A stretch of 64,000 nt of DNA. It comes from Methyloprofundus sp. (GTDB lineage: Bacteria; Pseudomonadota; Gammaproteobacteria; Methylococcales; Methylomonadaceae). The stretch spans positions 1 to 64,000 of the forward strand of contig JACUUF010000005.1 of the NCBI GenBank assembly GCA_014859465.1, in the 5' to 3' direction. Below, piece after piece: positions 1-64,000 of this stretch. Position numbers and translations under genes: made by a program. The notes under the pieces were generated by a model. The model ran no database searches, was not told where the DNA came from, and saw nothing but the letters and a program-made list of their open reading frames with translations. Numbering within the stretch: position 1 is the stretch's first letter; the number at the start of each line of letters is the position of its first letter.

Positions 1-376
1 CCAATGACAACGTAGGGGCAACCCCCTGTGGTTGCCCATGCCCATGTTGCCCATGCCCATGTTGCCCATGAACCGAATCATAATTACCCGAACCAGGGCG
101 GCCCCCCGTGGCCGCCCCTACGATAACGATTCCGTGTATATGATTGGGCATAGCAATAAATGCATCAATACCAATGCCTGGATAATGGGGCGGGATTTGA
201 TCCCAAATCGTTTGCACCATTTTTCCCGCATCGTTCAACACCATCTCGCCTTCAATAATCTCTCCAAACAAACAATCTCTGTTTTGTGTGCAAATTGTCA
301 CAAAATACGCACCTGCCTGAGAATAATCATATCCTTTTAACCTGATAGATCGACGATTATGCTTCTGATTATTCAT
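1..376 (-). CDS. REP-associated tyrosine transposase (RayT/Y1_Tnp), partial
   Basis: This gene runs off the left edge, so its C-terminus and the catalytic tyrosine are not visible. The start at 376 gives MNNQKHNRRSIRLKGYDYSQ, then AYFVTICTQNR and LFGEI, and then PNHIHGI with the HUH metal-binding pair. These are hallmarks of the Y1/RayT transposases that act on REP palindromes through single-stranded DNA. After the HUH motif the frame runs through low-complexity GQHGH repeats and QGVAPT, which are translations of REP-like sequence (see repeats). The ATG overlaps the stop of the DUF4391 gene by 4 bases (ATGA). The family assignment is firm; activity cannot be judged. Confidence 0.8.
   Translation of the reverse strand, partial: MNNQKHNRRSIRLKGYDYSQAGAYFVTICTQNRDCLFGEIIEGEMVLNDAGKMVQTIWDQIPPHYPGIGIDAFIAMPNHIHGIVIVGAATGGRPGSGNYDSVHGQHGHGQHGHGQPQGVAPTLSL
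11..122. repeat. Pair of inverted REP-like palindromes inside the RayT frame
   Basis: Two related 27-base elements lie in opposite orientation at 11-37 and 96-122. Both carry the outer motif cgtaggggc. Each contains its own palindrome: gggcaacc/ggttgccc in the first and gggcggcc/ggccgccc in the second. The pattern is that of REP elements mobilised by RayT proteins. Here both lie inside the coding frame of such a transposase and are translated. Confidence 0.7.
31..70. repeat. 15-bp tandem repeat, about 2.7 copies
   Basis: The unit gttgcccatgcccat starts at 31 and 46, with a partial copy from 61 to 70. On the minus strand it encodes a Gly-His-Gln repeat within the RayT protein. The 15-bp period keeps the frame, so copy number could change without breaking the gene. 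Confidence 0.85.
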
Positions 377-1137
377 AAATTCACCACCATTTCAGCAAGT
401 TCACGTTCCATCTGTTTAATCTGTGTATTCAGCTCCACCTGCCGGTTGAAAGCCGCTTTTTTCAGCTGCCCGCGCAGCTCCGATATTCTTGATTCAATTT
501 CCCGGCACCGCGTCAGCTGCGCCAGCCGATCTCCGACTTTACCGATGGTAAAGGCTCCGGATAACACCGAGCATTCGTATCCGGTAAAACGATCCGTCCA
601 GGCATTGTATAAAGACCCATAGTTCTGAAGCGGCATGTTGCCCCATGCAAGTGATGCAACAAAGGCCGCTTCTCGGTCATTGAATGCCTCGCAATTCATC
701 CAGCCAGTGGTATAAAAACGCTCGGCAACAAAGGCTCCATGCTCCGCCTGACTGAACCGTTTTGGGGCGATGCTCAGTGCAAATTCGCCAGTTTCAGTGT
801 AAAGACCCAGCATCAATGGATAAGGAATGACCCGGTGGATGATTTCAGCGATTCGCTTGTGGCCTTTCTGGGAGTTCATTTCGACCTGCAGAACTGCCAC
901 CTCAAGGTATTCCCGTTCATTGTCTCTGTAAGGAAGAATCGGACAAGTTGAGGGTTTCAGGGTGTATTCCCAATACACGTTTTTCACGTTTTCCCGAAAC
1001 AGCTTTTTATCACTGGCAACGAGTTCACCACTTTCAAGAAACTGCTTTTTCGGAACCCGCTTTCCCAGCAGAGCCGCCTCGGGAAAGGAGATTGTCTTCC
1101 AGACGTATTCAATGGCTGCTTTTTTATTATCCGGCAT
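373..1137 (-). CDS. DUF4391 domain protein
   Basis: A 254-aa protein that I recognise as DUF4391. Near the N-terminus it has the typical GKRVPKKQFLE segment. The middle carries EVAVLQVEMNSQKG and IIHRVIPYPLMLGLYTETGEF, followed by an acidic/aromatic part and a C-terminal coiled coil (about residues 215-250, rich in E/R/Q). I chose the ATG at 1137 over a GTG at 1152 because GGAGG sits 6 bases upstream. It overlaps the helicase gene by 11 bases. DUF4391 genes are often found beside SNF2-type helicases and DNA methylases in defence loci. The biochemical role is unknown. Confidence 0.75.
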   Translation of the reverse strand: MPDNKKAAIEYVWKTISFPEAALLGKRVPKKQFLESGELVASDKKLFRENVKNVYWEYTLKPSTCPILPYRDNEREYLEVAVLQVEMNSQKGHKRIAEIIHRVIPYPLMLGLYTETGEFALSIAPKRFSQAEHGAFVAERFYTTGWMNCEAFNDREAAFVASLAWGNMPLQNYGSLYNAWTDRFTGYECSVLSGAFTIGKVGDRLAQLTRCREIESRISELRGQLKKAAFNRQVELNTQIKQMERELAEMVVNL

Positions 1138-4100
1138 TATCTGCCTCCTCACCCAAAAGGATCAGGTAGCTGACCACTTCAAAGTCATCCATGCCCTTAA
1201 AGCTGTTTTTATTGATTACGGTTCCACCGGGAGAGAAGAGACTTTCCACACCGCGCTCTTCAGCCGCTCCGGTGAGGGCCTGCACTGCTTTGGACAGCAG
1301 GTTGCGATACTGCGACATATCGGAACCTTTGCGTGTCAGGTTGGAAAGTCGGGTTGTGGCTTCATCGTCAACGGATTTCCTGTGGATACTCATCTTTTTC
1401 AGCAGATCCAGAATCTTTTTGGTTTGAGTGAATTGCAAAAGAACTGAACCGTCGTTTGATACATAGACTAAATAGTAGGGAGACAGGGCGTAGGTTGTGT
1501 CCGAAACGGTTTGAGCGCCTTCATTTTTAAGGCAAAAAATTACTCCCGGTGACAACTCGCCCTTTAATGAGTCGTCAATAGTGGCAACAGCAAAAGCTCC
1601 CGGCGGTATCCGCTCCAGCAGATTCTCATGTTCTTTTATGTAGTCAGTGAGGTCCATGCGGAAATCGTTCAAGGTAAGGTCGGTGATTGAAATGCCACCC
1701 TCAACATCCTCAATATCCAGAACTTCGTTTTGCAGTTTTTCAAGCTGCTTTCGCCGATAGTCGAGGTCGTTCATTTTTCCCGAATCGGTAAATTCGATTA
1801 CGTTCTCTTCACCGGTGGCCGAAATATCAAGCAGGACCATTCGCCCGGAAACGCGGGCCTCCAGATTGATGTATTCATCCAGCTCCATGTTGGGCCAGAA
1901 ATTCACCAGCTGGATTTTGTCATTCTTGGAGCCCAATCGATCAACACGCCCGAAGCGCTGAATAATACGAACCGGATTCCAGTGGATGTCATAGTTGATC
2001 AGATAATCGCAGTCCTGCAGGTTTTGCCCCTCTGAAATACAGTCTGTAGCAATCAGCAGGTCAATCTCGGCGGTGAGAGCAGAATCAATCTTATCCCGCT
2101 CTTTTGAAATGGGAGAAAAGGAGGTGATAATGGCCGCCAGATCTTTTCGTATGCCAGGCATCTCGGTCTTGTTTTCACCCGAGCCAGTCACCAGCGCGGA
2201 ATAAACCCCAAGCTCTCTATGCGCCCATTTTGCAGTATGTTCGTATAGATATTTTGCGGTGTCCGCAAATGCGGTAAAAATGATGATTTTTTTATTTTCC
2301 GGATTAATCGGGTTGGTCACCTTTTGCTGTATCAGTTCCTTCAACCGTCGCAGTTTTTCATCTTGCGGGGCTTTAACTGCCTGAGCAGATGAAATGAGCT
2401 TTTCCAGAATCTCCCGGTCCTCCTCGAGCTCTTGCTTCCAGCGAACCTTGTCCATATCCTGAATGAGGACTTTGACTTTTTTGCCGACTACAAAAGGAGA
2501 GAAGGCATCATCTTCAATTTCAATCTCCTCAATATCAAACTCTTCGACAGCCGCGTTGTTGTCATGGGCTGCAATTTTCTGGATCAGGCCGCTCACCTCA
2601 CCAAGAAGTTTCTCCAGCGTCATGGTAAAGGAGTTGATGGAGCTTTCCATGCGTTTGAAAAGGTTAACCCGCATCAGGTGAATCAAACTCTGCTCACGGT
2701 CAACCTGCCTGAAGACGGAGCCCCCGGCTACCTTTCGGTCATACTTGCGGCTATATTCTTCAGCCTTTTGCGGCAGAACATATTTCAAAGGAGCATAGGC
2801 GCTCAGGTTAAGCAGCCGTATGTCTCTATTGATGCTCTCAAGTGCTGGAAAGCGTCCCTCTGTATCGATGTCCGTTTTTATATTGACGGGTCTGAGCCTC
2901 TCCGGAAACTTCCCGATTTCGGACATATCATAATATTTTTCGATATGCTTCCTGGAACGTGCAATCGTCAGGAGGTCTAAGAGTTTGAAATAATCAAAGT
3001 TTAAAGTCTCGAGCAGCGATTCTGTGGTCCTTTGGCTTCCATCCAGAGTCAACCATGCGTTAAAACGCGTTTGAGCCATTTTAAGCGTCTGCTCAATGCT
3101 GACAATTCCATTTGACTTTAGAGCCTCATCTTTAGCTTCAACAATAAACGCCACTTGATTTTTCAGGTCGTTCATCCGGTTGTTTACAGGAGTCGCAGAA
3201 AGCATAAGAACTTTTGTTTTTACGCCTGCCTTGATGATGTCATTCATCAATTTGGAGTAACGGGTCAGAGAATCATCCTTGCGGGCCGGGTTGTTTCTAA
3301 AGTTGTGCGACTCATCGATGACTACAAGATCGTAGTTACCCCAATTCAGGGTTTCCAGATTGATCTCCCCGGACATGCCACGCAATCGCGTTAGATCGGT
3401 GTGATTCAATACATCGTAATTGAACCTGTCCGAGGCCATGATGTTTCGTTTGTCATTAACCGTATAAAGAGTCCAGTTTTCCCGCAGCTTTTTAGGGCAT
3501 AAAACCAGAACCCTATCATTGCGCAGTTCATAGTATTTAATGATTGCCAACGCTTCGAAGGTTTTACCCAAGCCCACGCTGTCCGCAATGATGCAACCGT
3601 TATAGCGTTCAATTTTATCGATGGCACCCAGCACACCATCACGCTGGAATTTGTAAAGCTTTTGCCAGACTTGAGTGCTTTTAATTCCGGTCTGGGTCTT
3701 AATGATTTTGTCTTCATCCAGCTCGCCGATAAAATCTCTGAAGATATTGAAAAGAGTCAGGAAGTAGATTTGCTGGGGAGTCTTGTCAGAGTAGATGAGA
3801 GCGAGGGATTCTTGCAAGGTGTCCCCAAAATCATCATTTTTTCTTCCCGAATCCCAAAGCTCATCAAACCACTTAATCAGTGAATGAGCTTCCTCAGAAC
3901 TGCGAAAGCAGGTATTCATGTGATGGGCTTCTGATGGAACAATACCCAAACCGTCGGTGGTGAAAGACGAACTACCCACAATAGCAAGGTGTTCACCGTT
4001 ATTGGCATGAGCCAGATGAATAAGATTCTGGTGTACCGATGATGGCAACTGGCGGACTTCACATTTCTGTTTCAGCCACTCCGAGCAATCCCGGGCGATG

Positions 4101-4366
4101 CGTGCAACATCAAGTCGATTTCGGAGGCGGCGGTCCAAGTTATTTCCGTGCAGATTATTTAGAAAACTCTCTTCATCATTGAGGCTTGGCACAAGGAGTC
4201 GAAAGTTGTTGATTTTAGAAAGCTCCCTTTTCAGCTCATCATACGCATAAAGAGAAAATAGAGCGGAAACCACAGAAAGAGTACATCTATCTGCGATATT
4301 TTCTTTGAGCTCGGAAACAACATTTCCCAGAGATTTGTTATCAAGTATTCCAGAAGAGTGCTTCAC
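1127..4366 (-). CDS. SNF2-type DEAD/DEAH helicase with PLD-like N-terminal region
   Basis: A 1079-aa superfamily 2 helicase. The first ~170 residues resemble a PLD-like domain: IVGSSSFTTDGLG at about 129-141 is the typical second half of an HKD motif, but the expected lysine is missing. The helicase core follows, with LYKFQRDGV at 237-245, Walker A ADSVGLGKT at 261-269, DESH at 351-354, SATP at 390-393, and the C-terminal lobe with ATDCISEGQNLQ and QRFGRVDRLGS near residue 805. Its GTG start overlaps the upstream HTH stop (GTGA) with GAGGG just before it. The context suggests a defence or restriction-like operon in which the helicase moves on DNA. The exact system is not recognised. Confidence 0.85.
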   Translation of the reverse strand: MKHSSGILDNKSLGNVVSELKENIADRCTLSVVSALFSLYAYDELKRELSKINNFRLLVPSLNDEESFLNNLHGNNLDRRLRNRLDVARIARDCSEWLKQKCEVRQLPSSVHQNLIHLAHANNGEHLAIVGSSSFTTDGLGIVPSEAHHMNTCFRSSEEAHSLIKWFDELWDSGRKNDDFGDTLQESLALIYSDKTPQQIYFLTLFNIFRDFIGELDEDKIIKTQTGIKSTQVWQKLYKFQRDGVLGAIDKIERYNGCIIADSVGLGKTFEALAIIKYYELRNDRVLVLCPKKLRENWTLYTVNDKRNIMASDRFNYDVLNHTDLTRLRGMSGEINLETLNWGNYDLVVIDESHNFRNNPARKDDSLTRYSKLMNDIIKAGVKTKVLMLSATPVNNRMNDLKNQVAFIVEAKDEALKSNGIVSIEQTLKMAQTRFNAWLTLDGSQRTTESLLETLNFDYFKLLDLLTIARSRKHIEKYYDMSEIGKFPERLRPVNIKTDIDTEGRFPALESINRDIRLLNLSAYAPLKYVLPQKAEEYSRKYDRKVAGGSVFRQVDREQSLIHLMRVNLFKRMESSINSFTMTLEKLLGEVSGLIQKIAAHDNNAAVEEFDIEEIEIEDDAFSPFVVGKKVKVLIQDMDKVRWKQELEEDREILEKLISSAQAVKAPQDEKLRRLKELIQQKVTNPINPENKKIIIFTAFADTAKYLYEHTAKWAHRELGVYSALVTGSGENKTEMPGIRKDLAAIITSFSPISKERDKIDSALTAEIDLLIATDCISEGQNLQDCDYLINYDIHWNPVRIIQRFGRVDRLGSKNDKIQLVNFWPNMELDEYINLEARVSGRMVLLDISATGEENVIEFTDSGKMNDLDYRRKQLEKLQNEVLDIEDVEGGISITDLTLNDFRMDLTDYIKEHENLLERIPPGAFAVATIDDSLKGELSPGVIFCLKNEGAQTVSDTTYALSPYYLVYVSNDGSVLLQFTQTKKILDLLKKMSIHRKSVDDEATTRLSNLTRKGSDMSQYRNLLSKAVQALTGAAEERGVESLFSPGGTVINKNSFKGMDDFEVVSYLILLGEEADNAG

Positions 4367-4560
4367 TGATTTTCACCCTCTTTGAAATCTCTTGCTTTTC
4401 CGTCACGAACCCAAGTATCCACCTCGTCTTTCTTGAATTTCCAGAGGCGGCCGATTTTATGGGCAGGCATGCCTTTCTCGCTTATCCACTTATAGACGGT
4501 ATCTCGTTTGATCCCGAGATAGTCTCCAATTTCATCTACGGATAGCCATCTGTCTTCCAT
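4363..4560 (-). CDS. Excisionase/MerR-like helix-turn-helix DNA-binding protein
   Basis: A 65-aa protein starting MEDRWLSVDEIGDYLGI. It has a winged HTH of the HTH_17/excisionase type: VDEIGDYLGIKRDTVYKW, then GMPAHKIGRLWKFKKDEVDTWV. I took the ATG at 4560 because GGAG lies 6 bases upstream; tandem ATGs at 4575 and 4572 are alternatives with a weaker site. It is the first gene of the operon and its stop overlaps the helicase start. Such proteins either regulate their own island operon or act as recombination directionality factors. No integrase is visible here, so a regulatory role is more likely. Confidence 0.8.
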   Translation of the reverse strand: MEDRWLSVDEIGDYLGIKRDTVYKWISEKGMPAHKIGRLWKFKKDEVDTWVRDGKARDFKEGENQ

Positions 4561-4711
4561 TTTCGACTCCATCATTCTTTTGAGGGCCGCCCAAACGGCT
4601 CGTCAAGTAGTTGACCGGACAGCACCCCAGATGGGCACAATCCGGCTACATTAGGTTAAACAGGGTTAAAGATACATGGATGGAATGAAAAAATCAAGCT
4701 TTCTTTCCGGA

Positions 4712-5227
4712 TTAAACCGAGTTTAGCCGAATTTCTTGCCTTTCCCAGTGCCCCTCGGAAAGGCGTACACTGCCTCGGAGAATATGGGAGAGACCGTGGT
4801 ATGTCCAACAAGAGAAAGGGCCACCTTGGGTTTTGACCGCCACTAAAACCCGCCGATACATGCTCCTTCCATCGGGGTTAAATGCCTCCAGCCGATCGAT
4901 GGGCGGCAGATCGAAACCGGGATTGGCGAAGGTCATCAGCTCCCCGTGGACCAGATCCCAGTCGCCTTCCGGTCGGATCATGGCATTCTCAGGTAGCTCG
5001 ATGGTGTTCTGTGTCTGGGTATCGGCCAGCGGATCGGCAGTGCCGGTGGCCAGTATGCTGCTCTCCGGGACTTCCAAGGCCGGGAATCCCGCTGGCAGCT
5101 GGTAGAGCCTGCCCCAAGTGGTGGCGGGGTCGATACTGATGGCCCGGGTGCAGAACCGGTCAAAGTTCCAGAATCCACGTTTCAAGGTTCCGTAAACAAA
5201 GAGCCGGAGGTGGTTGTCGTTGTTCAT
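4712..5227 (-). CDS. Gamma-glutamylcyclotransferase family protein (AIG2/GGCT fold)
   Basis: A 171-aa protein. The N-terminal LFVYGTLKRG is the signature substrate-binding loop of the family, and IDRLEAFNPDG matches the conserved LDRLE region that normally follows the catalytic acid. Family members release 5-oxoproline from gamma-glutamyl amines or peptides; the substrate here is unknown. AAGGAG lies upstream of the ATG, and the start overlaps the stop of the truncated glutamine amidotransferase (ATGA). That pairing occurs in intact form in other genomes, so this gene appears to be the surviving half of a former gamma-glutamyl module. Confidence 0.8.
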   Translation of the reverse strand: MNNDNHLRLFVYGTLKRGFWNFDRFCTRAISIDPATTWGRLYQLPAGFPALEVPESSILATGTADPLADTQTQNTIELPENAMIRPEGDWDLVHGELMTFANPGFDLPPIDRLEAFNPDGRSMYRRVLVAVKTQGGPFSCWTYHGLSHILRGSVRLSEGHWERQEIRLNSV

Positions 5228-5520
5228 GCATTCACTCCTTCGGGTAAGGTTCCTTTTCTTTCCTGACAGACAAATTTAAAGGGTTGGCTCTGCCACTCCT
5301 TGAGGGTTTCATGGCGGAAGGTCAGCATGGTAAGTGGCGGTATTTCCAGTTCACGCCAGCCACGCTGGTCATCCAGAGCGGCTTCGATGTATTCCGGTTC
5401 CGAGGCATAAAGCACCGCCCGGTGTTTGCGGCTGTAACGCAGCGACAGCGGCTTGTTCCCCTTGATGACGGTAATGGCCCCGGGATCGAGCCGTGAGGCC
5501 AACACGGCGCTCATTTGATA
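5224..5520 (-). pseudogene. Class-II glutamine amidotransferase, C-terminal fragment
   Basis: About 96 codons resembling the C-terminal part of class-II (Ntn-type) glutamine amidotransferases: VLASRLDPGAITVIKG, NKPLSLRYSRKHRAVLYASE, then WRELEIPPLTMLTF. The N-terminal catalytic cysteine and most of the Ntn domain are absent. The homologous sequence begins abruptly at about 5515-5520, where it joins a transposase N-terminus. An ATG happens to be in frame at 5514, so a short product could be made, but it would lack the active site. The 3' end is intact and coupled to the cyclotransferase gene. Confidence 0.7.
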
Positions 5521-5647
5521 TCGTCCAACCTTTTCCTAACAGGTAGACGGTTTTGATCCGATCAGCAAAGCGCTTATCGGACGCTTGGCGATGCGCGATC
5601 TCTAATTCGTCGAGTTCTGGTTGGGAAAGTTCGTATTTTGATGACAT
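5521..5647 (-). pseudogene. IS630-type transposase, N-terminal stub
   Basis: From an ATG at 5647 the frame reads MSSKYELSQPELDELEIAHR, then RQASDKRFADRIKTVYLLGKGWT. This matches the opening helices of IS630-family transposases (typically HRQASDKR...DRIKAV.LLGKGW). After GKGWT the match stops and the amidotransferase fragment follows directly. The HTH remainder and the DDE catalytic domain are gone, so this is only a scar of insertion and deletion. Confidence 0.65.
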
Positions 5648-5746
5648 GGGAGAATTTTAACGCATTCCATATTTAATCTAAGTTTTGATTCACGATGAGT
5701 ATATACAGAGAACGACACGTTCGACCCACTAGCAATTATTCCAGTT

Positions 5747-5818
5747 TGGGGGTATCGGTTTTTAGGGAGGAAAAAATACACCCGCATATACCCCCAGTTT
5801 GTCTGGCTACCCCCAGAC
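5747..5818. repeat. Cluster of inverted and direct repeats near the island/ssrA junction
   Basis: The arm tgggggtat (5747-5755) is inverted as ataccccca (5788-5796). The sequence tacccccag occurs twice in direct orientation (5789-5797 and 5808-5816). A 6-bp perfect stem gtctgg/ccagac spans 5801-5818. The cluster lies between the IS630 stub and the ssrA terminator, in a stretch with no convincing gene. It could be an element end or recombination scar. Confidence 0.5.
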
Positions 5819-5845
5819 ATTGACGGACATTATGCGACAAAAAGG

Positions 5846-5875
5846 CATAAAAAAAACCAGCATTTTAGCTGGTTT
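5846..5875 (-). terminator. Intrinsic terminator of ssrA
   Basis: On the minus strand the stem ACCAGC...GCTGGT (5868-5873 pairing with 5856-5861) has a 6-base loop and is followed by a run of T residues (5847-5855 on the plus strand is A-rich). It begins about 35 bases beyond the tmRNA 3' end. Confidence 0.8.
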
Positions 5876-5908
5876 AAGGTCTTTCTTGGATATTGCTGGA
5901 AGTTAATT

Positions 5909-6286
5909 TGGTGGAGACGGGGGGAATCGAACCCCCGTCCGCAAGCACTCCGCCTTTGGATCTACATGTTTATTCCGCGCTTTTGATTTAGCTAGAAGCT
6001 ACCCGTCGGACCAAGATACTTTTAGCGATTTCGATTGGATTTAGCGTGTTTGAACTCCGAACAAAGTCCTTAACGCGATCTTATGTAGAGTGACTCCTGA
6101 GTGTTCCGAAGAACCTACCCGCATAAGCACAGATAGTCAGGAGAATGGTGCTGTGTTTAAGCAGCTAAAGCCATTGAGTAGTTTTCGTCATTTGCGAATA
6201 CTTAAGTTTCAGTAGATTTTACGAGGTGTACTGTCCTCGACATGCCCCTAAGGTTTTGCTACCCACGTCGAAACCTGGTCGTCCCC
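5909..6286 (-). ncRNA. ssrA: tmRNA (SsrA), one-piece
   Basis: tmRNA rescues stalled ribosomes by trans-translation. The 5' end GGGGACGA at 6286 pairs with the 3' CGTCTCC that precedes an encoded CCA, forming a 7-bp acceptor stem with one G-T wobble. GTTCGA in the T arm lies near the 3' end. The tag frame at 6195-6157 starts with GCA and reads ANDENYSMALAA followed by TAA, a typical gammaproteobacterial tag ending in ALAA. Length is 378 nt. The 3' end faces the accessory region at 1-5850; ssrA 3' ends are common integration targets. Confidence 0.96.
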
Positions 6287-6298
6287 TTTGGAAAATCT

Positions 6299-6304
6299 AT
6301 TATA
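6299..6304 (-). promoter_or_regulatory. -10 box of ssrA promoter
   Basis: A perfect TATAAT on the minus strand lies 12 bases upstream of the mature tmRNA 5' end, leaving room for a short leader that RNase P removes. No good -35 hexamer is visible; the best candidate at the expected spacing is AGTCAT, which is weak. Confidence 0.6.
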
Positions 6305-6406
6305 AAGGATTGTTGGTTAAGATGACTATAGAAATTAAATTTTTTCTCAGTCTGCTGGTACAAGAGCTAACTAATACCATAAAATAGCTTATCATTTAGT
6401 CCGGAT

Positions 6407-6433
6407 TAATTAACCTAATTAACCTAACTAACC
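6407..6433. repeat. Three tandem 9-bp repeats
   Basis: The sequence taattaacc, taattaacc, taactaacc runs without spacers from 6407 to 6433. It abuts the end of the IS30-type remnant. Its function is unknown. Confidence 0.7.
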
Positions 6434-6609
6434 TTTACCGATGACCGTATCGGCTTACCAATCACCTAAGCGGGTCTTTTCATCCGCTGTGGCGCAGCGC
6501 CACATGACCGGGAATAGTGCCACGATAGTCATTTTTGGCGTAACGCTTACACTAAGGCTTGGCTTGATGCCGTAAGTGCTTGTGTAACTCACCGGCCTCG
6601 GCTTTGTCT
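6431..6609 (-). pseudogene. IS30-family transposase, decayed internal fragment
   Basis: The minus strand reads KAEAGELHKHLRHQAKP, a TAG stop, then CKRYAKNDYRGTIPG in the same frame. After one frameshift it continues as ADEKTRLGDW, a TAA stop where IS30 proteins have glutamate, then ADTVIGKG. This is the conserved KPYRKRY...DYRG...RLGDWEADTVIGK region of IS30 transposases, with two nonsense mutations and one frameshift. Only the middle of the gene survives. An ATG with a strong AAGGAGGTG site at about 6630 opens a 28-codon frame into it, which may be fortuitous. Confidence 0.7.
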
Positions 6610-6735
6610 GTTTGGCTTAGATGGTTTAATGTTTGCATTGGACACCTCCTTAGTTGTTAGTTTGAGTAGACGGAAACGATACCATCTAGCTCTTTTAGGG
6701 GTGTTGCAGTTATTATCTGAATTGGGGGTTTATTA

Positions 6736-6816
6736 ATGAATGAAAAATTTGATTTGTTATTAGGACAAAAACAGCAATTTGAAGGCAGTCCTTGTTTAGG
6801 TGAGGGTGGCTGTTGA
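6736..6816 (+). CDS. 26-aa Cys-containing ORF upstream of the hydrogenase protease
   Basis: The frame reads MNEKFDLLLGQKQQF then EGSPCLGEGGC and stops at TGA. A GGGGG stretch lies 7 bases before the ATG, and the stop overlaps the TTG start of the next gene, so the two would be translationally coupled. I do not recognise the peptide. The PCLGEGGC ending could bind metal, but it may equally be the tail of a lost hydrogenase-associated gene or a leader. It is too short to be certain it is expressed. Confidence 0.4.
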   Translation: MNEKFDLLLGQKQQFEGSPCLGEGGC

Positions 6817-7298
6817 CTTATTTTAATAAAAATGCGCTGCTAGTTTTTGGTTATGGCAATCTGAGTCGGGGTGATGATGCGCTCGGGCCGCTGGTTATTG
6901 AATATATTGAAAATAACTTGCAGGTTCCTGAGCTAGAGATTATGACAGATTTTCAGCTGCAAATTGAACATGCTTTAGATTTAGAGGGCCGCCGGTTGGT
7001 CTTATTTATTGATGCTTCGGTTGCTTGTGCTGAGGCTTGTTCGTTGACTTATCTTTCTCCGGAAAAAGATAAGAGTTATAGCACACATGCAATGAGTCCA
7101 TCTTCGGTATTGGCTGTTTATCAAGATGTTATGTATAAAGAACCGCCCCCTTGCTTCTTATTAAGCATTCAGGGCGTTGGGTTTGAATTAGGTAGCGGTT
7201 TAAGTAATCAAGCGGAAAGCAATTTGGCTGTTGCTATACAACTGACCACTGATTTGTTGCAAAAACCTGAGTTAGATTATTGGCTAAGTCATGCATGA
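6813..7298 (+). CDS. [NiFe]-hydrogenase maturation protease (HoxW/HycI type)
   Basis: A 161-aa peptidase of the M52 family, which trims the C-terminus of the hydrogenase large subunit after nickel insertion. The N-terminal LVFGYGNLSRGDDALGP is the family signature with the metal-binding acid. A second acid falls in LFIDASVA near residue 69, and STHAMSP in the middle matches the conserved His region. It starts at a TTG preceded by GAGGGTGG and overlaps the previous short ORF. Its stop overlaps hypA by 8 bases. The sequence is closest in feel to HoxW proteins of bidirectional/group 3d enzymes. No structural hydrogenase gene is in this window. Confidence 0.85.
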   Translation: MTYFNKNALLVFGYGNLSRGDDALGPLVIEYIENNLQVPELEIMTDFQLQIEHALDLEGRRLVLFIDASVACAEACSLTYLSPEKDKSYSTHAMSPSSVLAVYQDVMYKEPPPCFLLSIQGVGFELGSGLSNQAESNLAVAIQLTTDLLQKPELDYWLSHA

Positions 7299-7632
7299 AA
7301 TTTCCTTGCTTGAACAAGTGCGTGAGACTTTAATAGAGCATGCTCAAAGCCAAAATTTTAACAGGGTATCTCAAGTTACTCTGGAAATTGGCAAACTCTC
7401 TTGCGTTGAAGCCGAGGCTTTAAGATTTGGTTTTGATGTCGTGATGAACGATTCTTTAATTGCAGGCGCTGAACTTGTGATAACTAGTGTTGATGGTTTG
7501 GGTGTTTGTCAAAACTGCCACAAGTCAGTTGCTATGGAGACTTTGCACGATCCTTGTAGTTATTGTGGGCAGTTTCAGCTTAAAGTCATCCAAGGCGAAG
7601 GGATGCGTATTAAAGATTTATTGGTGACTTGA
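7291..7632 (+). CDS. hypA: Hydrogenase nickel incorporation protein HypA
   Basis: A 113-aa nickel metallochaperone that works with HypB to load Ni into [NiFe]-hydrogenase. It starts MHEISL, giving the invariant nickel-binding His2. The C-terminal half has the zinc site with two CxxC pairs, CQNCHK and CSYCGQ. Length is normal for the family. The start lies inside the protease gene, so the two are co-translated. Partners HypB-F and the hydrogenase itself must lie elsewhere. Confidence 0.95.
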   Translation: MHEISLLEQVRETLIEHAQSQNFNRVSQVTLEIGKLSCVEAEALRFGFDVVMNDSLIAGAELVITSVDGLGVCQNCHKSVAMETLHDPCSYCGQFQLKVIQGEGMRIKDLLVT

Positions 7633-7715
7633 GATTTATAGTGCAGAACTTCTTTAATAAATGCTCATTCCTTAGCGAGTCGAAGCAGCTGTTTTGTATT
7701 GGCAATATCCAACAC

Positions 7716-8399
7716 TTACTTAAAATGATGCACTGGACATTGTTCATCGCGTAAACTGATGATTGGCCAAGCTGATTTTTCTGCAAACTGTTTTAATGCT
7801 TCATCAGGGTTAACTGCAACGGGATGTTCTATGAGCTTTAATAGTGGTAAATCATTATGCGAATCACTATAAAACCAACTATCTTCTAAGGAATATCCTG
7901 TTTCTTGTAGCCATTCATTTAAGCGCGTCACTTTTCCTGCTTGGAAGCAGGGCGTACCGGCAACTTTTCCGGTGTATCTTTGCTCTATAAATTCAGGGGT
8001 TGTCGCTAGTAAGTTATTGATACCGTATAAATTAACAATAGGTTCTGTGACAAATTTATTGGTTGCAGTAATGACCAATAAAATATCGCCGCGTTGTTGA
8101 TGCTTATGAATAAGTTCTTGAGCTGGTTTTAAAAGAATCGGACGAATAATCTCGGCTATAAATTGACTACGCCATTTAAGTAAATCTTGCAGTGAATTTT
8201 CAGCGAGTGGCTTTAAGGAAAAACTTAAAAATTCATAAATATCTAAACTTCCTGCTTTGTACTCTTTGTAAAAACGATCATTTTCTTGTGCATAATAGTG
8301 CGCATCAACAATGCCTTGGTCAACTAAAAATTGCCCCCACAGATAGTCACTGTCATCAGCAAGTAAAGTATTGTCTAAATCGAAAATTGCTAAACTCAT
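7716..8399 (-). CDS. HAD-IB family phosphatase (SerB-like)
   Basis: A 227-aa haloacid-dehalogenase hydrolase. Motif I is FDLDNTLL with nucleophile and acid Asp7/Asp9, motif II is LLVITATN, and motif IV is YSDSHNDLPLL. The helical cap between residues 20 and 85 is of the IB (phosphoserine phosphatase-like) type. Similar proteins are commonly encoded next to rppH in gammaproteobacteria, and rppH is divergent here with about 190 bases between them. The substrate is unknown; histidinol-phosphate and phosphoserine are possibilities for this class. Confidence 0.85.
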   Translation of the reverse strand: MSLAIFDLDNTLLADDSDYLWGQFLVDQGIVDAHYYAQENDRFYKEYKAGSLDIYEFLSFSLKPLAENSLQDLLKWRSQFIAEIIRPILLKPAQELIHKHQQRGDILLVITATNKFVTEPIVNLYGINNLLATTPEFIEQRYTGKVAGTPCFQAGKVTRLNEWLQETGYSLEDSWFYSDSHNDLPLLKLIEHPVAVNPDEALKQFAEKSAWPIISLRDEQCPVHHFK

Positions 8400-8486
8400 T
8401 ATTAGTTCACTTTAGGTTAAGAATTTTAAAAAAGGGGGATGGTATCGCTTAGCTATTTATGGAACAATGGTACGATAAGTAATGCA

Positions 8487-8522
8487 AAGGAACGCGCGTC
8501 ACACATTTTATGCGTGTTCCTT
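8487..8522. repeat. Hairpin in the HAD/rppH divergent region
   Basis: The arms aaggaacgcgc (8487-8497) and gcgtgttcctt (8512-8522) pair over 11 positions, with one G-U if transcribed rightward. They lie about 70 bases upstream of rppH, possibly in its leader. There is no T-run, so it is not an intrinsic terminator. Confidence 0.5.
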
Positions 8523-8589
8523 ATGTTCAATACAAGGATTCTATCATTTAGGGCCTTATTGCGAACAGTAAAAAATATAGGTTTTAAAG

Positions 8590-9123
8590 ATGATTGACTC
8601 TAAAGGGTACCGATCAAATGTCGGCATCATCCTTTGTAATGCCCGAGGTCATGTATTTTGGGCTAAACGAGCACGCGTGAATTCTTGGCAATTTCCTCAA
8701 GGCGGAATAGAAAATCATGAAAATCCTGAGCAAGCGATGTATCGCGAATTATGCGAAGAAACAGGACTTAAACCTGAGCATGTGCAAATTTTAGGGCGTA
8801 CCCGCTATTGGTTAAAATACAGACTACCTGAAAAATATATTAGACGTAATTCACATCCCTTATGTATAGGTCAAAAACAAGTTTGGTATTTATTGAAATT
8901 AGTGGGTCGAGAAGCTGACGTTATTTTAGACCTGCATAAAAAACCTGAATTTGATGATTGGCAATGGGTCGAGTATTGGGAGCCATTAAAATCAGTTGTT
9001 TACTTTAAACGCAAAGTTTATCGTAAGGCTATGATGGAGTTAGGTGCTTTTTTAATGCTACCTACGATTGATGTCGATGCAGAGAGTTATCTATCTAATG
9101 ACAATATGAGCGAGCATCAGTGA
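8590..9123 (+). CDS. rppH: RNA 5'-pyrophosphohydrolase RppH
   Basis: A 177-aa Nudix enzyme that converts 5'-triphosphate mRNA ends to monophosphate and so triggers RNase E-dependent decay. [17 protein letters not shown] is the typical N-terminus, followed by [12 protein letters not shown]. The Nudix box runs from [11 protein letters not shown] through REVC-equivalent RELCEETG. The basic [10 protein letters not shown] segment is also typical. Its end overlaps the next gene's GTG start. Confidence 0.95.
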
Positions 9124-9479
9124 GCAAGTCATTTTTATTTGTGATGCAAGCGCCGGCTTATAGTGGCAATAAAGCACAGGAAGTATTGGATGTGGTATTA
9201 ATAACAGCTGCCTTTGATCAAAAAGTAAGCCTGTTATTATTAGATGATGCTATTTTTCACTTAAAAAATGGGCAACACAGCGCAGCAGTGGCAAGTAAAG
9301 AGATAGGTGCTATTTATCGTTCTTTGGAGCTCTATGATATAGAAGGTATTTATGTCGAACAAGAGTCGCTAAATTATGCCGGATTGTCAGAAAGTGATCT
9401 ACTTGTCCCCGTAAAGCTTATAGCACGCCAAGAATTACCGGCACTGTTTAAGACCTTTGATTTTGTTTTAGAAGCTTAA
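9120..9479 (+). CDS. DsrE/DsrF-family protein, TusC-like
   Basis: A 119-aa protein of the DsrE/F fold. The opening [20 protein letters not shown] and the central [17 protein letters not shown] match TusC/DsrF, a non-catalytic subunit of the TusBCD sulfur relay for tRNA 2-thiouridine synthesis. No conserved catalytic cysteine is visible, as expected for TusC. The GTG start overlaps the rppH stop by 4 bases. TusB, TusD and TusE are not adjacent, so the exact role is open. MnmA, the end user of that sulfur, is encoded at the other end of the window. Confidence 0.7.
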
Positions 9480-9599
9480 GCACTAATACTAACCCCAGAG
9501 CTTCATGCTTCTGTTAAAATATTGCTATTTAGCATACAGCCTATAGTCAGCGCCTGTAGCCTGGTTTTTTCACACTTTTATTTTTGTAATTAAGACACG

Positions 9600-11402
9600 A
9601 TGGATTTAAAAAATATACGAAATTTCTCGATTATTGCGCATATCGATCACGGGAAATCTACTTTGGCTGATCGTTTTATTCAGCTATGTGAAGGCTTGTC
9701 CGATCGTGAGATGTCTGCTCAAGTTCTCGATTCAATGGATATTGAGCGGGAAAGAGGTATTACCATTAAAGCGCAGAGTGTAACGCTCAATTTTACAGCT
9801 AAAAATGGCGAGGTTTACCAGTTAAATTTTATTGATACGCCAGGGCATGTCGATTTTTCTTATGAAGTATCTCGTTCATTGGCGGCTTGTGAGGGGGCGT
9901 TATTAGTTGTTGATGCCGCTCAGGGTGTTGAAGCGCAAAGTGTCGCTAATTGCTATACGGCTATTGAACTGGGCCTGGAAGTAATGCCCATATTAAATAA
10001 AATAGATTTACCTTCCGCCGACCCCGAAAAAGTTATTGCTGAAATTGAAAATATTATTGGGATTCCAGCTAAAAATGCCTTGCATGTCAGCGCTAAAACA
10101 GGGTTGGGGGTTGCTGAGGTTTTAGAAGAGCTAGTCCACACAATTCCAGCGCCTAGCGGTGATGAAAATGCACCTTTGCAAGCTTTAATTATTGACTCAT
10201 GGTTCGATAATTACTTAGGCGTTGTGTCTTTAGTAAAGATTGTTAATGGTTCTTTACGTAAAAAGCAAAAAATAACTATTATGTCGACCGGCAATAGCTT
10301 TATCGCTGAACGCATCGGTATTTTTACCCCTAAACGTGTTGATACACTGGAATTGAGAACAGGGCAGGTAGGCTTTATTGTCGGTGCTATTAAAGATATT
10401 TTTGGCGCTCCGGTAGGGGATACTATTACCACTACTGTGGGTCCTTGTGCCACTGCTTTACCTGGATTTAAAAAAATTCAGCCACGCGTTTTTGCTGGCC
10501 TTTATCCAGTAAGTTCGGACGATTATGAAGACTTACGCGAATCATTAAATAAATTACGTTTAAATGATGCAGCATTACAGTTTGAACCGGAGTCATCGCA
10601 AGCCTTAGGCTTTGGTTTTCGTTGTGGCTTTTTGGGTATGTTGCATATGGAAATTGTGCAAGAGCGTTTAGAGCGCGAATATAATGTCAATTTAATTACC
10701 ACCGCGCCAACCGTTGTTTATGAAGTGGAAACTAATAAAGGCGACATATTATATGTTGATAATCCAGCCAATTTACCTGACATTGGCTCTGTAAAAATGA
10801 TTAGAGAGCCTATTATTCAGGCGAATATTTTAGTGCCTCAAGACTATCTAGGTAATGTTATTAGCCTTTGTATTGAGAAACGCGGCGTGCAAATGAATAT
10901 GCAATACCTGGGTAGCCAAGTCTCCTTGCATTATGAACTCCCTTTAAGTGAAGTCGTGTTGGATTTCTTTGATCGCCTTAAATCGGTAAGTCGAGGATAT
11001 GCGTCTTTTGAGTATGAATTTAAACGCTTTCAAGAAGCAGCCTTGGTTAAATTAGATGTCTTGATTAATGGCGATAGAGTTGATGCGCTATCGATTATTG
11101 TGCATAGAGATTTAAGCCAATCTCGTGGTCGTGACTTAGTTGAAAAAATGAAAGAGTTAATTCCACGGCAAATGTTTGAAGTCGCTATTCAAGCGGCTAT
11201 TGGTGGCAAAATCATTGCACGCTCTACTGTTAAATCCATGGGCAAAAATGTGACTGCTAAATGTTATGGTGGTGATATTTCCCGTAAGAAGAAACTGCTA
11301 GAAAAACAGAAAGCTGGTAAAAAACGCATGAAACAGGTGGGCAATATTGAAATTCCACAGGAAGCCTTTTTGGCTGTTTTACAAGTTAATAAAGACTCAT
11401 AA
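9600..11402 (+). CDS. lepA: Elongation factor 4 (LepA) GTPase
   Basis: A 600-aa translational GTPase. The G domain shows [13 protein letters not shown], the switch region [18 protein letters not shown] and NKIDLPSAD. The EF-G-like domains follow, and the C-terminal domain ends in [20 protein letters not shown], unique to LepA. It promotes ribosome assembly or initiation and can back-translocate ribosomes. It is followed 14 bases later by lepB, the classic pairing. The leader of about 120 bases upstream should hold the promoter of the cluster. Confidence 0.98.
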
Positions 11403-11416
11403 AAGACGAGATAACT

Positions 11417-12193
11417 ATGGATTTTGATTTTTCATTTTTTCTATTTTCAGCATCACTCGTGACTGGAATTATTTGGGGTGGTTACTGTTATCAGCTTAAA
11501 CGCACGAATACGCCGTATGTTGAAGAAAATGAACCGTTAATTGTTGAATATGCGCGGTCATTCTTTCCCGTTGTTTTAGTGGTATTTTTACTGCGTTCAT
11601 TTATTGCAGAACCCTTTAGAATTCCATCGGGTTCAATGATGCCTACTTTATTGATCGGTGATTTTATTTTAGTGAATAAATTTACCTATGGCATACGCAT
11701 TCCAGTTATAAATAAAAAAATTATTGATATTGATAAGCCACAGCGCGGTGATGCCGTGGTATTTAGATACCCTAAAAATCCATCAGTGGACTATATTAAA
11801 CGACTTATTGGCTTACCAGGCGATCATATTAGCTATATTGATAAACAACTGTACGTTAATAATCAGCCGGTTAAATATGTATCATTGGGGCGCTACGAAG
11901 GTGTTGGTCAAGGTAAAAACATGACGGGTGCTGAAAAACTAAGTGAAGACTTACTCGGCGTAGAGCATGACATTTTAATTAATCATCGCGCGCCGAATAT
12001 CAAAGGAACTTTTATCGTGCCTCAAGGGCATTATTTTATGATGGGCGATAACCGCGATAACAGTAATGATAGTCGTTATTGGGGAACAGTGCCTGAAGAA
12101 AATTTAGTGGGCAAAGCGTTTTTTATCTGGATGAATTGGGACTGGGAAAATACCGGTATCGGTTTTAACCGTATCGGAACTGTTATTAAATAA
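11417..12193 (+). CDS. lepB: Signal peptidase I
   Basis: A 258-aa inner-membrane serine protease that releases exported proteins. There are two N-terminal membrane segments (about residues 6-22 and 48-64). The catalytic serine is Ser73 in SGSMMPT and the general base is Lys128 in YIKRLIGLPGD. The conserved GDNRDNSNDSRYWG box is near the C-terminus. It is shorter than the E. coli enzyme (324 aa) but normal for related genera. Confidence 0.97.
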   Translation: MDFDFSFFLFSASLVTGIIWGGYCYQLKRTNTPYVEENEPLIVEYARSFFPVVLVVFLLRSFIAEPFRIPSGSMMPTLLIGDFILVNKFTYGIRIPVINKKIIDIDKPQRGDAVVFRYPKNPSVDYIKRLIGLPGDHISYIDKQLYVNNQPVKYVSLGRYEGVGQGKNMTGAEKLSEDLLGVEHDILINHRAPNIKGTFIVPQGHYFMMGDNRDNSNDSRYWGTVPEENLVGKAFFIWMNWDWENTGIGFNRIGTVIK

Positions 12194-12207
12194 TTGAGGA
12201 AAGGAAG

Positions 12208-12585
12208 ATGGAAAAACTGCATAAAAAACAGCAAGGATTAACCCTGATTTCTTTGATTTTTGTTTTAGGAATAATTGGTTTTTTTACTTTATTAGTCTTA
12301 AAAGTCGGTCCGATTTATATGGATCATAACAAAGTGGTTCAAGCATTACAGAGTATAAAAAACCGTCCTGAGATACAAAATGAGAGTAAAGCGGGTGTTT
12401 GGAATGCATTAAATAAACAGTTTGGAATGAACTATGTTTATGATATAAAAAAAGAAAATGTAAAAATAACTTCCCGTGAAGGTTACCTAAAAGTGCAAAT
12501 AGTCTACCATACTAAACAACTTCTTTTTGGTAACCTAAGTGTCTGGGTTGATTTTGATGATGAAATAGAAATAGGCAAGCAGTGA
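12208..12585 (+). CDS. DUF4845 membrane protein with pilin-like N-terminus
   Basis: A 125-aa protein with a short basic start, then QQGLTLISLIFVLGIIGFF, a prepilin-like hydrophobic helix with glycine before the segment. The rest (KVGPIYMDHNKVVQALQSI) is typical of DUF4845 proteins, which are found between lepB and rnc in many gammaproteobacteria. The function is unknown. It overlaps the GTG start of rnc by 4 bases. Confidence 0.85.
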   Translation: MEKLHKKQQGLTLISLIFVLGIIGFFTLLVLKVGPIYMDHNKVVQALQSIKNRPEIQNESKAGVWNALNKQFGMNYVYDIKKENVKITSREGYLKVQIVYHTKQLLFGNLSVWVDFDDEIEIGKQ

Positions 12586-13265
12586 TTAAATCTCCCGAAA
12601 TTCTTTGTAAAAAATTAGGCTTAAGTTTTTCTCAGCCGGAGTTATTTACTCTAGCACTAACGCATCGCAGTATGGGCTCAAAAAATAATGAACGCCTAGA
12701 ATTTCTAGGGGATTCTATTTTAGGTTTTGTCATCGCTGAAGCACTTTATAATAAATTTCCTCGTGCATCTGAGGGTGTTTTAAGCCGCTTAAGAGCAAGC
12801 TTGGTCAATCAAACCTCTTTAGCTGAACTCGCCCGCAAACATAATATTGGTGATTATTTAATTTTAGGCTCAGGCGAACTAAAAAGCGGCGGATATCGAC
12901 GCGCTTCTATTTTATCCGATGCCTTAGAAGCCATTATGGGCGCTATTATTAAAGATCAAGGTATCGAGTCATGTAAAACATGGATTTTAATTTTGTTTGC
13001 TGAACGCTTAGACCAGCTTAGCTTAGATAATTGGCAAAAAGATCCTAAAACGCGTTTACAAGAGTATATGCAGGCTAAACAAATCGAAATCCCTCAATAT
13101 AAATTGATTAGCGAATCGGGTTTGCCCCATGAGAAAACCTTTCAAGTTGAGTGTTCTGTTGATTTACTTAAACTTAAATTTATTGGCGCCGGTGCCTCTA
13201 GAAAAAAAGCCGAACAACAGGCGGCTGAATTAATGTTAAAAGAAATAGCCAAGGAATCTCAATGA
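12582..13265 (+). CDS. rnc: Ribonuclease III
   Basis: A 227-aa double-strand-specific endoribonuclease that processes rRNA and some mRNAs. The catalytic signature NERLEFLGDSILGF lies at about residues 37-50, and a second acidic cluster in LSDALEAIMGAI near 113-124. A C-terminal dsRNA-binding domain ends in GAGASRKKAEQQAAELML. The start is GTG, overlapping the DUF4845 stop, and the end overlaps era by 4 bases. Confidence 0.98.
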   Translation: MIKSPEILCKKLGLSFSQPELFTLALTHRSMGSKNNERLEFLGDSILGFVIAEALYNKFPRASEGVLSRLRASLVNQTSLAELARKHNIGDYLILGSGELKSGGYRRASILSDALEAIMGAIIKDQGIESCKTWILILFAERLDQLSLDNWQKDPKTRLQEYMQAKQIEIPQYKLISESGLPHEKTFQVECSVDLLKLKFIGAGASRKKAEQQAAELMLKEIAKESQ

Positions 13266-14143
13266 ATTGTGGATATGTCGCCTTTATTGGCCAGCCAAAT
13301 GTTGGTAAATCAACCTTAATGAATCATTTATTAGGGCAGAAAGTCAGTATCACCTCACGTAAACCACAAACAACTCGGCATCAAATTTTAGGTATTAATA
13401 CTAATGACAAAGGCCAAGCTATTTACATGGATACGCCAGGTATGCATGAAAGCAGTAAAAAAGCCTTTAACCGCTATTTGAATAAAACAGCTGATACGAC
13501 TTTATTAGGGGTCGATTTAGTGGTTTGGCTAATTGATGGCTTAGCTTGGCAAGATTATGATGAAGTTATTTTTGAAAAATTAAAAAAGGCTAATTTACCG
13601 GTTATTTTAGCGGTCAATAAAATTGATCGTGTCAAAGATAAAGAGAAAATTTTTGCTTTTTTTGCTGATGCTCAAAAAAGATTTCCTTTTAAAGAAATCG
13701 TGCCAATTTCTGCATTAAAGCAAACTAACTTAGAGTTACTGGATAATTTGATTATGGATTTATTGCCTGAAGGCAACATTATTTATCCAGAAGATCAAAT
13801 TACTGATCGTTCAGAGCGTTTTCTAGTGTCAGAAATTATTAGAGAAAAATTAACGCGTAGACTAGGCGATGAGTTGCCTTATGCTTTAACCGTTGAAATT
13901 GAAAAATATGAAGAGTTGCCGCGTATTACTAAAATTTACGCGCTGATTTGGGTGGAACGGGAAACGCAGAAAAATATTGTTATTGGTAAAGATGGTGAGA
14001 TGCTAAAAAGCATTGGTATGGAAGCCAGAAAAGATATAGAAATGTTAATTGACAAAAAAGTCTATTTGCAATTATGGGTTAAAGTGAAATCAGGCTGGTC
14101 AGATAATGAACGCGCATTACAGGGCTTAGGCTTTAAAAGTTAA
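13262..14143 (+). CDS. era: GTPase Era
   Basis: A 293-aa essential GTPase that assists 30S subunit maturation by binding the 3' end of 16S rRNA. G1 is GQPNVGKSTLMN, G3 is DTPGMH and G4 is NKID. The C-terminal KH domain includes IVIGKDGEMLKSIG. It overlaps rnc by 4 bases, the usual rnc-era-recO order. Confidence 0.98.
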   Translation: MNCGYVAFIGQPNVGKSTLMNHLLGQKVSITSRKPQTTRHQILGINTNDKGQAIYMDTPGMHESSKKAFNRYLNKTADTTLLGVDLVVWLIDGLAWQDYDEVIFEKLKKANLPVILAVNKIDRVKDKEKIFAFFADAQKRFPFKEIVPISALKQTNLELLDNLIMDLLPEGNIIYPEDQITDRSERFLVSEIIREKLTRRLGDELPYALTVEIEKYEELPRITKIYALIWVERETQKNIVIGKDGEMLKSIGMEARKDIEMLIDKKVYLQLWVKVKSGWSDNERALQGLGFKS

Positions 14144-14148
14144 GGACT

Positions 14149-14862
14149 ATGTCTTCAGGCTTAGAGGCTTGTTTTTTATTACATCATAAGCCTTATCAAG
14201 AAAGCAGCGTTTTAATTGACGTACTGACTCAAAACTCAGGAAAAATATCCCTGATTGCCAAAGGTGTTCGACAACAAAAGGCAAAATATTTAGGCTTATT
14301 ACGCCCCTTTTTGCCTTTAAACATTAGTTATACAGGAGCAGGTGGGCTTAAATTATTAAATCATGCCGAAGCAGGTAATTCGGAGATGATTCTACCGGGA
14401 ATCAATACCTACTGCGGCTTTTATCTGAATGAATTAATACGCTATTTTGTTCCGATAGACGAGCCTTACCCGGATATATTTCTGGCTTATTTTACTTGTT
14501 TACAACAACTTAAAACTCAGCAGCCCATTGAAGCTGCATTACGCAACTTTGAAGTGCAATTAATGCAAGCACTTGGTTATGAACTACAGCTGCAATATGA
14601 TTACTTCACTAATAAACCAATTAAACCTGATTTAAGTTATCGCTTTGATCTTGAGCAAGGAGCCAGCGTTGATCCTGAGGGCAAAATAAGCGGAGCAACC
14701 TTGATTGCCATGCATCGAGGCACCTATACCGAGCAGAACCAATTAAATGAAGCGAAATGGTTGATGCGGCAAGTCATTGATTTTCATTTACAAGGCAAAA
14801 CCCTGCAAAGTCGCAACTTAATTTTAAAACTACAACAAAAACCAGCATGCAAAAGCAATTAA
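14149..14862 (+). CDS. recO: DNA repair protein RecO
   Basis: A 237-aa protein with an N-terminal OB fold ([20 protein letters not shown], then [10 protein letters not shown]) and a helical C-terminal part. RecO works with RecR to load RecA at gaps coated with SSB. No zinc-finger cysteines of the Gram-positive type are present, as usual for gammaproteobacteria. The start is 5 bases after era, and its 3' end overlaps pdxJ by 16 bases. Confidence 0.95.
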
Positions 14863-15584
14863 TTTTATTGGGCGTTAATATTGACCATGTAGCGACCTTG
14901 AGACAAGCACGAGGTACGCTCTATCCTGAACCAGTTCAGGCAGCATTATTGGCCGAACAAGCTGGAGCGGATGGTATTACCGCGCATTTACGCGAAGACC
15001 GTCGGCATATGCAAGATCGTGATATGTTTTTATTAAAAGAAATGATTCACACTCGGCTTAATTTTGAAATGGCTGTGACCGAAGAAATGCTGACCATTGC
15101 CACTGAAGTTAAGCCTTATGCCTGTTGCCTGGTGCCAGAAAAAAGAGAGGAACTTACTACGGAAGGTGGTTTGGATGTTGTTTCTAGCCTAGATAAAATA
15201 CATCGTGCTTGTCAGCGTTTAGCTGAATCCGATATAGAAGTTTCGCTATTTATTGACCCCGACGAGCAACAAATTGATGCGGCGGTTAGTGCTGGCGCTC
15301 CCGTTATTGAATTACATACGGGGCGTTATGCTGATGCTCGAAATCCACAACAACGAAAAGCCGAACTTGAACGTATCCAAAAAGCGGCTCATTATGCGCA
15401 TAGCGCTGGATTGCAAGTCAATGCAGGGCATGGCTTGAATTTATATAATGTCGAAGCGATTTGCCAAATACCTGAAATGGTTGAATTAAATATAGGTCAT
15501 GCACTGATTGCTCAAGCCGTTTTTTGTGGATTAGCAACCGCAGTGAGCGATATGAAAAATGTCATGAGAAATGCACGTCGATAA
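14847..15584 (+). CDS. pdxJ: Pyridoxine 5'-phosphate synthase
   Basis: A 245-aa TIM-barrel enzyme that condenses 3-amino-2-oxopropyl phosphate with deoxyxylulose 5-phosphate in DXP-dependent vitamin B6 synthesis. The opening [18 protein letters not shown] and [11 protein letters not shown] carry active-site residues, and [11 protein letters not shown] and ELNIGHALI mark the phosphate-binding end. It starts inside recO, and its TAA overlaps the next ATG. SerC, which serves the same pathway, is encoded at 38849-39928. Confidence 0.98.
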
Positions 15585-16321
15585 TGCATAAGATTAGCTT
15601 TCACCAGCTCACTTCAGCAGGAGATCGAGCCTATAATCAAGATTATATGCTGAATAAGATAGACCCTAATTATTCAGTATTTGTTTTAGCTGATGGCTTA
15701 GGAGGACATCAAGCAGGTGAAAAAGCCTCGCGTTTTTTTTGTCATAGTTTTATTCAATATGCGACTAAATACGCGGCTTTGATAAATAGTTCGCCCAAAC
15801 AAACTGTAGGAAAATGGTTTAATGATGCCGTTGCTATGATGGCTGATGCTTTTCAAGGTGATCCCCTTGCTTACGATGCTTATACAACCTGTGCGATTTT
15901 AATTATTACCAATACCCAGGTCATTAGTGCTCACTGCGGCGATTCGCGTATTTATCGCATCAACCCAAAGCATATCGTCTGGCGCACTAAAGATCACTCT
16001 ATTCCACAAAAACTCTTTGATGATGGGGTGTTAGATGAACATAAAATGGGCACGCATCCTGAACAAAATCAGCTAACTAAAAGCATCAATATTAGCAATA
16101 ATTTTCTACCTGATATTCATGTATATCCACCAGCGCAGCGAGGTGAGACTTTTATTCTTTGCAGTGATGGCTTTTGGGAATTTACTAAGGAACATGAGTT
16201 TGTTGCTTTAGCGACGGTAGAAATGGATAAGATAAACCTACTTAAACAAGCAAAACTAGCGATGTTTCGCGCTAGCGGTAAAAGCGATAATCTTACTGTA
16301 CAGTGGTTAAGAATTGAGTAA
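15584..16321 (+). CDS. PP2C-family protein serine/threonine phosphatase
   Basis: A 245-aa PPM/PP2C phosphatase starting [20 protein letters not shown]. All metal-binding motifs are present: RAYNQD, LADGLGGH, AHCGDSRIY, CSDGFWEF and SGKSDNLT. I placed the start at the ATG overlapping the pdxJ stop (TAATG); the open frame extends further upstream only inside pdxJ. It should dephosphorylate phosphoproteins in the cytosol. A protein with a kinase-like domain is encoded 2.4 kb away on the other strand. The gene converges on the GDT1 gene with a 29-base 3' overlap. Confidence 0.9.
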   Translation: MHKISFHQLTSAGDRAYNQDYMLNKIDPNYSVFVLADGLGGHQAGEKASRFFCHSFIQYATKYAALINSSPKQTVGKWFNDAVAMMADAFQGDPLAYDAYTTCAILIITNTQVISAHCGDSRIYRINPKHIVWRTKDHSIPQKLFDDGVLDEHKMGTHPEQNQLTKSINISNNFLPDIHVYPPAQRGETFILCSDGFWEFTKEHEFVALATVEMDKINLLKQAKLAMFRASGKSDNLTVQWLRIE

Positions 16322-16955
16322 ATGAAGCAAACGAGCTATAAAAGCCATGATAAGCCTCGACAGCAGCAAACCCGGCCAAGATGATAAAAAGCACGCCGCT
16401 CAGTCTATGTAATAAGCTGAGTGGTATTTTTTGCAATAAAGTGCGCCCCGCAAGTACGCCTAGAATTGAAGTCGTTATTAAGGCTAAAGTAGAGCCTATC
16501 CAAATTGCTTCTGGTAAGGCTGTACTACTTAAGGCAACCACAGCCAATTGGGTTTTATCACCAAATTCAGCGACAGTAATCAGAATAAAGGTAGTAAAAA
16601 AAAGACTATGACTACTTTTTTCTGGCAATACTGCATCGTCGTCTTCAGCCTCGTTAAAAAATAAGGCAAGTATGCCAAATACAGCAAATAATACGCAGAC
16701 TATTGCCGCAACTAAGTAACCTGGCACCCAATTAGCAATTGCTACACCAAAGATAACGGCTAAAGTATTAAGTAAAGCAAAAGCGGCTATGGCGCCAAAA
16801 ATAACTGGCATAGCACGATGTCTTGCCGCTAAAGTCATGCAAACTAATTGGCTTTTATCGCCAATTTCAGCAGCAATAATTAATGCATAACTGGTCGTGA
16901 TCGGCGTAAACCAAGCAAAAAAAGAAGCAGGTAGGGGGAAAGAAATATAATCCAT
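16293..16955 (-). CDS. TMEM165/GDT1 (UPF0016) family cation exporter
   Basis: A 220-aa protein with about six membrane helices. It has two copies of the family signature ExGD(K/R)(S/T): EIGDKSQLVCMTL near residue 30 and EFGDKTQLAVVAL near residue 134, one per half. Family members export Mn2+ (bacterial MneA) or exchange Ca2+/Mn2+ for H+. An acidic loop (EAEDDDAV) joins the halves. The substrate is inferred to be Mn2+. No manganese riboswitch is seen upstream. Confidence 0.9.
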   Translation of the reverse strand: MDYISFPLPASFFAWFTPITTSYALIIAAEIGDKSQLVCMTLAARHRAMPVIFGAIAAFALLNTLAVIFGVAIANWVPGYLVAAIVCVLFAVFGILALFFNEAEDDDAVLPEKSSHSLFFTTFILITVAEFGDKTQLAVVALSSTALPEAIWIGSTLALITTSILGVLAGRTLLQKIPLSLLHRLSGVLFIILAGFAAVEAYHGFYSSFASFTQFLTTVQ

Positions 16956-16975
16956 AAAAAGCTATAAAATAAAGT

Positions 16976-18361
16976 TTAAATAAGGTCGGTATTTTTACCA
17001 TCGAACAAGCAAATAGCGTTTTTCCCCGCGCGCTTCGCAGCATACATAGCCCTGTCTGCATGCTGCATAATTTTTTCAGCATTATGGCCGTTCTCTGGAT
17101 AAACAGTGATACCAATACTACATGAAAAAAAATGTTCGCTATTATTAAGAAAGTAGGCTTTATTGAGTTTCTGTTGAATCTTTTTAGCTACTATTTGTGC
17201 CTTCATTAAGGCAGGTTCATAACTTTCTTCTGTCGCATGAATCAATACCACAAATTCATCCCCTCCTAGCCTTGCTGGGGTGTCTTCTTCGCGTAATACG
17301 GATTGTAGGCGCTGACCAACTTGAATAAGCAGTTCATCGCCAATGTGATGTCCATAAGTATCATTTAAAGGTTTAAAGTTATCTAAATCTAAATAAATTA
17401 ATGAACCGTAAGCAGCGATACGCTTAGCAATGACTAATTCATGCTCTAAGCGATCGATTAATAAGCGTCGATTAGCTAAAGAGGTGAGGGCGTCATAAAA
17501 AGCGAGTTTTTTAATCGCTGACTCAGCTTCTTTTTGCTCTGTAATATCAGTTAATAGCCCGACATAATTTATGATATTGCCATCGTTATCTTTTACAGCA
17601 GTAATAGTCAAATATTCAGGGTAGACACGTCCTGATTTGCAGCGATTCCACAATTCTCCTTCATATTGGCCTGTTGCTAGTAATTCGCTCCACATATTGA
17701 TATAAAACTGCTGATCTTGATGGCCAGATTTCAGAATATTCATCTTGTTACCAATGACTTCTTCGGCACTGTAGCCTGTAAGCTTACTAAAAGCCTTATT
17801 AACTCTGATGATATATCTCTGAGCATCAGTAATAACAATAGGCTCATGCGTTTCAAAAGAAATAGCTAAAATACGCAGTTGTTTTTCAATGGCTTTACGT
17901 TTTTCGATTTCTGCTTGTAGCTCTTGAGTTCGCTGTTCAACTAAAACTTCTAAATGCTCACGATGCTTTTCTAGCTCATTTTTAATCGCTTGAGCTTTAA
18001 GGACATTATCAATCGTAATGGGCAATAGCTCTAAATAGGAGGATTCAATATCTTTGGTTAAATAATCCGAAGCGCCCGCTTTTAAAGCTTTAACTGCAAT
18101 AGCGGCGTTATCGTTACCTGTGATCATAATAACTGGCGTGTTAGAGGGGATAGCGGGTAATACGTCAAAGGCCGTGCCATCACCTAAGGCATGGTCAGCT
18201 AAAATAATATCAAAAGTCTGTGTTGAGAGTAAGTCTTTAGCTTCGCTCACTGAGCTAGCAATCTGATAGTCATAATTAAGTGATTTTTTTTTGACAAAAC
18301 GCTTAAATCCCATTTGATCAGTTAGATTATCCTCAATTAATAACACCTGTATTCTGTTCAT
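16976..18361 (-). CDS. Response regulator with PAS and GGDEF domains (diguanylate cyclase)
   Basis: A 461-aa protein. The receiver domain spans 1-120 with phospho-acceptor Asp56 (ILADHALGDG). A coiled coil covers about 125-165, PAS about 166-280, and the GGDEF domain 285-455. The active site RLGGDEF is intact at 364-370. An RxxD inhibitory site (Arg357-Asp360) sits five residues before it, so c-di-GMP product inhibition is expected. The start overlaps the stop of the upstream response regulator by one base. It is the output of a three-gene phosphorelay operon that likely changes c-di-GMP level. Confidence 0.93.
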   Translation of the reverse strand: MNRIQVLLIEDNLTDQMGFKRFVKKKSLNYDYQIASSVSEAKDLLSTQTFDIILADHALGDGTAFDVLPAIPSNTPVIMITGNDNAAIAVKALKAGASDYLTKDIESSYLELLPITIDNVLKAQAIKNELEKHREHLEVLVEQRTQELQAEIEKRKAIEKQLRILAISFETHEPIVITDAQRYIIRVNKAFSKLTGYSAEEVIGNKMNILKSGHQDQQFYINMWSELLATGQYEGELWNRCKSGRVYPEYLTITAVKDNDGNIINYVGLLTDITEQKEAESAIKKLAFYDALTSLANRRLLIDRLEHELVIAKRIAAYGSLIYLDLDNFKPLNDTYGHHIGDELLIQVGQRLQSVLREEDTPARLGGDEFVVLIHATEESYEPALMKAQIVAKKIQQKLNKAYFLNNSEHFFSCSIGITVYPENGHNAEKIMQHADRAMYAAKRAGKNAICLFDGKNTDLI

Positions 18362-18765
18362 TAACTGCCTACTGTCCAGTGACTATTCAGTACTTTAATT
18401 GAACAAAGAAACTCATCAAATTCTATCGGTTTAAGAATGTACCCAGCAATCCCTCTGGCGAAACTGCTATCGACATCCTGTTGTTCTCTAGAAGAGGAAA
18501 GCATAAAAACGGGGATATTTTTATAAACACTGCGTTGTTTAAGTATTTTTAGACATTCAAGACCATTCATTTTAGGCATATTAATATCCAAAATAATAAG
18601 GCAAGGTAGTGGCTTCTGGGGGTCATCTAAATAACCAATGACTTCTTCTCCATTCTTGGCAACAATTAATTCATTTAGCACGTTCAATTGCTTAAATGCA
18701 CGCCTAACGGTCATAACATCAACATGATCATCTTCGGCTAATAAAATAGGTCTAATATTATTCAT
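18361..18765 (-). CDS. Single-domain response regulator (Rcp1/CheY-like)
   Basis: A 134-aa receiver domain without an output domain. The acidic pocket is AEDDHVD, the phospho-acceptor is Asp60 in LIILDINMPKMNG, switch Ser is in FMLSSSRE, and Lys is in YILKPIEFDEF. The sequence type is that of Rcp1-like regulators, partners of phytochrome and hybrid kinases. It overlaps the kinase gene by 8 bases and the diguanylate cyclase by 1 base, so all three are co-translated. Confidence 0.93.
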   Translation of the reverse strand: MNNIRPILLAEDDHVDVMTVRRAFKQLNVLNELIVAKNGEEVIGYLDDPQKPLPCLIILDINMPKMNGLECLKILKQRSVYKNIPVFMLSSSREQQDVDSSFARGIAGYILKPIEFDEFLCSIKVLNSHWTVGS

Positions 18766-21700
18766 TTTTTATCGTTTTGGGTATGCTAAATATAAATTTA
18801 CAGCCGTGTATTCCATCGGATTCTAGCCAAATTTTACCCTGCCAACTATGCACAATTTTTTCTATCAAACTTAAACCGATGCCGGTACTTTCGGCTTGAT
18901 CTTTAGTCTTTAGTGTTTGAAATAACTGAAAGATTTTTTGTTGATATTGTGGCGCAATGCCGGGGCCATTATCCGCTACACAAAATATCCACTCAGTGGC
19001 ATTATTAAGGCAACTGAGTGTAATTTCCCCCAATGTTTTATCATTATATTTGATAGCATTATCAATAAGGTTTTGGAAGACTTGAAATACCCTTAATTTT
19101 TCACCCGTTATAACAGGAAATTGGCCAACAAGGCTAATGCTAATTGTCGGTTGGGGTGCTAAAAACTGAATGACATCTGCAATTAACTGGGCAATATCAA
19201 TTAATTCATCTTGCTCATGCAGCCTTCCTACGCGTGAATACTGTAAAATCCCTTCAATCATGTCATGCATACGTCTAGCGCGACTGCGTAATAACTGCAT
19301 TTGTTCTTGACCTTCTGCATCAAAATATTTAGCGTAATCCTCACTAATCCATCCTGCTAACTGATTAATTGCTCGCAAGGGAGCCTTTAAATCATGGGAG
19401 ACAACATAAGCGAAATTTTTTAACTCTTCATTTGCTGTATTTAAGGCTTGCGTTCTTTGGTTAACACGCTCTTCTAAAGTTTTATTTAATTGTTTTATTT
19501 CCGCTTCACTGGCGCGCGCTTGTTGTAGTAATAAGGTATTTTGCAAAGCAATAGCCGCTTGAGCACTTAATAATTTTGTTAATTCAATTTGTTCATTAGT
19601 AAATACTTCAACTATTAGCTTGTTTTCTAAATATAAAACGCCCAATACTTGTTGTTTAATAATAAGTGGAACACAAAAAATAGACTTAAGATGACGTTCT
19701 TTAACTATTTTATCAGTTATAAAATCACCTTCGTTTGCTGCATCTTTTAAGACTACTAGCTGCCCTGTATGATGCACATAATTAATAATTGCAGGCGATA
19801 AATCTAAAGCCTCTAGGTTTTGACTTTCAGCAAGTTCTACGATGACCCGGTCTTTTTTTTCAGCTTTTGCCATTAATTGTAAGACATCATCTTGCACGAC
19901 AAGCAAATAAGCGGTTTTTGCTCCTAAGCGCTCCATTACCGCCTGTAAAATAGTTTGCAGTAAGGGGTTGATATCTAATTGCTGGGTAATCGAACGTGTT
20001 GCTTGTAATAGATAATCTACATCGAGTTGTTGTGCAAGCCCAGTAGCTGAAGGCACAGCTAAAGAATTTTTTGGTACGATGCCATAGTTATTTTCAAGTT
20101 GTTGCGCTTTAACCAAAGCCGAGCAATGTAGATAGGCAGCAAGCGATTGATGCAAGTAATAATCAGCTTGATCATGCTGCTGTTCAAAAAACAAATGAGC
20201 GGTTCGTTCGTATAGAAACCCTTCCAGTAAAGTAAATTTCATAGCTCGGGCAAGATCGATAGCATCTAAGCATAGGCGACGTGTCTCGCTAAAATTATCT
20301 GCACAATAACTGGTTTCCATCAGCATAAAAGCTAAATAAGGTCTTAATATCGGGCCCAGAGATGACCAGATTTTCACTTGCTCTAAACAATGGTCTAAAA
20401 TAGTTTGTTCGCTTTTATTTGGTTTTGAATTTAAGCGTAGGCTATTAACATATCTAAATACATACCATAATCGATTAAGAATATTATCACTCAAACCGCG
20501 TAAATAAGGCTTCGCAAGTGCCAAAAACTTTGCTGACAGTTGATAATCACCAAGGTAATGCTGGCTAATGCCTGCTAGGGTGTAATAACCACCAATAGAG
20601 ACCACATGTTTGCGCACTTCCCATTGCTGTATTTTTTCGGCTATTTCTTGTGCAGAAAAAGAGGCTTTGCCAGTTATCATCAAATCGACCCAGCCCATAA
20701 CGGCACTTTCGGCCAGGCCAGAAGATAAGGATAAATTAAATTTATTAGAGAAATGGATACATTCGGTTGTTACTAAAGGAATTTGTGCTAAATTAGCGCC
20801 TTGATGAACCAAGTGCCAAATATATGGACCATAAGACAGCCCGGCATTATATAAATCACCACAATTTTTACCACGATGTATATTTTTCTGGCATTGCTCA
20901 ATAATATGCTCGGAACCACGGCGGTTATGCATATTAGTCCATAAAATACCATTAATGCCCTTGGTTGCGCCAAAGGTATCTGGATAGCGTTCAGCCAGGG
21001 CTAAGCCTAGGTCTTCATAACGAAAGGACATGCTATATTGACCTTGTCGCTGTAAATATAAGCCGACCATAGAAAAGCCATAAATCACCGATTCATCCAC
21101 GCCACCAGCAAGACAGTTTTGCGTAGACTGAATCGCGGATAAATACAGTTGTGGCACCATTCCCGCTAAATAATAATCAGGAATCAATTCACTATAAATA
21201 GCCGTTTCTATTTGTGTTGCTCGATCATTACTGGGGGTAATAGACAGAATTTTTTGCCAAATATCAGTGTCAGTCTCATGAATTTGACTGATAATGATCC
21301 GTGATTTTTCTAATGCTAAAACATCATCGACTGGTATTTCTCGATCAAAAAATTGTAGGCCACGATTACCCAATTTAATCGCCTCTACAAAATCCCCCAT
21401 AGAGGATAAACTGGTTGTTTGTTCATATAAACAATCCACTTTATCTAACTCTGTTTTTGCTTCTTTGATTAAGGTATTTAAAATCTTTTCTGCGGCCTGC
21501 TGATGACCCAAGGCCATTTCTGTACGCGCTAGGTATTTGTGTAAATTAAAAAAAAAGTCATAATTTTTTAACCAATCAGAGTAGGGGAATAATAATAAGC
21601 TCTGCTGGAAAAAAAAATTGGCATTGTCTATCGCTAAGGCTTTCATGGCTGCAAGACCAGCAAAATAATTAAATTCAGCCGCCTGTTGCTTATCTTTATC

Positions 21701-23887
21701 GCTATGTAGTTCGCCACTACCGGCAAACAAATGCTCAACAATAGTAAATATATTACTTAATTTACTTAGATCCGTGTGCTCAGGAACTGCCTTAATTAGC
21801 GCTTTAGCTATTTTGGCATGTATTTTCTGTTTTTCGTGCGTATCTAAAAAGCTTTCAGCGGCCGCTTGAACTTGGTCATGGAAAAAGTACACCCGGTCTT
21901 TATCTCTTAATAAAATATTTTTGCTAAAAGCATCAGATAAAGTTTTATATAAATTGTTTTTAGATATACCGGCTATTAAGGCTAGATCCTGTGCCAAAAA
22001 AGTAGCTCCTAAACACGCAGAAACAGCCAATAAATCACGTGATTTAGGCTGTAATTTTTGTATCTTATCCTTAAATAGATCAAGGGCAGTATGGGGTATC
22101 GCCGTATGGCGTAACTGAGCTTCATCCCATGTCCATAGGCCTTGCTCACTCAAATGCAAATGTTGATAACTGTGTAACCAACGTAAACTTTCATTAATAA
22201 ATAAGGGATTGCCAGCCGAGGTTTGGAAAATTAACTCAGCTAAAGCCTGAGTACGGGTAGGGTAGGTGTTTAAAATATAAGCCGTCATTTGATTGACATC
22301 ACGCATAGTTAAAGCACCAAGCTTAATTTCAAGCAAGGGGTATTGACTGGCTTTAATTTTATTAATCAAATAACTAAGACGGTGACTACTATCAACTTCA
22401 TTATGCCGATAAGCGCCAATTAAATAAGTATAAGGGTACTCTTCAGGGGCATTAAATAAACGCTCTAATAAATCAAAAGTCGCGCCGTCACACCACTGTA
22501 AGTCATCAATAAATAAAGTGAGTGGATGGTTTTTAGTGGCTAAACAGGCTAAGAAATTACCTGCTACATTATTAAAGCGATTACGTGATTCAACGGGGGG
22601 CAATTCTTTCACTGCCGGTTGTGAGCCAATAATTAATTCTAGCTCCGGCACTAAATCAATGATTAATTGAGCATGCTCTCCTAACGCTTCATTGATGCGT
22701 GTTTTCCAAAAGTCAATCTGCTGTTTATCCTCAGTTAAAAAGGTTTTTATTAAGTGAGTCCACGCTTGAATTAAAGTACTGTACGGAACATGTTTAGTAA
22801 ATTGATCGAATTTTCCCGAGGTAAAATAAGCCGAGTGCGCAATGATCGGCAACTGTAATTCCTGAATAAGACGCGTTTTACCTATTCCAGACAAACCAGA
22901 AATAAAAGCAGCACAAAATTCACCCGTGCAGGATTTCTCATGCTCAATAAGCAACTGTTTTTTATCAGCATCACGCCCCACCAATAAAGAAGGCAGTGTA
23001 ATGCGATCACTAAAGTCCTTTTGCTGTAAAGCAAAAGGTTTTATTTCTTGTTGTGTTTGCCATTGTTGCTCTGCTATCTTCAGATCAGCAACAAGGCCTA
23101 TGGCGGTCTGATAGCGTTTTTCAGGTGCCTTGTGTAATAACTGCTGGACTATTTTGCTAATTATTTTAGGGACTTGGGGATTTTCTTTGCTAGCAAAGCA
23201 AGGTATCTCGGCAAGATGAGAATGAATAATAGCGACAGGATCATCAAACAAAAAGGGGGCTTTTCCTGTCAGGCATTCAAAAAAAACCATACCTAAAGAA
23301 TATAAATCAGTTGAATAATTAACCTCATGTTTAATGCGTCCTGTTTGTTCAGGAGAAATATAGGGCAGGGTGTATTGTCTAAAACTTGGCTGATAAATAA
23401 AATGACTAATCTGGTTTATATCTAAAATACGAATATCATCTATAAGTTGCACCTTTAAAGTCTCAGGCTGAATAATAATATTTGAAGGTTTAATGCTTTT
23501 GTGAATAAAGCCAGCTTTATGCCGTTGTTCAATTTGCTCGGCAAGCGCAATCATCATGGTTAAAACACTGACTAAATTAAACCCAGTCCGCTTCGTCAGC
23601 CATTCTGACAGCGAAATGCCAGGAATCCACGGCTGAATTAAACAAATAATCTCATGTGTTGGGCTTTTTAACTGCGGGATGATGCAATGTGCTAAATTTA
23701 AATCTATAAGATGATCAAGCTGTTGTTGTAGGTAAGTGTGTAAATCACGACTGCAAAATTGCGCTTTAATTTTTTTTATAACTAGTTTATGTGTGGGACT
23801 AGATTTAAGATGAGCTTGATAAACCTCAGCATGCATGCTTTCGCCTAATAACGCAGTAACTTTATAATCTAGTAGGTTTTTTAGCAT
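18758..23887 (-). CDS. Hybrid kinase-like / AAA ATPase / GAF / histidine kinase
   Basis: A 1709-aa multidomain sensor. Residues 1-275 form a Ser/Thr kinase-like domain ending in YISPEQTGR and YSTDLYSLG. An AAA/NACHT-like ATPase follows, with Walker A SGIGKT near 336 and Walker B LFIDDLQW near 462. A long helical TPR-like region spans about 720-1290, GAF about 1296-1450, the HisKA box VVSHDLKAPLRAI near 1497, and HATPase with ENLIDNAIKYN. The histidine kinase part looks intact. In the kinase-like domain the catalytic HRD is HKS (Ser131), the glycine loop is poor, and DFG reads DDI, so Ser/Thr phosphorylation is doubtful. No membrane segment is evident, so it should be cytosolic. Confidence 0.93.
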   Translation of the reverse strand: MLKNLLDYKVTALLGESMHAEVYQAHLKSSPTHKLVIKKIKAQFCSRDLHTYLQQQLDHLIDLNLAHCIIPQLKSPTHEIICLIQPWIPGISLSEWLTKRTGFNLVSVLTMMIALAEQIEQRHKAGFIHKSIKPSNIIIQPETLKVQLIDDIRILDINQISHFIYQPSFRQYTLPYISPEQTGRIKHEVNYSTDLYSLGMVFFECLTGKAPFLFDDPVAIIHSHLAEIPCFASKENPQVPKIISKIVQQLLHKAPEKRYQTAIGLVADLKIAEQQWQTQQEIKPFALQQKDFSDRITLPSLLVGRDADKKQLLIEHEKSCTGEFCAAFISGLSGIGKTRLIQELQLPIIAHSAYFTSGKFDQFTKHVPYSTLIQAWTHLIKTFLTEDKQQIDFWKTRINEALGEHAQLIIDLVPELELIIGSQPAVKELPPVESRNRFNNVAGNFLACLATKNHPLTLFIDDLQWCDGATFDLLERLFNAPEEYPYTYLIGAYRHNEVDSSHRLSYLINKIKASQYPLLEIKLGALTMRDVNQMTAYILNTYPTRTQALAELIFQTSAGNPLFINESLRWLHSYQHLHLSEQGLWTWDEAQLRHTAIPHTALDLFKDKIQKLQPKSRDLLAVSACLGATFLAQDLALIAGISKNNLYKTLSDAFSKNILLRDKDRVYFFHDQVQAAAESFLDTHEKQKIHAKIAKALIKAVPEHTDLSKLSNIFTIVEHLFAGSGELHSDKDKQQAAEFNYFAGLAAMKALAIDNANFFFQQSLLLFPYSDWLKNYDFFFNLHKYLARTEMALGHQQAAEKILNTLIKEAKTELDKVDCLYEQTTSLSSMGDFVEAIKLGNRGLQFFDREIPVDDVLALEKSRIIISQIHETDTDIWQKILSITPSNDRATQIETAIYSELIPDYYLAGMVPQLYLSAIQSTQNCLAGGVDESVIYGFSMVGLYLQRQGQYSMSFRYEDLGLALAERYPDTFGATKGINGILWTNMHNRRGSEHIIEQCQKNIHRGKNCGDLYNAGLSYGPYIWHLVHQGANLAQIPLVTTECIHFSNKFNLSLSSGLAESAVMGWVDLMITGKASFSAQEIAEKIQQWEVRKHVVSIGGYYTLAGISQHYLGDYQLSAKFLALAKPYLRGLSDNILNRLWYVFRYVNSLRLNSKPNKSEQTILDHCLEQVKIWSSLGPILRPYLAFMLMETSYCADNFSETRRLCLDAIDLARAMKFTLLEGFLYERTAHLFFEQQHDQADYYLHQSLAAYLHCSALVKAQQLENNYGIVPKNSLAVPSATGLAQQLDVDYLLQATRSITQQLDINPLLQTILQAVMERLGAKTAYLLVVQDDVLQLMAKAEKKDRVIVELAESQNLEALDLSPAIINYVHHTGQLVVLKDAANEGDFITDKIVKERHLKSIFCVPLIIKQQVLGVLYLENKLIVEVFTNEQIELTKLLSAQAAIALQNTLLLQQARASEAEIKQLNKTLEERVNQRTQALNTANEELKNFAYVVSHDLKAPLRAINQLAGWISEDYAKYFDAEGQEQMQLLRSRARRMHDMIEGILQYSRVGRLHEQDELIDIAQLIADVIQFLAPQPTISISLVGQFPVITGEKLRVFQVFQNLIDNAIKYNDKTLGEITLSCLNNATEWIFCVADNGPGIAPQYQQKIFQLFQTLKTKDQAESTGIGLSLIEKIVHSWQGKIWLESDGIHGCKFIFSIPKTIKNE

Positions 23888-24057
23888 ACTGGAGGCCTGA
23901 TAGAGAGTTAAAAACAGGTTATTCCCGACGCGTATTTTGTCGAGAATCTAGTTATTTTAGTGCCTAGGCGATAAACTTAAGACTCAACGGACTTAATACT
24001 TTTAAGCTTTCTATCCCGTCTTAAGATAGAAAAGACCTATAGTTTCTAGGTGAAAAA

Positions 24058-24435
24058 CTAATCACGACTAATAATTTCTATAGCATTAGCATCTAGGTCG
24101 CGAACAAACAAAGCTTTACGACCTGATTTGCTCATTGAATACATTACCTTATTTTCATCTAAAGTTTGGCGTACGAGATCAAAATCATCAACCGTTAAAG
24201 CAACATGTCGATCACGACCACCATGCTCAGGACGACCGGAGGTAGGATCCATATTAGGCAGTTGAATAATATGCAGTTGTTGATTTTCACCTAATTGAAA
24301 CCAAGCGCCAGGAAAACCTAAATCAGGCCGGGGCATTTGTTGTAAGCCAAGAATCTGAGTATAAAAATGCAGTGAAGCTTCAACATCAGCAACCATTAAA
24401 CTCGAATGATGTAATAAAAAATTAAGTTTTGCCAT
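24058..24435 (-). CDS. VOC (glyoxalase/bleomycin-resistance fold) protein
   Basis: A 125-aa protein starting MAKLNFLLHHSSLMVADVEA. It has the two beta-alpha-beta-beta-beta modules of the vicinal oxygen chelate fold: HFYTQILGLQQM in the first half, and HVALTVDDFDLVRQTL and FVRDLDANAIEI in the second. Candidate metal ligands are the early His and the late Glu. The frame is open for 33 further codons upstream, but that stretch does not resemble the family. The substrate is unknown. A hairpin with arms tttctatc/gatagaaa lies just downstream. Confidence 0.8.
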   Translation of the reverse strand: MAKLNFLLHHSSLMVADVEASLHFYTQILGLQQMPRPDLGFPGAWFQLGENQQLHIIQLPNMDPTSGRPEHGGRDRHVALTVDDFDLVRQTLDENKVMYSMSKSGRKALFVRDLDANAIEIISRD

Positions 24436-24998
24436 TAAGGTAAATTTAGTAAAGTTAAAGAGAAAATTGAAAATTAGGTATCCTTGATATAGTGCCAAAC
24501 ATATCAACCTAAACCGACGCATAAAGCATACCAAAAATTGTACAGTAGCGTATCTGTTTATACCAAATACTGAATGCAGTTATCCTATATCTAACATCAG
24601 TAATTATAAAATGTCCATTTCTAAGTATCCTAAGTAGAGAAGAGCTGCTTAGCTAACTGTTAGTTCCGGTATTTTTGAGCTAGCCTGTCTTTATTCTTTA
24701 ATTTAACATAATATACATTATGCGAATTAATAATATCGAGCATACCCATAATACTCTGATGTGTTAATCACTATATTGTGATAGTCTTGATTCAAATAAA
24801 TCGAAGTTTTTTAGATGCTGAAATAACCCAATATGCATATCATTTTAAAGTCAGCGTTTGCAAACAATTGTAAATTCCCTCAGTCATTCAACTTAAAATA
24901 TATAGCAAACTATGGTTGCAATACATATCAGTATTAGGAGTACCAATACTCAGTCCACTTATTGCATTTTATAGTATTAAAAAACAGACAATGAATTC
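24436..24998. other. AT-rich intergenic region before the efflux operon
   Basis: About 560 bases without a convincing gene. It must contain the promoter of the VOC gene (leftward) and of the efflux operon (rightward). The clearest signal is the dyad at 24930-24950. I see no riboswitch, tRNA or element end in it. Confidence 0.5.
24930..24950. promoter_or_regulatory. 21-bp dyad, candidate operator of the efflux operon
   Basis: The sequence agtatt-aggagtacc-aatact pairs at 8 of 10 positions around its centre and ends 48 bases before the TolC-family start. Its size suits a MerR-type or two-component response regulator site, which often control Cu/Ag/Zn efflux. No regulator gene is adjacent. Confidence 0.4.
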
Positions 24999-26279
24999 AT
25001 GACGTTACTTAATAAATCCGCTGCATTTTTATTACTATTAATACTATCCACTCCAATAAACGCCGAACAAGCCAAGCTATTAACACTGCAAACCGCGATC
25101 AATATAGCGGTACAAGACAATCCTAGCCTCGCGCAAATTCAGGCACGCTCTGAAGCCCTGGCCGCTATACCGGCACAACGAGGGACTTTACCGGATCCTA
25201 TTATTAGTTTTAATGCTTTAAACTTGCCGGTTGATAGTTTTGATCTTGCGCAAGAAAATATGACCCAATTACAAGGTGGAATTTCTCAAGCCATTCCATT
25301 TCCGGGCAAATTAGCCCTACAGGAACAAACTGCCACGTATCAAGCAGAAGCCGCTGTATATGATGTCACAGAAGCACGCTGGCGATTACTGCGTGATGTC
25401 AAACAACACTGGTGGACACTTTTTTATCTGGATCGAGCACTAGACATCATCAACACAAATCAACAACTATTACGTCAATTTGTGCAAATCGCACAAACTA
25501 AATATGTCGTGGGTCAAGGCTTACAGCAAGACGTGCTACTAGCACAATTGGAACTATCTAAGCTGTTAGATAATGAAATCCAATTAACGGGCGCTAGAAA
25601 TAAAACACGCGCACAGTTAAACACACTACTTAATAGGCCAGCGGATCAAATGGTTCTTATCCCTGAAAAGGTTTCCAGCCACCTGCCCGCGTTATTAACT
25701 GAATCTGAGCTATTTCAGCAGGCAGAAAGTACCCGTGCTTTACTAGCTTCTCGCCGTGAAACGATCAATGCCGCACAATCTCGCCTAGATTTAGCCAAAA
25801 AAGACATTTATCCCGATTTTAATGTCGGCGCTTATTATGGCGGCCGCAGTGATACACTTTCCGGCCAGCAACGCGCTGACTTTCTTAGCCTAAAACTTAG
25901 CATGACCGTGCCTATTTTTGCCGCCAGTAAACAACACAAAGCCGTTGATCAACGCAGTAGTGAATTAATGCAACAACGCTATGCCTTGCAAGATCAATGG
26001 AATCAAGTACGCACTGAAATTTCAATGGCTTATAGTGCTTTCCAACAAACGCAAAATCAAGTTGTGCTTTATGATAGCGGCATTATTCCACAAGCTCGGC
26101 AAACAGTTGCTTCTATGCTCGCCGGCTATCAAGTTAATAAGGTTGACTTTTTAAATCTCGTGCGCAGCCAAATTACACTTTATAACTATGAAACCCAGTA
26201 CTGGAAAGCGTTTACTGAAGCTAATCAAGCCTTAGCGCAACTGACTGCCGTGGTCGGCAAGGAAGACATTTATGAATAA
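24999..26279 (+). CDS. TolC-family outer membrane efflux protein (CusC/CzcC-like)
   Basis: A 426-aa protein with a signal peptide (LLNKSAAFLLLLILSTPINA) and two outer-membrane efflux protein repeats rich in coiled coil. It provides the outer-membrane channel of the tripartite pump encoded here. It overlaps the adaptor gene by 8 bases. The length and its pairing with a heavy-metal adaptor point to the CusC/CzcC branch rather than general TolC. Confidence 0.9.
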   Translation: MTLLNKSAAFLLLLILSTPINAEQAKLLTLQTAINIAVQDNPSLAQIQARSEALAAIPAQRGTLPDPIISFNALNLPVDSFDLAQENMTQLQGGISQAIPFPGKLALQEQTATYQAEAAVYDVTEARWRLLRDVKQHWWTLFYLDRALDIINTNQQLLRQFVQIAQTKYVVGQGLQQDVLLAQLELSKLLDNEIQLTGARNKTRAQLNTLLNRPADQMVLIPEKVSSHLPALLTESELFQQAESTRALLASRRETINAAQSRLDLAKKDIYPDFNVGAYYGGRSDTLSGQQRADFLSLKLSMTVPIFAASKQHKAVDQRSSELMQQRYALQDQWNQVRTEISMAYSAFQQTQNQVVLYDSGIIPQARQTVASMLAGYQVNKVDFLNLVRSQITLYNYETQYWKAFTEANQALAQLTAVVGKEDIYE

Positions 26280-27741
26280 GTCAGCATTTATTATTGCGCT
26301 AATTATGTTAATGCTAGGACTTGTCGGTGGCTATTGGTTGGCAAGTTCACCACAAGCAAGAGAACACCTCACGCCTCAAGTCAATCAGCCAAACATTCTT
26401 TTTTACCGCAATCCTATGAATCCGGACATCACCTCCCCTATTCCCGCTAAAGATGGCATGGGCATGGATTATATTCCTGTTTATGCCGAACAAAGCAAGT
26501 CAAGCTCGCCAGAAATACTGTTTTATCGTCACCCTATAAATCCTGAGATTACTTCGGCTATTCCTGCCCAAGATCAAATGGGTATGGAGTATGTACCTGT
26601 TTATGCAGCAGAAAAAAATGCCATTAATGAGCCTACAGGGACCGTTAATATTGATGGCGTAACCGTGCAAAATATTGGCGTGCGTACCGCAACAGCGATG
26701 CAAACCACATTGTCGCATACTGTGCGTGCAGTTGGTCGGGTCGCTTTTGATGAGCAGCGCATGGTGCATCTGCACCCTAAAACCGAAGGCTGGATTGAAC
26801 AACTGAATGTGAATAAAACCGGGCAATGGGTGCAAAAAAACACCGATTTACTGAGTATTTATTCACCGCAATTAGTGGCCAGTCAGCAGGAGTATATACT
26901 CGCGTTAAGTAATCTTAAAGCCTTACAAAACAGCCCGATTGCTGACATACGCCAAGGCGCTAAAGAGCTGGTAGAAAGCTCCCGCGAACGATTGAAATTA
27001 CTTGATGTTCCCCTGCATCAAATACATGACTTAGAGCGCACGCTGAAAATCAAAAAAAACTTGCATATTCATGCCCCTGAAAGTGGCATTGTCATGGAGA
27101 TCGGCGCACGTGAAGGTCAGTTTGTAACCCCTGCAACTGAAATTTATATGATTGCTGATTTAAGCAAAGTTTGGGTTTTAGTGGATATTTACGAATATGA
27201 ATTACCTTGGGTAAAGCAAGGTGATGCCGTAGAAATGCAACTCGCCGGCGTACCAGGCAAAACCTTTAAAGGCCAGCTTGCCTATATCTACCCTTATGCG
27301 CAAGCGAAAACACGCACGATTAAAGTACGTTTGGTGTTTGATAATCCGGACTTACTCTTAAAACCGGAAATGTTTGCCGAAGTTACCATTCAAGCCGGCA
27401 CCCAATTAAATGCGATCGTTATTCCTTCAGAAGCGGTGATTCGCTCCGGCGCACGTAATCAGGTTTTTGTGGTACGTTCTCCGGGCAAATTCACACCTCG
27501 CCAGGTAACGCTTGGGCTTGCGTCGGACGGTAAAGTAGCCATCTTAGAAGGTCTACAAGCAGGTGAACAAATCGTTGTTTCTGCGCAATTTTTATTAGAT
27601 TCGGAATCAAAATTACGCGAAGCGACGGCCAAAATGCTTGAACCACAGCAAAGCACCAACAACGCGATGGATATGCCTGATGCCTCAGATAATAAACCGA
27701 TAGAAGATCACAAGCCACCTATAGGACATCAGCATGATTAA
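26272..27741 (+). CDS. cusB: RND efflux periplasmic adaptor with two heavy-metal-binding repeats (CusB-like)
   Basis: A 489-aa adaptor with an N-terminal membrane anchor (residues 5-25). Two similar metal-binding modules follow: YRNPMNPDITSPIPAKDGMG and DYIPVY at about 43-70, and YRHPINPEITSAIPAQDQMG and EYVPVY at about 82-109. Barrel-sandwich and coiled-coil parts follow (GWIEQLNVN, APESGIVMEI, VWVLVDIYEYEL). Met, His and Pro richness of the modules suggests Cu(I)/Ag(I) handling. The His/Asp-rich tail after residue 460 could add metal ligands. It overlaps the pump gene by 8 bases. Confidence 0.9.
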   Translation: MNKSAFIIALIMLMLGLVGGYWLASSPQAREHLTPQVNQPNILFYRNPMNPDITSPIPAKDGMGMDYIPVYAEQSKSSSPEILFYRHPINPEITSAIPAQDQMGMEYVPVYAAEKNAINEPTGTVNIDGVTVQNIGVRTATAMQTTLSHTVRAVGRVAFDEQRMVHLHPKTEGWIEQLNVNKTGQWVQKNTDLLSIYSPQLVASQQEYILALSNLKALQNSPIADIRQGAKELVESSRERLKLLDVPLHQIHDLERTLKIKKNLHIHAPESGIVMEIGAREGQFVTPATEIYMIADLSKVWVLVDIYEYELPWVKQGDAVEMQLAGVPGKTFKGQLAYIYPYAQAKTRTIKVRLVFDNPDLLLKPEMFAEVTIQAGTQLNAIVIPSEAVIRSGARNQVFVVRSPGKFTPRQVTLGLASDGKVAILEGLQAGEQIVVSAQFLLDSESKLREATAKMLEPQQSTNNAMDMPDASDNKPIEDHKPPIGHQHD

Positions 27742-30700
27742 GGCTTTAATCGACAGCGCTATTAAAGATCGCTTTATTGTCTTACTCGCCGCGATTATTT
27801 TAGGCGCAGCTGGTTTATGGTCGTTTAAAAACATGCCCTTAGATGCGATACCTGATTTATCTGATGTGCAAGTGATCGTATTTACCAAATATCCGGGGCA
27901 AGCACCGCAAGTCGTTGAAGATCAAGTCACCTACCCTTTAACCACAGCCATGCTTGCTGTACCAAAAGCTAAAGTCGTGCGCGGCTATTCTTTTTTTGGG
28001 CTGTCTTTTGTGTATATTATTTTTGAAGATGGCACTGATATGTATTGGGCACGCTCGCGCGTGTTGGAATATTTAAATTACGCCAGTAATCGCTTGCCAC
28101 AAGGCATCATTCCTTCATTAGGCCCTGATGCTACCGGCGTCGGCTGGGTTTATGAATATGCGTTAATTGATAAAACCGGTCAACATGACCTCGCTCAATT
28201 ACGCTCTATTCAAGATTGGTATTTGCGCTATCCATTGCAAACCGTAGCTGGCGTTTCTGAAGTCGCTTCTGTGGGCGGTTTTGTTAAACAATATCAGGTT
28301 GAAGTCGATCCTAATGCCCTGCTCGCTTACGGCATTCCCTTAGCTAAAGTCAAACTCGCCATTCAACGCTCGAATAATGATGTCGGTGGGCGCTTAGTAG
28401 AAATGGCTGAAACCGAATATATGGTACGCGGCCTCGGTTATCTTCAAGGCATTGCCGACATTAATAGCATACCGCTCGGTGTCGATATCAACGGCACGCC
28501 CATTCGTTTACAAGACGTAGCGCATGTCCATATAGGGCCTGAATTGCGTCGTGGTTTAGTGGAGTTAGATGGCGAAGGCGAAGCGATTGGCGGCGTGGTT
28601 ATTATGCGCTTTGGTGAAAATGCCAAAACAACTATTGCCGGTGTCAAACAGAAACTTAATGAACTTAAACTAGGATTGCCAGAAGGCGTTGAGATCGTTC
28701 CCGTTTATGATCGAGGCGATTTGATCGAACGCGCAGTCAAGACATTAACAGCAGCATTAAGCCAAGAACTGATTATCGTCTGTCTTATGGTCGCTCTATT
28801 TTTATTGCATTTGCGCTCTGCTCTGGTCATTGTCATCACCCTACCCTTAGGCATTTTAATCGCCTTTATTGTGATGAAAATGCAGGGGCTTAACGCTAAT
28901 ATTATGTCATTAGGCGGCATAGCGATTGCTATCGGCGATATGGTTGATGGCGCTATTGTGATGGTCGAAAATGCACACAAACATTTGGCTGAAGCAGCCG
29001 AAAAGAAAAAATCTGCGCTAACTAAAGAGGAACGCTGGAACGCTATTGCAGCGGCGTCCAAAGAAGTGGGTCCGGCACTGTTCTTTTCCTTGCTAGTTAT
29101 CACGGTCTCGTTTATTCCTATTTTTGCCATGCAAGCACAGGAAGGCCGACTATTCGGGCCTCTCGCCTATACAAAATCTTATGCAATGGCGGCAGCGGCA
29201 TTCCTGACCATCACCGTCGTACCGGTTTTAATGGGTTATTTTATTCGCGGAAAAATCATTCCAGAACACAAAAACCCAGCTAACCGTGCACTACATTTTA
29301 TTCACTCGCCCCTGTTAAAATTAGCCATGCGCTGTCGGCCAGTCACCTTAATTCTTGCTCTAGCCTTGCTAGTATCCACAGCCTATCCATTAAGCAAAGT
29401 CGGTAGTGAATTTATGCCGCCCTTAGACGAAGGCGATATTCTTTATATGCCGAGCACCTTCCCCGGCATTTCTATTACTAAAGCCAAGGAACTACTACAG
29501 CAAACAGACAAGATTTTAAAAACCTTTCCTGAAGTTTTGCATGTGTTTGGTAAAGTTGGCCGAGCCGATACCGCGACCGATCCTGCGCCATTATCTATGC
29601 TTGAAACCACCATTCGCCTTAAACCTAAAGAGCAATGGCCAAACCCTGATAAAACTACCCAGGAATTAATGTCGGAAATGGATCAGGCACTTCACTTTCC
29701 TGGGGTCGCGAATGCGTGGACTATGCCCATTAAAACGCGTATTGACATGCTGTCCACGGGTATTAAAACGCCAGTCGGTATTAAGGTATCGGGGCCAGAC
29801 TTAAATGAATTGCAACGCTTATCCAAAGCTATTGAACAAGCGATGAAACTCATACCAGAAACCTTATCCGCTTTTGGTGATCGTGCGGTCGGCGGTTATT
29901 ATCTGGATTTTGATATAAACCGCAAAGAAGCGGCTCGTTATGGATTAACCACAGGTGATGTACAAGATGTAATTCAAAGCGCTATCGGTGGCATGAATGT
30001 TACTGAAACGGTGGAGGGTTTAGAGCGTTATCCGGTCAATTTGCGTTACCCGCGCGAGCTACGCGATAATATGGAAAGCCTGAAACGTGTCTTGATTCCG
30101 ACACCTACCGGCGCACAAATTCCGCTCACCTTAGTCGCCAAACTTACGTTAAGTCGCGGACCGCCAGCGATTAAAAGTGAAAATTCTCGCCCTAATGCAT
30201 GGATCTATGTCGATATTAAAACCTCAGATATAGGTGGCTTTGTCAAACTAGCAAAGCAGACTTTGCTGGAACAAGTGGTAATTCCTAAAGGCTATACCGT
30301 CACCTGGTCAGGTCAGTTTGAATACATGGAAAGAGCGGCAGAGCGTTTGCGCATTGTCGTACCGCTGACCCTATTATTGATTTTTTTATTGCTGTATTTA
30401 ACCTTTCGTAACCTAATGGAACCGGTCATCGTTATGTTGACTATTCCTTTCGGTTTAATTGGTGGTATCTGGATGATTTACTGGTGCGACTTCAATTTAT
30501 CGGTGGCCGTTTACGTTGGCTTTATTGCTTTAGCGGGAACAGCCGCTGAAACCGGTGTGATGGTACTCAACTTCATTGATATAGAAATTGCTCGGCTCAG
30601 ACAACAAAAACAAGCGCGGTTAACAGCCCAAGAAATCAAAATATCGGTTGAAAACGCCGCAGCTTTACGCGTTCGTCCGGTAGCGATCACGGCCTTTACC

Positions 30701-30868
30701 ACCATGCTAGGTCTATTGCCTATTATGTGGGCGACCGGCACCGGTGCCGATGTCACGCAACGCATTGCTGCCCCCGTTTTAGGCGGTATGGTCACGGTGT
30801 TAATATTAAGTCTATTAATTTTTCCAGTGATTTACAGTCTTGCGTTACAGTTTCAAGAAAAAAGCTAA
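27734..30868 (+). CDS. cusA: Heavy-metal RND efflux pump (CusA/CzcA family)
   Basis: A 1044-aa inner-membrane transporter with 12 predicted helices and two large periplasmic loops. It begins MIKALIDSAIKDRFIVLLAA and carries DAIPDLSDVQVIV, the signature of the heavy-metal branch. In the transmembrane centre, GGIAIAIGDMVDGAIVMVEN holds the proton-relay acids. Methionines typical of the CusA pathway occur in TRIDMLSTGIKTPVG. It is the last gene of a CusCBA-like operon. Monovalent copper/silver is the best guess for the substrate. Confidence 0.92.
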   Translation: MIKALIDSAIKDRFIVLLAAIILGAAGLWSFKNMPLDAIPDLSDVQVIVFTKYPGQAPQVVEDQVTYPLTTAMLAVPKAKVVRGYSFFGLSFVYIIFEDGTDMYWARSRVLEYLNYASNRLPQGIIPSLGPDATGVGWVYEYALIDKTGQHDLAQLRSIQDWYLRYPLQTVAGVSEVASVGGFVKQYQVEVDPNALLAYGIPLAKVKLAIQRSNNDVGGRLVEMAETEYMVRGLGYLQGIADINSIPLGVDINGTPIRLQDVAHVHIGPELRRGLVELDGEGEAIGGVVIMRFGENAKTTIAGVKQKLNELKLGLPEGVEIVPVYDRGDLIERAVKTLTAALSQELIIVCLMVALFLLHLRSALVIVITLPLGILIAFIVMKMQGLNANIMSLGGIAIAIGDMVDGAIVMVENAHKHLAEAAEKKKSALTKEERWNAIAAASKEVGPALFFSLLVITVSFIPIFAMQAQEGRLFGPLAYTKSYAMAAAAFLTITVVPVLMGYFIRGKIIPEHKNPANRALHFIHSPLLKLAMRCRPVTLILALALLVSTAYPLSKVGSEFMPPLDEGDILYMPSTFPGISITKAKELLQQTDKILKTFPEVLHVFGKVGRADTATDPAPLSMLETTIRLKPKEQWPNPDKTTQELMSEMDQALHFPGVANAWTMPIKTRIDMLSTGIKTPVGIKVSGPDLNELQRLSKAIEQAMKLIPETLSAFGDRAVGGYYLDFDINRKEAARYGLTTGDVQDVIQSAIGGMNVTETVEGLERYPVNLRYPRELRDNMESLKRVLIPTPTGAQIPLTLVAKLTLSRGPPAIKSENSRPNAWIYVDIKTSDIGGFVKLAKQTLLEQVVIPKGYTVTWSGQFEYMERAAERLRIVVPLTLLLIFLLLYLTFRNLMEPVIVMLTIPFGLIGGIWMIYWCDFNLSVAVYVGFIALAGTAAETGVMVLNFIDIEIARLRQQKQARLTAQEIKISVENAAALRVRPVAITAFTTMLGLLPIMWATGTGADVTQRIAAPVLGGMVTVLILSLLIFPVIYSLALQFQEKS

Positions 30869-30908
30869 ATATCGTCTGCTAATCATTCAGGCATAACTAA
30901 TAAGGTTT

Positions 30909-30926
30909 GCGCTTATTAATAAGCGC
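30909..30926. terminator. Perfect 18-bp palindrome, possible efflux operon terminator
   Basis: The sequence gcgcttatt/aataagcgc is a perfect inverted repeat 40 bases after the cusA stop. Only a weak T-rich stretch (ctttta) follows, so it may be a poor terminator or a stabilising 3' hairpin. Confidence 0.45.
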
Positions 30927-31116
30927 TAGCTTTTAGTGTGCATATAAGCAAAATCAGGCCCTTACAACTTAGAAAGTAATTTTTCATAAGTTTGATAATT
31001 TCTTATGCAATGAGCTAGGTAATTATTCAAACAGGGTCGATTTGGCTGCTACATTATGCTAGATTCAGCGAAAATTAACGGATAGTAGATATATAGATAG
31101 AGCAGTTGATTTTAGA

Positions 31117-31138
31117 CGTAGCATTATATAATGCTACG
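31117..31138. repeat. Perfect 22-bp palindrome
   Basis: The sequence cgtagcattat/ataatgctacg is a perfect dyad about 110 bases downstream of lapA on the minus strand. There is no strong T-run on either side. It could be a bidirectional terminator or a protein-binding site. Confidence 0.45.
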
Positions 31139-31247
31139 CTAAATAGTACCCCTTGACATAGACTGATCATCAGTGTGGGATTTTATAATGATTAGGAACT
31201 AATCCTAAGTAAAACCATCTTCTCCTGGAGAAAGCAGCAAAATAGAT

Positions 31248-31508
31248 TTATTTCTGTACTTTCGTTTTTGAAATTTGTTTACTTAGTGCTTTATATTGAG
31301 ATTTTAGTTTTAAAATATGAATAAATGCCGCTAAAAATCCAATAAAAATACCAGCAAATAACTCTATTGTTAGAGCTACAACTAAAGGAATTTTAATACT
31401 GGTTATATAAAGATTAATTTCTACTAAATGAAAATTAAGCAATGAGAAGATAAGTGCGATAACCGCAATGAGTGAAAAAAAAGCCAGCACTATAAGCATT
31501 CGTATCAT
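31248..31508 (-). CDS. lapA: LapA-domain (DUF1049) membrane protein
   Basis: An 86-aa protein with two membrane helices (about 3-22 and 40-63), the motif SLLNFHLVEINLY between them, and a basic coiled C-terminal tail. This is the lipopolysaccharide assembly protein A family, which helps control LPS production through FtsH/LapB in enterics. The rpsA-ihfB-lapA order is conserved in gammaproteobacteria. LapB, the usual next gene, is not present; the neighbour is the efflux operon. Confidence 0.85.
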   Translation of the reverse strand: MIRMLIVLAFFSLIAVIALIFSLLNFHLVEINLYITSIKIPLVVALTIELFAGIFIGFLAAFIHILKLKSQYKALSKQISKTKVQK

Positions 31509-31532
31509 AAAATATCTCTATCAAACTCAGTA

Positions 31533-31838
31533 TTAGTCAGTTATTTTATATTTATGTCGAGTTTCATCAACTCTATCTCGCAATTCTTTACCCGGCTTAA
31601 AATGTGGAACATATTTTTCCGTTAAAGAAACCGCATCGCCTGTTTTAGGATTACGTCCCATTCTTGGCTTGCGGTGATGCAGGGAAAAGCTACCAAAACC
31701 ACGCACTTCTATGCGTTCATTATTTGCTAGTGACTGGCTCATTTGCTCTAAAATACATTTAACCGCAAGCTCTACATCTTGCAAAGCTAGGTGGGGTTGT
31801 TTTTTAGATAATTGTTCGATTAATTCAGATTTTGTCAC
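31533..31838 (-). CDS. ihfB: Integration host factor subunit beta
   Basis: A 101-aa DNA-bending protein of the HU/IHF family. It starts [11 protein letters not shown], has VEVRGFGSF-like [20 protein letters not shown] with the DNA-intercalating RNPKTG loop, and ends [12 protein letters not shown]. It forms a heterodimer with IhfA. It lies downstream of rpsA, separated by that gene's terminator, so it probably has its own promoter in the 130-base gap. Confidence 0.96.
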
Positions 31839-31924
31839 ACTATATCCTAAAATATTTAATTGATTTGTTTAAACCAATTTAATAAGCCATACCAGAGTTA
31901 GATATATACCTAAAACTCAGGCAC

Positions 31925-31960
31925 AAAAAAAGGGGCTTAATCTTTAATAACTAAGCCCCC
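31925..31960 (-). terminator. Intrinsic terminator of rpsA
   Basis: On the minus strand GGGGCTTA (31959-31952 side) pairs with TAAGCCCC (31939-31932 side), then seven T residues follow. It starts about 10 bases after the rpsA stop. Confidence 0.85.
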
Positions 31961-31971
31961 TTCTTTAGATA

Positions 31972-33633
31972 TTATTTATCCAATTGTTTGAATAAATCAC
32001 CCATAGTTGGAGTACCTGGAGCAGTTTCTGAGTATTCTTTCATTACAGTCGCTTCTTCATCAGAATCTTTTGCTTTGATAGACAAAGAAATCGCTTTGTT
32101 TTTCTTATCAACGCCGATGAATTTAGCTTCAACTTCATCGCCTACAGAAAGCAATTTCGTTGCATCTTCAACACGATCACGTTGAATTTCAGAAGCGCGT
32201 AAATAGCCTTCGATACCTTCTGCTAGGGTGATAACCGCACCTTTAGCATCAACTTCTTTAACTACACCTTTTACCATACTGCCTTTTTCGTTAATAGCAA
32301 TATAGTTTTGGAAAGGATCTTGCTCTAGTTGTTTAATACCTAAAGAAATGCGCTCACGCTCAGCATCAACAGCTAAAATAACTGTTTCAACTTCATCACC
32401 TTTTTGGTAATCACGGATAGAATCTTCAGGTGTATCTGACCAAGAAATATCAGACATATGAACCAAGCCATCAATATTGCCATCTAAGCCGATGAAAATA
32501 CCAAAATCAGTGATTGATTTAATTTTACCTGAAATTTTATCGCCTTTGTTATGTGTAGCGGCAAACTCATCCCAAGGATTAGTACGACACTGTTTCATAC
32601 CCAATGAAATACGACGTCTTTCTTCATCGATTTCTAGGATCATAACTTCAACTGGATCACCTAAAGCAACAACTTTAGATGGATTAACATTTTTGTTAGT
32701 CCAATCCATTTCAGAAACGTGAACTAAACCTTCAACGCCTTCTTCAATTTCAATAAAGCAACCATAATCAGTTAGGTTGTTAACTTTACCAGTGACACGT
32801 GTACCAGCTGGGTAGCGAGTCGCAATGTCGTGCCATGGATCTTCCGCCATTTGTTTCATACCTAATGAAACACGAGTTTTTTCTTTGTCAAATTTAAGAA
32901 CTTTAACTTGGATCTCTTGACCGATTTCAACACATTCAGAAGGATGACGCACACGACGCCATGCCATATCAGTGATATGTAATAAACCATCGATGCCACC
33001 TAAGTCAATGAATGCACCATAGTCTGTTAAATTCTTAACAATACCTTTGATGACCGCACCGTCTTCCAATGTTTTAAGTAACTCATCTCTTTCTGCGCTA
33101 TATTCTTTTTCTACAACAGCACGACGAGACAATACAACATTGTTACGTTTTTGATCAATTTTGATAACTTTAAATTCAAGATCACGACCTTCAAGGAACG
33201 TAGTATCTCTAATAGGACGAACATCAACCAATGAGCCAGGCAAGAAAGCGCGTAGTGCACCAACAGCAACCGTGAAACCGCCACGAACTTTACCGTTAAT
33301 ACGACCAATAATTGTTTCAGCACCTTCAAAGGCTTTCTCGAGATCACCCCAAGCTTGGTGTTTCTTCGCTTTATCACGTGAAAGTAAAGTTGCACCTAAT
33401 CCATCTTCGATTAAATCTAAAGCTACTTCAACCTCGTCGCCAATTGCAACTTCAAGATCACCTTCAGCATTCAAAAACTGCCATCTTGGGATGACGCCTT
33501 CAGATTTTAATCCCGCACTAACAATAACTTTATCGTTATCGATATCTACGACTATACCTTTTAGCATTGCGCCTGCGCGCATTACCGTTTGTTTTTCACT
33601 TTCTGCAAATAATTCAGCAAAGCTCTCGCTCAT
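31972..33633 (-). CDS. rpsA: 30S ribosomal protein S1
   Basis: A 553-aa protein with six S1 RNA-binding repeats, for example [40 protein letters not shown] and [21 protein letters not shown] set the start at MSESFAELF, which matches the family N-terminus; 25 extra in-frame codons upstream do not. S1 delivers mRNA to the 30S subunit. It is encoded right after cmk, the near-universal arrangement. Confidence 0.98.
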
Positions 33634-33724
33634 TGTCTTTTGTCCCAGACTAGTATTTGTAATCCTAGTCTCTATCTCTGTAGTTAAAAAATAACTGTAT
33701 GTCATCATACAGCCACCAAACGTA

Positions 33725-34384
33725 TTACTTAATAGTCAAGGCCAAGACCTTACTTATGACTTCATCAATGCTTAAAGCAGATGAATCCAAATATAAAGCA
33801 TCCTCAGCTATGGATAACGGAGCAGCCTTTCGTTCGCTATCGCGGCGATCACGCAACTCTATCTCTCGAGTAATCTGATCAAGGTTAGCATCAATTCCTT
33901 TTTCTTTCAACTGTTTAAATCTTCTTTTACCTCTTTCTTCAGCACTAGCCGTTAAAAACACTTTAAAAGGCGCTTTCGAAAAAACCACAGTTCCCATATC
34001 TCGGCCATCAGCAACTAAACCCGGTAATTGACAAAAATCTTTTTGTTTTTGCAATAAAACAGCACGCACCTCAGGATATGCAGCAATAGTTGAAGCGACC
34101 GCTCCTGTTTCTTCGCTAGCTAATCTATGGGTAATATCGACGCCGTCCAATTTCACAGTTAAGGTCTCATTGCACTCAAATGCTAATTGCATTTCTCGTG
34201 CAAGTTGCGCAATGGCTGCCTCATCAGTTAAATTTGCGTGTTTATCCATAGCCGAAATAGCCAATGAGCGATAAATCGACCCGCTATCTAAATAATTCCA
34301 GCCTAATTTTTTAGCAACCGCACGACTTACTGTGCCTTTACCTGCACCGCTAGGCCCATCAATCGTCAAAACAGGAATAATCAT
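33725..34384 (-). CDS. cmk: Cytidylate kinase
   Basis: A 219-aa (d)CMP kinase with P-loop [12 protein letters not shown] at 7-18, [10 protein letters not shown] in the CMP-binding region, and [13 protein letters not shown] in the lid. It phosphorylates CMP and dCMP with ATP. Its first base overlaps the last base of the aroA stop region, so translation is coupled to aroA. Confidence 0.97.
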
Positions 34385-35700
34385 TATTTTGCCTCATTAC
34401 TGATATTCATCCCGAGTTGACTAGCTAAGCCAACAAAGCCGGGGAAAGAAGTATTTACATTAGCGCAGTCATCAATAACGATAGTATCCGTTGCACGTAA
34501 CCCGGCTATCGCAAACGACATAGCAATACGATGATCATGATGAGAAACCACTTTTCCACCCCCGATGGTTCCACCTTGAATAATCATGCCATCTTCAGTC
34601 GGTTGCGCATTAACACCTAAAATCTGCAAACCATCGGCCATCACCTGAATACGATCACTTTCTTTGACGCGCAATTCTTTGGCACCGGTCAAAACCGTTT
34701 CGCCTTCTGCACACGCTGCGGCGACAAATATCACCGGAAATTCATCAATGGCTAACGCAACTAATGCTTCAGGAATAGCAATACCCTTAAGTTGCGCACT
34801 TTGCACTCGAATATCAGCGACGGGCTCACCGCCAATCGTGCGTTGATTACTCAATTCAATATTCGCACCCATTAATTTCAAAATATCAATTACCCCAGTA
34901 CGCGTCGGATTTACTCCGACATGTCTTAAAGTTAAATCTGAATTCGGTGCAATGGACGCGCCTACTAAAAAGAAAGCCGCTGAAGAAATATCGCTAGGCA
35001 CATCAATATCAGTCGCGGTTAATTTGCCTAATCTCGATACCGATGCTTGATTACCTTCTTGCTTAACAGGATAGTTAAAACCCGCTAACATTCTTTCCGT
35101 ATGGTCGCGCGTGGGTGCCGGCTCAGTAACCGAAGTAACACCATCAGCATATAAGCCCGCCAATAATAAACAAGATTTGACCTGCGCACTGGCAATCGGC
35201 ATATCGTAATGAATACCATGTAATGCAGCTTGCCCACGTATGGTTAACGGCGCTCGACCTTGATCAGCACTTTCAATCACTGCGCCCATTTGACTTAAAG
35301 GATCGATAACTCGCTTCATCGGACGACCCGATAAAGATTCATCGCCGGTCAATACAGCATCAAATTTTTGCCCAGCCAACAAACCACATAACAAGCGCAT
35401 CGAAGTGCCAGAATTACCCAAATATAAAGGCTCTTTAGGCGCATGCAAGCCATTCAATCCAACACCATGAATAGTCACTTCGCCATTAACAGGGCCTTCA
35501 ATTTTGACTCCCATTGCTTGAAAAGAACGTAAAGTTGCTAAGGCATCCTCACCCTCTAAAAAACCAGAGACATGAGTAACACCCTCAGCCAATGAACCCA
35601 GCATAATAGCACGATGGGAAATTGATTTATCGCCTGGCACCCGCGCTTCTCCGCGCACAAAACCACCTGGCTGAACGGTAAAAGTAATCGATTGAGTCAT
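34384..35700 (-). CDS. aroA: 3-phosphoshikimate 1-carboxyvinyltransferase (EPSP synthase)
   Basis: A 438-aa shikimate-pathway enzyme. VPGDKSISHRAIMLGSLAEG, LGNSGTSMRLL, RDHTERML and KESDRI are the expected active-site motifs. The GNSGTSMRLL loop with Ala in LLCGLLAGQ places it nearer class II-like EPSP synthases than the E. coli type; this is only a motif-level reading. The gene is 4 bases after tyrA. Confidence 0.97.
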   Translation of the reverse strand: MTQSITFTVQPGGFVRGEARVPGDKSISHRAIMLGSLAEGVTHVSGFLEGEDALATLRSFQAMGVKIEGPVNGEVTIHGVGLNGLHAPKEPLYLGNSGTSMRLLCGLLAGQKFDAVLTGDESLSGRPMKRVIDPLSQMGAVIESADQGRAPLTIRGQAALHGIHYDMPIASAQVKSCLLLAGLYADGVTSVTEPAPTRDHTERMLAGFNYPVKQEGNQASVSRLGKLTATDIDVPSDISSAAFFLVGASIAPNSDLTLRHVGVNPTRTGVIDILKLMGANIELSNQRTIGGEPVADIRVQSAQLKGIAIPEALVALAIDEFPVIFVAAACAEGETVLTGAKELRVKESDRIQVMADGLQILGVNAQPTEDGMIIQGGTIGGGKVVSHHDHRIAMSFAIAGLRATDTIVIDDCANVNTSFPGFVGLASQLGMNISNEAK

Positions 35701-35704
35701 ATTA

Positions 35705-36574
35705 TTAGTATTGATCTAAAAAACGTTGGCGCGCATTTCTGGCGTATGTGAAAGTATCGTACAATTCTTGGCTTTTATTTTGCTCAAGCATCTGATTAAT
35801 GCCTTGTAATTCAACACATAGCTGTTGAATCAAGGGCATTATTTGTGTTTTATTGGCCATACAAATATCCAGCCACATGGTTGGATCGCTTGAGGCAATA
35901 CGGGTAAAATCTTTAAACCCACCGGCAGCATATTTAAAAATATCTACGGTCTCATCTTTTTTACCTAATAAATCAACTAAAGAAAAGGCTAAAATATGTG
36001 GTAAATGACTAGTCGCCGCCAAGACGGCATCATGCTGCTCAACACTCATCAGCGAAACATCAGCGCCAATGGCTTGCCAAAAGCTTTGTGCTGCAAATAA
36101 AAAATTGGGATCAGCTTCCTCAGTAGGCGTTAAAATCAAACGTCTATCTTGAAATAAATCATCTAAAGCGGCTTCTACACCACTGTTTTCTGCTCCTGCA
36201 ATCGGATGCGCGGGAATAAAATTCGAGGGAATAAAACCAAATACCTCATGTAATGCCGCAACAACATTACCTTTGGTGCTGCCGGCATCCATATACAGTG
36301 CTTTATTTGACCAACAAGGTGCTAATTGCCTAAAAATAGCAGGCATCGCTCCGACAGGCGTAGCAATTACGACACAATCTGCCCCTACAAGTGCCTCAGC
36401 CAAATCGAAACTATAGCTATCAATCACTTTCAATGCTTGCGCACGGAATAAATTCTCACGATCCTGCTCTCGACCATAAGCACTAATCTCCTTGCACAGA
36501 TTATGCTTTCTTGCCGCACGCGCAATTGAGCCACCAATCAGCCCGACACCAATAATGCAGAGCTTGTTAAACAT
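35705..36574 (-). CDS. tyrA: Prephenate (or arogenate) dehydrogenase
   Basis: A 289-aa NAD(P)-dependent enzyme of tyrosine synthesis. The Rossmann motif IGVGLIGGSIAR is at the N-terminus, followed by DAGSTKGNVVAAL and PAHPIAGAENSGVEAA with catalytic His, and then the helical dimerisation domain. It is a stand-alone dehydrogenase without chorismate mutase or EPSP synthase fusion. It overlaps hisC by 8 bases. Confidence 0.95.
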   Translation of the reverse strand: MFNKLCIIGVGLIGGSIARAARKHNLCKEISAYGREQDRENLFRAQALKVIDSYSFDLAEALVGADCVVIATPVGAMPAIFRQLAPCWSNKALYMDAGSTKGNVVAALHEVFGFIPSNFIPAHPIAGAENSGVEAALDDLFQDRRLILTPTEEADPNFLFAAQSFWQAIGADVSLMSVEQHDAVLAATSHLPHILAFSLVDLLGKKDETVDIFKYAAGGFKDFTRIASSDPTMWLDICMANKTQIMPLIQQLCVELQGINQMLEQNKSQELYDTFTYARNARQRFLDQY

Positions 36575-37673
36575 CGGCTAAAACAGCGCTTAAAGCATGA
36601 ATAAAAAATTCATTTTCAGTCTTAGTACCAATACTAATACGCAAATGATGAGGCATTTCATAGTTAGCAACAGGACGCACAATCACGCCTTTGTGCAATA
36701 AAGCGATGTTGATTGCACTCGCATCACGTTTTAAATCAACCGAAATGAAATTACCTACCGATTCAATCCACGGCAACTCAAGCTCAGTAAAAGCCTCTTT
36801 TAATTGCTGCATTCCCGCATTATTAAGGGCAACGGTTTGCTGTAGGTATTCAATATCCGTTAAAGCAACTTCTGCAGCCGCTAAAGCTAAAGCATTATTA
36901 TTAAATGGCTGACGCACTCGATTCAAAATATCTGCCATTGCTGCACAAGATAAGCTGTAACCTATGCGTAAACCGGCTAAACCATAGGCTTTAGAAAAGG
37001 TACGTGTAATCACTAGATTGGGATATTGCGCTAACCAAGCAATTGAGTTGGGATAATCTTCTTTAGCAACATACTCAAAATAAGCCTCATCTAAAACCAC
37101 AATAACGCGTTCAGGCACTGCCGCCAAAAAATCACTTAAAGACCGCTCAGTCAAATAAGTTCCAGTGGGATTATTTGGATTAGCAATAAAGATTAAACGT
37201 GTTTTATCAGTAATCGCCGCAAGCATACCCTGTAAATCATGACCATAATTAATTGCAGGCACTACTTTAGCAATTGCACCCGCAGCTTGGGTGACAATAG
37301 GATAAACAGCAAAAGCATGTTGCGAAAAAATCACTTCTGAATCAGTCGTGAGAAAAGCACGGGCAATTAACTCTAAAATTTCATTAGAACCATTACCTAA
37401 AGTAATTTGGTCGCTGTTTAGCTTATATTTTTCAGATAATGCTGCTTTTAAAGCAAAAGCATTACCGTCAGGATAAAGCGATAAATCGACTAAATTGGCT
37501 TGTATGGCTGCAATTACTTTGGCACTAGGGCCTAAAGGATTTTCATTGGAGGCCAGCTTAACAATTTCGTTGAGTCCTAATTCACGCTGTAACTCAGAAA
37601 CGGGCTTGCCACCTTGATAAGGAACTAATTTTTGCACGCCAGAAGTGGCTAATTCACTGATGCTTGATTGCAT
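36567..37673 (-). CDS. hisC: Histidinol-phosphate/aromatic aminotransferase
   Basis: A 368-aa class-I/II PLP aminotransferase. LASNENPLGPS, NPNNPTGTY, VLDEAYFEY and TFSKAYGLAGLRIGY (PLP lysine) are present. I took the ATG at 37673 (MQSSISELA) over a TTG nine codons earlier. In this position between pheA and tyrA it is probably used for phenylalanine and tyrosine transamination as well as histidinol phosphate, as in other supra-operons of this type. Confidence 0.93.
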   Translation of the reverse strand: MQSSISELATSGVQKLVPYQGGKPVSELQRELGLNEIVKLASNENPLGPSAKVIAAIQANLVDLSLYPDGNAFALKAALSEKYKLNSDQITLGNGSNEILELIARAFLTTDSEVIFSQHAFAVYPIVTQAAGAIAKVVPAINYGHDLQGMLAAITDKTRLIFIANPNNPTGTYLTERSLSDFLAAVPERVIVVLDEAYFEYVAKEDYPNSIAWLAQYPNLVITRTFSKAYGLAGLRIGYSLSCAAMADILNRVRQPFNNNALALAAAEVALTDIEYLQQTVALNNAGMQQLKEAFTELELPWIESVGNFISVDLKRDASAINIALLHKGVIVRPVANYEMPHHLRISIGTKTENEFFIHALSAVLADV

Positions 37674-37744
37674 ATATTTATTGGTAAAGTTTTTGAACAA
37701 GGGAAATGTTATCCGCCTTATATTATGAGTGGGTTAAGCATACA

Positions 37745-38830
37745 TTATAAAACAGCCTTAGGATAAGAGCCTAAAATCTTGACCATAGTCACTCGAGATT
37801 GCAGGTCATTCAAAGCTAAAATGACGTCTTTATCGGCTTGATGTCCATCGATATCGATAAAAAATAAATAATCCCATAAACCTTGGCGCGATGGCCGAGA
37901 TTCTATCTTAGTCAGGCCAATATTATGCTTAGCAAAAGACTCTAAAATACGATATAAAGCACCAGAATGATTTTTTGTAGAAATCAATAATGAAGTTTTA
38001 TCTCGTCCTGTAGAATTAGCCGTCAGCTTACCAACGATAACGAAGCGCGTGGTATTATCCGGTTCATCTTCAATATTGCATGCTAGCAAATTGACATTAT
38101 AGATTTCTGCTGCTAATTCACCTGCAATTGCCGCTGCACCTTGTTGCGACGAAGCGATTCTAGCAGCCTCTGCATTACTATTGACTTCTGTACAACGGAC
38201 ATTCGGTAAGTTTTCTTCCAGCCACTTACGGCACTGCGCTAATGATTGGCGATGTGAAAAAACCTCAGTGATTTCGCTTAAATCTGCAACATTAGACAGC
38301 AGATTATGGTTAATTCTAATCGCAACTTCGCCGCAAGCCTGTAACGGCGACATGACAAAGCGATCTAAAGTATGCGTCACCATGCCTTCAGTAGAGTTTT
38401 CGATAGGCACAACACCAAACTGACAATGGCCATTTTCCACTGACTTAAAAATAGCTTCAATTGTAGGCACAGGTTCAGCCTTAACCGCCTGACCAAAATG
38501 CTTAAAAGCCGCTTGCTGGGTAAATGTACCTTCTGGCCCTAAATAAGCCACTTGCAAAGGTTTTTCTAAGGCCAAACAAGCTGACATTAACTCACGAAAA
38601 AATCGTGCTGCGGTTTCATCACTTAAAGGCCCTGGATTTAATTCTTGAATACGCCTAAGCACTAACGCTTCACGATCAGGACGATAAAAGCAAGTCTCTT
38701 CACCTGCGGCAATTTTTGTTTTTGCAACTTCTTCAGCCAGGGTTGCACGCTGGTTAATTAACTGCAATATCTCCTGATCAATTGCATCAATCTGATCTCT
38801 TAATTCAGAAAGGGGGATTACGTTACTCAT
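37745..38830 (-). CDS. pheA: Bifunctional chorismate mutase/prephenate dehydratase
   Basis: A 361-aa protein. Residues 1-90 form an AroQ-type chorismate mutase (LRDQIDAIDQEILQLINQRA). The prephenate dehydratase domain follows (VAYLGPEGTFTQQAA, VPIENSTEGMV, NTTRFVIVG). A C-terminal ACT domain carries HSGALYRILESFAKHNI and the phenylalanine-binding ESRPSR. Feedback inhibition by phenylalanine is expected from the ACT domain. Confidence 0.97.
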   Translation of the reverse strand: MSNVIPLSELRDQIDAIDQEILQLINQRATLAEEVAKTKIAAGEETCFYRPDREALVLRRIQELNPGPLSDETAARFFRELMSACLALEKPLQVAYLGPEGTFTQQAAFKHFGQAVKAEPVPTIEAIFKSVENGHCQFGVVPIENSTEGMVTHTLDRFVMSPLQACGEVAIRINHNLLSNVADLSEITEVFSHRQSLAQCRKWLEENLPNVRCTEVNSNAEAARIASSQQGAAAIAGELAAEIYNVNLLACNIEDEPDNTTRFVIVGKLTANSTGRDKTSLLISTKNHSGALYRILESFAKHNIGLTKIESRPSRQGLWDYLFFIDIDGHQADKDVILALNDLQSRVTMVKILGSYPKAVL

Positions 38831-38848
38831 AGCGTCAATAAAAGTAAT

Positions 38849-39928
38849 TTAGTGAGTTCGTTCAAATTCGGCCATAAATTGAACTAAAGCCTCCACGCCT
38901 GATTCAGGCATGGCATTATAAATACTTGCGCGCATTCCACCTAATAAGCGATGTCCTTTTAACGCCAAAAATCCCTGCTCTTGCGCCGCTTTAAGAAAAG
39001 CAGACTCCAATCCCTTATCAGCCAGAATAAAAGGCACATTCATACGTGATCTATCGGCACTAGCAACAGGGTTGCTGTACAAACTAGAACGATCTATAGC
39101 CGCATATAAGTTTTGTGCTTTGCGCTGATTAACCTGTTCAATACCAGAAATGCCGCCTTGGGCCTTTAACCATTGCAATACCAAGCCCACTAGGTACCAG
39201 CTATAAGTTGCCGGGGTATTAAGCATGGATTCATGCTCAACTTGTTGTTGATAATTAAAAACATCGGGCACACCTGGGTGCGCCTTAGCGATTAGATCTT
39301 CTCGAACAATCACAACCGTTACACCAGCAGGTCCCATATTTTTCTGAGAACCAGCATAAATCAAACCAAATTTACTGACATCAATCTGACGCGATAAAAT
39401 ATTAGATGACATATCCGCCACTAAAGGCAAATTATCGACCTCTGGCACATGGGCGAACTCAAGACCATGAATGGTCTCATTCGGGGTGTAATGCAAATAA
39501 GCCGCTTGTTGGTCTATATGCCAGGTTGAGCTATTTGGAATGGCAGTAAAGTTATTCGCTTCAGCACTCGCAGCAACAACAACATCGCAATAACTTTTAG
39601 CAACTTCAAGTGCTTTTCTTGACCATGCTCCCGTATTAACATAACAAGCTTTAGTTTTATTACCTAAGATATTAGCCGGAATAAATGAAAACTGTGCAGT
39701 AGCCCCCCCCTGTAAAAACAATAACTTGTAATTATCAGGAATCGCCATTAACTCTCTTAAATCACGATGCAGAGTGTCAGCAATGCTCATAAACTCAGAG
39801 CCGCGATGACTCATTTCCATCACCGACATACCTGAGCCTTGCCAATCGAGCATTTCTGCTTGAGCTTGTTTTAATACCGACTCAGGCAGCATAGAAGGGC
39901 CTGCACTAAAGTTATAAACTTTACTCAT
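38849..39928 (-). CDS. serC: Phosphoserine aminotransferase
   Basis: A 359-aa PLP enzyme for serine synthesis and, through 4-phosphohydroxythreonine, for pyridoxal phosphate. FSAGPSMLP opens the protein; the PLP lysine is in [16 protein letters not shown], and [11 protein letters not shown] is near the C-terminus. It overlaps gyrA by 4 bases. PdxJ of the same B6 pathway is also in the window. Confidence 0.97.
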
Positions 39929-42582
39929 GACTCAATCTCACCCGACGCATCATTGAGATCATCTAATTGCTGATCAATTGCATCTGCAACACGGTCTAAT
40001 TCTTGAATTTCTGCATCAATACTAGAAATATCCTGTTCTAACTCAACTTCATTCTCTGCTAAACCATCAATTTTATCAACACCGACTAATTTTTCATTAG
40101 CATCTAAACGAATGACTTTAACACCCTGAGTATTACGACCTACGATTGAAATTTCATTGACTCGAGTTCGCACCAATACACCGCCATCAGTGATTAACAT
40201 AATTTCATCATTCTCGGAAACTAAAACCGCACCGACGACATCACCATTTCGTTCAGAAGTTTGCATAGCAATCATGCCCTGACCACCGCGTTTATGGCGC
40301 GTAAACTCTTCTAATTTAGTGCGCTTACCATAACCATTTTCAGTCACGTTAAGTACTGTACCTTCAGAAGAGGTAATCATAGAAATAATCTTTTGTCCCT
40401 CACCAAGGCGCATACCGCGAACACCCGTTGCGGTGCGCCCCATTGAGCGTACATCAGTTTCACAAAAGCAGTTTGCTTTACCGTTACTACTAAATAACAA
40501 AATATTTTGCTCGCCATCTGTTACAGCAACACCAACCAAACTATCACCCTCACGTAAATCAATCGCAATTTTGCCGTTTGATCTTTGACGTTCAAATTCT
40601 TTTAATGGTGTCTTCTTAACTGTTCCCGCTTCGGTTGCCATAAACACGAATTGGTTTTCACTAAATTCGCGTACCGTCAACATGGCACTGATTTGTTCGT
40701 CTTTTTCTAAAGGCAATAAATTAATAAACGGCTTGCCGCGTGAGGCACGACTAGCAATAGGCAATTGATAAACCTTTAACCAGTACACTTTCCCCACTGA
40801 AGAAAAACACATAATTGTGTCATGTGTATTAGCAACGACTAATTTTTCAACAAAATCTTCTTCTTTCGTTGCTGTCGCTGACTTACCACGACCACCGCGA
40901 CGTTGAGCTTGGTAATCTTCAAGGCGCTGAGTTTTCACATAGCCTTCATGCGACATGGTAACAACCACATCTTCTTCGGTAATAAAATCTTCTTCAGATA
41001 AGCTTAGAAGGTCTCTAACAATCTCAGTACGACGCTCATCAGCATATTCGTCCTTAATGGCTTGCAATTCTTCACGAATCACTTCCATTAAGCGGATTGC
41101 ACTGCCCAAAATTTCCAAATAACCATCAATTAACTCTAATAATTGCTTGTATTCGTTGACAATTTTTTCTTGTTCTAAACCGGTTAAGCGATGTAAACGC
41201 AAATCTAAAATCGCTGAAGCTTGCGCCTCAGAAAGACGATATTCAGAACCATGAATACCAAAAACCAACGCTAAACCATCGGGTCTCGAGCGACTTTCAT
41301 CTGCATGCTCTAATAAAGCAGCAACCAAACCCGCATCCCAAGTTCTAGATAAAAGGCCTACCTTAGCTTCCGCAGGGTTTGCAGCTGCTTTAATTAAGGC
41401 TATCATCTCATCAATATTGGACATGGCCACCGCCAAACCTTCCAATACATGAGCCCGCTCACGGGCTTTGCGCAATAAGTAAATAGTGCGCCGCGTAACC
41501 ACTTCACGACGATGATTAACAAACGCATGTAGAATTTCTTTTAAATTCATACATTTTGGTCGGCCATCTAAAATGGCTACCATATTAATACCAAACACAG
41601 TTTTCATCTGTGTTTGCTTGTATAAATTATTCAGGACAACTTCAGGCACTTCACCACGACGTAGCTCAATAACCATGCGCATACCATCTTTATCAGACTC
41701 ATCACGCAGACCTGAAATCCCTTCGATTTTAGTCTCTTTAACTAGCTCAGCAATTTTTTCTAATAAGCGCGCTTTATTAACTTGATAAGGTAATTCAGTC
41801 ACGATAATCGCTTGCCTACTAGCGTCTTTAAAATCTTCTACATGACTACGCGCACGAATATGCGCTCGTCCTCGACCTGTAGTATAGGCATCATAAATCC
41901 CTGAAACGCCATTAATAATTCCAGCCGTTGGGAAATCAGGACCTGGAATATATTCCATCAAATCTTTAATGCTAACATCAGGATTATCGATAAGCGCTAA
42001 ACATGCGCCAATAACTTCGCCTAAATTATGTGGCGGGATATTAGTGGCCATACCAACAGCAATACCAGAAGAGCCATTAACCAATAAAGCAGGCACTCTT
42101 GCCGGCAAAACAACAGGCTCTGATTCTGAATCGTCATAGTTAGAGGCGAAATTGACCGTTTCTTTATCCAAATCTGCCAACATTTCATGCGCAATTTTTG
42201 CCATGCGTACTTCGGTATAACGCATGGCAGCAGGCGAATCACCATCGACTGAACCAAAGTTCCCTTGGCCGTCAACTAGCATATAACGCAAAGAAAAAGG
42301 CTGTGCCATACGTACAATAGTGTCATAAACTGCGGTATCACCATGCGGATGGTATTTACCGATCACGTCCCCGACGACACGAGCAGATTTTTTATAGGCT
42401 TTATTCCAATCATTACCCAAGACACTCATTGCATATAAAACGCGTCGGTGAACAGGCTTTAAGCCATCTCTAACATCAGGAAGTGCACGCCCTACAATAA
42501 CGCTCATCGCATAATCTAGGTACGACTTCTGCATCTCGTCTTCAATAGTAACTACGGTAATTTCTTTGGCAAATTCTGACAT
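39925..42582 (-). CDS. gyrA: DNA gyrase subunit A
   Basis: An 885-aa type IIA topoisomerase subunit. Catalytic Tyr122 is in [10 protein letters not shown], and numbering matches E. coli exactly to this point. The quinolone region is [10 protein letters not shown] with Thr83 and Asp87. The C-terminal pinwheel domain holds the GyrA box QRRGGRGK, then an acidic tail. It is the first gene of the gyrA-serC-pheA-hisC-tyrA-aroA-cmk-rpsA run. Confidence 0.98.
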
Positions 42583-42721
42583 TAGTCCATCTATATAAAA
42601 AAGCTGATAATTCGATTTATCGGCAAATGTTTCTTAAATAATCCAATCTTTTACAAGCAGATTAGCATGAATTGCAACAACCGCTCATTATAGCAAATTA
42701 AGTCACCTTAGGAGCTTAAAA

Positions 42722-43600
42722 TTAATAAAACTTCTTTCCAGATACCAATAACTGAAAAAATTGCCTTACATCCTCTTGAGCTTGCACTAACAAGGTAAAA
42801 AACCGCTTCTTATCCAAGCCAATTAGTGACCTGCGCTCAAGTGGGATTTTTACCCATAATTCATTAACCAAATCTTGGTCATGCACCAGCGCTGTGCAAA
42901 AAATAGCTGCTATATGCAGTATTTGAGCATCCAAGCGGTGTGCTAAAGCCATTTCAGGGGTTAATTGATAAGCAATTGCCTCATATAAAGAATCCGGCAA
43001 AGCCCAAAGTTTGACTAACTCGCCCCCTACATCAGCAAAAGTAAATCCCATCATTTCTTGCTCAATGACAGGCACTAGCTCAGCATTATAATCAGCTAGC
43101 TTAAGTACTTTTGCCGATAACTCTGGAAGCTTCTGATATAAAACCAAAGCACCAATTTTATGTAATAATCCCGCTAAAAATAAGCGCTCCGCATGCAAAA
43201 CTGAACTTTCTTTAGCCAGCAGTTTAGCGATCACGCCGCATTGCACACTTTGCATCCAAAAATCCGTCATATCAACCAAATCGCAGGGTATGCCATTAAA
43301 TACATCAACAACCGAAGTTGCTACAATTAGGTTTTGTAAATCCTTAATCCCAATGATTGCAACAGCCCTACTAATCGTATCAATACGCGATTGGAAGCCA
43401 TAAAAAGAACTATTGACCAACTTAAGCAAACGTATACTGAGAGCTGGGTCTTTGGTAATTACCTGACCGATCTCAAGTGCTGTAAACCTTGGATCATTAA
43501 CCATTTTTTCTATTTGATGATAAATATCTGGCAGAGAAAATAAGGTAATACTACCCTGCACTAAAGATTCAGCGGTCAAAGTTACACGAGTATCAGCCAT
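42722..43600 (-). CDS. HDOD domain signalling protein
   Basis: A 292-aa protein that is essentially one HDOD domain (SITLFSLPDIYHQIEKMVNDP, SIRLLKLVNSSFYG, LAGLLHKIGALVLY). HDOD domains lack the complete HD metal site and usually act as signalling or scaffold modules, often with c-di-GMP or stress networks. I used the ATG at 43600 rather than GTG at 43603. It overlaps the lytic transglycosylase gene by 8 bases. Confidence 0.85.
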   Translation of the reverse strand: MADTRVTLTAESLVQGSITLFSLPDIYHQIEKMVNDPRFTALEIGQVITKDPALSIRLLKLVNSSFYGFQSRIDTISRAVAIIGIKDLQNLIVATSVVDVFNGIPCDLVDMTDFWMQSVQCGVIAKLLAKESSVLHAERLFLAGLLHKIGALVLYQKLPELSAKVLKLADYNAELVPVIEQEMMGFTFADVGGELVKLWALPDSLYEAIAYQLTPEMALAHRLDAQILHIAAIFCTALVHDQDLVNELWVKIPLERRSLIGLDKKRFFTLLVQAQEDVRQFFQLLVSGKKFY

Positions 43601-44171
43601 CACTCTTTTGATACAGACTCAAGACTTGCTTTACATATTTCTGCGTTTCGGGATACGGAGGGATTTGATTGTGGTATTTTTTAACGGCATTTTCTCCAGC
43701 GTTATAAGCTGCGATTGAGAGCTTTAAATTATCATCGAATAAGCTGAGTAAATACTTTAAATAACGAGTGCCTGCAAAAATATTTTGCTCTGGATCTTTG
43801 CGGTTTGTTGCCCCATATTGCAGTGCCGTTGCAGGCATTAACTGCATTAAACCAACCGCTCCGGCACTGGAAATAGCTTTAGCATCATAAGCAGATTCTG
43901 CATGAATAACTGCATGCACCAGCTTCGGATCTAGGCCATGCTTTTCTGCCGCTGCTGCAATAATAGGCGTATATTTCTGTTTATTTTTTTGTAAATGCTT
44001 AAAAGCGGCCACATAGCCTTTAGGCTTACTGCGAATAATTAGTTTATATTTTTTATGGCTAGGCTCGTCGGTGTAATAAACATTACCATCGGGGGCGGTA
44101 TATTTATACACGTCTGCCGAGACAGTAGATACACTCACCAACAAAGCAATAAAAATTAACAGCAGATTCAT
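43593..44171 (-). CDS. Lytic transglycosylase (SLT domain) with N-terminal DUF4124
   Basis: A 192-aa exported enzyme. A signal peptide (MNLLLIFIALLVSVSTVSA) is followed by a DUF4124 segment, DVYKYTAPDGNVYYTDEPS. The SLT domain has the catalytic glutamate in VIHAESAYDAKAIS and then GAVGLMQLMPATA and AAYNAGENAV. It should cleave peptidoglycan in the periplasm to 1,6-anhydro products. It lies 4 bases after the MutS-like gene and overlaps the HDOD gene. Confidence 0.92.
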   Translation of the reverse strand: MNLLLIFIALLVSVSTVSADVYKYTAPDGNVYYTDEPSHKKYKLIIRSKPKGYVAAFKHLQKNKQKYTPIIAAAAEKHGLDPKLVHAVIHAESAYDAKAISSAGAVGLMQLMPATALQYGATNRKDPEQNIFAGTRYLKYLLSLFDDNLKLSIAAYNAGENAVKKYHNQIPPYPETQKYVKQVLSLYQKSDG

Positions 44172-44175
44172 GTTA

Positions 44176-45747
44176 TTAGTTATCCGCTAAATAACCAGCA
44201 ATATCTTCCTTAGAAAAACCGATTTTCTTGGCTACCCGATGCGCATGACTTACGCGCGAAATTCCTGGGATTAGTTTATGCGTTGGATCTTCATTAATAA
44301 ACTCAACATGCAAAGCCACTCCTTTGTGCTCGGCAAGAAAATGATCCACTAACTGGTGATTATGAGTAATTAGAATCGTGTTATTACCTTTTTGATAAAA
44401 GCCATTGAGCACATTTGCTGAAGTCTCCATTTTTTCTTCAAAGGTTGTACCTTCGGATAATTCATCTAGGACAACTAGGCTTTTTGCGGTACTTGCTAAG
44501 AATATATCTTTAGTACGCTTTAATTCCGTACCAAAACGTCCTTCACCATCATCTAGCTGGCTAATTTCTGGTACTTGATAAAAAATTCTATCCGCCACTG
44601 TTAATGTTGCTTGCGCCGCCGGAACATAACTGCCAATCTGTGCCAGTAGTTGAATTTGCGTTAAGGTTTTGCAAAATGCGGTTTTACCTCCACTATTCGG
44701 ACCGGTAATTAACACTAATTTTTCAGTATCAATAGCAAAATCATTACCTACATAAGTTGCATCAACTTTACTCAATACTGGATTTTTAGCATTTTTTAAA
44801 TTGATTTTATGATGTTTAGCTACAATCAACTCAGGCAGCACCATAGCATCAGGATTAGATGCAGCATATTGTACTAAGGATAACAATTCATCGACGCACC
44901 CTAAAACTTCTAACACCTTGGCTACGTCATCTGATTGTCTATATTCTTCACGTAACGGTTTAATGCAGCTGTCTCGATCAAAGCCACCAATCAGAGGAAA
45001 ATAAACTAAAGCGAGCGGTGCAAGAAAAATGGCGAACATCGGAGAAAAACTCAGTAAGCCAATTGGTACAAATAAATTAACCACAATTAAAGCAGCCAAC
45101 ACAAGACCAATCAATAATGGCTTAAAAATATGCGGTTTAAAAATAATGGCTGGACTCAAGCTCTTTCTATCTATTTTTCTCTGTATGCCTTTTTCAGTAA
45201 TATAAGCGGGCCCAGACATTAATGAATAAGCACGCGTTTGAGTAAAAGCTCTGACGTCATTAATCAGCGCATCGAGATAAGCACTTTTCGGTTTCTCAAG
45301 CTGCAATAGACCAGCGACAAAAGCCAATATAAAACGGGTTCCACGTCTATATTGCGTATAACCATAACCTTCAATTTCAGCATCATTTCTAGCCGTGCCA
45401 CCTGAGCCTAAAAATTTAGCAAATAATAACTGATGAAAAGACTTTTCATCTTTTTTAGCATTTTCTACTAAACGCGCTAAAGTCGCTTTCAGCTCAGGAT
45501 TAACTTGTATTTCTTTAACTGCTTTTTGCTTATCCACAATCGCTTGCAAATTATCCAATGGCCGCGCTAAAGAGCGATACAAAACCGCTTGACCAATGGT
45601 TGTTTGGGCATAGTTAATCGTATTGAAAACACTATCAACTTCAATACTTTTAAAGGCACCAATATCCAGCACACCTTCGCCAGTTGCCGCAGGCTGACTG
45701 ATCTTAATTTTAGGCCACTGTTCATTCCACGCTTTTAAAATAGTCAT
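44176..45747 (-). CDS. MutS-family ATPase with internal membrane segments
   Basis: A 523-aa protein. The C-terminal half is a MutS ATPase domain with Walker A VLITGPNSGGKTAFCKTL and Walker B LVVLDELSEGTTFEEKMETS. The N-terminal part resembles MutS lever/clamp helices, but the mismatch-recognition domains I and II are absent. Between about residues 205 and 255 there are two strongly hydrophobic stretches (LLIGLVLAALIVVNLFVPIG and MFAIFLAPLALVYFPLI), so it should be membrane-bound. Its role is unlikely to be classical mismatch repair. Confidence 0.75.
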   Translation of the reverse strand: MTILKAWNEQWPKIKISQPAATGEGVLDIGAFKSIEVDSVFNTINYAQTTIGQAVLYRSLARPLDNLQAIVDKQKAVKEIQVNPELKATLARLVENAKKDEKSFHQLLFAKFLGSGGTARNDAEIEGYGYTQYRRGTRFILAFVAGLLQLEKPKSAYLDALINDVRAFTQTRAYSLMSGPAYITEKGIQRKIDRKSLSPAIIFKPHIFKPLLIGLVLAALIVVNLFVPIGLLSFSPMFAIFLAPLALVYFPLIGGFDRDSCIKPLREEYRQSDDVAKVLEVLGCVDELLSLVQYAASNPDAMVLPELIVAKHHKINLKNAKNPVLSKVDATYVGNDFAIDTEKLVLITGPNSGGKTAFCKTLTQIQLLAQIGSYVPAAQATLTVADRIFYQVPEISQLDDGEGRFGTELKRTKDIFLASTAKSLVVLDELSEGTTFEEKMETSANVLNGFYQKGNNTILITHNHQLVDHFLAEHKGVALHVEFINEDPTHKLIPGISRVSHAHRVAKKIGFSKEDIAGYLADN

Positions 45748-45748
45748 A

Positions 45749-45946
45749 TTATTTTTTCTTCTTTTTTTTATCTAATAGACCAAATACAATAATGGCTGAA
45801 ACCACTATTCCTGACATCATAATATTTTCCTGCGTAGCACCCAATAAGTACGCCACTCCACAGCCAATACCCATGCCGACACCGGTAAAAGCTAGGCTAC
45901 GCATTAAGCGACAAAAAGCACAATTATCAGGATCATAAGCACGCAT
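45749..45946 (-). CDS. Small membrane protein, two helices
   Basis: A 65-aa protein with CAFCRLMRS near the N-terminus, two hydrophobic segments (about 18-35 and 42-58) and a poly-lysine end (KKKKKK). It sits between hemH (1 base) and the MutS-like gene (1 base), so it is part of that operon. I do not recognise a family. The CxxC-like CAFC may bind metal or form a disulfide. Confidence 0.6.
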   Translation of the reverse strand: MRAYDPDNCAFCRLMRSLAFTGVGMGIGCGVAYLLGATQENIMMSGIVVSAIIVFGLLDKKKKKK

Positions 45947-45947
45947 A

Positions 45948-46919
45948 TTAGTTCGCCTTATTTTCGATTAAATCGATCATAAGCTGCACATTGGCTTCTG
46001 AATCATTTAAGCAGGAAATATAACGATACTGCTCGCCACCTGCTGCAAAGAAAATCTCTTTATTAGTCATATTAATTTCCTCTAAAGTTTCTAAGCAATC
46101 GATGGCAAAACCTGGACAAATAATATCTATATTTTTAAAGCCTTCTTCAGGTAACTGCATCAAGGTTTCTACGCAATAAGGCTGCAACCACTTCGCCTTA
46201 CCAAAGCGCGACTGAAACACCACGCGCCATTTATCGTCTTGCAAGTTAAGCTTTTGCGCAATCAATTCCGCCGTTTTCAGGCATTGATAATAATAAGGGT
46301 CGCCTTTTTTAGTTAAAACATCTGGCAGGCCATGAAAAGACATTAACAAAAGTTCGTTAGCAGCTTGTTTCTGCCATGCTTGCTCAATAGAATCAGCGAT
46401 TGCATTGATATATAAGTGATGCTGATGATAATCACTAATAAAATGTAATTCAGGAATATAGCGCCATTGCATTAATTCTGTTGCCACGGCATCAAACACG
46501 CTTGCAGTGGTGGTCGAAGAATATTGTGGGTATAAAGGCACAATAGTGATTTGTTCACATTGCGCCTTTTGCAATTTATGCAGTTGCGTTGTCAGTGATG
46601 GCGGACTATAACTCATTGCCATCGCAACAGTAACATCAGAGTCTTGCTGATAATGCGTAGCCACTTTATCAGTTAAATCCTGCGTTAAATAAGTGAGCGG
46701 TGAGCCTCTCTCTGTCCACACTTCAGCGTAGGCAGCTTTAGATTTTTGTGGTCTAAAAGGCAGCACAAAAAAATTTAAAATAACCCACCAAAGCAAGCGT
46801 GGCAAATTAACAACTCGTGGATCACCCAAAAACTGACGCAAAAATTTGCGCACAGCTCTGACAGTTAGTTTCTCCGGCGAGCCTAAATTAACAATTAAAA
46901 TGCCTTTTTTCCTTGCCAT
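45948..46919 (-). CDS. hemH: Ferrochelatase
   Basis: A 323-aa enzyme that inserts Fe2+ into protoporphyrin IX. Features include GILIVNLGSPEKLT, FLGDPRVVNLPR, YPQYSSTTTASV, SFHGLP with the metal-site His, and FQSRFGKAKWLQPY and CPGFAIDCLETLEEI near the C-terminus. The length is typical of gammaproteobacterial enzymes. Confidence 0.96.
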   Translation of the reverse strand: MARKKGILIVNLGSPEKLTVRAVRKFLRQFLGDPRVVNLPRLLWWVILNFFVLPFRPQKSKAAYAEVWTERGSPLTYLTQDLTDKVATHYQQDSDVTVAMAMSYSPPSLTTQLHKLQKAQCEQITIVPLYPQYSSTTTASVFDAVATELMQWRYIPELHFISDYHQHHLYINAIADSIEQAWQKQAANELLLMSFHGLPDVLTKKGDPYYYQCLKTAELIAQKLNLQDDKWRVVFQSRFGKAKWLQPYCVETLMQLPEEGFKNIDIICPGFAIDCLETLEEINMTNKEIFFAAGGEQYRYISCLNDSEANVQLMIDLIENKAN

Positions 46920-46935
46920 TACAACGCTCCTTTAT

Positions 46936-47481
46936 TTAACGATTAATTAAACTTAAAAATTCTGCTCTAGTACTCATTTCCTTACGGAAAATTCCCGTCA
47001 TCACGGATGTTGTCATGACTGAATTTTGTTTTTCGACGCCACGCATCATCATGCACATATGCTTAGCTTCAATAACAACGGCAACACCTTTAGCACCAAT
47101 CGCTTCATCGACTGCATCCGCAATTTGCTTAGTCAACTTTTCTTGAATTTGTAAACGACGTGCATACATATCAACAATTCTTGCTAGCTTAGATAAGCCT
47201 AAAACTTTACCTTGCGGTAAATAAGCGATATGACATTTACCGACAAAAGGCAATAAATGATGTTCACATAAAGAATATAGCTCAATATCTTTTACGATAA
47301 CCATATCTTCAGTATCTGCTTCAAAAATAGCACCATTCAAAACTTCTTCTAAAGTTTTGTTATAGCCATTATTTAAGAATTCAAAAGCTTTGGCTGCTCT
47401 TTTAGGTGTGTCAACCAAACCTTCTCGTGTGACATCTTCGCCAATTGCTTCAATAATTTTTCTGAAATGCTCTTCCATCAT
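46936..47481 (-). CDS. folE: GTP cyclohydrolase I
   Basis: A 181-aa type IA enzyme that makes dihydroneopterin triphosphate for folate. The zinc site is formed by [10 protein letters not shown] and the later CMMMRGVEK, with [13 protein letters not shown] between. It lies 16 bases before hemH. No folate riboswitch is visible upstream. Confidence 0.96.
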
Positions 47482-47515
47482 TAGTCTCTAAAATAAAATA
47501 GGGGTTAAGTATACA

Positions 47516-48502
47516 TCATCCTTGTACTAATTCTAATGCCTGTAAGACAACATTCTCATCTGCACCTGCCTTAGCAGCATACGTACTTAAGTGTCTGCGC
47601 CATGCTCTGGCACCTTGAACGCCATGAAATAAGCCTAAAATATGCCGCGTTATACCGTGTAAACGAACACCTGAAGCCAATTGTTCTTGTATATAAGGCA
47701 GTAAGGTAAATACCACTTCTTCACGCGTTTTAACTGGAGTCTCTTGCAGGTAAATCAGCCTATCGACTTCGGTCAATAAGTAAGGATTATAATAAGCCTC
47801 TCGACCGATCATGACCCCATCGACACTTTGCATTAACGCAATACTTTGCGCTAAGGAAGTGATGCCGCCATTAATAATGATTTCTAAATGCGGAAAATCT
47901 TGTTTTATTTGCTGCACAACATCATAGCGCAGTGGCGGCACGTCTCTATTTTGCTTAGGTGATAAGCCTGATAACCAAGCCTTACGAGCATGCAGAATAA
48001 AAGTAAGGCAACCTCCCTCAGCCACTTTACTAATAAAATTAACCAATTCTTCATAGGAATCTTGATCATCAATGCCTATACGTGATTTTACGGTGACCGG
48101 AATATTAACGGCCTCTTGCATTGCTGCAATACATTCTGCAACTAAATCAGGTTCTGCCATTAAACAAGCACCAAAACGCCCATTTTGCACACGATCACTC
48201 GGGCAACCGACGTTTAAATTCACTTCATCATAGCCATAATCTTCAGCCATTTTGCTGCATAGCGCCAAATCGGACCCAGAACTACCGCCTAATTGCAATG
48301 CAAGCGGATGTTCTGGCGGAGAAAAACCTAAATGCCGCTGCACATCGCCATTGATTAAAGCGCCGGTAGTGACCATTTCGGTATATAAAACGACATGCTT
48401 GGATAATAGCCGATGAAAGTAACGGCAATGCCTATCACTCCAGTCGAGCATGGGGGCAATGCAAATTTTACGATTTAAAGTGGATTTTTGTTGATCTATC
48501 AT
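47516..48502 (-). CDS. dusA: tRNA-dihydrouridine synthase A
   Basis: A 328-aa flavoenzyme that reduces uridine in the tRNA D-loop. APMLDWSDRHCRYF opens the barrel; the catalytic cysteine is in NVGCPSDRVQNGRFGACLM, and VTVKSRIGIDD and MIGREAYYNPYLL follow. The DusA subgroup is indicated by HCRYFHRLLS and the C-terminal HILGLFHG. A nested inverted repeat lies upstream. Confidence 0.96.
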   Translation of the reverse strand: MIDQQKSTLNRKICIAPMLDWSDRHCRYFHRLLSKHVVLYTEMVTTGALINGDVQRHLGFSPPEHPLALQLGGSSGSDLALCSKMAEDYGYDEVNLNVGCPSDRVQNGRFGACLMAEPDLVAECIAAMQEAVNIPVTVKSRIGIDDQDSYEELVNFISKVAEGGCLTFILHARKAWLSGLSPKQNRDVPPLRYDVVQQIKQDFPHLEIIINGGITSLAQSIALMQSVDGVMIGREAYYNPYLLTEVDRLIYLQETPVKTREEVVFTLLPYIQEQLASGVRLHGITRHILGLFHGVQGARAWRRHLSTYAAKAGADENVVLQALELVQG

Positions 48503-48557
48503 TAAGTCTGTTTTGATTATTTAAAAATTTTCAGTCAATATAGCAAGCATACAAACC

Positions 48558-48635
48558 GTAAATATTCAGAGACCCTCTGCTTATCTCCTTCTCCCTGAGG
48601 GAGAAGGTTGGGATGAGGGGGGACTGAATATTTAC
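48558..48635. repeat. Nested inverted repeat, REP/MITE-like
   Basis: Perfect 12-bp arms gtaaatattcag (48558-48569) and ctgaatatttac (48624-48635) enclose a second perfect 9-bp hairpin, ccttctccc/gggagaagg (48587-48595 and 48599-48607). The inner part, with its gggatgaggg extension, looks like the gammaproteobacterial REP-type motif ccctcaccc...ctccc. It lies between the divergent genes dusA and the DUF4124 gene. Confidence 0.75.
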
Positions 48636-48674
48636 TACAAACTTGCCCCGGAAAACCTACAAGAGGATAAAGCA

Positions 48675-49109
48675 ATGAAAATAAGCCGTTTATTAATCTT
48701 TTTTCTACTCATTCCACCGGTTCATGCAGAAATGTACAAATGCAATGAAGGCGGGCAAATAAGTTATCAAGATAAACCTTGCAAAACCAAGGGCATAGAA
48801 TTTACGCCCAACAAAGATATAAGTGCTGAGCAACAACAAACGGCAGCAGAAAAACTAAAATCAGACTTAGCTAAACACAATGAACAAAAAAGGTTAGCAA
48901 AAGAAGCAAGAGATAAGGAGCGCATGATTCAAGCCCAAGAAGATAGAGCTAATGCCGTTTATAAAAAAGCCCAAGCAATACAAGAACAGGCTAAACAAAC
49001 TGGCCGCCAAGCAGATGCGTTAGAAAAACGCAATGACTATGAGCGCGACACCAGGCCCTACTATATTATTAACCGGCAACCTACCCCTACTCCTTATCTC
49101 GGCAAATAG
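48675..49109 (+). CDS. DUF4124-domain secreted protein
   Basis: A 144-aa protein with a signal peptide (KISRLLIFFLLIPPVHA). A DUF4124 segment MYKCNEGGQISYQDKPC follows, then a charged coiled-coil region (residues 50-125) and a proline-rich end. The two cysteines in the DUF4124 part may form a disulfide. The function is unknown. AAGAGGATAA precedes the start. It ends head-on into the SPOR gene with a 16-base overlap. Confidence 0.75.
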   Translation: MKISRLLIFFLLIPPVHAEMYKCNEGGQISYQDKPCKTKGIEFTPNKDISAEQQQTAAEKLKSDLAKHNEQKRLAKEARDKERMIQAQEDRANAVYKKAQAIQEQAKQTGRQADALEKRNDYERDTRPYYIINRQPTPTPYLGK

Positions 49110-50044
49110 CTTAGCTGCACTTCAGCGCACTGACTCTGTTGCTTAAAATACCGAGAAAATTCATTCTTAAATGAAGCAACGTCTGTTTCCGAGCCACTGA
49201 TGTGGATTTCTGTCACCATTCTAGTTTGGTGACTAGGTACGACCTCCAATTGTCTTGTCATTCGCCTTGCAAAAGAGGCCTTCATTTTTTCTGCGTTGCT
49301 TGGTGTGCTAAATAATCCTAGAGAAATCCGCCACTTAAATTTGCCGCGTGTAAACAACCACAACTCATTGATGCCTTGCTGCTTAATAGCCTTCTCCCAC
49401 GTTTTAGCTTCTTGATAAGAATTAGCTGCTAAAGTAAGCACTAAATAACTACCAATATATTGCTGCTCCTGCCGTACGAGTGCAAATTTAAAGGCTTCAC
49501 TTTTATTAGTCGTTGCGAACATCTGCTTCGAATATTCACCGTCTTGCAATAGATAGCAAGCAGACAATAGCTCAGACTCCTCGCTAGGCTCTACTAGCTC
49601 GGTAGCAGCAGTCAAGGGTAAAGTTCCAGACTGTTTAAGTGTCAGCACGTCTTGCTCTTTTTCGGGGCTGTCTGCACTCGTTTCGTTAGCTAATAAGGGG
49701 CCAATAAATTCGATATTTTCATCGGCCGCACGGATGTCGGGCTGAACTATATTATTTAAAGGACCAACAAAATTATCACGAGCAGCCTGCGCTTGTTTTG
49801 GCTCAATAAAAGATTCATCCGTATTTGCGCTAGGAACAATGACCGCGCTATTGCTGGTACTGTCAAGGTCTAAAGGAGTAATCTTAGCAGGGAGCTCACT
49901 GAGCAAAAAAATCTGCTGCGGATTTGCATTGCTTGTTTGGCTTTCAATATTTTTAGGTAAGTAAATTTCAGGGGCGCCTTTTCTATATTCCCAAAAGAAA
50001 AAAACAATATTAGATAATAAAATACTTAAAAATAAAAATTTCAC
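49094..50044 (-). CDS. SPOR-like domain membrane protein
   Basis: A 316-aa protein with an N-terminal membrane anchor (KFLFLSILLSNIVFFFW), a long acidic, low-complexity linker and a C-terminal SPOR-like region (YLVLTLAANSYQEAKTWEKA, LWLFTRGKFKWRISLGLFST, NAEKMKASFARR). SPOR domains bind denuded peptidoglycan at the septum. It is encoded directly downstream of coaX with a 4-base overlap, as in some relatives. The exact role is unknown. Confidence 0.75.
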   Translation of the reverse strand: MKFLFLSILLSNIVFFFWEYRKGAPEIYLPKNIESQTSNANPQQIFLLSELPAKITPLDLDSTSNSAVIVPSANTDESFIEPKQAQAARDNFVGPLNNIVQPDIRAADENIEFIGPLLANETSADSPEKEQDVLTLKQSGTLPLTAATELVEPSEESELLSACYLLQDGEYSKQMFATTNKSEAFKFALVRQEQQYIGSYLVLTLAANSYQEAKTWEKAIKQQGINELWLFTRGKFKWRISLGLFSTPSNAEKMKASFARRMTRQLEVVPSHQTRMVTEIHISGSETDVASFKNEFSRYFKQQSQCAEVQLSYLPR

Positions 50045-50781
50045 GACTCACTTTGCCCGCTACTTAATAAAGCCATTCCTTTAAATATTAATTCAGCATC
50101 AACCACAGCATCTAGCCTCAAAGTATCCGCTAAAAACTCAGCATCGCCTCCGGTTAAAATTAAGCGCGAAGTTTTTGTCGTTTGCCTAAGCCCTGCCTCA
50201 ACAAAACCTTTAACAGCACAAAGACAACCATTATAAATAGCCGCCTGGGTATAATTTGCCAATCCTTGCTTATGCATCTCTGAGCAAAAATTTAAATCTG
50301 CCGTGCCTTTACTTAAAGACTGCTTTAATAAGGTTAATCCAGGCATAATCATGCCACCTAAATGCTGACCTTGCTCATCAATGACATCTAAGGTGATTGC
50401 GGTACCTAAATCTACAACACAAAGAGGCGCGGGATAATGTTCGAAGGCTCCAAGCATTACCAACCAACGATCTACACCTAATTTTTCTGGATTAAGATAA
50501 GCATTGCTTAGGCCATGAGAATATTTTTTCGTATGGATTTCTTGTATCGGGCAATTAGGCCATAGCTGTTCAATAATAGTAATAAGTAACTGTTTAAGTT
50601 CAATTGAGCCAACACAAGCAAAATAAATACCATCAGGTACCGATAGTAACTGCCAAGCAGAGATTAATGCAGCAGAAAAATCATCTTGATTATGCACAAC
50701 AGCACCGAAAGAATCCATCTTATCTGAATGCTGTAGCACCCATTTCAAGCGAGTATTGCCAATATCAACTAATAAGTTCAT
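50041..50781 (-). CDS. coaX: Type III pantothenate kinase
   Basis: A 246-aa enzyme that phosphorylates pantothenate, the first step of CoA synthesis. It begins with the phosphate-binding LLVDIGNTRLKW; LGVDRWLVMLGAF and CVVDLGTAITLDVID, GGMIMPGL and ILTGGDAEFL are the other motifs. It overlaps birA by 4 bases, a common pairing. Confidence 0.96.
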   Translation of the reverse strand: MNLLVDIGNTRLKWVLQHSDKMDSFGAVVHNQDDFSAALISAWQLLSVPDGIYFACVGSIELKQLLITIIEQLWPNCPIQEIHTKKYSHGLSNAYLNPEKLGVDRWLVMLGAFEHYPAPLCVVDLGTAITLDVIDEQGQHLGGMIMPGLTLLKQSLSKGTADLNFCSEMHKQGLANYTQAAIYNGCLCAVKGFVEAGLRQTTKTSRLILTGGDAEFLADTLRLDAVVDAELIFKGMALLSSGQSES

Positions 50782-51773
50782 GAACGACGAAAGCTGACTT
50801 CACCTGAGGCATAGCATTGCACCTTGCCATCTTGAGTTTGCAATAACAACAACCCGTCATCATTAATACCTAGCACAGTTCCACCGACAATTTGCTTACC
50901 AACAAATAAATTAACCGCTTGTCCTTGCATGCAATCATAAAGTCGCCATTCATCGCGATATTGAGCAAATGACTGCTCAGTATATTGACTAATAACTTGA
51001 AAAAACTGCTCTAGTAGAGACGCCTGTAATTGATTACGTGAAATTTTATGATTACCGCCTAAGATTTGATTGATATCAATCCAGTCTTGCTTAATACTTA
51101 ATGCTTTATCACTCGACAAATGAAGATTTAAGCCGAGACCAATCACCGCACTACAAGGGCCGTTTGATTCCCCGGAAACTTCTACCAAAATACCACCTAA
51201 TTTTTTTTGTTGCCAATAAATATCATTAGGCCATTTCAAGCCAACACCTTCAATGCCATGGGCATTTAAAGCCTTAATAACAGCAACACCAATAGCCAAA
51301 CTCAAACCTGATAAACTGGCTGGACCTTCCTGAAATCGCCATAAAACTGAACAGTAAAGATTACTACCAAAAGGAGAGACCCACTCTCGACCCCTTCGAC
51401 CACGCCCAGCGGTCTGTTGCTCAGCAAGACAAATAACGCCTGTCGATTCCGGTATTTCCCTACTCAAGGCAACTAAATTAGTATTGGTAGAATCAATTTG
51501 GTCATGAATATCAAAAACAGCAATCAACTGCTGTGTGGCAGCCGTCAAGCTATTAATAATATTGGATTTATCAAGCAACTCTACAGGTGACTTTAGTCGA
51601 TAACCTTTACCATTAACGGCTAAAATTTCAATCCCTTGCTCTTCTAATGCGTTAATTTGTTTCCAAAGCGCAGAACGACTAAAATTTAATTGTTGAGCCA
51701 ATTCTGTGCCCGAATGAAAGCAGCCATCAGCCAATAGCCGCAATAATGCTTGCTTCTTTTCTGAAAATTGCAC
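50778..51773 (-). CDS. birA: Biotin-protein ligase / biotin operon repressor
   Basis: A 331-aa protein with an N-terminal winged HTH (DGCFHSGTELAQQLNFSRSALWKQI), the ligase domain (STNTNL, QTAGRGRRGREWVSPFG, GVGLKWPNDIYWQQKKLGGILVE) and a C-terminal SH3-like domain. It attaches biotin to the carboxylase carrier protein; the HTH implies repression of biotin genes, none of which is in the window. Confidence 0.96.
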   Translation of the reverse strand: MQFSEKKQALLRLLADGCFHSGTELAQQLNFSRSALWKQINALEEQGIEILAVNGKGYRLKSPVELLDKSNIINSLTAATQQLIAVFDIHDQIDSTNTNLVALSREIPESTGVICLAEQQTAGRGRRGREWVSPFGSNLYCSVLWRFQEGPASLSGLSLAIGVAVIKALNAHGIEGVGLKWPNDIYWQQKKLGGILVEVSGESNGPCSAVIGLGLNLHLSSDKALSIKQDWIDINQILGGNHKISRNQLQASLLEQFFQVISQYTEQSFAQYRDEWRLYDCMQGQAVNLFVGKQIVGGTVLGINDDGLLLLQTQDGKVQCYASGEVSFRRS

Positions 51774-51781
51774 GCCTTAAT

Positions 51782-52378
51782 CTAGTTTTCTTTATGTTCA
51801 CGAATTTGTTGCATTTGACGCTTAACAACATGTTTAATTAATAATTCTCTGTCTTGCTCTTTCATTTCGCTAAAAGCAACCCCTACCACATAAGGAAATT
51901 CAGACTTGATCTCTGGGTTTTTATGGCTATAAACAACATCCCCATAACTCACTATGACCGCCATGCTAGAAGTGAGTAACAATCTAATTTCTAAAAACTC
52001 ACCTTCAGTAATCAATTCTTCACACTCAAAGGCTACTCCAGAGGCACTCAAACTGACATTTCGAGACTGCTCGTCAATCAGATCAGTACCATCCATTAAC
52101 ACAGCGCGAGCAACCAAATTAATCTTGTTATCCATTACCTTTAAATAGTCAGCAACATCTGGATTACTGCGTTCAATTCGATTAAATATAATTTGTGACT
52201 CTTGATTTAAAATATCTAAAGCCGCAGCAAGCGAACAATTGTTCAATAGTTCACTAGAGGCTTCGGAATACTTTTTTATTGATGCTGGCTCTACTTTTTT
52301 ATAAAAAAGATTAATTTCATCATCAATTCTAAAGAAACGCCTACGTTCATCCACTTGAGATACGTTTTTTTTGCTCAT
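51782..52378 (-). CDS. PilZ domain protein
   Basis: A 198-aa protein starting MSKKNVSQVDERRRFFRIDD. The RRRFFR segment provides the RxxxR c-di-GMP arm of PilZ, and NVSLSASGVAF at about 110-120 provides the second motif. Roughly 85 residues of mostly helical sequence separate them, which is longer than usual. It lies 15 bases downstream of the stator gene pomB, so it may link c-di-GMP to motor function. An alternative GTG start lies 4 codons upstream. Confidence 0.75.
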   Translation of the reverse strand: MSKKNVSQVDERRRFFRIDDEINLFYKKVEPASIKKYSEASSELLNNCSLAAALDILNQESQIIFNRIERSNPDVADYLKVMDNKINLVARAVLMDGTDLIDEQSRNVSLSASGVAFECEELITEGEFLEIRLLLTSSMAVIVSYGDVVYSHKNPEIKSEFPYVVGVAFSEMKEQDRELLIKHVVKRQMQQIREHKEN

Positions 52379-52393
52379 TATTATGCTCACTTA

Positions 52394-53248
52394 TTATTCT
52401 TGCGCGTGTTTCTGGATTTTATCAAACTCAAGTGTTGGATCATCTTGAACTAAAATGACTTCTACGCGCCTATTTTTTGCTCTATTTTCATTTGAGGTAT
52501 TAGCTACCAGCGGCTGCGAGTCGGCATGACCTTCAATAACGACGCGCTTTTTATCGAGTTGCTTATTTTTTAGCATAAATTCAGCAACAGTCACCGAACG
52601 GCCTGCGGATAATTCCCAATTAGAGCGGTACCAATCCGTCGAAATAGGAATATCATCAGTATGCCCGGCAACCAAAACTTTACCTTTTGCTTGAATGACT
52701 GACTCGGTAATTCTGTTCATAACTGGTTCAAAGCCAGATTTTAAAATAGCAGTACCAGATGCAAAAGAACCTTTTTCATTAATACGGATAATAATTTTTA
52801 AGCCTTGTGTCTCAATAGAAACAAGGCCTTTATCAATGTCATCTTTTAATCTCTCTTCAATTTTTTCTGCTTCAGCTTGGGTATTTTCTAAAGCTTGCTC
52901 CATAATTTCCTGCTTCATTTTTTCTTTCTCTTCCAGAGAAACGTCCAAACTAGTTGAGGATTGCGAGGTTGATTGCTTAATTTCTTCTAGTAGAGTTGGA
53001 TTAGTCGAAGCGGGGGAAAAATACTGAGCAATAATGCTCGTTCCCAGCGGAATTTCAACCGCTTCAATATCGCGCTGTACACCAAATGCATTTTCCATTG
53101 ACTCCGCGACTACTTTAAATTTTTTGGCATCCATATTCGCAAAAGATAACAATAAAACAAAGAAACACATCAATAATGACATTAAGTCCGCAAAGGTCGC
53201 TAACCACAGCGGCGCTCCAACAGGCGGGCATTTAGGGCAATCAGCCAT
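52394..53248 (-). CDS. pomB: Flagellar motor stator protein, MotB/PomB type
   Basis: A 284-aa protein with one membrane helix. LWLATFADLMSLLMCFFVLL includes the ion-binding Asp21, and the preceding CPKCPP and following SFANMDAKKFK closely resemble sodium-type PomB. A coiled region about 95-150 is followed by an OmpA-like peptidoglycan-binding domain (VLVAGHTDDIPIS, ELSAGRSVTVAEFML, NRRVEVILV). The start is 2 bases after the pomA stop. Confidence 0.88.
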   Translation of the reverse strand: MADCPKCPPVGAPLWLATFADLMSLLMCFFVLLLSFANMDAKKFKVVAESMENAFGVQRDIEAVEIPLGTSIIAQYFSPASTNPTLLEEIKQSTSQSSTSLDVSLEEKEKMKQEIMEQALENTQAEAEKIEERLKDDIDKGLVSIETQGLKIIIRINEKGSFASGTAILKSGFEPVMNRITESVIQAKGKVLVAGHTDDIPISTDWYRSNWELSAGRSVTVAEFMLKNKQLDKKRVVIEGHADSQPLVANTSNENRAKNRRVEVILVQDDPTLEFDKIQKHAQE

Positions 53249-53250
53249 GG

Positions 53251-54012
53251 TTAATCTCCACCTTCAACTTTACGTTTTTTCTCAGCAATATAAGAGCTCA
53301 ATAAAGTCTCAAGCACTTTAGGGTTCATGCCTTCCTGTATGCCGGAAATTGTTTCTAAAATCAGCTCCTTATTAGTACGCTCATACAATAAAACGTAAGC
53401 CAACTTGTCAACCATAGGTAAAGCAAAGCAGTTGGCAACCATAGCACCGTATAAAGTTGTTAACAGTGCAACGGCCATTGCCGGACCAATACTGGCAGGA
53501 TCTGACATATTAGCTAACATTTGCACTAAACCTACCAAGGTGCCAATCATACCCATCGCTGGCGCTAAATCACCAACCCCTTTCCACATATCTTGCCCAG
53601 TCTCATTACGACTGACCATTTGATCAATTTCTTGCTGTAACATTTTTCTGACAAACGCAGGATCATGACCATCGACACATAAGCCTATGCCTTTTTTAAG
53701 AAAAGGATTTGCAATTTCTTCGCCTTCCAAGGCAAGTAAGCCATTTTTTCTAGCGACATCAGCTAAACGTACAGCATCTTCAATTAGCGCAACAGGATCT
53801 TCTTTTTTATTTAAAAAGGCTTTACCTAAGACTGCAAAAGAACGGATAAAATCAGCCAAAGGAATACGCATTAGGCTCACACCCAAAGTTCCGCCAATAA
53901 CAATCAGTAGCGAAGGTATATTAACAAATAGCATGACATCACCGCCCGTGGCAATAGCCGCAATGATAATCCCAATACCTAATAAAAAACCAACTAAGGA
54001 AGCAATATCCAC
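53251..54012 (-). CDS. pomA: Flagellar motor stator protein, MotA/PomA type
   Basis: A 253-aa protein with four membrane helices. It begins MDIASLVGFLLGIGIIIAAI as in PomA; GGTLGVSLMRIPLADF, GVGDLAPAMGMIGTLVGLVQML and AVALLTTLYGAMVANCFALP cover the ion-channel helices. It works with PomB to drive the flagellum. No other flagellar gene is in the window. The sodium preference is inferred from resemblance. Confidence 0.88.
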   Translation of the reverse strand: MDIASLVGFLLGIGIIIAAIATGGDVMLFVNIPSLLIVIGGTLGVSLMRIPLADFIRSFAVLGKAFLNKKEDPVALIEDAVRLADVARKNGLLALEGEEIANPFLKKGIGLCVDGHDPAFVRKMLQQEIDQMVSRNETGQDMWKGVGDLAPAMGMIGTLVGLVQMLANMSDPASIGPAMAVALLTTLYGAMVANCFALPMVDKLAYVLLYERTNKELILETISGIQEGMNPKVLETLLSSYIAEKKRKVEGGD

Positions 54013-54052
54013 TAAAAATCCTCGTACTACATACTAATTAAAAATCATGCAT

Positions 54053-54073
54053 AGAGTTATGCTCTATAACTCT
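54053..54073 (-). terminator. Hairpin between sppA and pomA
   Basis: The arms agagttat (54053-54060) and ataactct (54066-54073) form an 8-bp stem with a 5-base loop. On the minus strand a modest T-rich stretch follows, so it may end sppA transcription or form part of the pomA leader. Confidence 0.45.
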
Positions 54074-54100
54074 GTAGAACAGTTAACATTTGACAAAAAT

Positions 54101-55084
54101 TTATTGCAGCGTAATTTGCTGTCCTAAACTACGCAATGAATGCGCAAATGAAGCCCCCATTTTTCCTGCTAAACGATCAATTAAACGTTCTTGAATAGTG
54201 AAATCAACGCGTTTTTTAGCACCAATAATATCAGTTGCCACACTATCATCAGTACCAAAATCATCGGCCAGACCAATTTTAACCCCCTGCTCTCCGGTCC
54301 AGACTAAACCCGAGAAAGTATCTTCATTTTCTATTAGTCGATCACCTCGGCCATTTTTTACCGCGCTAATAAACTGCTGATGAACTTGCGCTAATAAATC
54401 TTCCATATATTTTTTCTCTTCTTCTTTTGCAGGAGAAAAAGGATCCATTAATGCCTTATGTGCCCCAGCAGTAACCAATCTACGCTCCACACCTAACATA
54501 GCCATAGTATCAACAAACCCAAAACCATCCATAATCACACCAATTGAGCCTATTAAACTGGACGGATTAACAAATATTTTATCCGCAGCAGAAACAATAA
54601 AATAACACCCTGACGCGCAAATATCAGAAGCAACCGCATAAATAGGCAGGTCTGGATTATTAGACTTGATGTTGCGAATCTCATCATAAACATAAGATGA
54701 TTGCACAGGACTGCCGCCAGGGCTATTCACATGTAGAATAATCCCTCTAGTCTTTTCATTCTTTACCGCATTACGTAAAGATTTAATAATTGCCTCCGCA
54801 TTTGCTTCCTTACCTTCAGCAATCACGCCATTAATACTAATCACAGCGGTATGCCCTTCGCTACCCTCTTGGCCAAAGCTCTGCTCGAATGTCGGATACA
54901 TACCGACACCTAAAATAACGGCCAAATAAACAAACATTAAACTTTTAAAGAAGATTCCCCAGCGACGCGCGCGCCTTTGCTCGGTAACAGCTGCAAAAGC
55001 CAATTTTTCTATTGCTTCTCGCTCCCAGCCACTTGCTTTATCGGTTACTTCTGAACTTGGCTCATTCCACTGATTTTCACTCAC
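54101..55084 (-). CDS. sppA: Signal peptide peptidase SppA-type (S49) protease
   Basis: A 327-aa short-form S49 protease with one N-terminal membrane helix (about residues 46-63). The catalytic serine is in ASGCYFIVSAAD, with the Lys in TAGAHKALMDPFSP. VNSPGGSPVQSS and SLIGSIGVIMDGFGF are family motifs. It should degrade cleaved signal peptides in the membrane. It lacks the N-terminal repeat of the long E. coli form. Confidence 0.93.
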   Translation of the reverse strand: MSENQWNEPSSEVTDKASGWEREAIEKLAFAAVTEQRRARRWGIFFKSLMFVYLAVILGVGMYPTFEQSFGQEGSEGHTAVISINGVIAEGKEANAEAIIKSLRNAVKNEKTRGIILHVNSPGGSPVQSSYVYDEIRNIKSNNPDLPIYAVASDICASGCYFIVSAADKIFVNPSSLIGSIGVIMDGFGFVDTMAMLGVERRLVTAGAHKALMDPFSPAKEEEKKYMEDLLAQVHQQFISAVKNGRGDRLIENEDTFSGLVWTGEQGVKIGLADDFGTDDSVATDIIGAKKRVDFTIQERLIDRLAGKMGASFAHSLRSLGQQITLQ

Positions 55085-55181
55085 GTGAATTCTCTCCTGA
55101 TTAAAAAATTTTAAAAAAACGTACTCACTTAAGATTTAAAGTGACCAGTTTATTAAATACTAGCCAACAATTAAAACAAAT

Positions 55182-56141
55182 TTATTTTTCATTATCTAGC
55201 AGGCTTTGCAAATCATCTGGCAATGGCGCGACAATCTTGAGTAACTCACCGCTTATTGGATGTGCAAATTGCAATTTTTGCGCATGCAAAAACAAACGCT
55301 TATAACCGCGTTTTTTAAATTGCTTATTAATGTCATTATCTCCATAACGATCATCAGCAATAATTGCATGCCCTAGCCATGCAGCATGTACTCGGATCTG
55401 ATGTGTGCGTCCAGTATAAGGAGACGCTTCAACCAGGGTGGCATGTTGAAAAAGACTAATTCGTTTAAATAAAGTTTTCGATGCTTTACCGGCTGCATTG
55501 ATCTTAACCATGCGCTCTATGCTTTGGTTAGTACTTTTCAACAAAGGCTGATCAACAATGACTTTTTCCTGCTCCCAGCGACCCCCTAACAGCGCTAAAT
55601 AACTTTTTCTCACACCATCGCCGCGAAAATACTCATGCAAGATACGTAATGCGCTGCGTTTTTTGGCAATAATCAAACAGCCTGAAGTTTCTTTATCTAA
55701 GCGATGCACTAATTCCAAAAAATGGCTTTCAGGGCGTATTTCACGCAAAGCCTCAATCACCCCAGTGCTAAGCCCCGAGCCACCATGCACGGCAAATCCG
55801 GCGGGTTTATTAATCACCAGAATAGCATTATCCTCAAATAAAACACCCTCTTCCAAGCACTTTTTAAGATAGGCAGGAGCAGGTAGTTGTTCTTTTTCTT
55901 CGGCAACACGGATCGGTGGAATGCGCACAACATCACCAATAATTAACTTACGCTTAGCATCACAGCGACCTTTATTGATACGCACCTCGCCTTTACGGAT
56001 AAGGCGATAAATTCTACTTTTAGGCACGCCTTTGAGTACTTTGATCAACAGGTTATCTAATCGCTGCCCTTCATGAGCATCAGTAATTTCAACAAACTGC
56101 ACTTCGAGTATATGGGGGGTATCTTCTATTTTCATCAGCAT
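55182..56141 (-). CDS. rluC: 23S rRNA pseudouridine synthase RluC
   Basis: A 319-aa protein. The S4 domain at about 20-75 includes GQRLDNLLIKVLKGVPKSRI and RKGEVRINKGR. The catalytic domain has the active aspartate in LVHRLDKETSGCLIIAK and PYTGRTHQIRVHAAWLG. RluC modifies helix 35 and helix 90 positions of 23S rRNA. It is divergent from rne, as in E. coli and many relatives, which supports RluC over RluD. Confidence 0.94.
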   Translation of the reverse strand: MLMKIEDTPHILEVQFVEITDAHEGQRLDNLLIKVLKGVPKSRIYRLIRKGEVRINKGRCDAKRKLIIGDVVRIPPIRVAEEKEQLPAPAYLKKCLEEGVLFEDNAILVINKPAGFAVHGGSGLSTGVIEALREIRPESHFLELVHRLDKETSGCLIIAKKRSALRILHEYFRGDGVRKSYLALLGGRWEQEKVIVDQPLLKSTNQSIERMVKINAAGKASKTLFKRISLFQHATLVEASPYTGRTHQIRVHAAWLGHAIIADDRYGDNDINKQFKKRGYKRLFLHAQKLQFAHPISGELLKIVAPLPDDLQSLLDNEK

Positions 56142-56813
56142 ATAATAGTTGAATTCATGACTTCATACTATAAGATAATTTCATTCGCCACTGTAACAGG
56201 TTATAATTGAAAGGTTGCAGGTGATAAAATAAAAACACTCCCTACAATTAGCTGATATTAAGCCTTTATTCGAATAGATAAAGTACTCAAAGTAGCAAAC
56301 TAATAAGTCGCTTTTAGTATTACTTAATAAACGTAAAGCTATAACAATTTTTGGGTTTTTTCGCTCGGCCCATGATGAGCGATATTCGACCTGATAAAGG
56401 CTGAACGATACGATAGACGGTTTACATGGCCTTTCAATCGAAACTGTAAAAACGTTGCAATAAAACACCAGTAGAGCAGTAAGCAAAGCTCCTGAATATG
56501 TGTTTTCAGCATGGATAGCAGTCGATTGAACGACCTCTTGTTAGCTAGATATTATTTGCCACACAAAATATCTAGTATAGGCACGCATGATTATTGCCCC
56601 CTGAGGCACTGTTTTTTAATTTATATTTTTTGTTGTAGCAAGCGCTTAAATGACGTGCAAAAAAACGTGCAAACAATCGAATATAAATACAAAAAAAATT
56701 TAGCTGGGATCATTTTTTCATGCCCATACCCATAGACCAACATACTAACAATAGCAAACTAAGCAATACGTATCTTCTGCACGGACTAAGAGGGTCAAAA
56801 AGGATTATTACTA
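56142..56813 (+). promoter_or_regulatory. Long leader/intergenic region of rne
   Basis: About 670 bases separate rluC and rne. No convincing gene is present; two open frames of 74 and 101 codons lack family features and good initiation sites. E. coli rne has a 361-nt autoregulatory leader that RNase E itself binds, and the same gene pair with a large gap occurs here. A similar leader is inferred. It includes AT-rich single-stranded-like stretches at 56615-56700. Confidence 0.5.
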
Positions 56814-59090
56814 ATGAAAAGAATGCTTATCAATGCGACGCAGCCCGAAGAACTGCGTGTTGCTTTGGTAGATGGTCAAAAACTTTATGATTTTGACATT
56901 GAACACCCTTCACAAGAACAAAAAAAATCTAATATTTATAAAGGTATCATTACTCGTATCGAGCCTAGCTTGGAAGCCGCTTTCGTCAACTATGGCGCTG
57001 ATAAGCACGGATTCTTACCGTTAAAAGAAGTTTCACCGAGTGCTGTAAATTCAGATGACCAAAACTTAAGCCGCCAAAAAATCAAGGATCTACTAAAAGA
57101 AGGCCAAGAGGTTATCGTTCAAATTGAAAAAGAAGAACGCGGCAATAAAGGCGCCGCCCTAACCACTTACATCAGTTTAGCGGGCACTTATCTGGTCCTA
57201 ATGCCTAACAACCCCAAAGCGGGAGGCATTTCACGTCGTATCGAAGGCGAGACACGCAATGAGTTACGCGATGCAATGGCTGGACTAGAGGTGCCTGAGA
57301 ATATGGGACTTATTGTTCGTACGGCTGGCTGCGGAAAAAGTACCGATGAACTACAGTGGGATTTAAACTACCTACTACAATTATGGGAAGCAATTGATCG
57401 CACCTCTAAAGAGCAAAATAAACCTTTCCTCATTTTTCAAGAAAGTAATGTCATTATTCGCGCGCTTCGTGATCACTTGCGCGCCGATATAGATGAGATT
57501 CTTATTGACAAGGAATCTGCCTTTAAATTGGTGCATAACTTCTTAAAACAAGTAATGCCGCACTATCTGAGTAAAGCAAAATTATACAGCGATGATGTAC
57601 CGCTCTTTAATCGCTATCAGATCGAATCTCAAATCGAAACCGCCTATAGCCGCTCAGTCCCACTACCTTCTGGTGGAGAACTGGTTATTGATCACACCGA
57701 AGCACTAACATCGATTGATATTAACTCGGCACGCTCCACTAAAGGCAGCGACATAGAAGAAACTGCCCTTAATACCAATCTTGAGGCTGCCGATGAAATT
57801 GCGCGCCAGTTAAGATTGCGTGATCTAGGCGGTTTATTTGTTATTGATTTTATTGACATGCTCGCCAATAAAAATCAGCGCGCGGTAGAAAATAGAATGC
57901 GCGATGCATTAAAAATTGATCGCGCGCGTGTACAAACTAGCCGCATCTCACGCTTTGGCTTATTAGAAATGTCTCGTCAGCGCTTGCGTCCATCACTAGG
58001 CGATACAACCCAGCTGACTTGTCCGCGCTGTAACGGTCAAGGTGAAATTCGTAACGTTGAATCAGTCGCCTTATCTGTACTAAGAATATTGGAAGAAGAA
58101 GCAATGAAAGGCGGAACAGATAGAGTTATCGCTCATTTGCCAATTGAATGCGCAACCTTCTTATTGAATGAAAAACGCCCGTCTATAGACCAAATTGAGT
58201 CACGCTTAAAAGTCCGTATCATTATCTTGCCTAGCAAACACTTAGAAACGCCTGCATACGATATAGAACGCATTAAATTGAAGGACGATGATGGCTCTAC
58301 AGAAGTAGCAAGCTACAATCAAATTCAACAAGAAACAATTGCGGCACCTGATTTTGCTAAAGAAGCAGCTCCCAAAGTCGAACAAGCAGCACTTAAAGAA
58401 TTTCTCCCTGACGCACCTGCACCACCTATACAAAACAAGAAAAATTCAGCCAGCCTAATCAGCCGTTTCTGGAACAAACTTGTTGGCCCTACGGAAGAAG
58501 AAAGCACCGATAAATCTGCATCAACCTCTGATGCAAAAACAGAGCAAACGCGCACCGAAAGACCACAGAATAATCGCAATAGAAATAATAACCAAAGAAA
58601 TCGTAATAGAAATAGTAACCGCGACCGGAGCAATAAACCAAACGTAGATACAAACTCTGATGTCAGTGCAACTACCGTACCTGCATCTACGGCCACAGCT
58701 AAACCTCAGGAACGGAAAGAAGAATCCGTTATTGAAAATAACGATACAGTAAACTCGGAAGCTAAAGCTAGAAATCAACAAAAAAGAACGAACCGCAGAG
58801 GCTATAACAGAAAACCAAGAGAAAAAACTGAAGGAGTTCAAACTAACGACGCCAACTCTAACAGCGCTACTGAGAATAGAAATAGCACTCAGAATGAGCC
58901 AGTTACACAGGAGAAGCGCAACACAAGCACTCAATCTTACGCTGCAGATTATCAAAAAAGCATAACTACTGCCAAGGCAGAAACAACAGCCCCAGCAGAA
59001 AAAAAAGAAAGCAGTACAACGACCAAACCAGCACAAACTAAAGAAGCAAGCGCTAGCGTAGAAGTAGCAAAAACTAAAGAAAACGATTAA
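56814..59090 (+). CDS. rne: Ribonuclease E
   Basis: A 758-aa endonuclease that organises mRNA decay. Residues about 38-125 form the S1 domain. The catalytic DNase I-like domain has Asp in [15 protein letters not shown] (about 303) and IDFIDML (about 346), and the Zn-link is TCPRCNGQG near 403. The catalytic part matches E. coli numbering closely. The C-terminal 250 residues are disordered and rich in N, R, T and E, but much shorter than in E. coli (1061 aa). A degradosome scaffold may be reduced. Confidence 0.96.
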
Positions 59091-59100
59091 AAACTAAGTA

Positions 59101-59147
59101 AAAAGGGCATCAATAGAATTTATACCCTATATGCCCTTTTTATTTTT
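59101..59147 (+). terminator. Intrinsic terminator of rne
   Basis: The arms aaaagggcat (59101-59110) and atgccctttt (59131-59140) form a 10-bp stem followed by a T-rich tail. The stem starts 11 bases after the rne stop. Confidence 0.85.
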
Positions 59148-59219
59148 AAATCTATTCCCAATAAAACTTATCTGCTATGATAAGAAAATTTTTTATATAT
59201 TTTAGAGTACACAATACAA

Positions 59220-59438
59220 ATGGCAAAAGAAGACCAAATTGAAATGGATGGTACGATTATCGATACCCTTCCTAATACAATGTTTAGAGTAGAACTAGAA
59301 AACGGACATGTTATTACTGCACATATTTCTGGGAAAATGCGCAAACATTACATCCGCATCTTGACGGGTGATAAGGTTAAAGTAGAAATGACGCCTTACG
59401 ATTTAACGAAGGGCCGGATTACATTTCGTATGCGCTAA
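59220..59438 (+). CDS. infA: Translation initiation factor IF-1
   Basis: A 72-aa single S1/OB-fold protein starting [20 protein letters not shown] and ending [11 protein letters not shown]. It binds the 30S A-site during initiation. It has its own upstream region after the rne terminator, and its end lies 26 bases from the convergent clpA. Confidence 0.98.
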
Positions 59439-59464
59439 CCCAAAGGTTAGCGTAAACAAAAGTA

Positions 59465-61726
59465 TTAATTTTTTTCTGGGATACTCAGTTCTTTACTTTC
59501 AATAGTAAACGCTAGCTCTTTATCCTGAACAATAACATGAACATGACCGCCTCGTTCAAGCTTACCAAATAATAAATCGTTCGCCAGAGGCTTTTTGATT
59601 TTTTCCTGAATCAATCTAGCCATCGGCCTTGCGCCCATTTTAGCGTCGCAACCGTGCTCTGCCAACCAGAGTCTGGCTTCTGGATCTAAACTAAACGTTA
59701 CATTTTTCTCTAGCAACAAAGTTTCCAGTTCAAAGATAAATTTATCAACCACATTGCCCACCACCGCAATATCAAGTGGTCTAAACTGAATAATGCTATC
59801 CAATCTATTTCTGAATTCTGGCGAAAAGGCCTTCTCTACCACGCGCAGACTATCACTAGAATGCTCTTGTTGAGTAAACCCTATAGAAGCACGACTACCT
59901 TCCTCAGCACCTGCATTAGTGGTCATCACCAAAATAATATTTCTAAAATCTGCTTTACGCCCATTATTGTCAGTTAATGTACCATGATCCATCACTTGTA
60001 AGAGCAAATTAAATACATCAGGATGCGCTTTCTCCAACTCATCTAACAAGAGGACAGCATGAGGATGCTTAGTCACTTGCTCGGTTAATAACCCACCTTG
60101 GTCATAGCCCACATAACCTGGAGGCGCACCAATTAAACGCGAAACCGTGTGCCGCTCCATATACTCGGACATATCAAAACGAATTAGCTCAACACCTAAT
60201 AGTTTAGCTAGCTGTTTAGTGACTTCCGTCTTACCGACGCCTGTAGGCCCAGCAAACAAGAAAGAACCAATGGTTTTACTGGCATCACGCAGACCTGCAC
60301 GAGAAAGCTTAATAGCCGATGATAAAGCAGATATCGCCTCATCCTGACCAAACACCAACATTTTTAAATTTTTCTCAAGATTTTTTAATTTATCTTGATC
60401 ATTAGTCGAAACAGATTTAGCTGGGATTCGAGCAATTTTAGCGACAATTTCTTCAACCTCATGCACATCAATCAACTCTTTACGCTCCCCTTCAGGAATC
60501 ATGCGCTGCCTCGCACCCGCCTCATCAATCACATCAATGGCTTTATCAGGTAAAAATCGATCAGTAATATGGCGTGCCGATAATTCCGCTGCAACACGCA
60601 AACTCTCTAAACTATATTTGAGCTCATGATGCTCTTCAAAGCGACTTTTTAAACCCTTTAAAATTAAATAAGTCTCATCAATCGTCGGCTCAATAACATC
60701 AATCTTCTGAAAGCGTCTCGCCAGAGCATGATCCTTTTCAAAAACACCTCGATACTCTTGATAAGTGGTCGAACCTATGCAGCGCAAACTACCAGAAGCT
60801 AACGCAGGCTTAATTAAATTAGAGGCATCCATTACCCCACCAGAAGCCGAACCAGCGCCTATAATAGTATGAATTTCATCGATAAATAAAATCGAATTAG
60901 CCTCATTCTTCAACTGATTCATTAACGCTTTAAGTCGCTTTTCAAAATCACCGCGATATTTTGTACCCGCAACCAAAGCACCTAAATCCAAGGAATAAAT
61001 AACACAATCACGTAAAATATCAGGAACATCCTCCTCAACAATCTTCTTAGCCAAACCTTCAGCAATCGCGGTTTTACCAACACCTGCCTCGCCAACTAAT
61101 AAAGGATTGTTTTTACGCCGGCGACATAAAACTTGAATGGTTCGCTCTAACTCGCTTTCGCGACCAATCAAAGGATCAATCTTACCCTCTAAAGCCTCTT
61201 GATTAAGGTTCGTTGTATATTTCGCTAGCGGGCTTTCAATTGTTTCCTGCTCTACCCCACTAGCAATAGCGACTTTTTCTTCTGTACTGTTATTATCCTT
61301 AGATAAACCATGCGATAAATAATTGACCACATCTAAACGCTGTATATCTTGTTTATTTAATAAATAGACAGCATGTGAATCTTGCTCACTAAATAACGCA
61401 ACTAATAAGTTAGCACCATCAACTTCCTTTTTATCTGAAGCCTGAGCATGAAAAACGGCTCTTTGTAAAACTCGCTGAAAACCTAGAGTCGGCTGTGTTT
61501 CTCGGCGGCGCTCCTGGTTTAGCAAGCTAATAGTTTCATCTATAAATTGAGTTAATTCACTACGTAACAGGGGAATATCACAAGAACATATCGCTAAAAC
61601 TTGAGCAGCAGTTGCATTATCCAATAAGGCCAACAACAAGTGCTCAACGGTAATAAATTCGTGCCGTTGCTCATGCGCAGAAACAAATGCCAAATTCAGT
61701 GTTACTTCAAGATCTTTACTTAACAT
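59465..61726 (-). CDS. clpA: ATP-dependent Clp protease ATPase subunit ClpA
   Basis: A 753-aa AAA+ unfoldase. The N-terminal repeat domain is 1-145. AAA module 1 has [14 protein letters not shown] and module 2 has [14 protein letters not shown]. The D1 arginine-finger region and [14 protein letters not shown] pore-side motif are present. It feeds substrates to ClpP, with ClpS giving N-end-rule specificity. ClpS is encoded 12 bases upstream in the same direction. Confidence 0.97.
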
Positions 61727-61738
61727 ACTATAAGCTCC

Positions 61739-62062
61739 TTATGCTTCTTCCATCGCACACAGCAAAGGGTGCTGATGTTCACGAGAATAGTTATTTACCA
61801 GTTCCACTTTAGTTTCCGCCACATCACGCGAAAATACACCACAAACGCCTACGCCTTGAGTATGTACATGCAACATAACTTGCGTGGCCTGCTCTTCCGA
61901 CATAGCAAAAAAATCAATCAGGACTTCAATGACAAAATCCATTGGCGTAAAGTCATCATTCAATAATACTACCTTATATAACGGCGGCCTCTTTAATTTA
62001 GGCGCAGCCTCCTGAACAGCCAAAGCATCATCATTATCTATTGATGGATCAAAGTCACTCAT
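61739..62062 (-). CDS. clpS: ClpS adaptor for N-end rule substrates
   Basis: A 107-aa adaptor. The core [20 protein letters not shown] holds the hydrophobic pocket and Asn/Asp ligands for the N-terminal amino group; [24 protein letters not shown] follows. The first 30 residues form the flexible extension that enters ClpA. It is the first gene of clpS-clpA, and its promoter must lie in the 130-base gap shared with nudJ. Confidence 0.97.
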
Positions 62063-62195
62063 TTCTTTTACACTTTAAAATTAAATTAATCATACTTAAT
62101 CTTGAGGTCAAATCCTCAAATTCAATTACTAATAAAGTATAATAGCCTTAAATCAGTTAGACTACAGCCCTTTTTTAAAACTAAGTGGATAAACA

Positions 62196-62654
62196 ATGGT
62201 TTGGAAACCGCATGTCACCGTCGCAGCCATTATTGAACGAGATCAACATTTTCTATTAGTTGAAGAAGAAACACCTACCGGCATTGCGTTCAATCAACCC
62301 GCAGGACATTTGGAGCCGGGGGAAAGTTTAATTGATGCTGTAAAACGCGAAGTAAACGAAGAAACGGCGTGGCAGTTCACCCCTGAATACCTTACTAGCA
62401 TCCAACTATGGCGTAAAAATCCTGAGATGCCTAGCTTCATGCGCATCTGTTTTGTCGGCCAATGTTACGATCACAACCCTGAACAAGCCTTAGATGAAGG
62501 AATTATCCGCACTCACTGGTTCAGTTATGCTGAAATTGTAGCCCACAAAGCACAATTGCGCAGTCCTTTAGTGTTAACAACTATAGATCAATACTTAGCA
62601 GGCGAGTGTTACCCTCTCGCCTTATTAAAAACCTTTTTAGATGTAGAAGAATGA
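62196..62654 (+). CDS. nudJ: Nudix hydrolase, NudJ-like
   Basis: A 152-aa phosphatase with the Nudix box [20 protein letters not shown] running into [23 protein letters not shown] is the NudJ-type N-terminus. NudJ acts on thiamine pyrophosphate precursors and nucleoside di/triphosphates. It overlaps mnmA by 4 bases, the same order as the nudJ-mnmA pair in enterics. Confidence 0.92.
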
Positions 62655-63742
62655 GCAAAAATATCATCGTCGGCATGTCCGGCGGAGTCGATTCATCGGT
62701 AACCGCCGCGCTATTATTAGAACAAGGCCACCAAGTTACTGGCGTCTTTATGAAAAACTGGGATGAAGATGACGGCACAGAAGAATGTACCGCATTAGAA
62801 GATCAAGCCGATGCTCAACAAGTTTGTGACACTCTGGGCATAGAGCTAAAAACTATCAACTTTGCCAGCGAATACTGGGATGAAGTTTTTGAAGTTTTTC
62901 TTTCTGAATTTACCGCAGGGCGCACCCCTAACCCAGATATTTTATGTAACAAACACGTAAAATTTAAAGCCTTCTTAAACTATGCCACTGAAGATCTGGG
63001 CGCTGAATATATAGCGACTGGTCACTACGCACGGGTCAGTGAAAAAAACGGTGAATTTTACTTACTTAAAGGCCTAGATCCAAACAAAGAACAAAGCTAT
63101 TTTTTATATACTTTGGGTCAAAAAGCCTTAGCTAAAACGCTATTTCCTATCGGCCACCTACATAAAACTGAAATCAGAAAATTGGCCGAAAAATATGGCT
63201 TTGCTAATTATCTAAAAAAAGACAGTACCGGCATTTGTTTTATTGGTGAACGTAAATTTAAAGAATTTCTGCAACGTTATTTACCTACTCAGCCAGGAGA
63301 AATGCGTACCCCCGAAGGGCAGTACATAGCCCAACATTCTGGCTTAATGTATTACACTTTTGGGCAGCGCCAAGGTTTAGGCATAGGTGGCGTTAAAGAT
63401 GCACCTGATGAGCCATGGTATGTCCTAGATAAAGATTTAGAAAATAATATTTTGATTGTTGGTCAAGGGCATACTCACCCTTTAATGCTCCATAACGCAC
63501 TAGAAGCCAATCAATTGGATTGGTGCAGCAATCAGCCATTAACTGAAGTCATTGCATGCTCAGCGAAAACGCGCTATCGGCAAGCCGACCAAGCGTGTAA
63601 AGTGATTCCGCTTCCAGAAAATAGAGTTAAAGTGATTTTTACCCAGCAGCAACGTGCCATTACTCCAGGGCAATCCGTGGTATTTTATGATGGCGAAGTT
63701 TGTTTAGGTGGGGGAATTATTGAAACTAAATACAATCTTTAA
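62651..63742 (+). CDS. mnmA: tRNA-specific 2-thiouridylase MnmA
   Basis: A 363-aa enzyme that thiolates U34 of Lys, Glu and Gln tRNAs. The PP-loop is [16 protein letters not shown], the catalytic cysteines are in [11 protein letters not shown] and [10 protein letters not shown], and [16 protein letters not shown] follows. I used the ATG at 62651 (MSKNIIVG), which overlaps the nudJ stop (ATGA). Sulfur should come through the Tus relay, of which a TusC-like subunit is at 9120-9479. Confidence 0.97.
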
Positions 63743-63978
63743 GAACAACGACAATAGCAACATCTTCCATTAATGCAATTTCTGGAGTGAGGAGGAGCCA
63801 ATCTACATACAAGCTCGAAGCTTAAGGTTGGGACGGCTTTCCCAGAAAATCGGTTACTACTATAAGCAATTTCGTTAAATAATCCTGTGTTTTTTTGAAG
63901 TGTGTTTAATATACAAGATTGGGCTTCGTGCCTCAGCCCATATATGGACTCCTCATTTATTGCAAGCCAAGTTTTCAC
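63739..63978 (-). CDS. Hypothetical Cys-rich small ORF
   Basis: A 79-codon frame beginning at [18 protein letters not shown], and ending [13 protein letters not shown] with six cysteines in the last 13 residues. It overlaps the mnmA 3' end by 4 bases on the opposite strand. No good ribosome-binding site precedes the GTG, and I recognise no family. It may be a real small metal-binding or modified peptide, or a chance frame; the right neighbour is outside the window. Confidence 0.25.
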
Positions 63979-64000
63979 CAGTTAATGTCATCAACAGAGA

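What the first reader, a model, noticed from the sequence alone, without database searches (positions are those of the whole stretch)
373..4560. HTH-SNF2/PLD helicase-DUF4391 operon beside ssrA: candidate defence system
Three overlapping genes encode a regulator-like HTH, a large helicase with PLD-like N-terminus and DUF4391. Related helicase-DUF4391 pairs usually accompany a DNA methylase. None is visible, so either it lies left of position 1 beyond the transposase or this is a methylase-free variant with a Y1 enzyme as possible nuclease partner.
Basis: partly seen in the sequence, partly recalled or inferred. Interest (0 to 1): 0.65.

Follow-up and report, generated by a model that had tools for sequence, protein, structure and literature searches.

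The report
Front half of helicase-extended restriction operon
This is the first half of a bacterial restriction-modification operon that carries an extra DNA-pumping helicase and an adaptor-like protein; the expected methylase and nuclease genes lie past the end of the contig or are lost, and relatives suggest how the extra proteins plug into a methylase.

Summary
The three genes are real, intact and on the minus strand: HTH (4363-4575), Snf2 helicase HEL (1127-4366), DUF4391 (373-1152), then a RAYT-like Y1 gene (2-376) cut by the contig end (window base 1 = contig base 1). "Methylase-free variant" is unlikely for the family: among the 80 closest relatives, type III mod follows in 63 of 65 and res in 59 of 60 with enough sequence; the misses end in a Tn3 transposon or contig edges. 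Whether this copy keeps mod-res is unresolved: no continuation was found in its genome, which holds a second, complete copy. HEL's PLD-like domain lacks HxK...GSxN in 97 of 97 DUF4391-linked helicases; helicase motifs stay. A sister helicase clade (7 loci) keeps the motif in 7 of 7 and sits beside a type IIG methylase whose N-terminal domain is homologous to DUF4391 (hhalign 97%, E 1e-10; control 0.1%). Best reading: accessory translocase with dead nuclease plus helicase-methylase adaptor, added to type III restriction-modification. Other defence genes are embedded in some relatives' operons. New variant of a known kind; moderate interest.

The parts
4363..4575 (-). HTH gene (excisionase/MAD1-type helix-turn-helix), first gene of the operon; probable regulator
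   Evidence: HTH_17 E 2.4e-16; NF047737 83.3 bits over cut-off 80. Annotated as MAD1-type HTH upstream of the same operon in E. coli SW071618
1127..4366 (-). HEL: Snf2/RapA-like helicase-translocase, 1079 aa, with a degenerate PLD (HKD) domain at the N-terminus
   Evidence: ATPase motifs GLGKT, DESH, SATP, QRFGRxDR present; HxK...GSxN absent; AlphaFold2 model mean pLDDT 74.9, best Foldseek match RapA E 1.4e-14, SauUSI E 2.8e-10
373..1152 (-). DUF4391 protein, 259 aa; proposed helicase-methylase adaptor
   Evidence: PF14335 E 5e-69; model mean pLDDT 94.6; profile-profile match to the N-terminal domain of type IIG methylases of the sister class, 97%, E 1.2e-10
2..376 (-). RAYT-like Y1/HUH transposase-family gene, N-terminal 125 codons, cut by the contig end; its ATG overlaps the DUF4391 stop (ATGA); sits where mod, or embedded genes, stand in relatives
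   Evidence: NF047646 E 4e-4, far below cut-off; joint RAYT HMM 144 bits, a model that included this sequence; HUH motif read by eye

Best explanation
The locus is the front half (regulator HTH - HEL - DUF4391) of a helicase-extended type III restriction-modification operon, HTH-HEL-DUF4391-mod-res, on an acquired stretch beside ssrA. Shown: gene order in relatives, intact ATPase motifs, loss of the PLD catalytic motif, purifying selection, and homology of DUF4391 to a methylase N-terminal domain in a sister two-gene system. Inferred: Mod recognises and methylates the host's asymmetric site and Res cuts; HEL pumps along double-stranded DNA but does not cut, because its PLD domain is dead; DUF4391 docks HEL onto the Mod-containing complex, as it does in cis in the sister class where it is fused to the methylase. 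HEL would then extend the reach or strengthen the engagement of Mod-Res on invading DNA, for example by clearing proteins or moving the complex. In the sister class HEL keeps its own PLD nuclease and would be the restriction subunit itself.
For: Order: of the 80 closest relatives, DUF4391 after HEL in 73 of 74 with >=600 bp downstream, mod in 63 of 65 with >=3 kb, res in 59 of 60 with >=6 kb; misses: short contig (L075), Tn3 transposase (L088), contig end inside embedded GajA-GajB (L090), contig end after mod (L031). 8 of 13 HEL loci fetched from the window's own family show HEL-DUF4391-mod-res, the other 5 are the sister class. Same operon in E. coli, Acinetobacter, Leuconostoc and Erysipelothrix-phage records. 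A second copy in the window's own genome is complete, with PADLOC type III methyltransferase (767 bits) and restriction enzyme (1105 bits). PLD motif: 0 of 97 in DUF4391-linked HEL, 7 of 7 in the sister clade; ATPase motifs GLGKT, DESH, SATP and QRFGRxDR in 110 of 110. Sister clade monophyletic, support 1.0. DUF4391 versus sister methylase N-terminus: hhalign 97%, E 1.2e-10 over 135 columns; control with the next segment of the same methylase 0.1%, E 0.41; PF14335 found directly in 3 of 3 such methylases, E 1e-4 to 3e-6, all below the curated cut-off.
Against: This copy's mod and res are not seen, and no continuation was found in its genome. The 80 relatives are the best 80 of 402, so biased to close ones. 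One more distant locus has another order, mod-res-HEL-DUF4391 (L183). In the nearest relative, plasmid pHRM2a, res is reduced to a fragment. Murray et al. 2021 (PMC8259958; abstract, passages and whole Discussion seen) report an extra SF2 ATPase beside type III mod that was not needed for methylation and was not detected in a cutting enzyme preparation; whether that ATPase is HEL was not established here, and in one of their two systems the ~140 bp between ATPase and mod leaves no room for DUF4391. No protein contact, translocation or phage protection was tested. The control profile A7 has only 4 sequences.
Confidence: 0.6

Rival explanations
1. Truncated remnant: the mod-res half of this copy was lost or displaced when the RAYT-like gene arrived, leaving HTH-HEL-DUF4391 to work with the complete second copy's Mod-Res or to decay.
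For: RAYT sits directly after DUF4391; no mod or res of this class other than the complete C33 copy was found in the genome; pHRM2a shows partial loss, res cut to a fragment.
Against: HEL and DUF4391 are intact and under strong purifying selection; the assembly simply ends inside the RAYT gene, at tandem and inverted repeats where assemblies break; mobile stretches are easily lost from bins.
Confidence: 0.3
2. HEL-DUF4391 controls rather than strengthens restriction: it strips or remodels Mod-Res on host DNA (self-protection, restriction alleviation).
For: Dead PLD domain and intact ATPase motifs; RapA, the best structural and sequence match in the PDB, is a remodeller; per PMC8259958 an extra ATPase beside mod is not required for cutting.
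Against: The sister class keeps the nuclease motif, which points to a restriction role in the ancestor; nothing here measures self-restriction.
Confidence: 0.2
3. Independent defence module that only shares an operon with type III R-M.
For: Other unrelated defence genes are embedded in the same operons, so co-residence alone proves little.
Against: HEL and DUF4391 are near-constant while embedded genes vary; the DUF4391-methylase fusion in the sister class links the pair to methylation.
Confidence: 0.12
4. One reading: methylase-free defence variant with the Y1 enzyme as nuclease partner.
For: In the window no methylase is seen; RAYT/Y1 genes lie between HEL and methylase in 3 of 7 sister-class loci, in genomes with only 3 to 11 RAYT-family matches.
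Against: In those 3 loci the methylase is present; in the DUF4391-linked loci scanned the RAYT is found only in the window; the Y1 call rests on half a gene with weak family scores.
Confidence: 0.05

Closest known systems
Type III R-M systems with an extra SF2 ATPase gene 5' of mod (Eco86II, BspHIV; Murray et al. 2021, PMC8259958: abstract, passages, whole Discussion seen)
   Same: Extra helicase-like ATPase without PD-ExK nuclease motif, upstream of type III mod and res, reported in more than 500 genomes, role unknown
   Different: No DUF4391 mentioned in the text searched; ~140 bp between ATPase and mod in BspHIV leaves no room for it; homology to HEL could not be tested (Eco86II locus not reached)
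Type ISP enzymes (LlaGI, LlaBIII; described in PMC3874165, passages seen)
   Same: Sister class works like a split version: nuclease + translocase + gamma-type methylase + specificity domain
   Different: Two genes, PLD instead of Mrr-like nuclease, Snf2-type motor; the window's class uses type III Mod-Res instead
DISARM (DrmD Snf2 helicase, DrmMI methylase)
   Same: Snf2 helicase beside a methylase; DrmD models match HEL weakly
   Different: DrmD NCBIfam score 161.6 against cut-off 610; neighbours are DUF4391, type III mod and res
PADLOC model C3a139 (HKD+Snf2)
   Same: Best model for HEL (460 bits) and for the sister helicase (386 bits)
   Different: A single-protein model named for an HKD domain; in the window's class the HKD motif is degenerate. 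Name not found in the paper library
Guilt-by-embedding defence candidates (Payne et al. preprint, seen only as cited in passages of PMC12255303 and PMC12988326)
   Same: Defence genes embedded inside other defence operons; several embedded genes here match its PDC models
   Different: Not a statement about HEL-DUF4391

Membership tests
Type III restriction-modification | mod gene (beta-class methyltransferase) in the operon | not testable with these tools
   Window ends inside the gene after DUF4391. Met in relatives: 63 of 65 with enough sequence
Type III restriction-modification | res gene (helicase-nuclease) in the operon | not testable with these tools
   As above; in relatives 59 of 60. 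HEL itself is not Res: it scores on Snf2/C3a139 models
HEL-DUF4391 type III operon family | HEL directly followed by DUF4391 on the same strand | tested here: met
   73 of 74 relatives with enough sequence
HEL-DUF4391 type III operon family | PLD motif HxK...GSxN degenerate in HEL | tested here: met
   absent in 97 of 97 DUF4391-linked HEL including the window; present in 7 of 7 sister-class HEL
DISARM class 1 | DrmD at its curated cut-off | tested here: not met
   NF038317 161.6 bits against 610; NF038318 112.7 against 950
MADS | MAD1 HTH | tested here: met
   NF047737 83.3 bits against 80
MADS | the other mad genes beside it | tested here: inconclusive
   HEL, DUF4391 and the Y1 gene gave no mad hit among the rows shown (best 25 of 41 shown for HEL); genes left of the window unseen. 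The HTH type alone is widespread
Phage-defence system (function) | protection against phage or plasmids | not tested
   needs bench work
Type ISP | nuclease, translocase, methylase and specificity domain in one polypeptide | tested here: not met
   separate genes in the window and in the sister class

The most novel reading that the evidence does not exclude
DUF4391 is a dedicated coupling domain between an Snf2 helicase and a DNA methyltransferase. It is fused to the methylase where the helicase still carries an intact PLD nuclease (two-gene HKD-Snf2 plus type IIG-like system), and is a separate adaptor where the helicase's nuclease died and cutting was handed over to a type III Res. The HEL-DUF4391 pair would be a portable motor module that has been fitted to two unrelated kinds of R-M enzyme.
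Probability: 0.45. Interest if true: 0.7.

Novelty: new variant of a known kind. Interest (0 to 1): 0.5.

Why it matters
The extra ATPase beside type III R-M genes has been an open question in print (PMC8259958). The comparison here gives it a testable answer: a translocase with a dead nuclease, joined to the methylase by DUF4391. It also gives a first functional hypothesis for DUF4391, a domain that the open library mentions in one paper only, and names an operon whose gaps are a place to look for further defence genes.

Tried and rejected
Looking for the missing left side. The first 420 bases matched only themselves in the genome, the Y1 fragment only itself. Other mod/res pairs in the genome are on C33 (complete second copy), C172, C197 and C220; on C172 the mod scores 464 bits against about 700-980 for most HEL-linked mods and follows other small genes, and none of C172, C197 and C220 shares a 21-mer with window 1-400. 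Of eight RAYT-family matches in the genome none, apart from the window's own, lies within 800 bp of a contig end (places, lengths); I read the ORFs of three of the loci.

DUF4391 fold: Foldseek against the PDB gave no match at E <= 0.001; VIA-align matched only the C-terminal helices 202-259 at Z <= 7.8, in the range expected by chance. This does not show a new fold. Sequence search of the PDB gave nothing better than E 0.14.

HEL full-length model is only moderate (pLDDT 74.9, pTM 0.50). VIA-align rows cover mainly the Snf2 core; the PLD domain was not folded alone.

Link to Eco86II: strain NCTC86's record could be opened but not searched. Three E. coli HEL searches matched 68, 88 and 88 of 5426 genomes; NCTC86 was not among the rows shown, which are capped lists, so this stays open.

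Y1 as partner: a RAYT HMM over 116 loci found RAYT in the window and in 3 of 7 sister-class loci; two of these three RAYTs are close relatives of each other. The model was built from those four sequences, so more divergent RAYTs could be missed. Held as a side observation.

Full report
What is there. Reading the minus strand, the window begins (in gene order) with an HTH gene 4363-4575, a 1079-residue Snf2 helicase (HEL) 1127-4366, DUF4391 373-1152 and the first 125 codons of a RAYT-like Y1 gene, 2-376, that runs off the contig. All neighbours overlap: 4, 26 and 4 bp. Window base 1 is base 1 of contig C71, 66,662 bp. Domain calls are firm for HTH, helicase and DUF4391, weak for the PLD-like N-terminus of HEL (PLDc_2 E 7e-4) and weak for the half Y1 gene.

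It is a functional operon by its evolution. HEL is 96.4% identical in protein to a gene on plasmid pHRM2a of Desulforapulum autotrophicum, DUF4391 86.5%; dN/dS is 0.044-0.068 for HEL (four relatives, one partial) and 0.064-0.138 for DUF4391 (three relatives). G+C of HTH-HEL-DUF4391 is 46.6% against 40.6% for the window. Together with the plasmid relative in another phylum this says acquired DNA. The genome's family contains Ca. Methylobacter favarea: G031 contig C74 and L051 have the same length, 31,322, so the host is probably a methanotroph; this is inference.

What the relatives show. One scan of species genomes gave 402 relatives, of which the best 80 were kept. With HMMs for HEL, DUF4391, mod and res built from these loci: DUF4391 follows HEL in 73 of 74 loci with at least 600 bp beyond HEL; type III mod in 63 of 65 with at least 3 kb; res in 59 of 60 with at least 6 kb. 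The misses: L075 is a 6.4-kb contig that ends 2 kb on; L088 has a Tn3 transposase (1313.7 bits) after DUF4391 and a small ORF; L090 runs into GajA (E 1.6e-233) and a cut GajB (E 5.5e-142), then the contig ends; L031 ends after mod. The same operon stands in E. coli plasmid and chromosome records, an Acinetobacter plasmid, a Leuconostoc plasmid and an Erysipelothrix phage, and complete in the window's own genome on C33, where PADLOC names the genes type III methyltransferase and restriction enzyme (767 and 1105 bits). The nearest relative, pHRM2a, has mod but only a fragment of res. In one distant locus, L183, the order is mod-res-HEL-DUF4391.

Can this copy be completed? Not from the assembly. 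The genome (418 contigs, 99.4% complete, 7% contamination) holds no contig that continues the Y1 gene, and its other mod/res genes belong to C33 or to other kinds of system.

A sister class explains the parts. In the window's family, 20 of 101 genomes have a HEL match of 400 bits or more (my count of the rows). I fetched 13 HEL loci from these: 8 are HEL-DUF4391-mod-res; 5 have none of the three genes. Those 5, and 2 more among 13 loci fetched after a search of 369 genomes of the class, sit beside a gene of about 1200 residues with Eco57I methylase and TaqI_C specificity domains, best PADLOC models type IIG. The other 11 of those 13: 9 have DUF4391, 2 have neither gene in the sequence held. 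The 7 sister helicases, 41-44% identical to the window's, form one clade with support 1.0.

Two contrasts between the classes carry the argument. First, the PLD motif HxK...GSxN is present in 7 of 7 sister helicases and in 0 of 97 DUF4391-linked ones (8 of the 97 have an HxK at another place in the stretch); six helicases with neither neighbour in view also lack it. The ATPase motifs GLGKT, DESH, SATP and QRFGRxDR are in 110 of 110, TDCISEGQN in 103. Second, the sister methylase begins with a domain homologous to DUF4391: hhalign 97.0%, E 1.2e-10 over 135 columns, against 0.1% and E 0.41 for the following segment of the same methylase; Pfam DUF4391 itself appears there in 3 of 3 proteins scanned, E 1.3e-4 to 2.7e-6, below its cut-off. 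No separate DUF4391 was found in the 7 sister loci.

Mechanism. A domain that is fused to the methylase in one class and follows the helicase as a separate protein in the other is most simply an adaptor between the two. In the sister class the helicase has motor and nuclease and would be the restriction subunit, much like a split Type ISP enzyme (Type ISP as described in PMC3874165, passages seen). In the window's class the nuclease is dead, and a type III Mod-Res pair supplies recognition, methylation and cutting; HEL would remain as a motor. What it does for Mod-Res (extend reach, clear roadblocks, or restrain) is inferred; I favour strengthening restriction.

Embedded genes. Between DUF4391 and mod, 20 of 69 loci have a gap of 250 bp or more, and between mod and res 25 of 62. 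Families found there in one to five proteins each include RhuM, GmrSD, Schlafen-AlbA, Fic, AbiEii, Abi_2, PD-(D/E)XK, DarT, Macro, YhcG, OLD-type ATPase and PIN. Embedding of defence genes in defence operons is already described (Payne et al. preprint, seen only as cited in PMC12255303 and PMC12988326). The window's Y1 gene is in the first gap, its ATG overlapping the DUF4391 stop.

In print. DUF4391 occurs in one paper of the held library, as a table entry. PMC8259958 (abstract, passages and whole Discussion seen) reports an extra SF2 helicase-like ATPase 5' of type III mod in more than 500 genomes, not required for methylation and not found in a cutting preparation of Eco86II, role unclear. 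Whether it is HEL I could not test. Searches for a type III operon with HKD-Snf2 helicase, DUF4391 or Eco57I partner showed no paper that describes the adaptor reading; the library lacks most subscription journals and bioRxiv.

Verdict. Observation confirmed; interpretation partly supported. The system is a new variant of a known kind, with a testable proposal for DUF4391 and for the silent nuclease. Interest 0.5.

Noticed in passing
L152:3930-4490, L154:7589-8137, L156:12635-13174: RAYT/Y1 genes lie between HEL and the type IIG methylase in 3 of 7 sister-class loci, in both gene orders, in genomes with only 3 to 11 RAYT-family matches. Why this slot attracts RAYTs is unexplained; L153 has a Uma2 nuclease-family gene in the same slot.
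   Followed up: partly
window 1-140: Inside the Y1 reading frame lie GTAGGGGC...GCCCCTAC-type inverted repeats and a 15-bp tandem repeat, next to the contig break; the pattern occurs twice in the window, both here.
   Followed up: partly
window 4712-5647: Upstream of the operon: a gamma-glutamyl-cyclotransferase-like gene and the C-terminal part of a class II glutamine amidotransferase-like gene that is whole in L060, where both also precede the same HTH-HEL genes. ORF 5369-5647 looks by eye like the start of an IS630-type transposase; no family hit.
   Followed up: partly
window 5909-6286: The operon lies on the 3' side of ssrA (tmRNA), a usual integration site of islands (recalled); no integrase or att repeat was sought.
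   Followed up: no
window 373-4366 versus L124: Mosaic identity to pHRM2a: HEL 94.0% nucleotide identity (dS 0.25) but the adjoining DUF4391 81.9% (dS 1.10), suggesting recombination between the genes.
   Followed up: no
L008:17133-19998: Beside the complete second copy on C33 stand genes that look by eye like dynamin/GTPase-like membrane-remodelling proteins; family scans gave nothing for one and weak GTPase hits for the other.
   Followed up: partly
L128:12974-15676 and other E. coli strains: The gap between DUF4391 and mod holds a 900-aa ATP-binding protein in 0H25-type strains; in 44 of 52 genomes with a match only its two ends, about 19% of the query in the rows shown, are kept at about 84%: the embedded gene appears to be swapped or deleted between strains.
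   Followed up: partly
L125:6241-11853: In the Acinetobacter gerneri plasmid the HEL operon directly follows TnsA, Mu-type transposase, TniB and TniQ genes, as if carried by a Tn7-like transposon.
   Followed up: no
L129:3696-6497: In Erysipelothrix phage phi1605 the complete operon stands a few kb from annotated macrolide-resistance genes mef(A) and msr(D).
   Followed up: no
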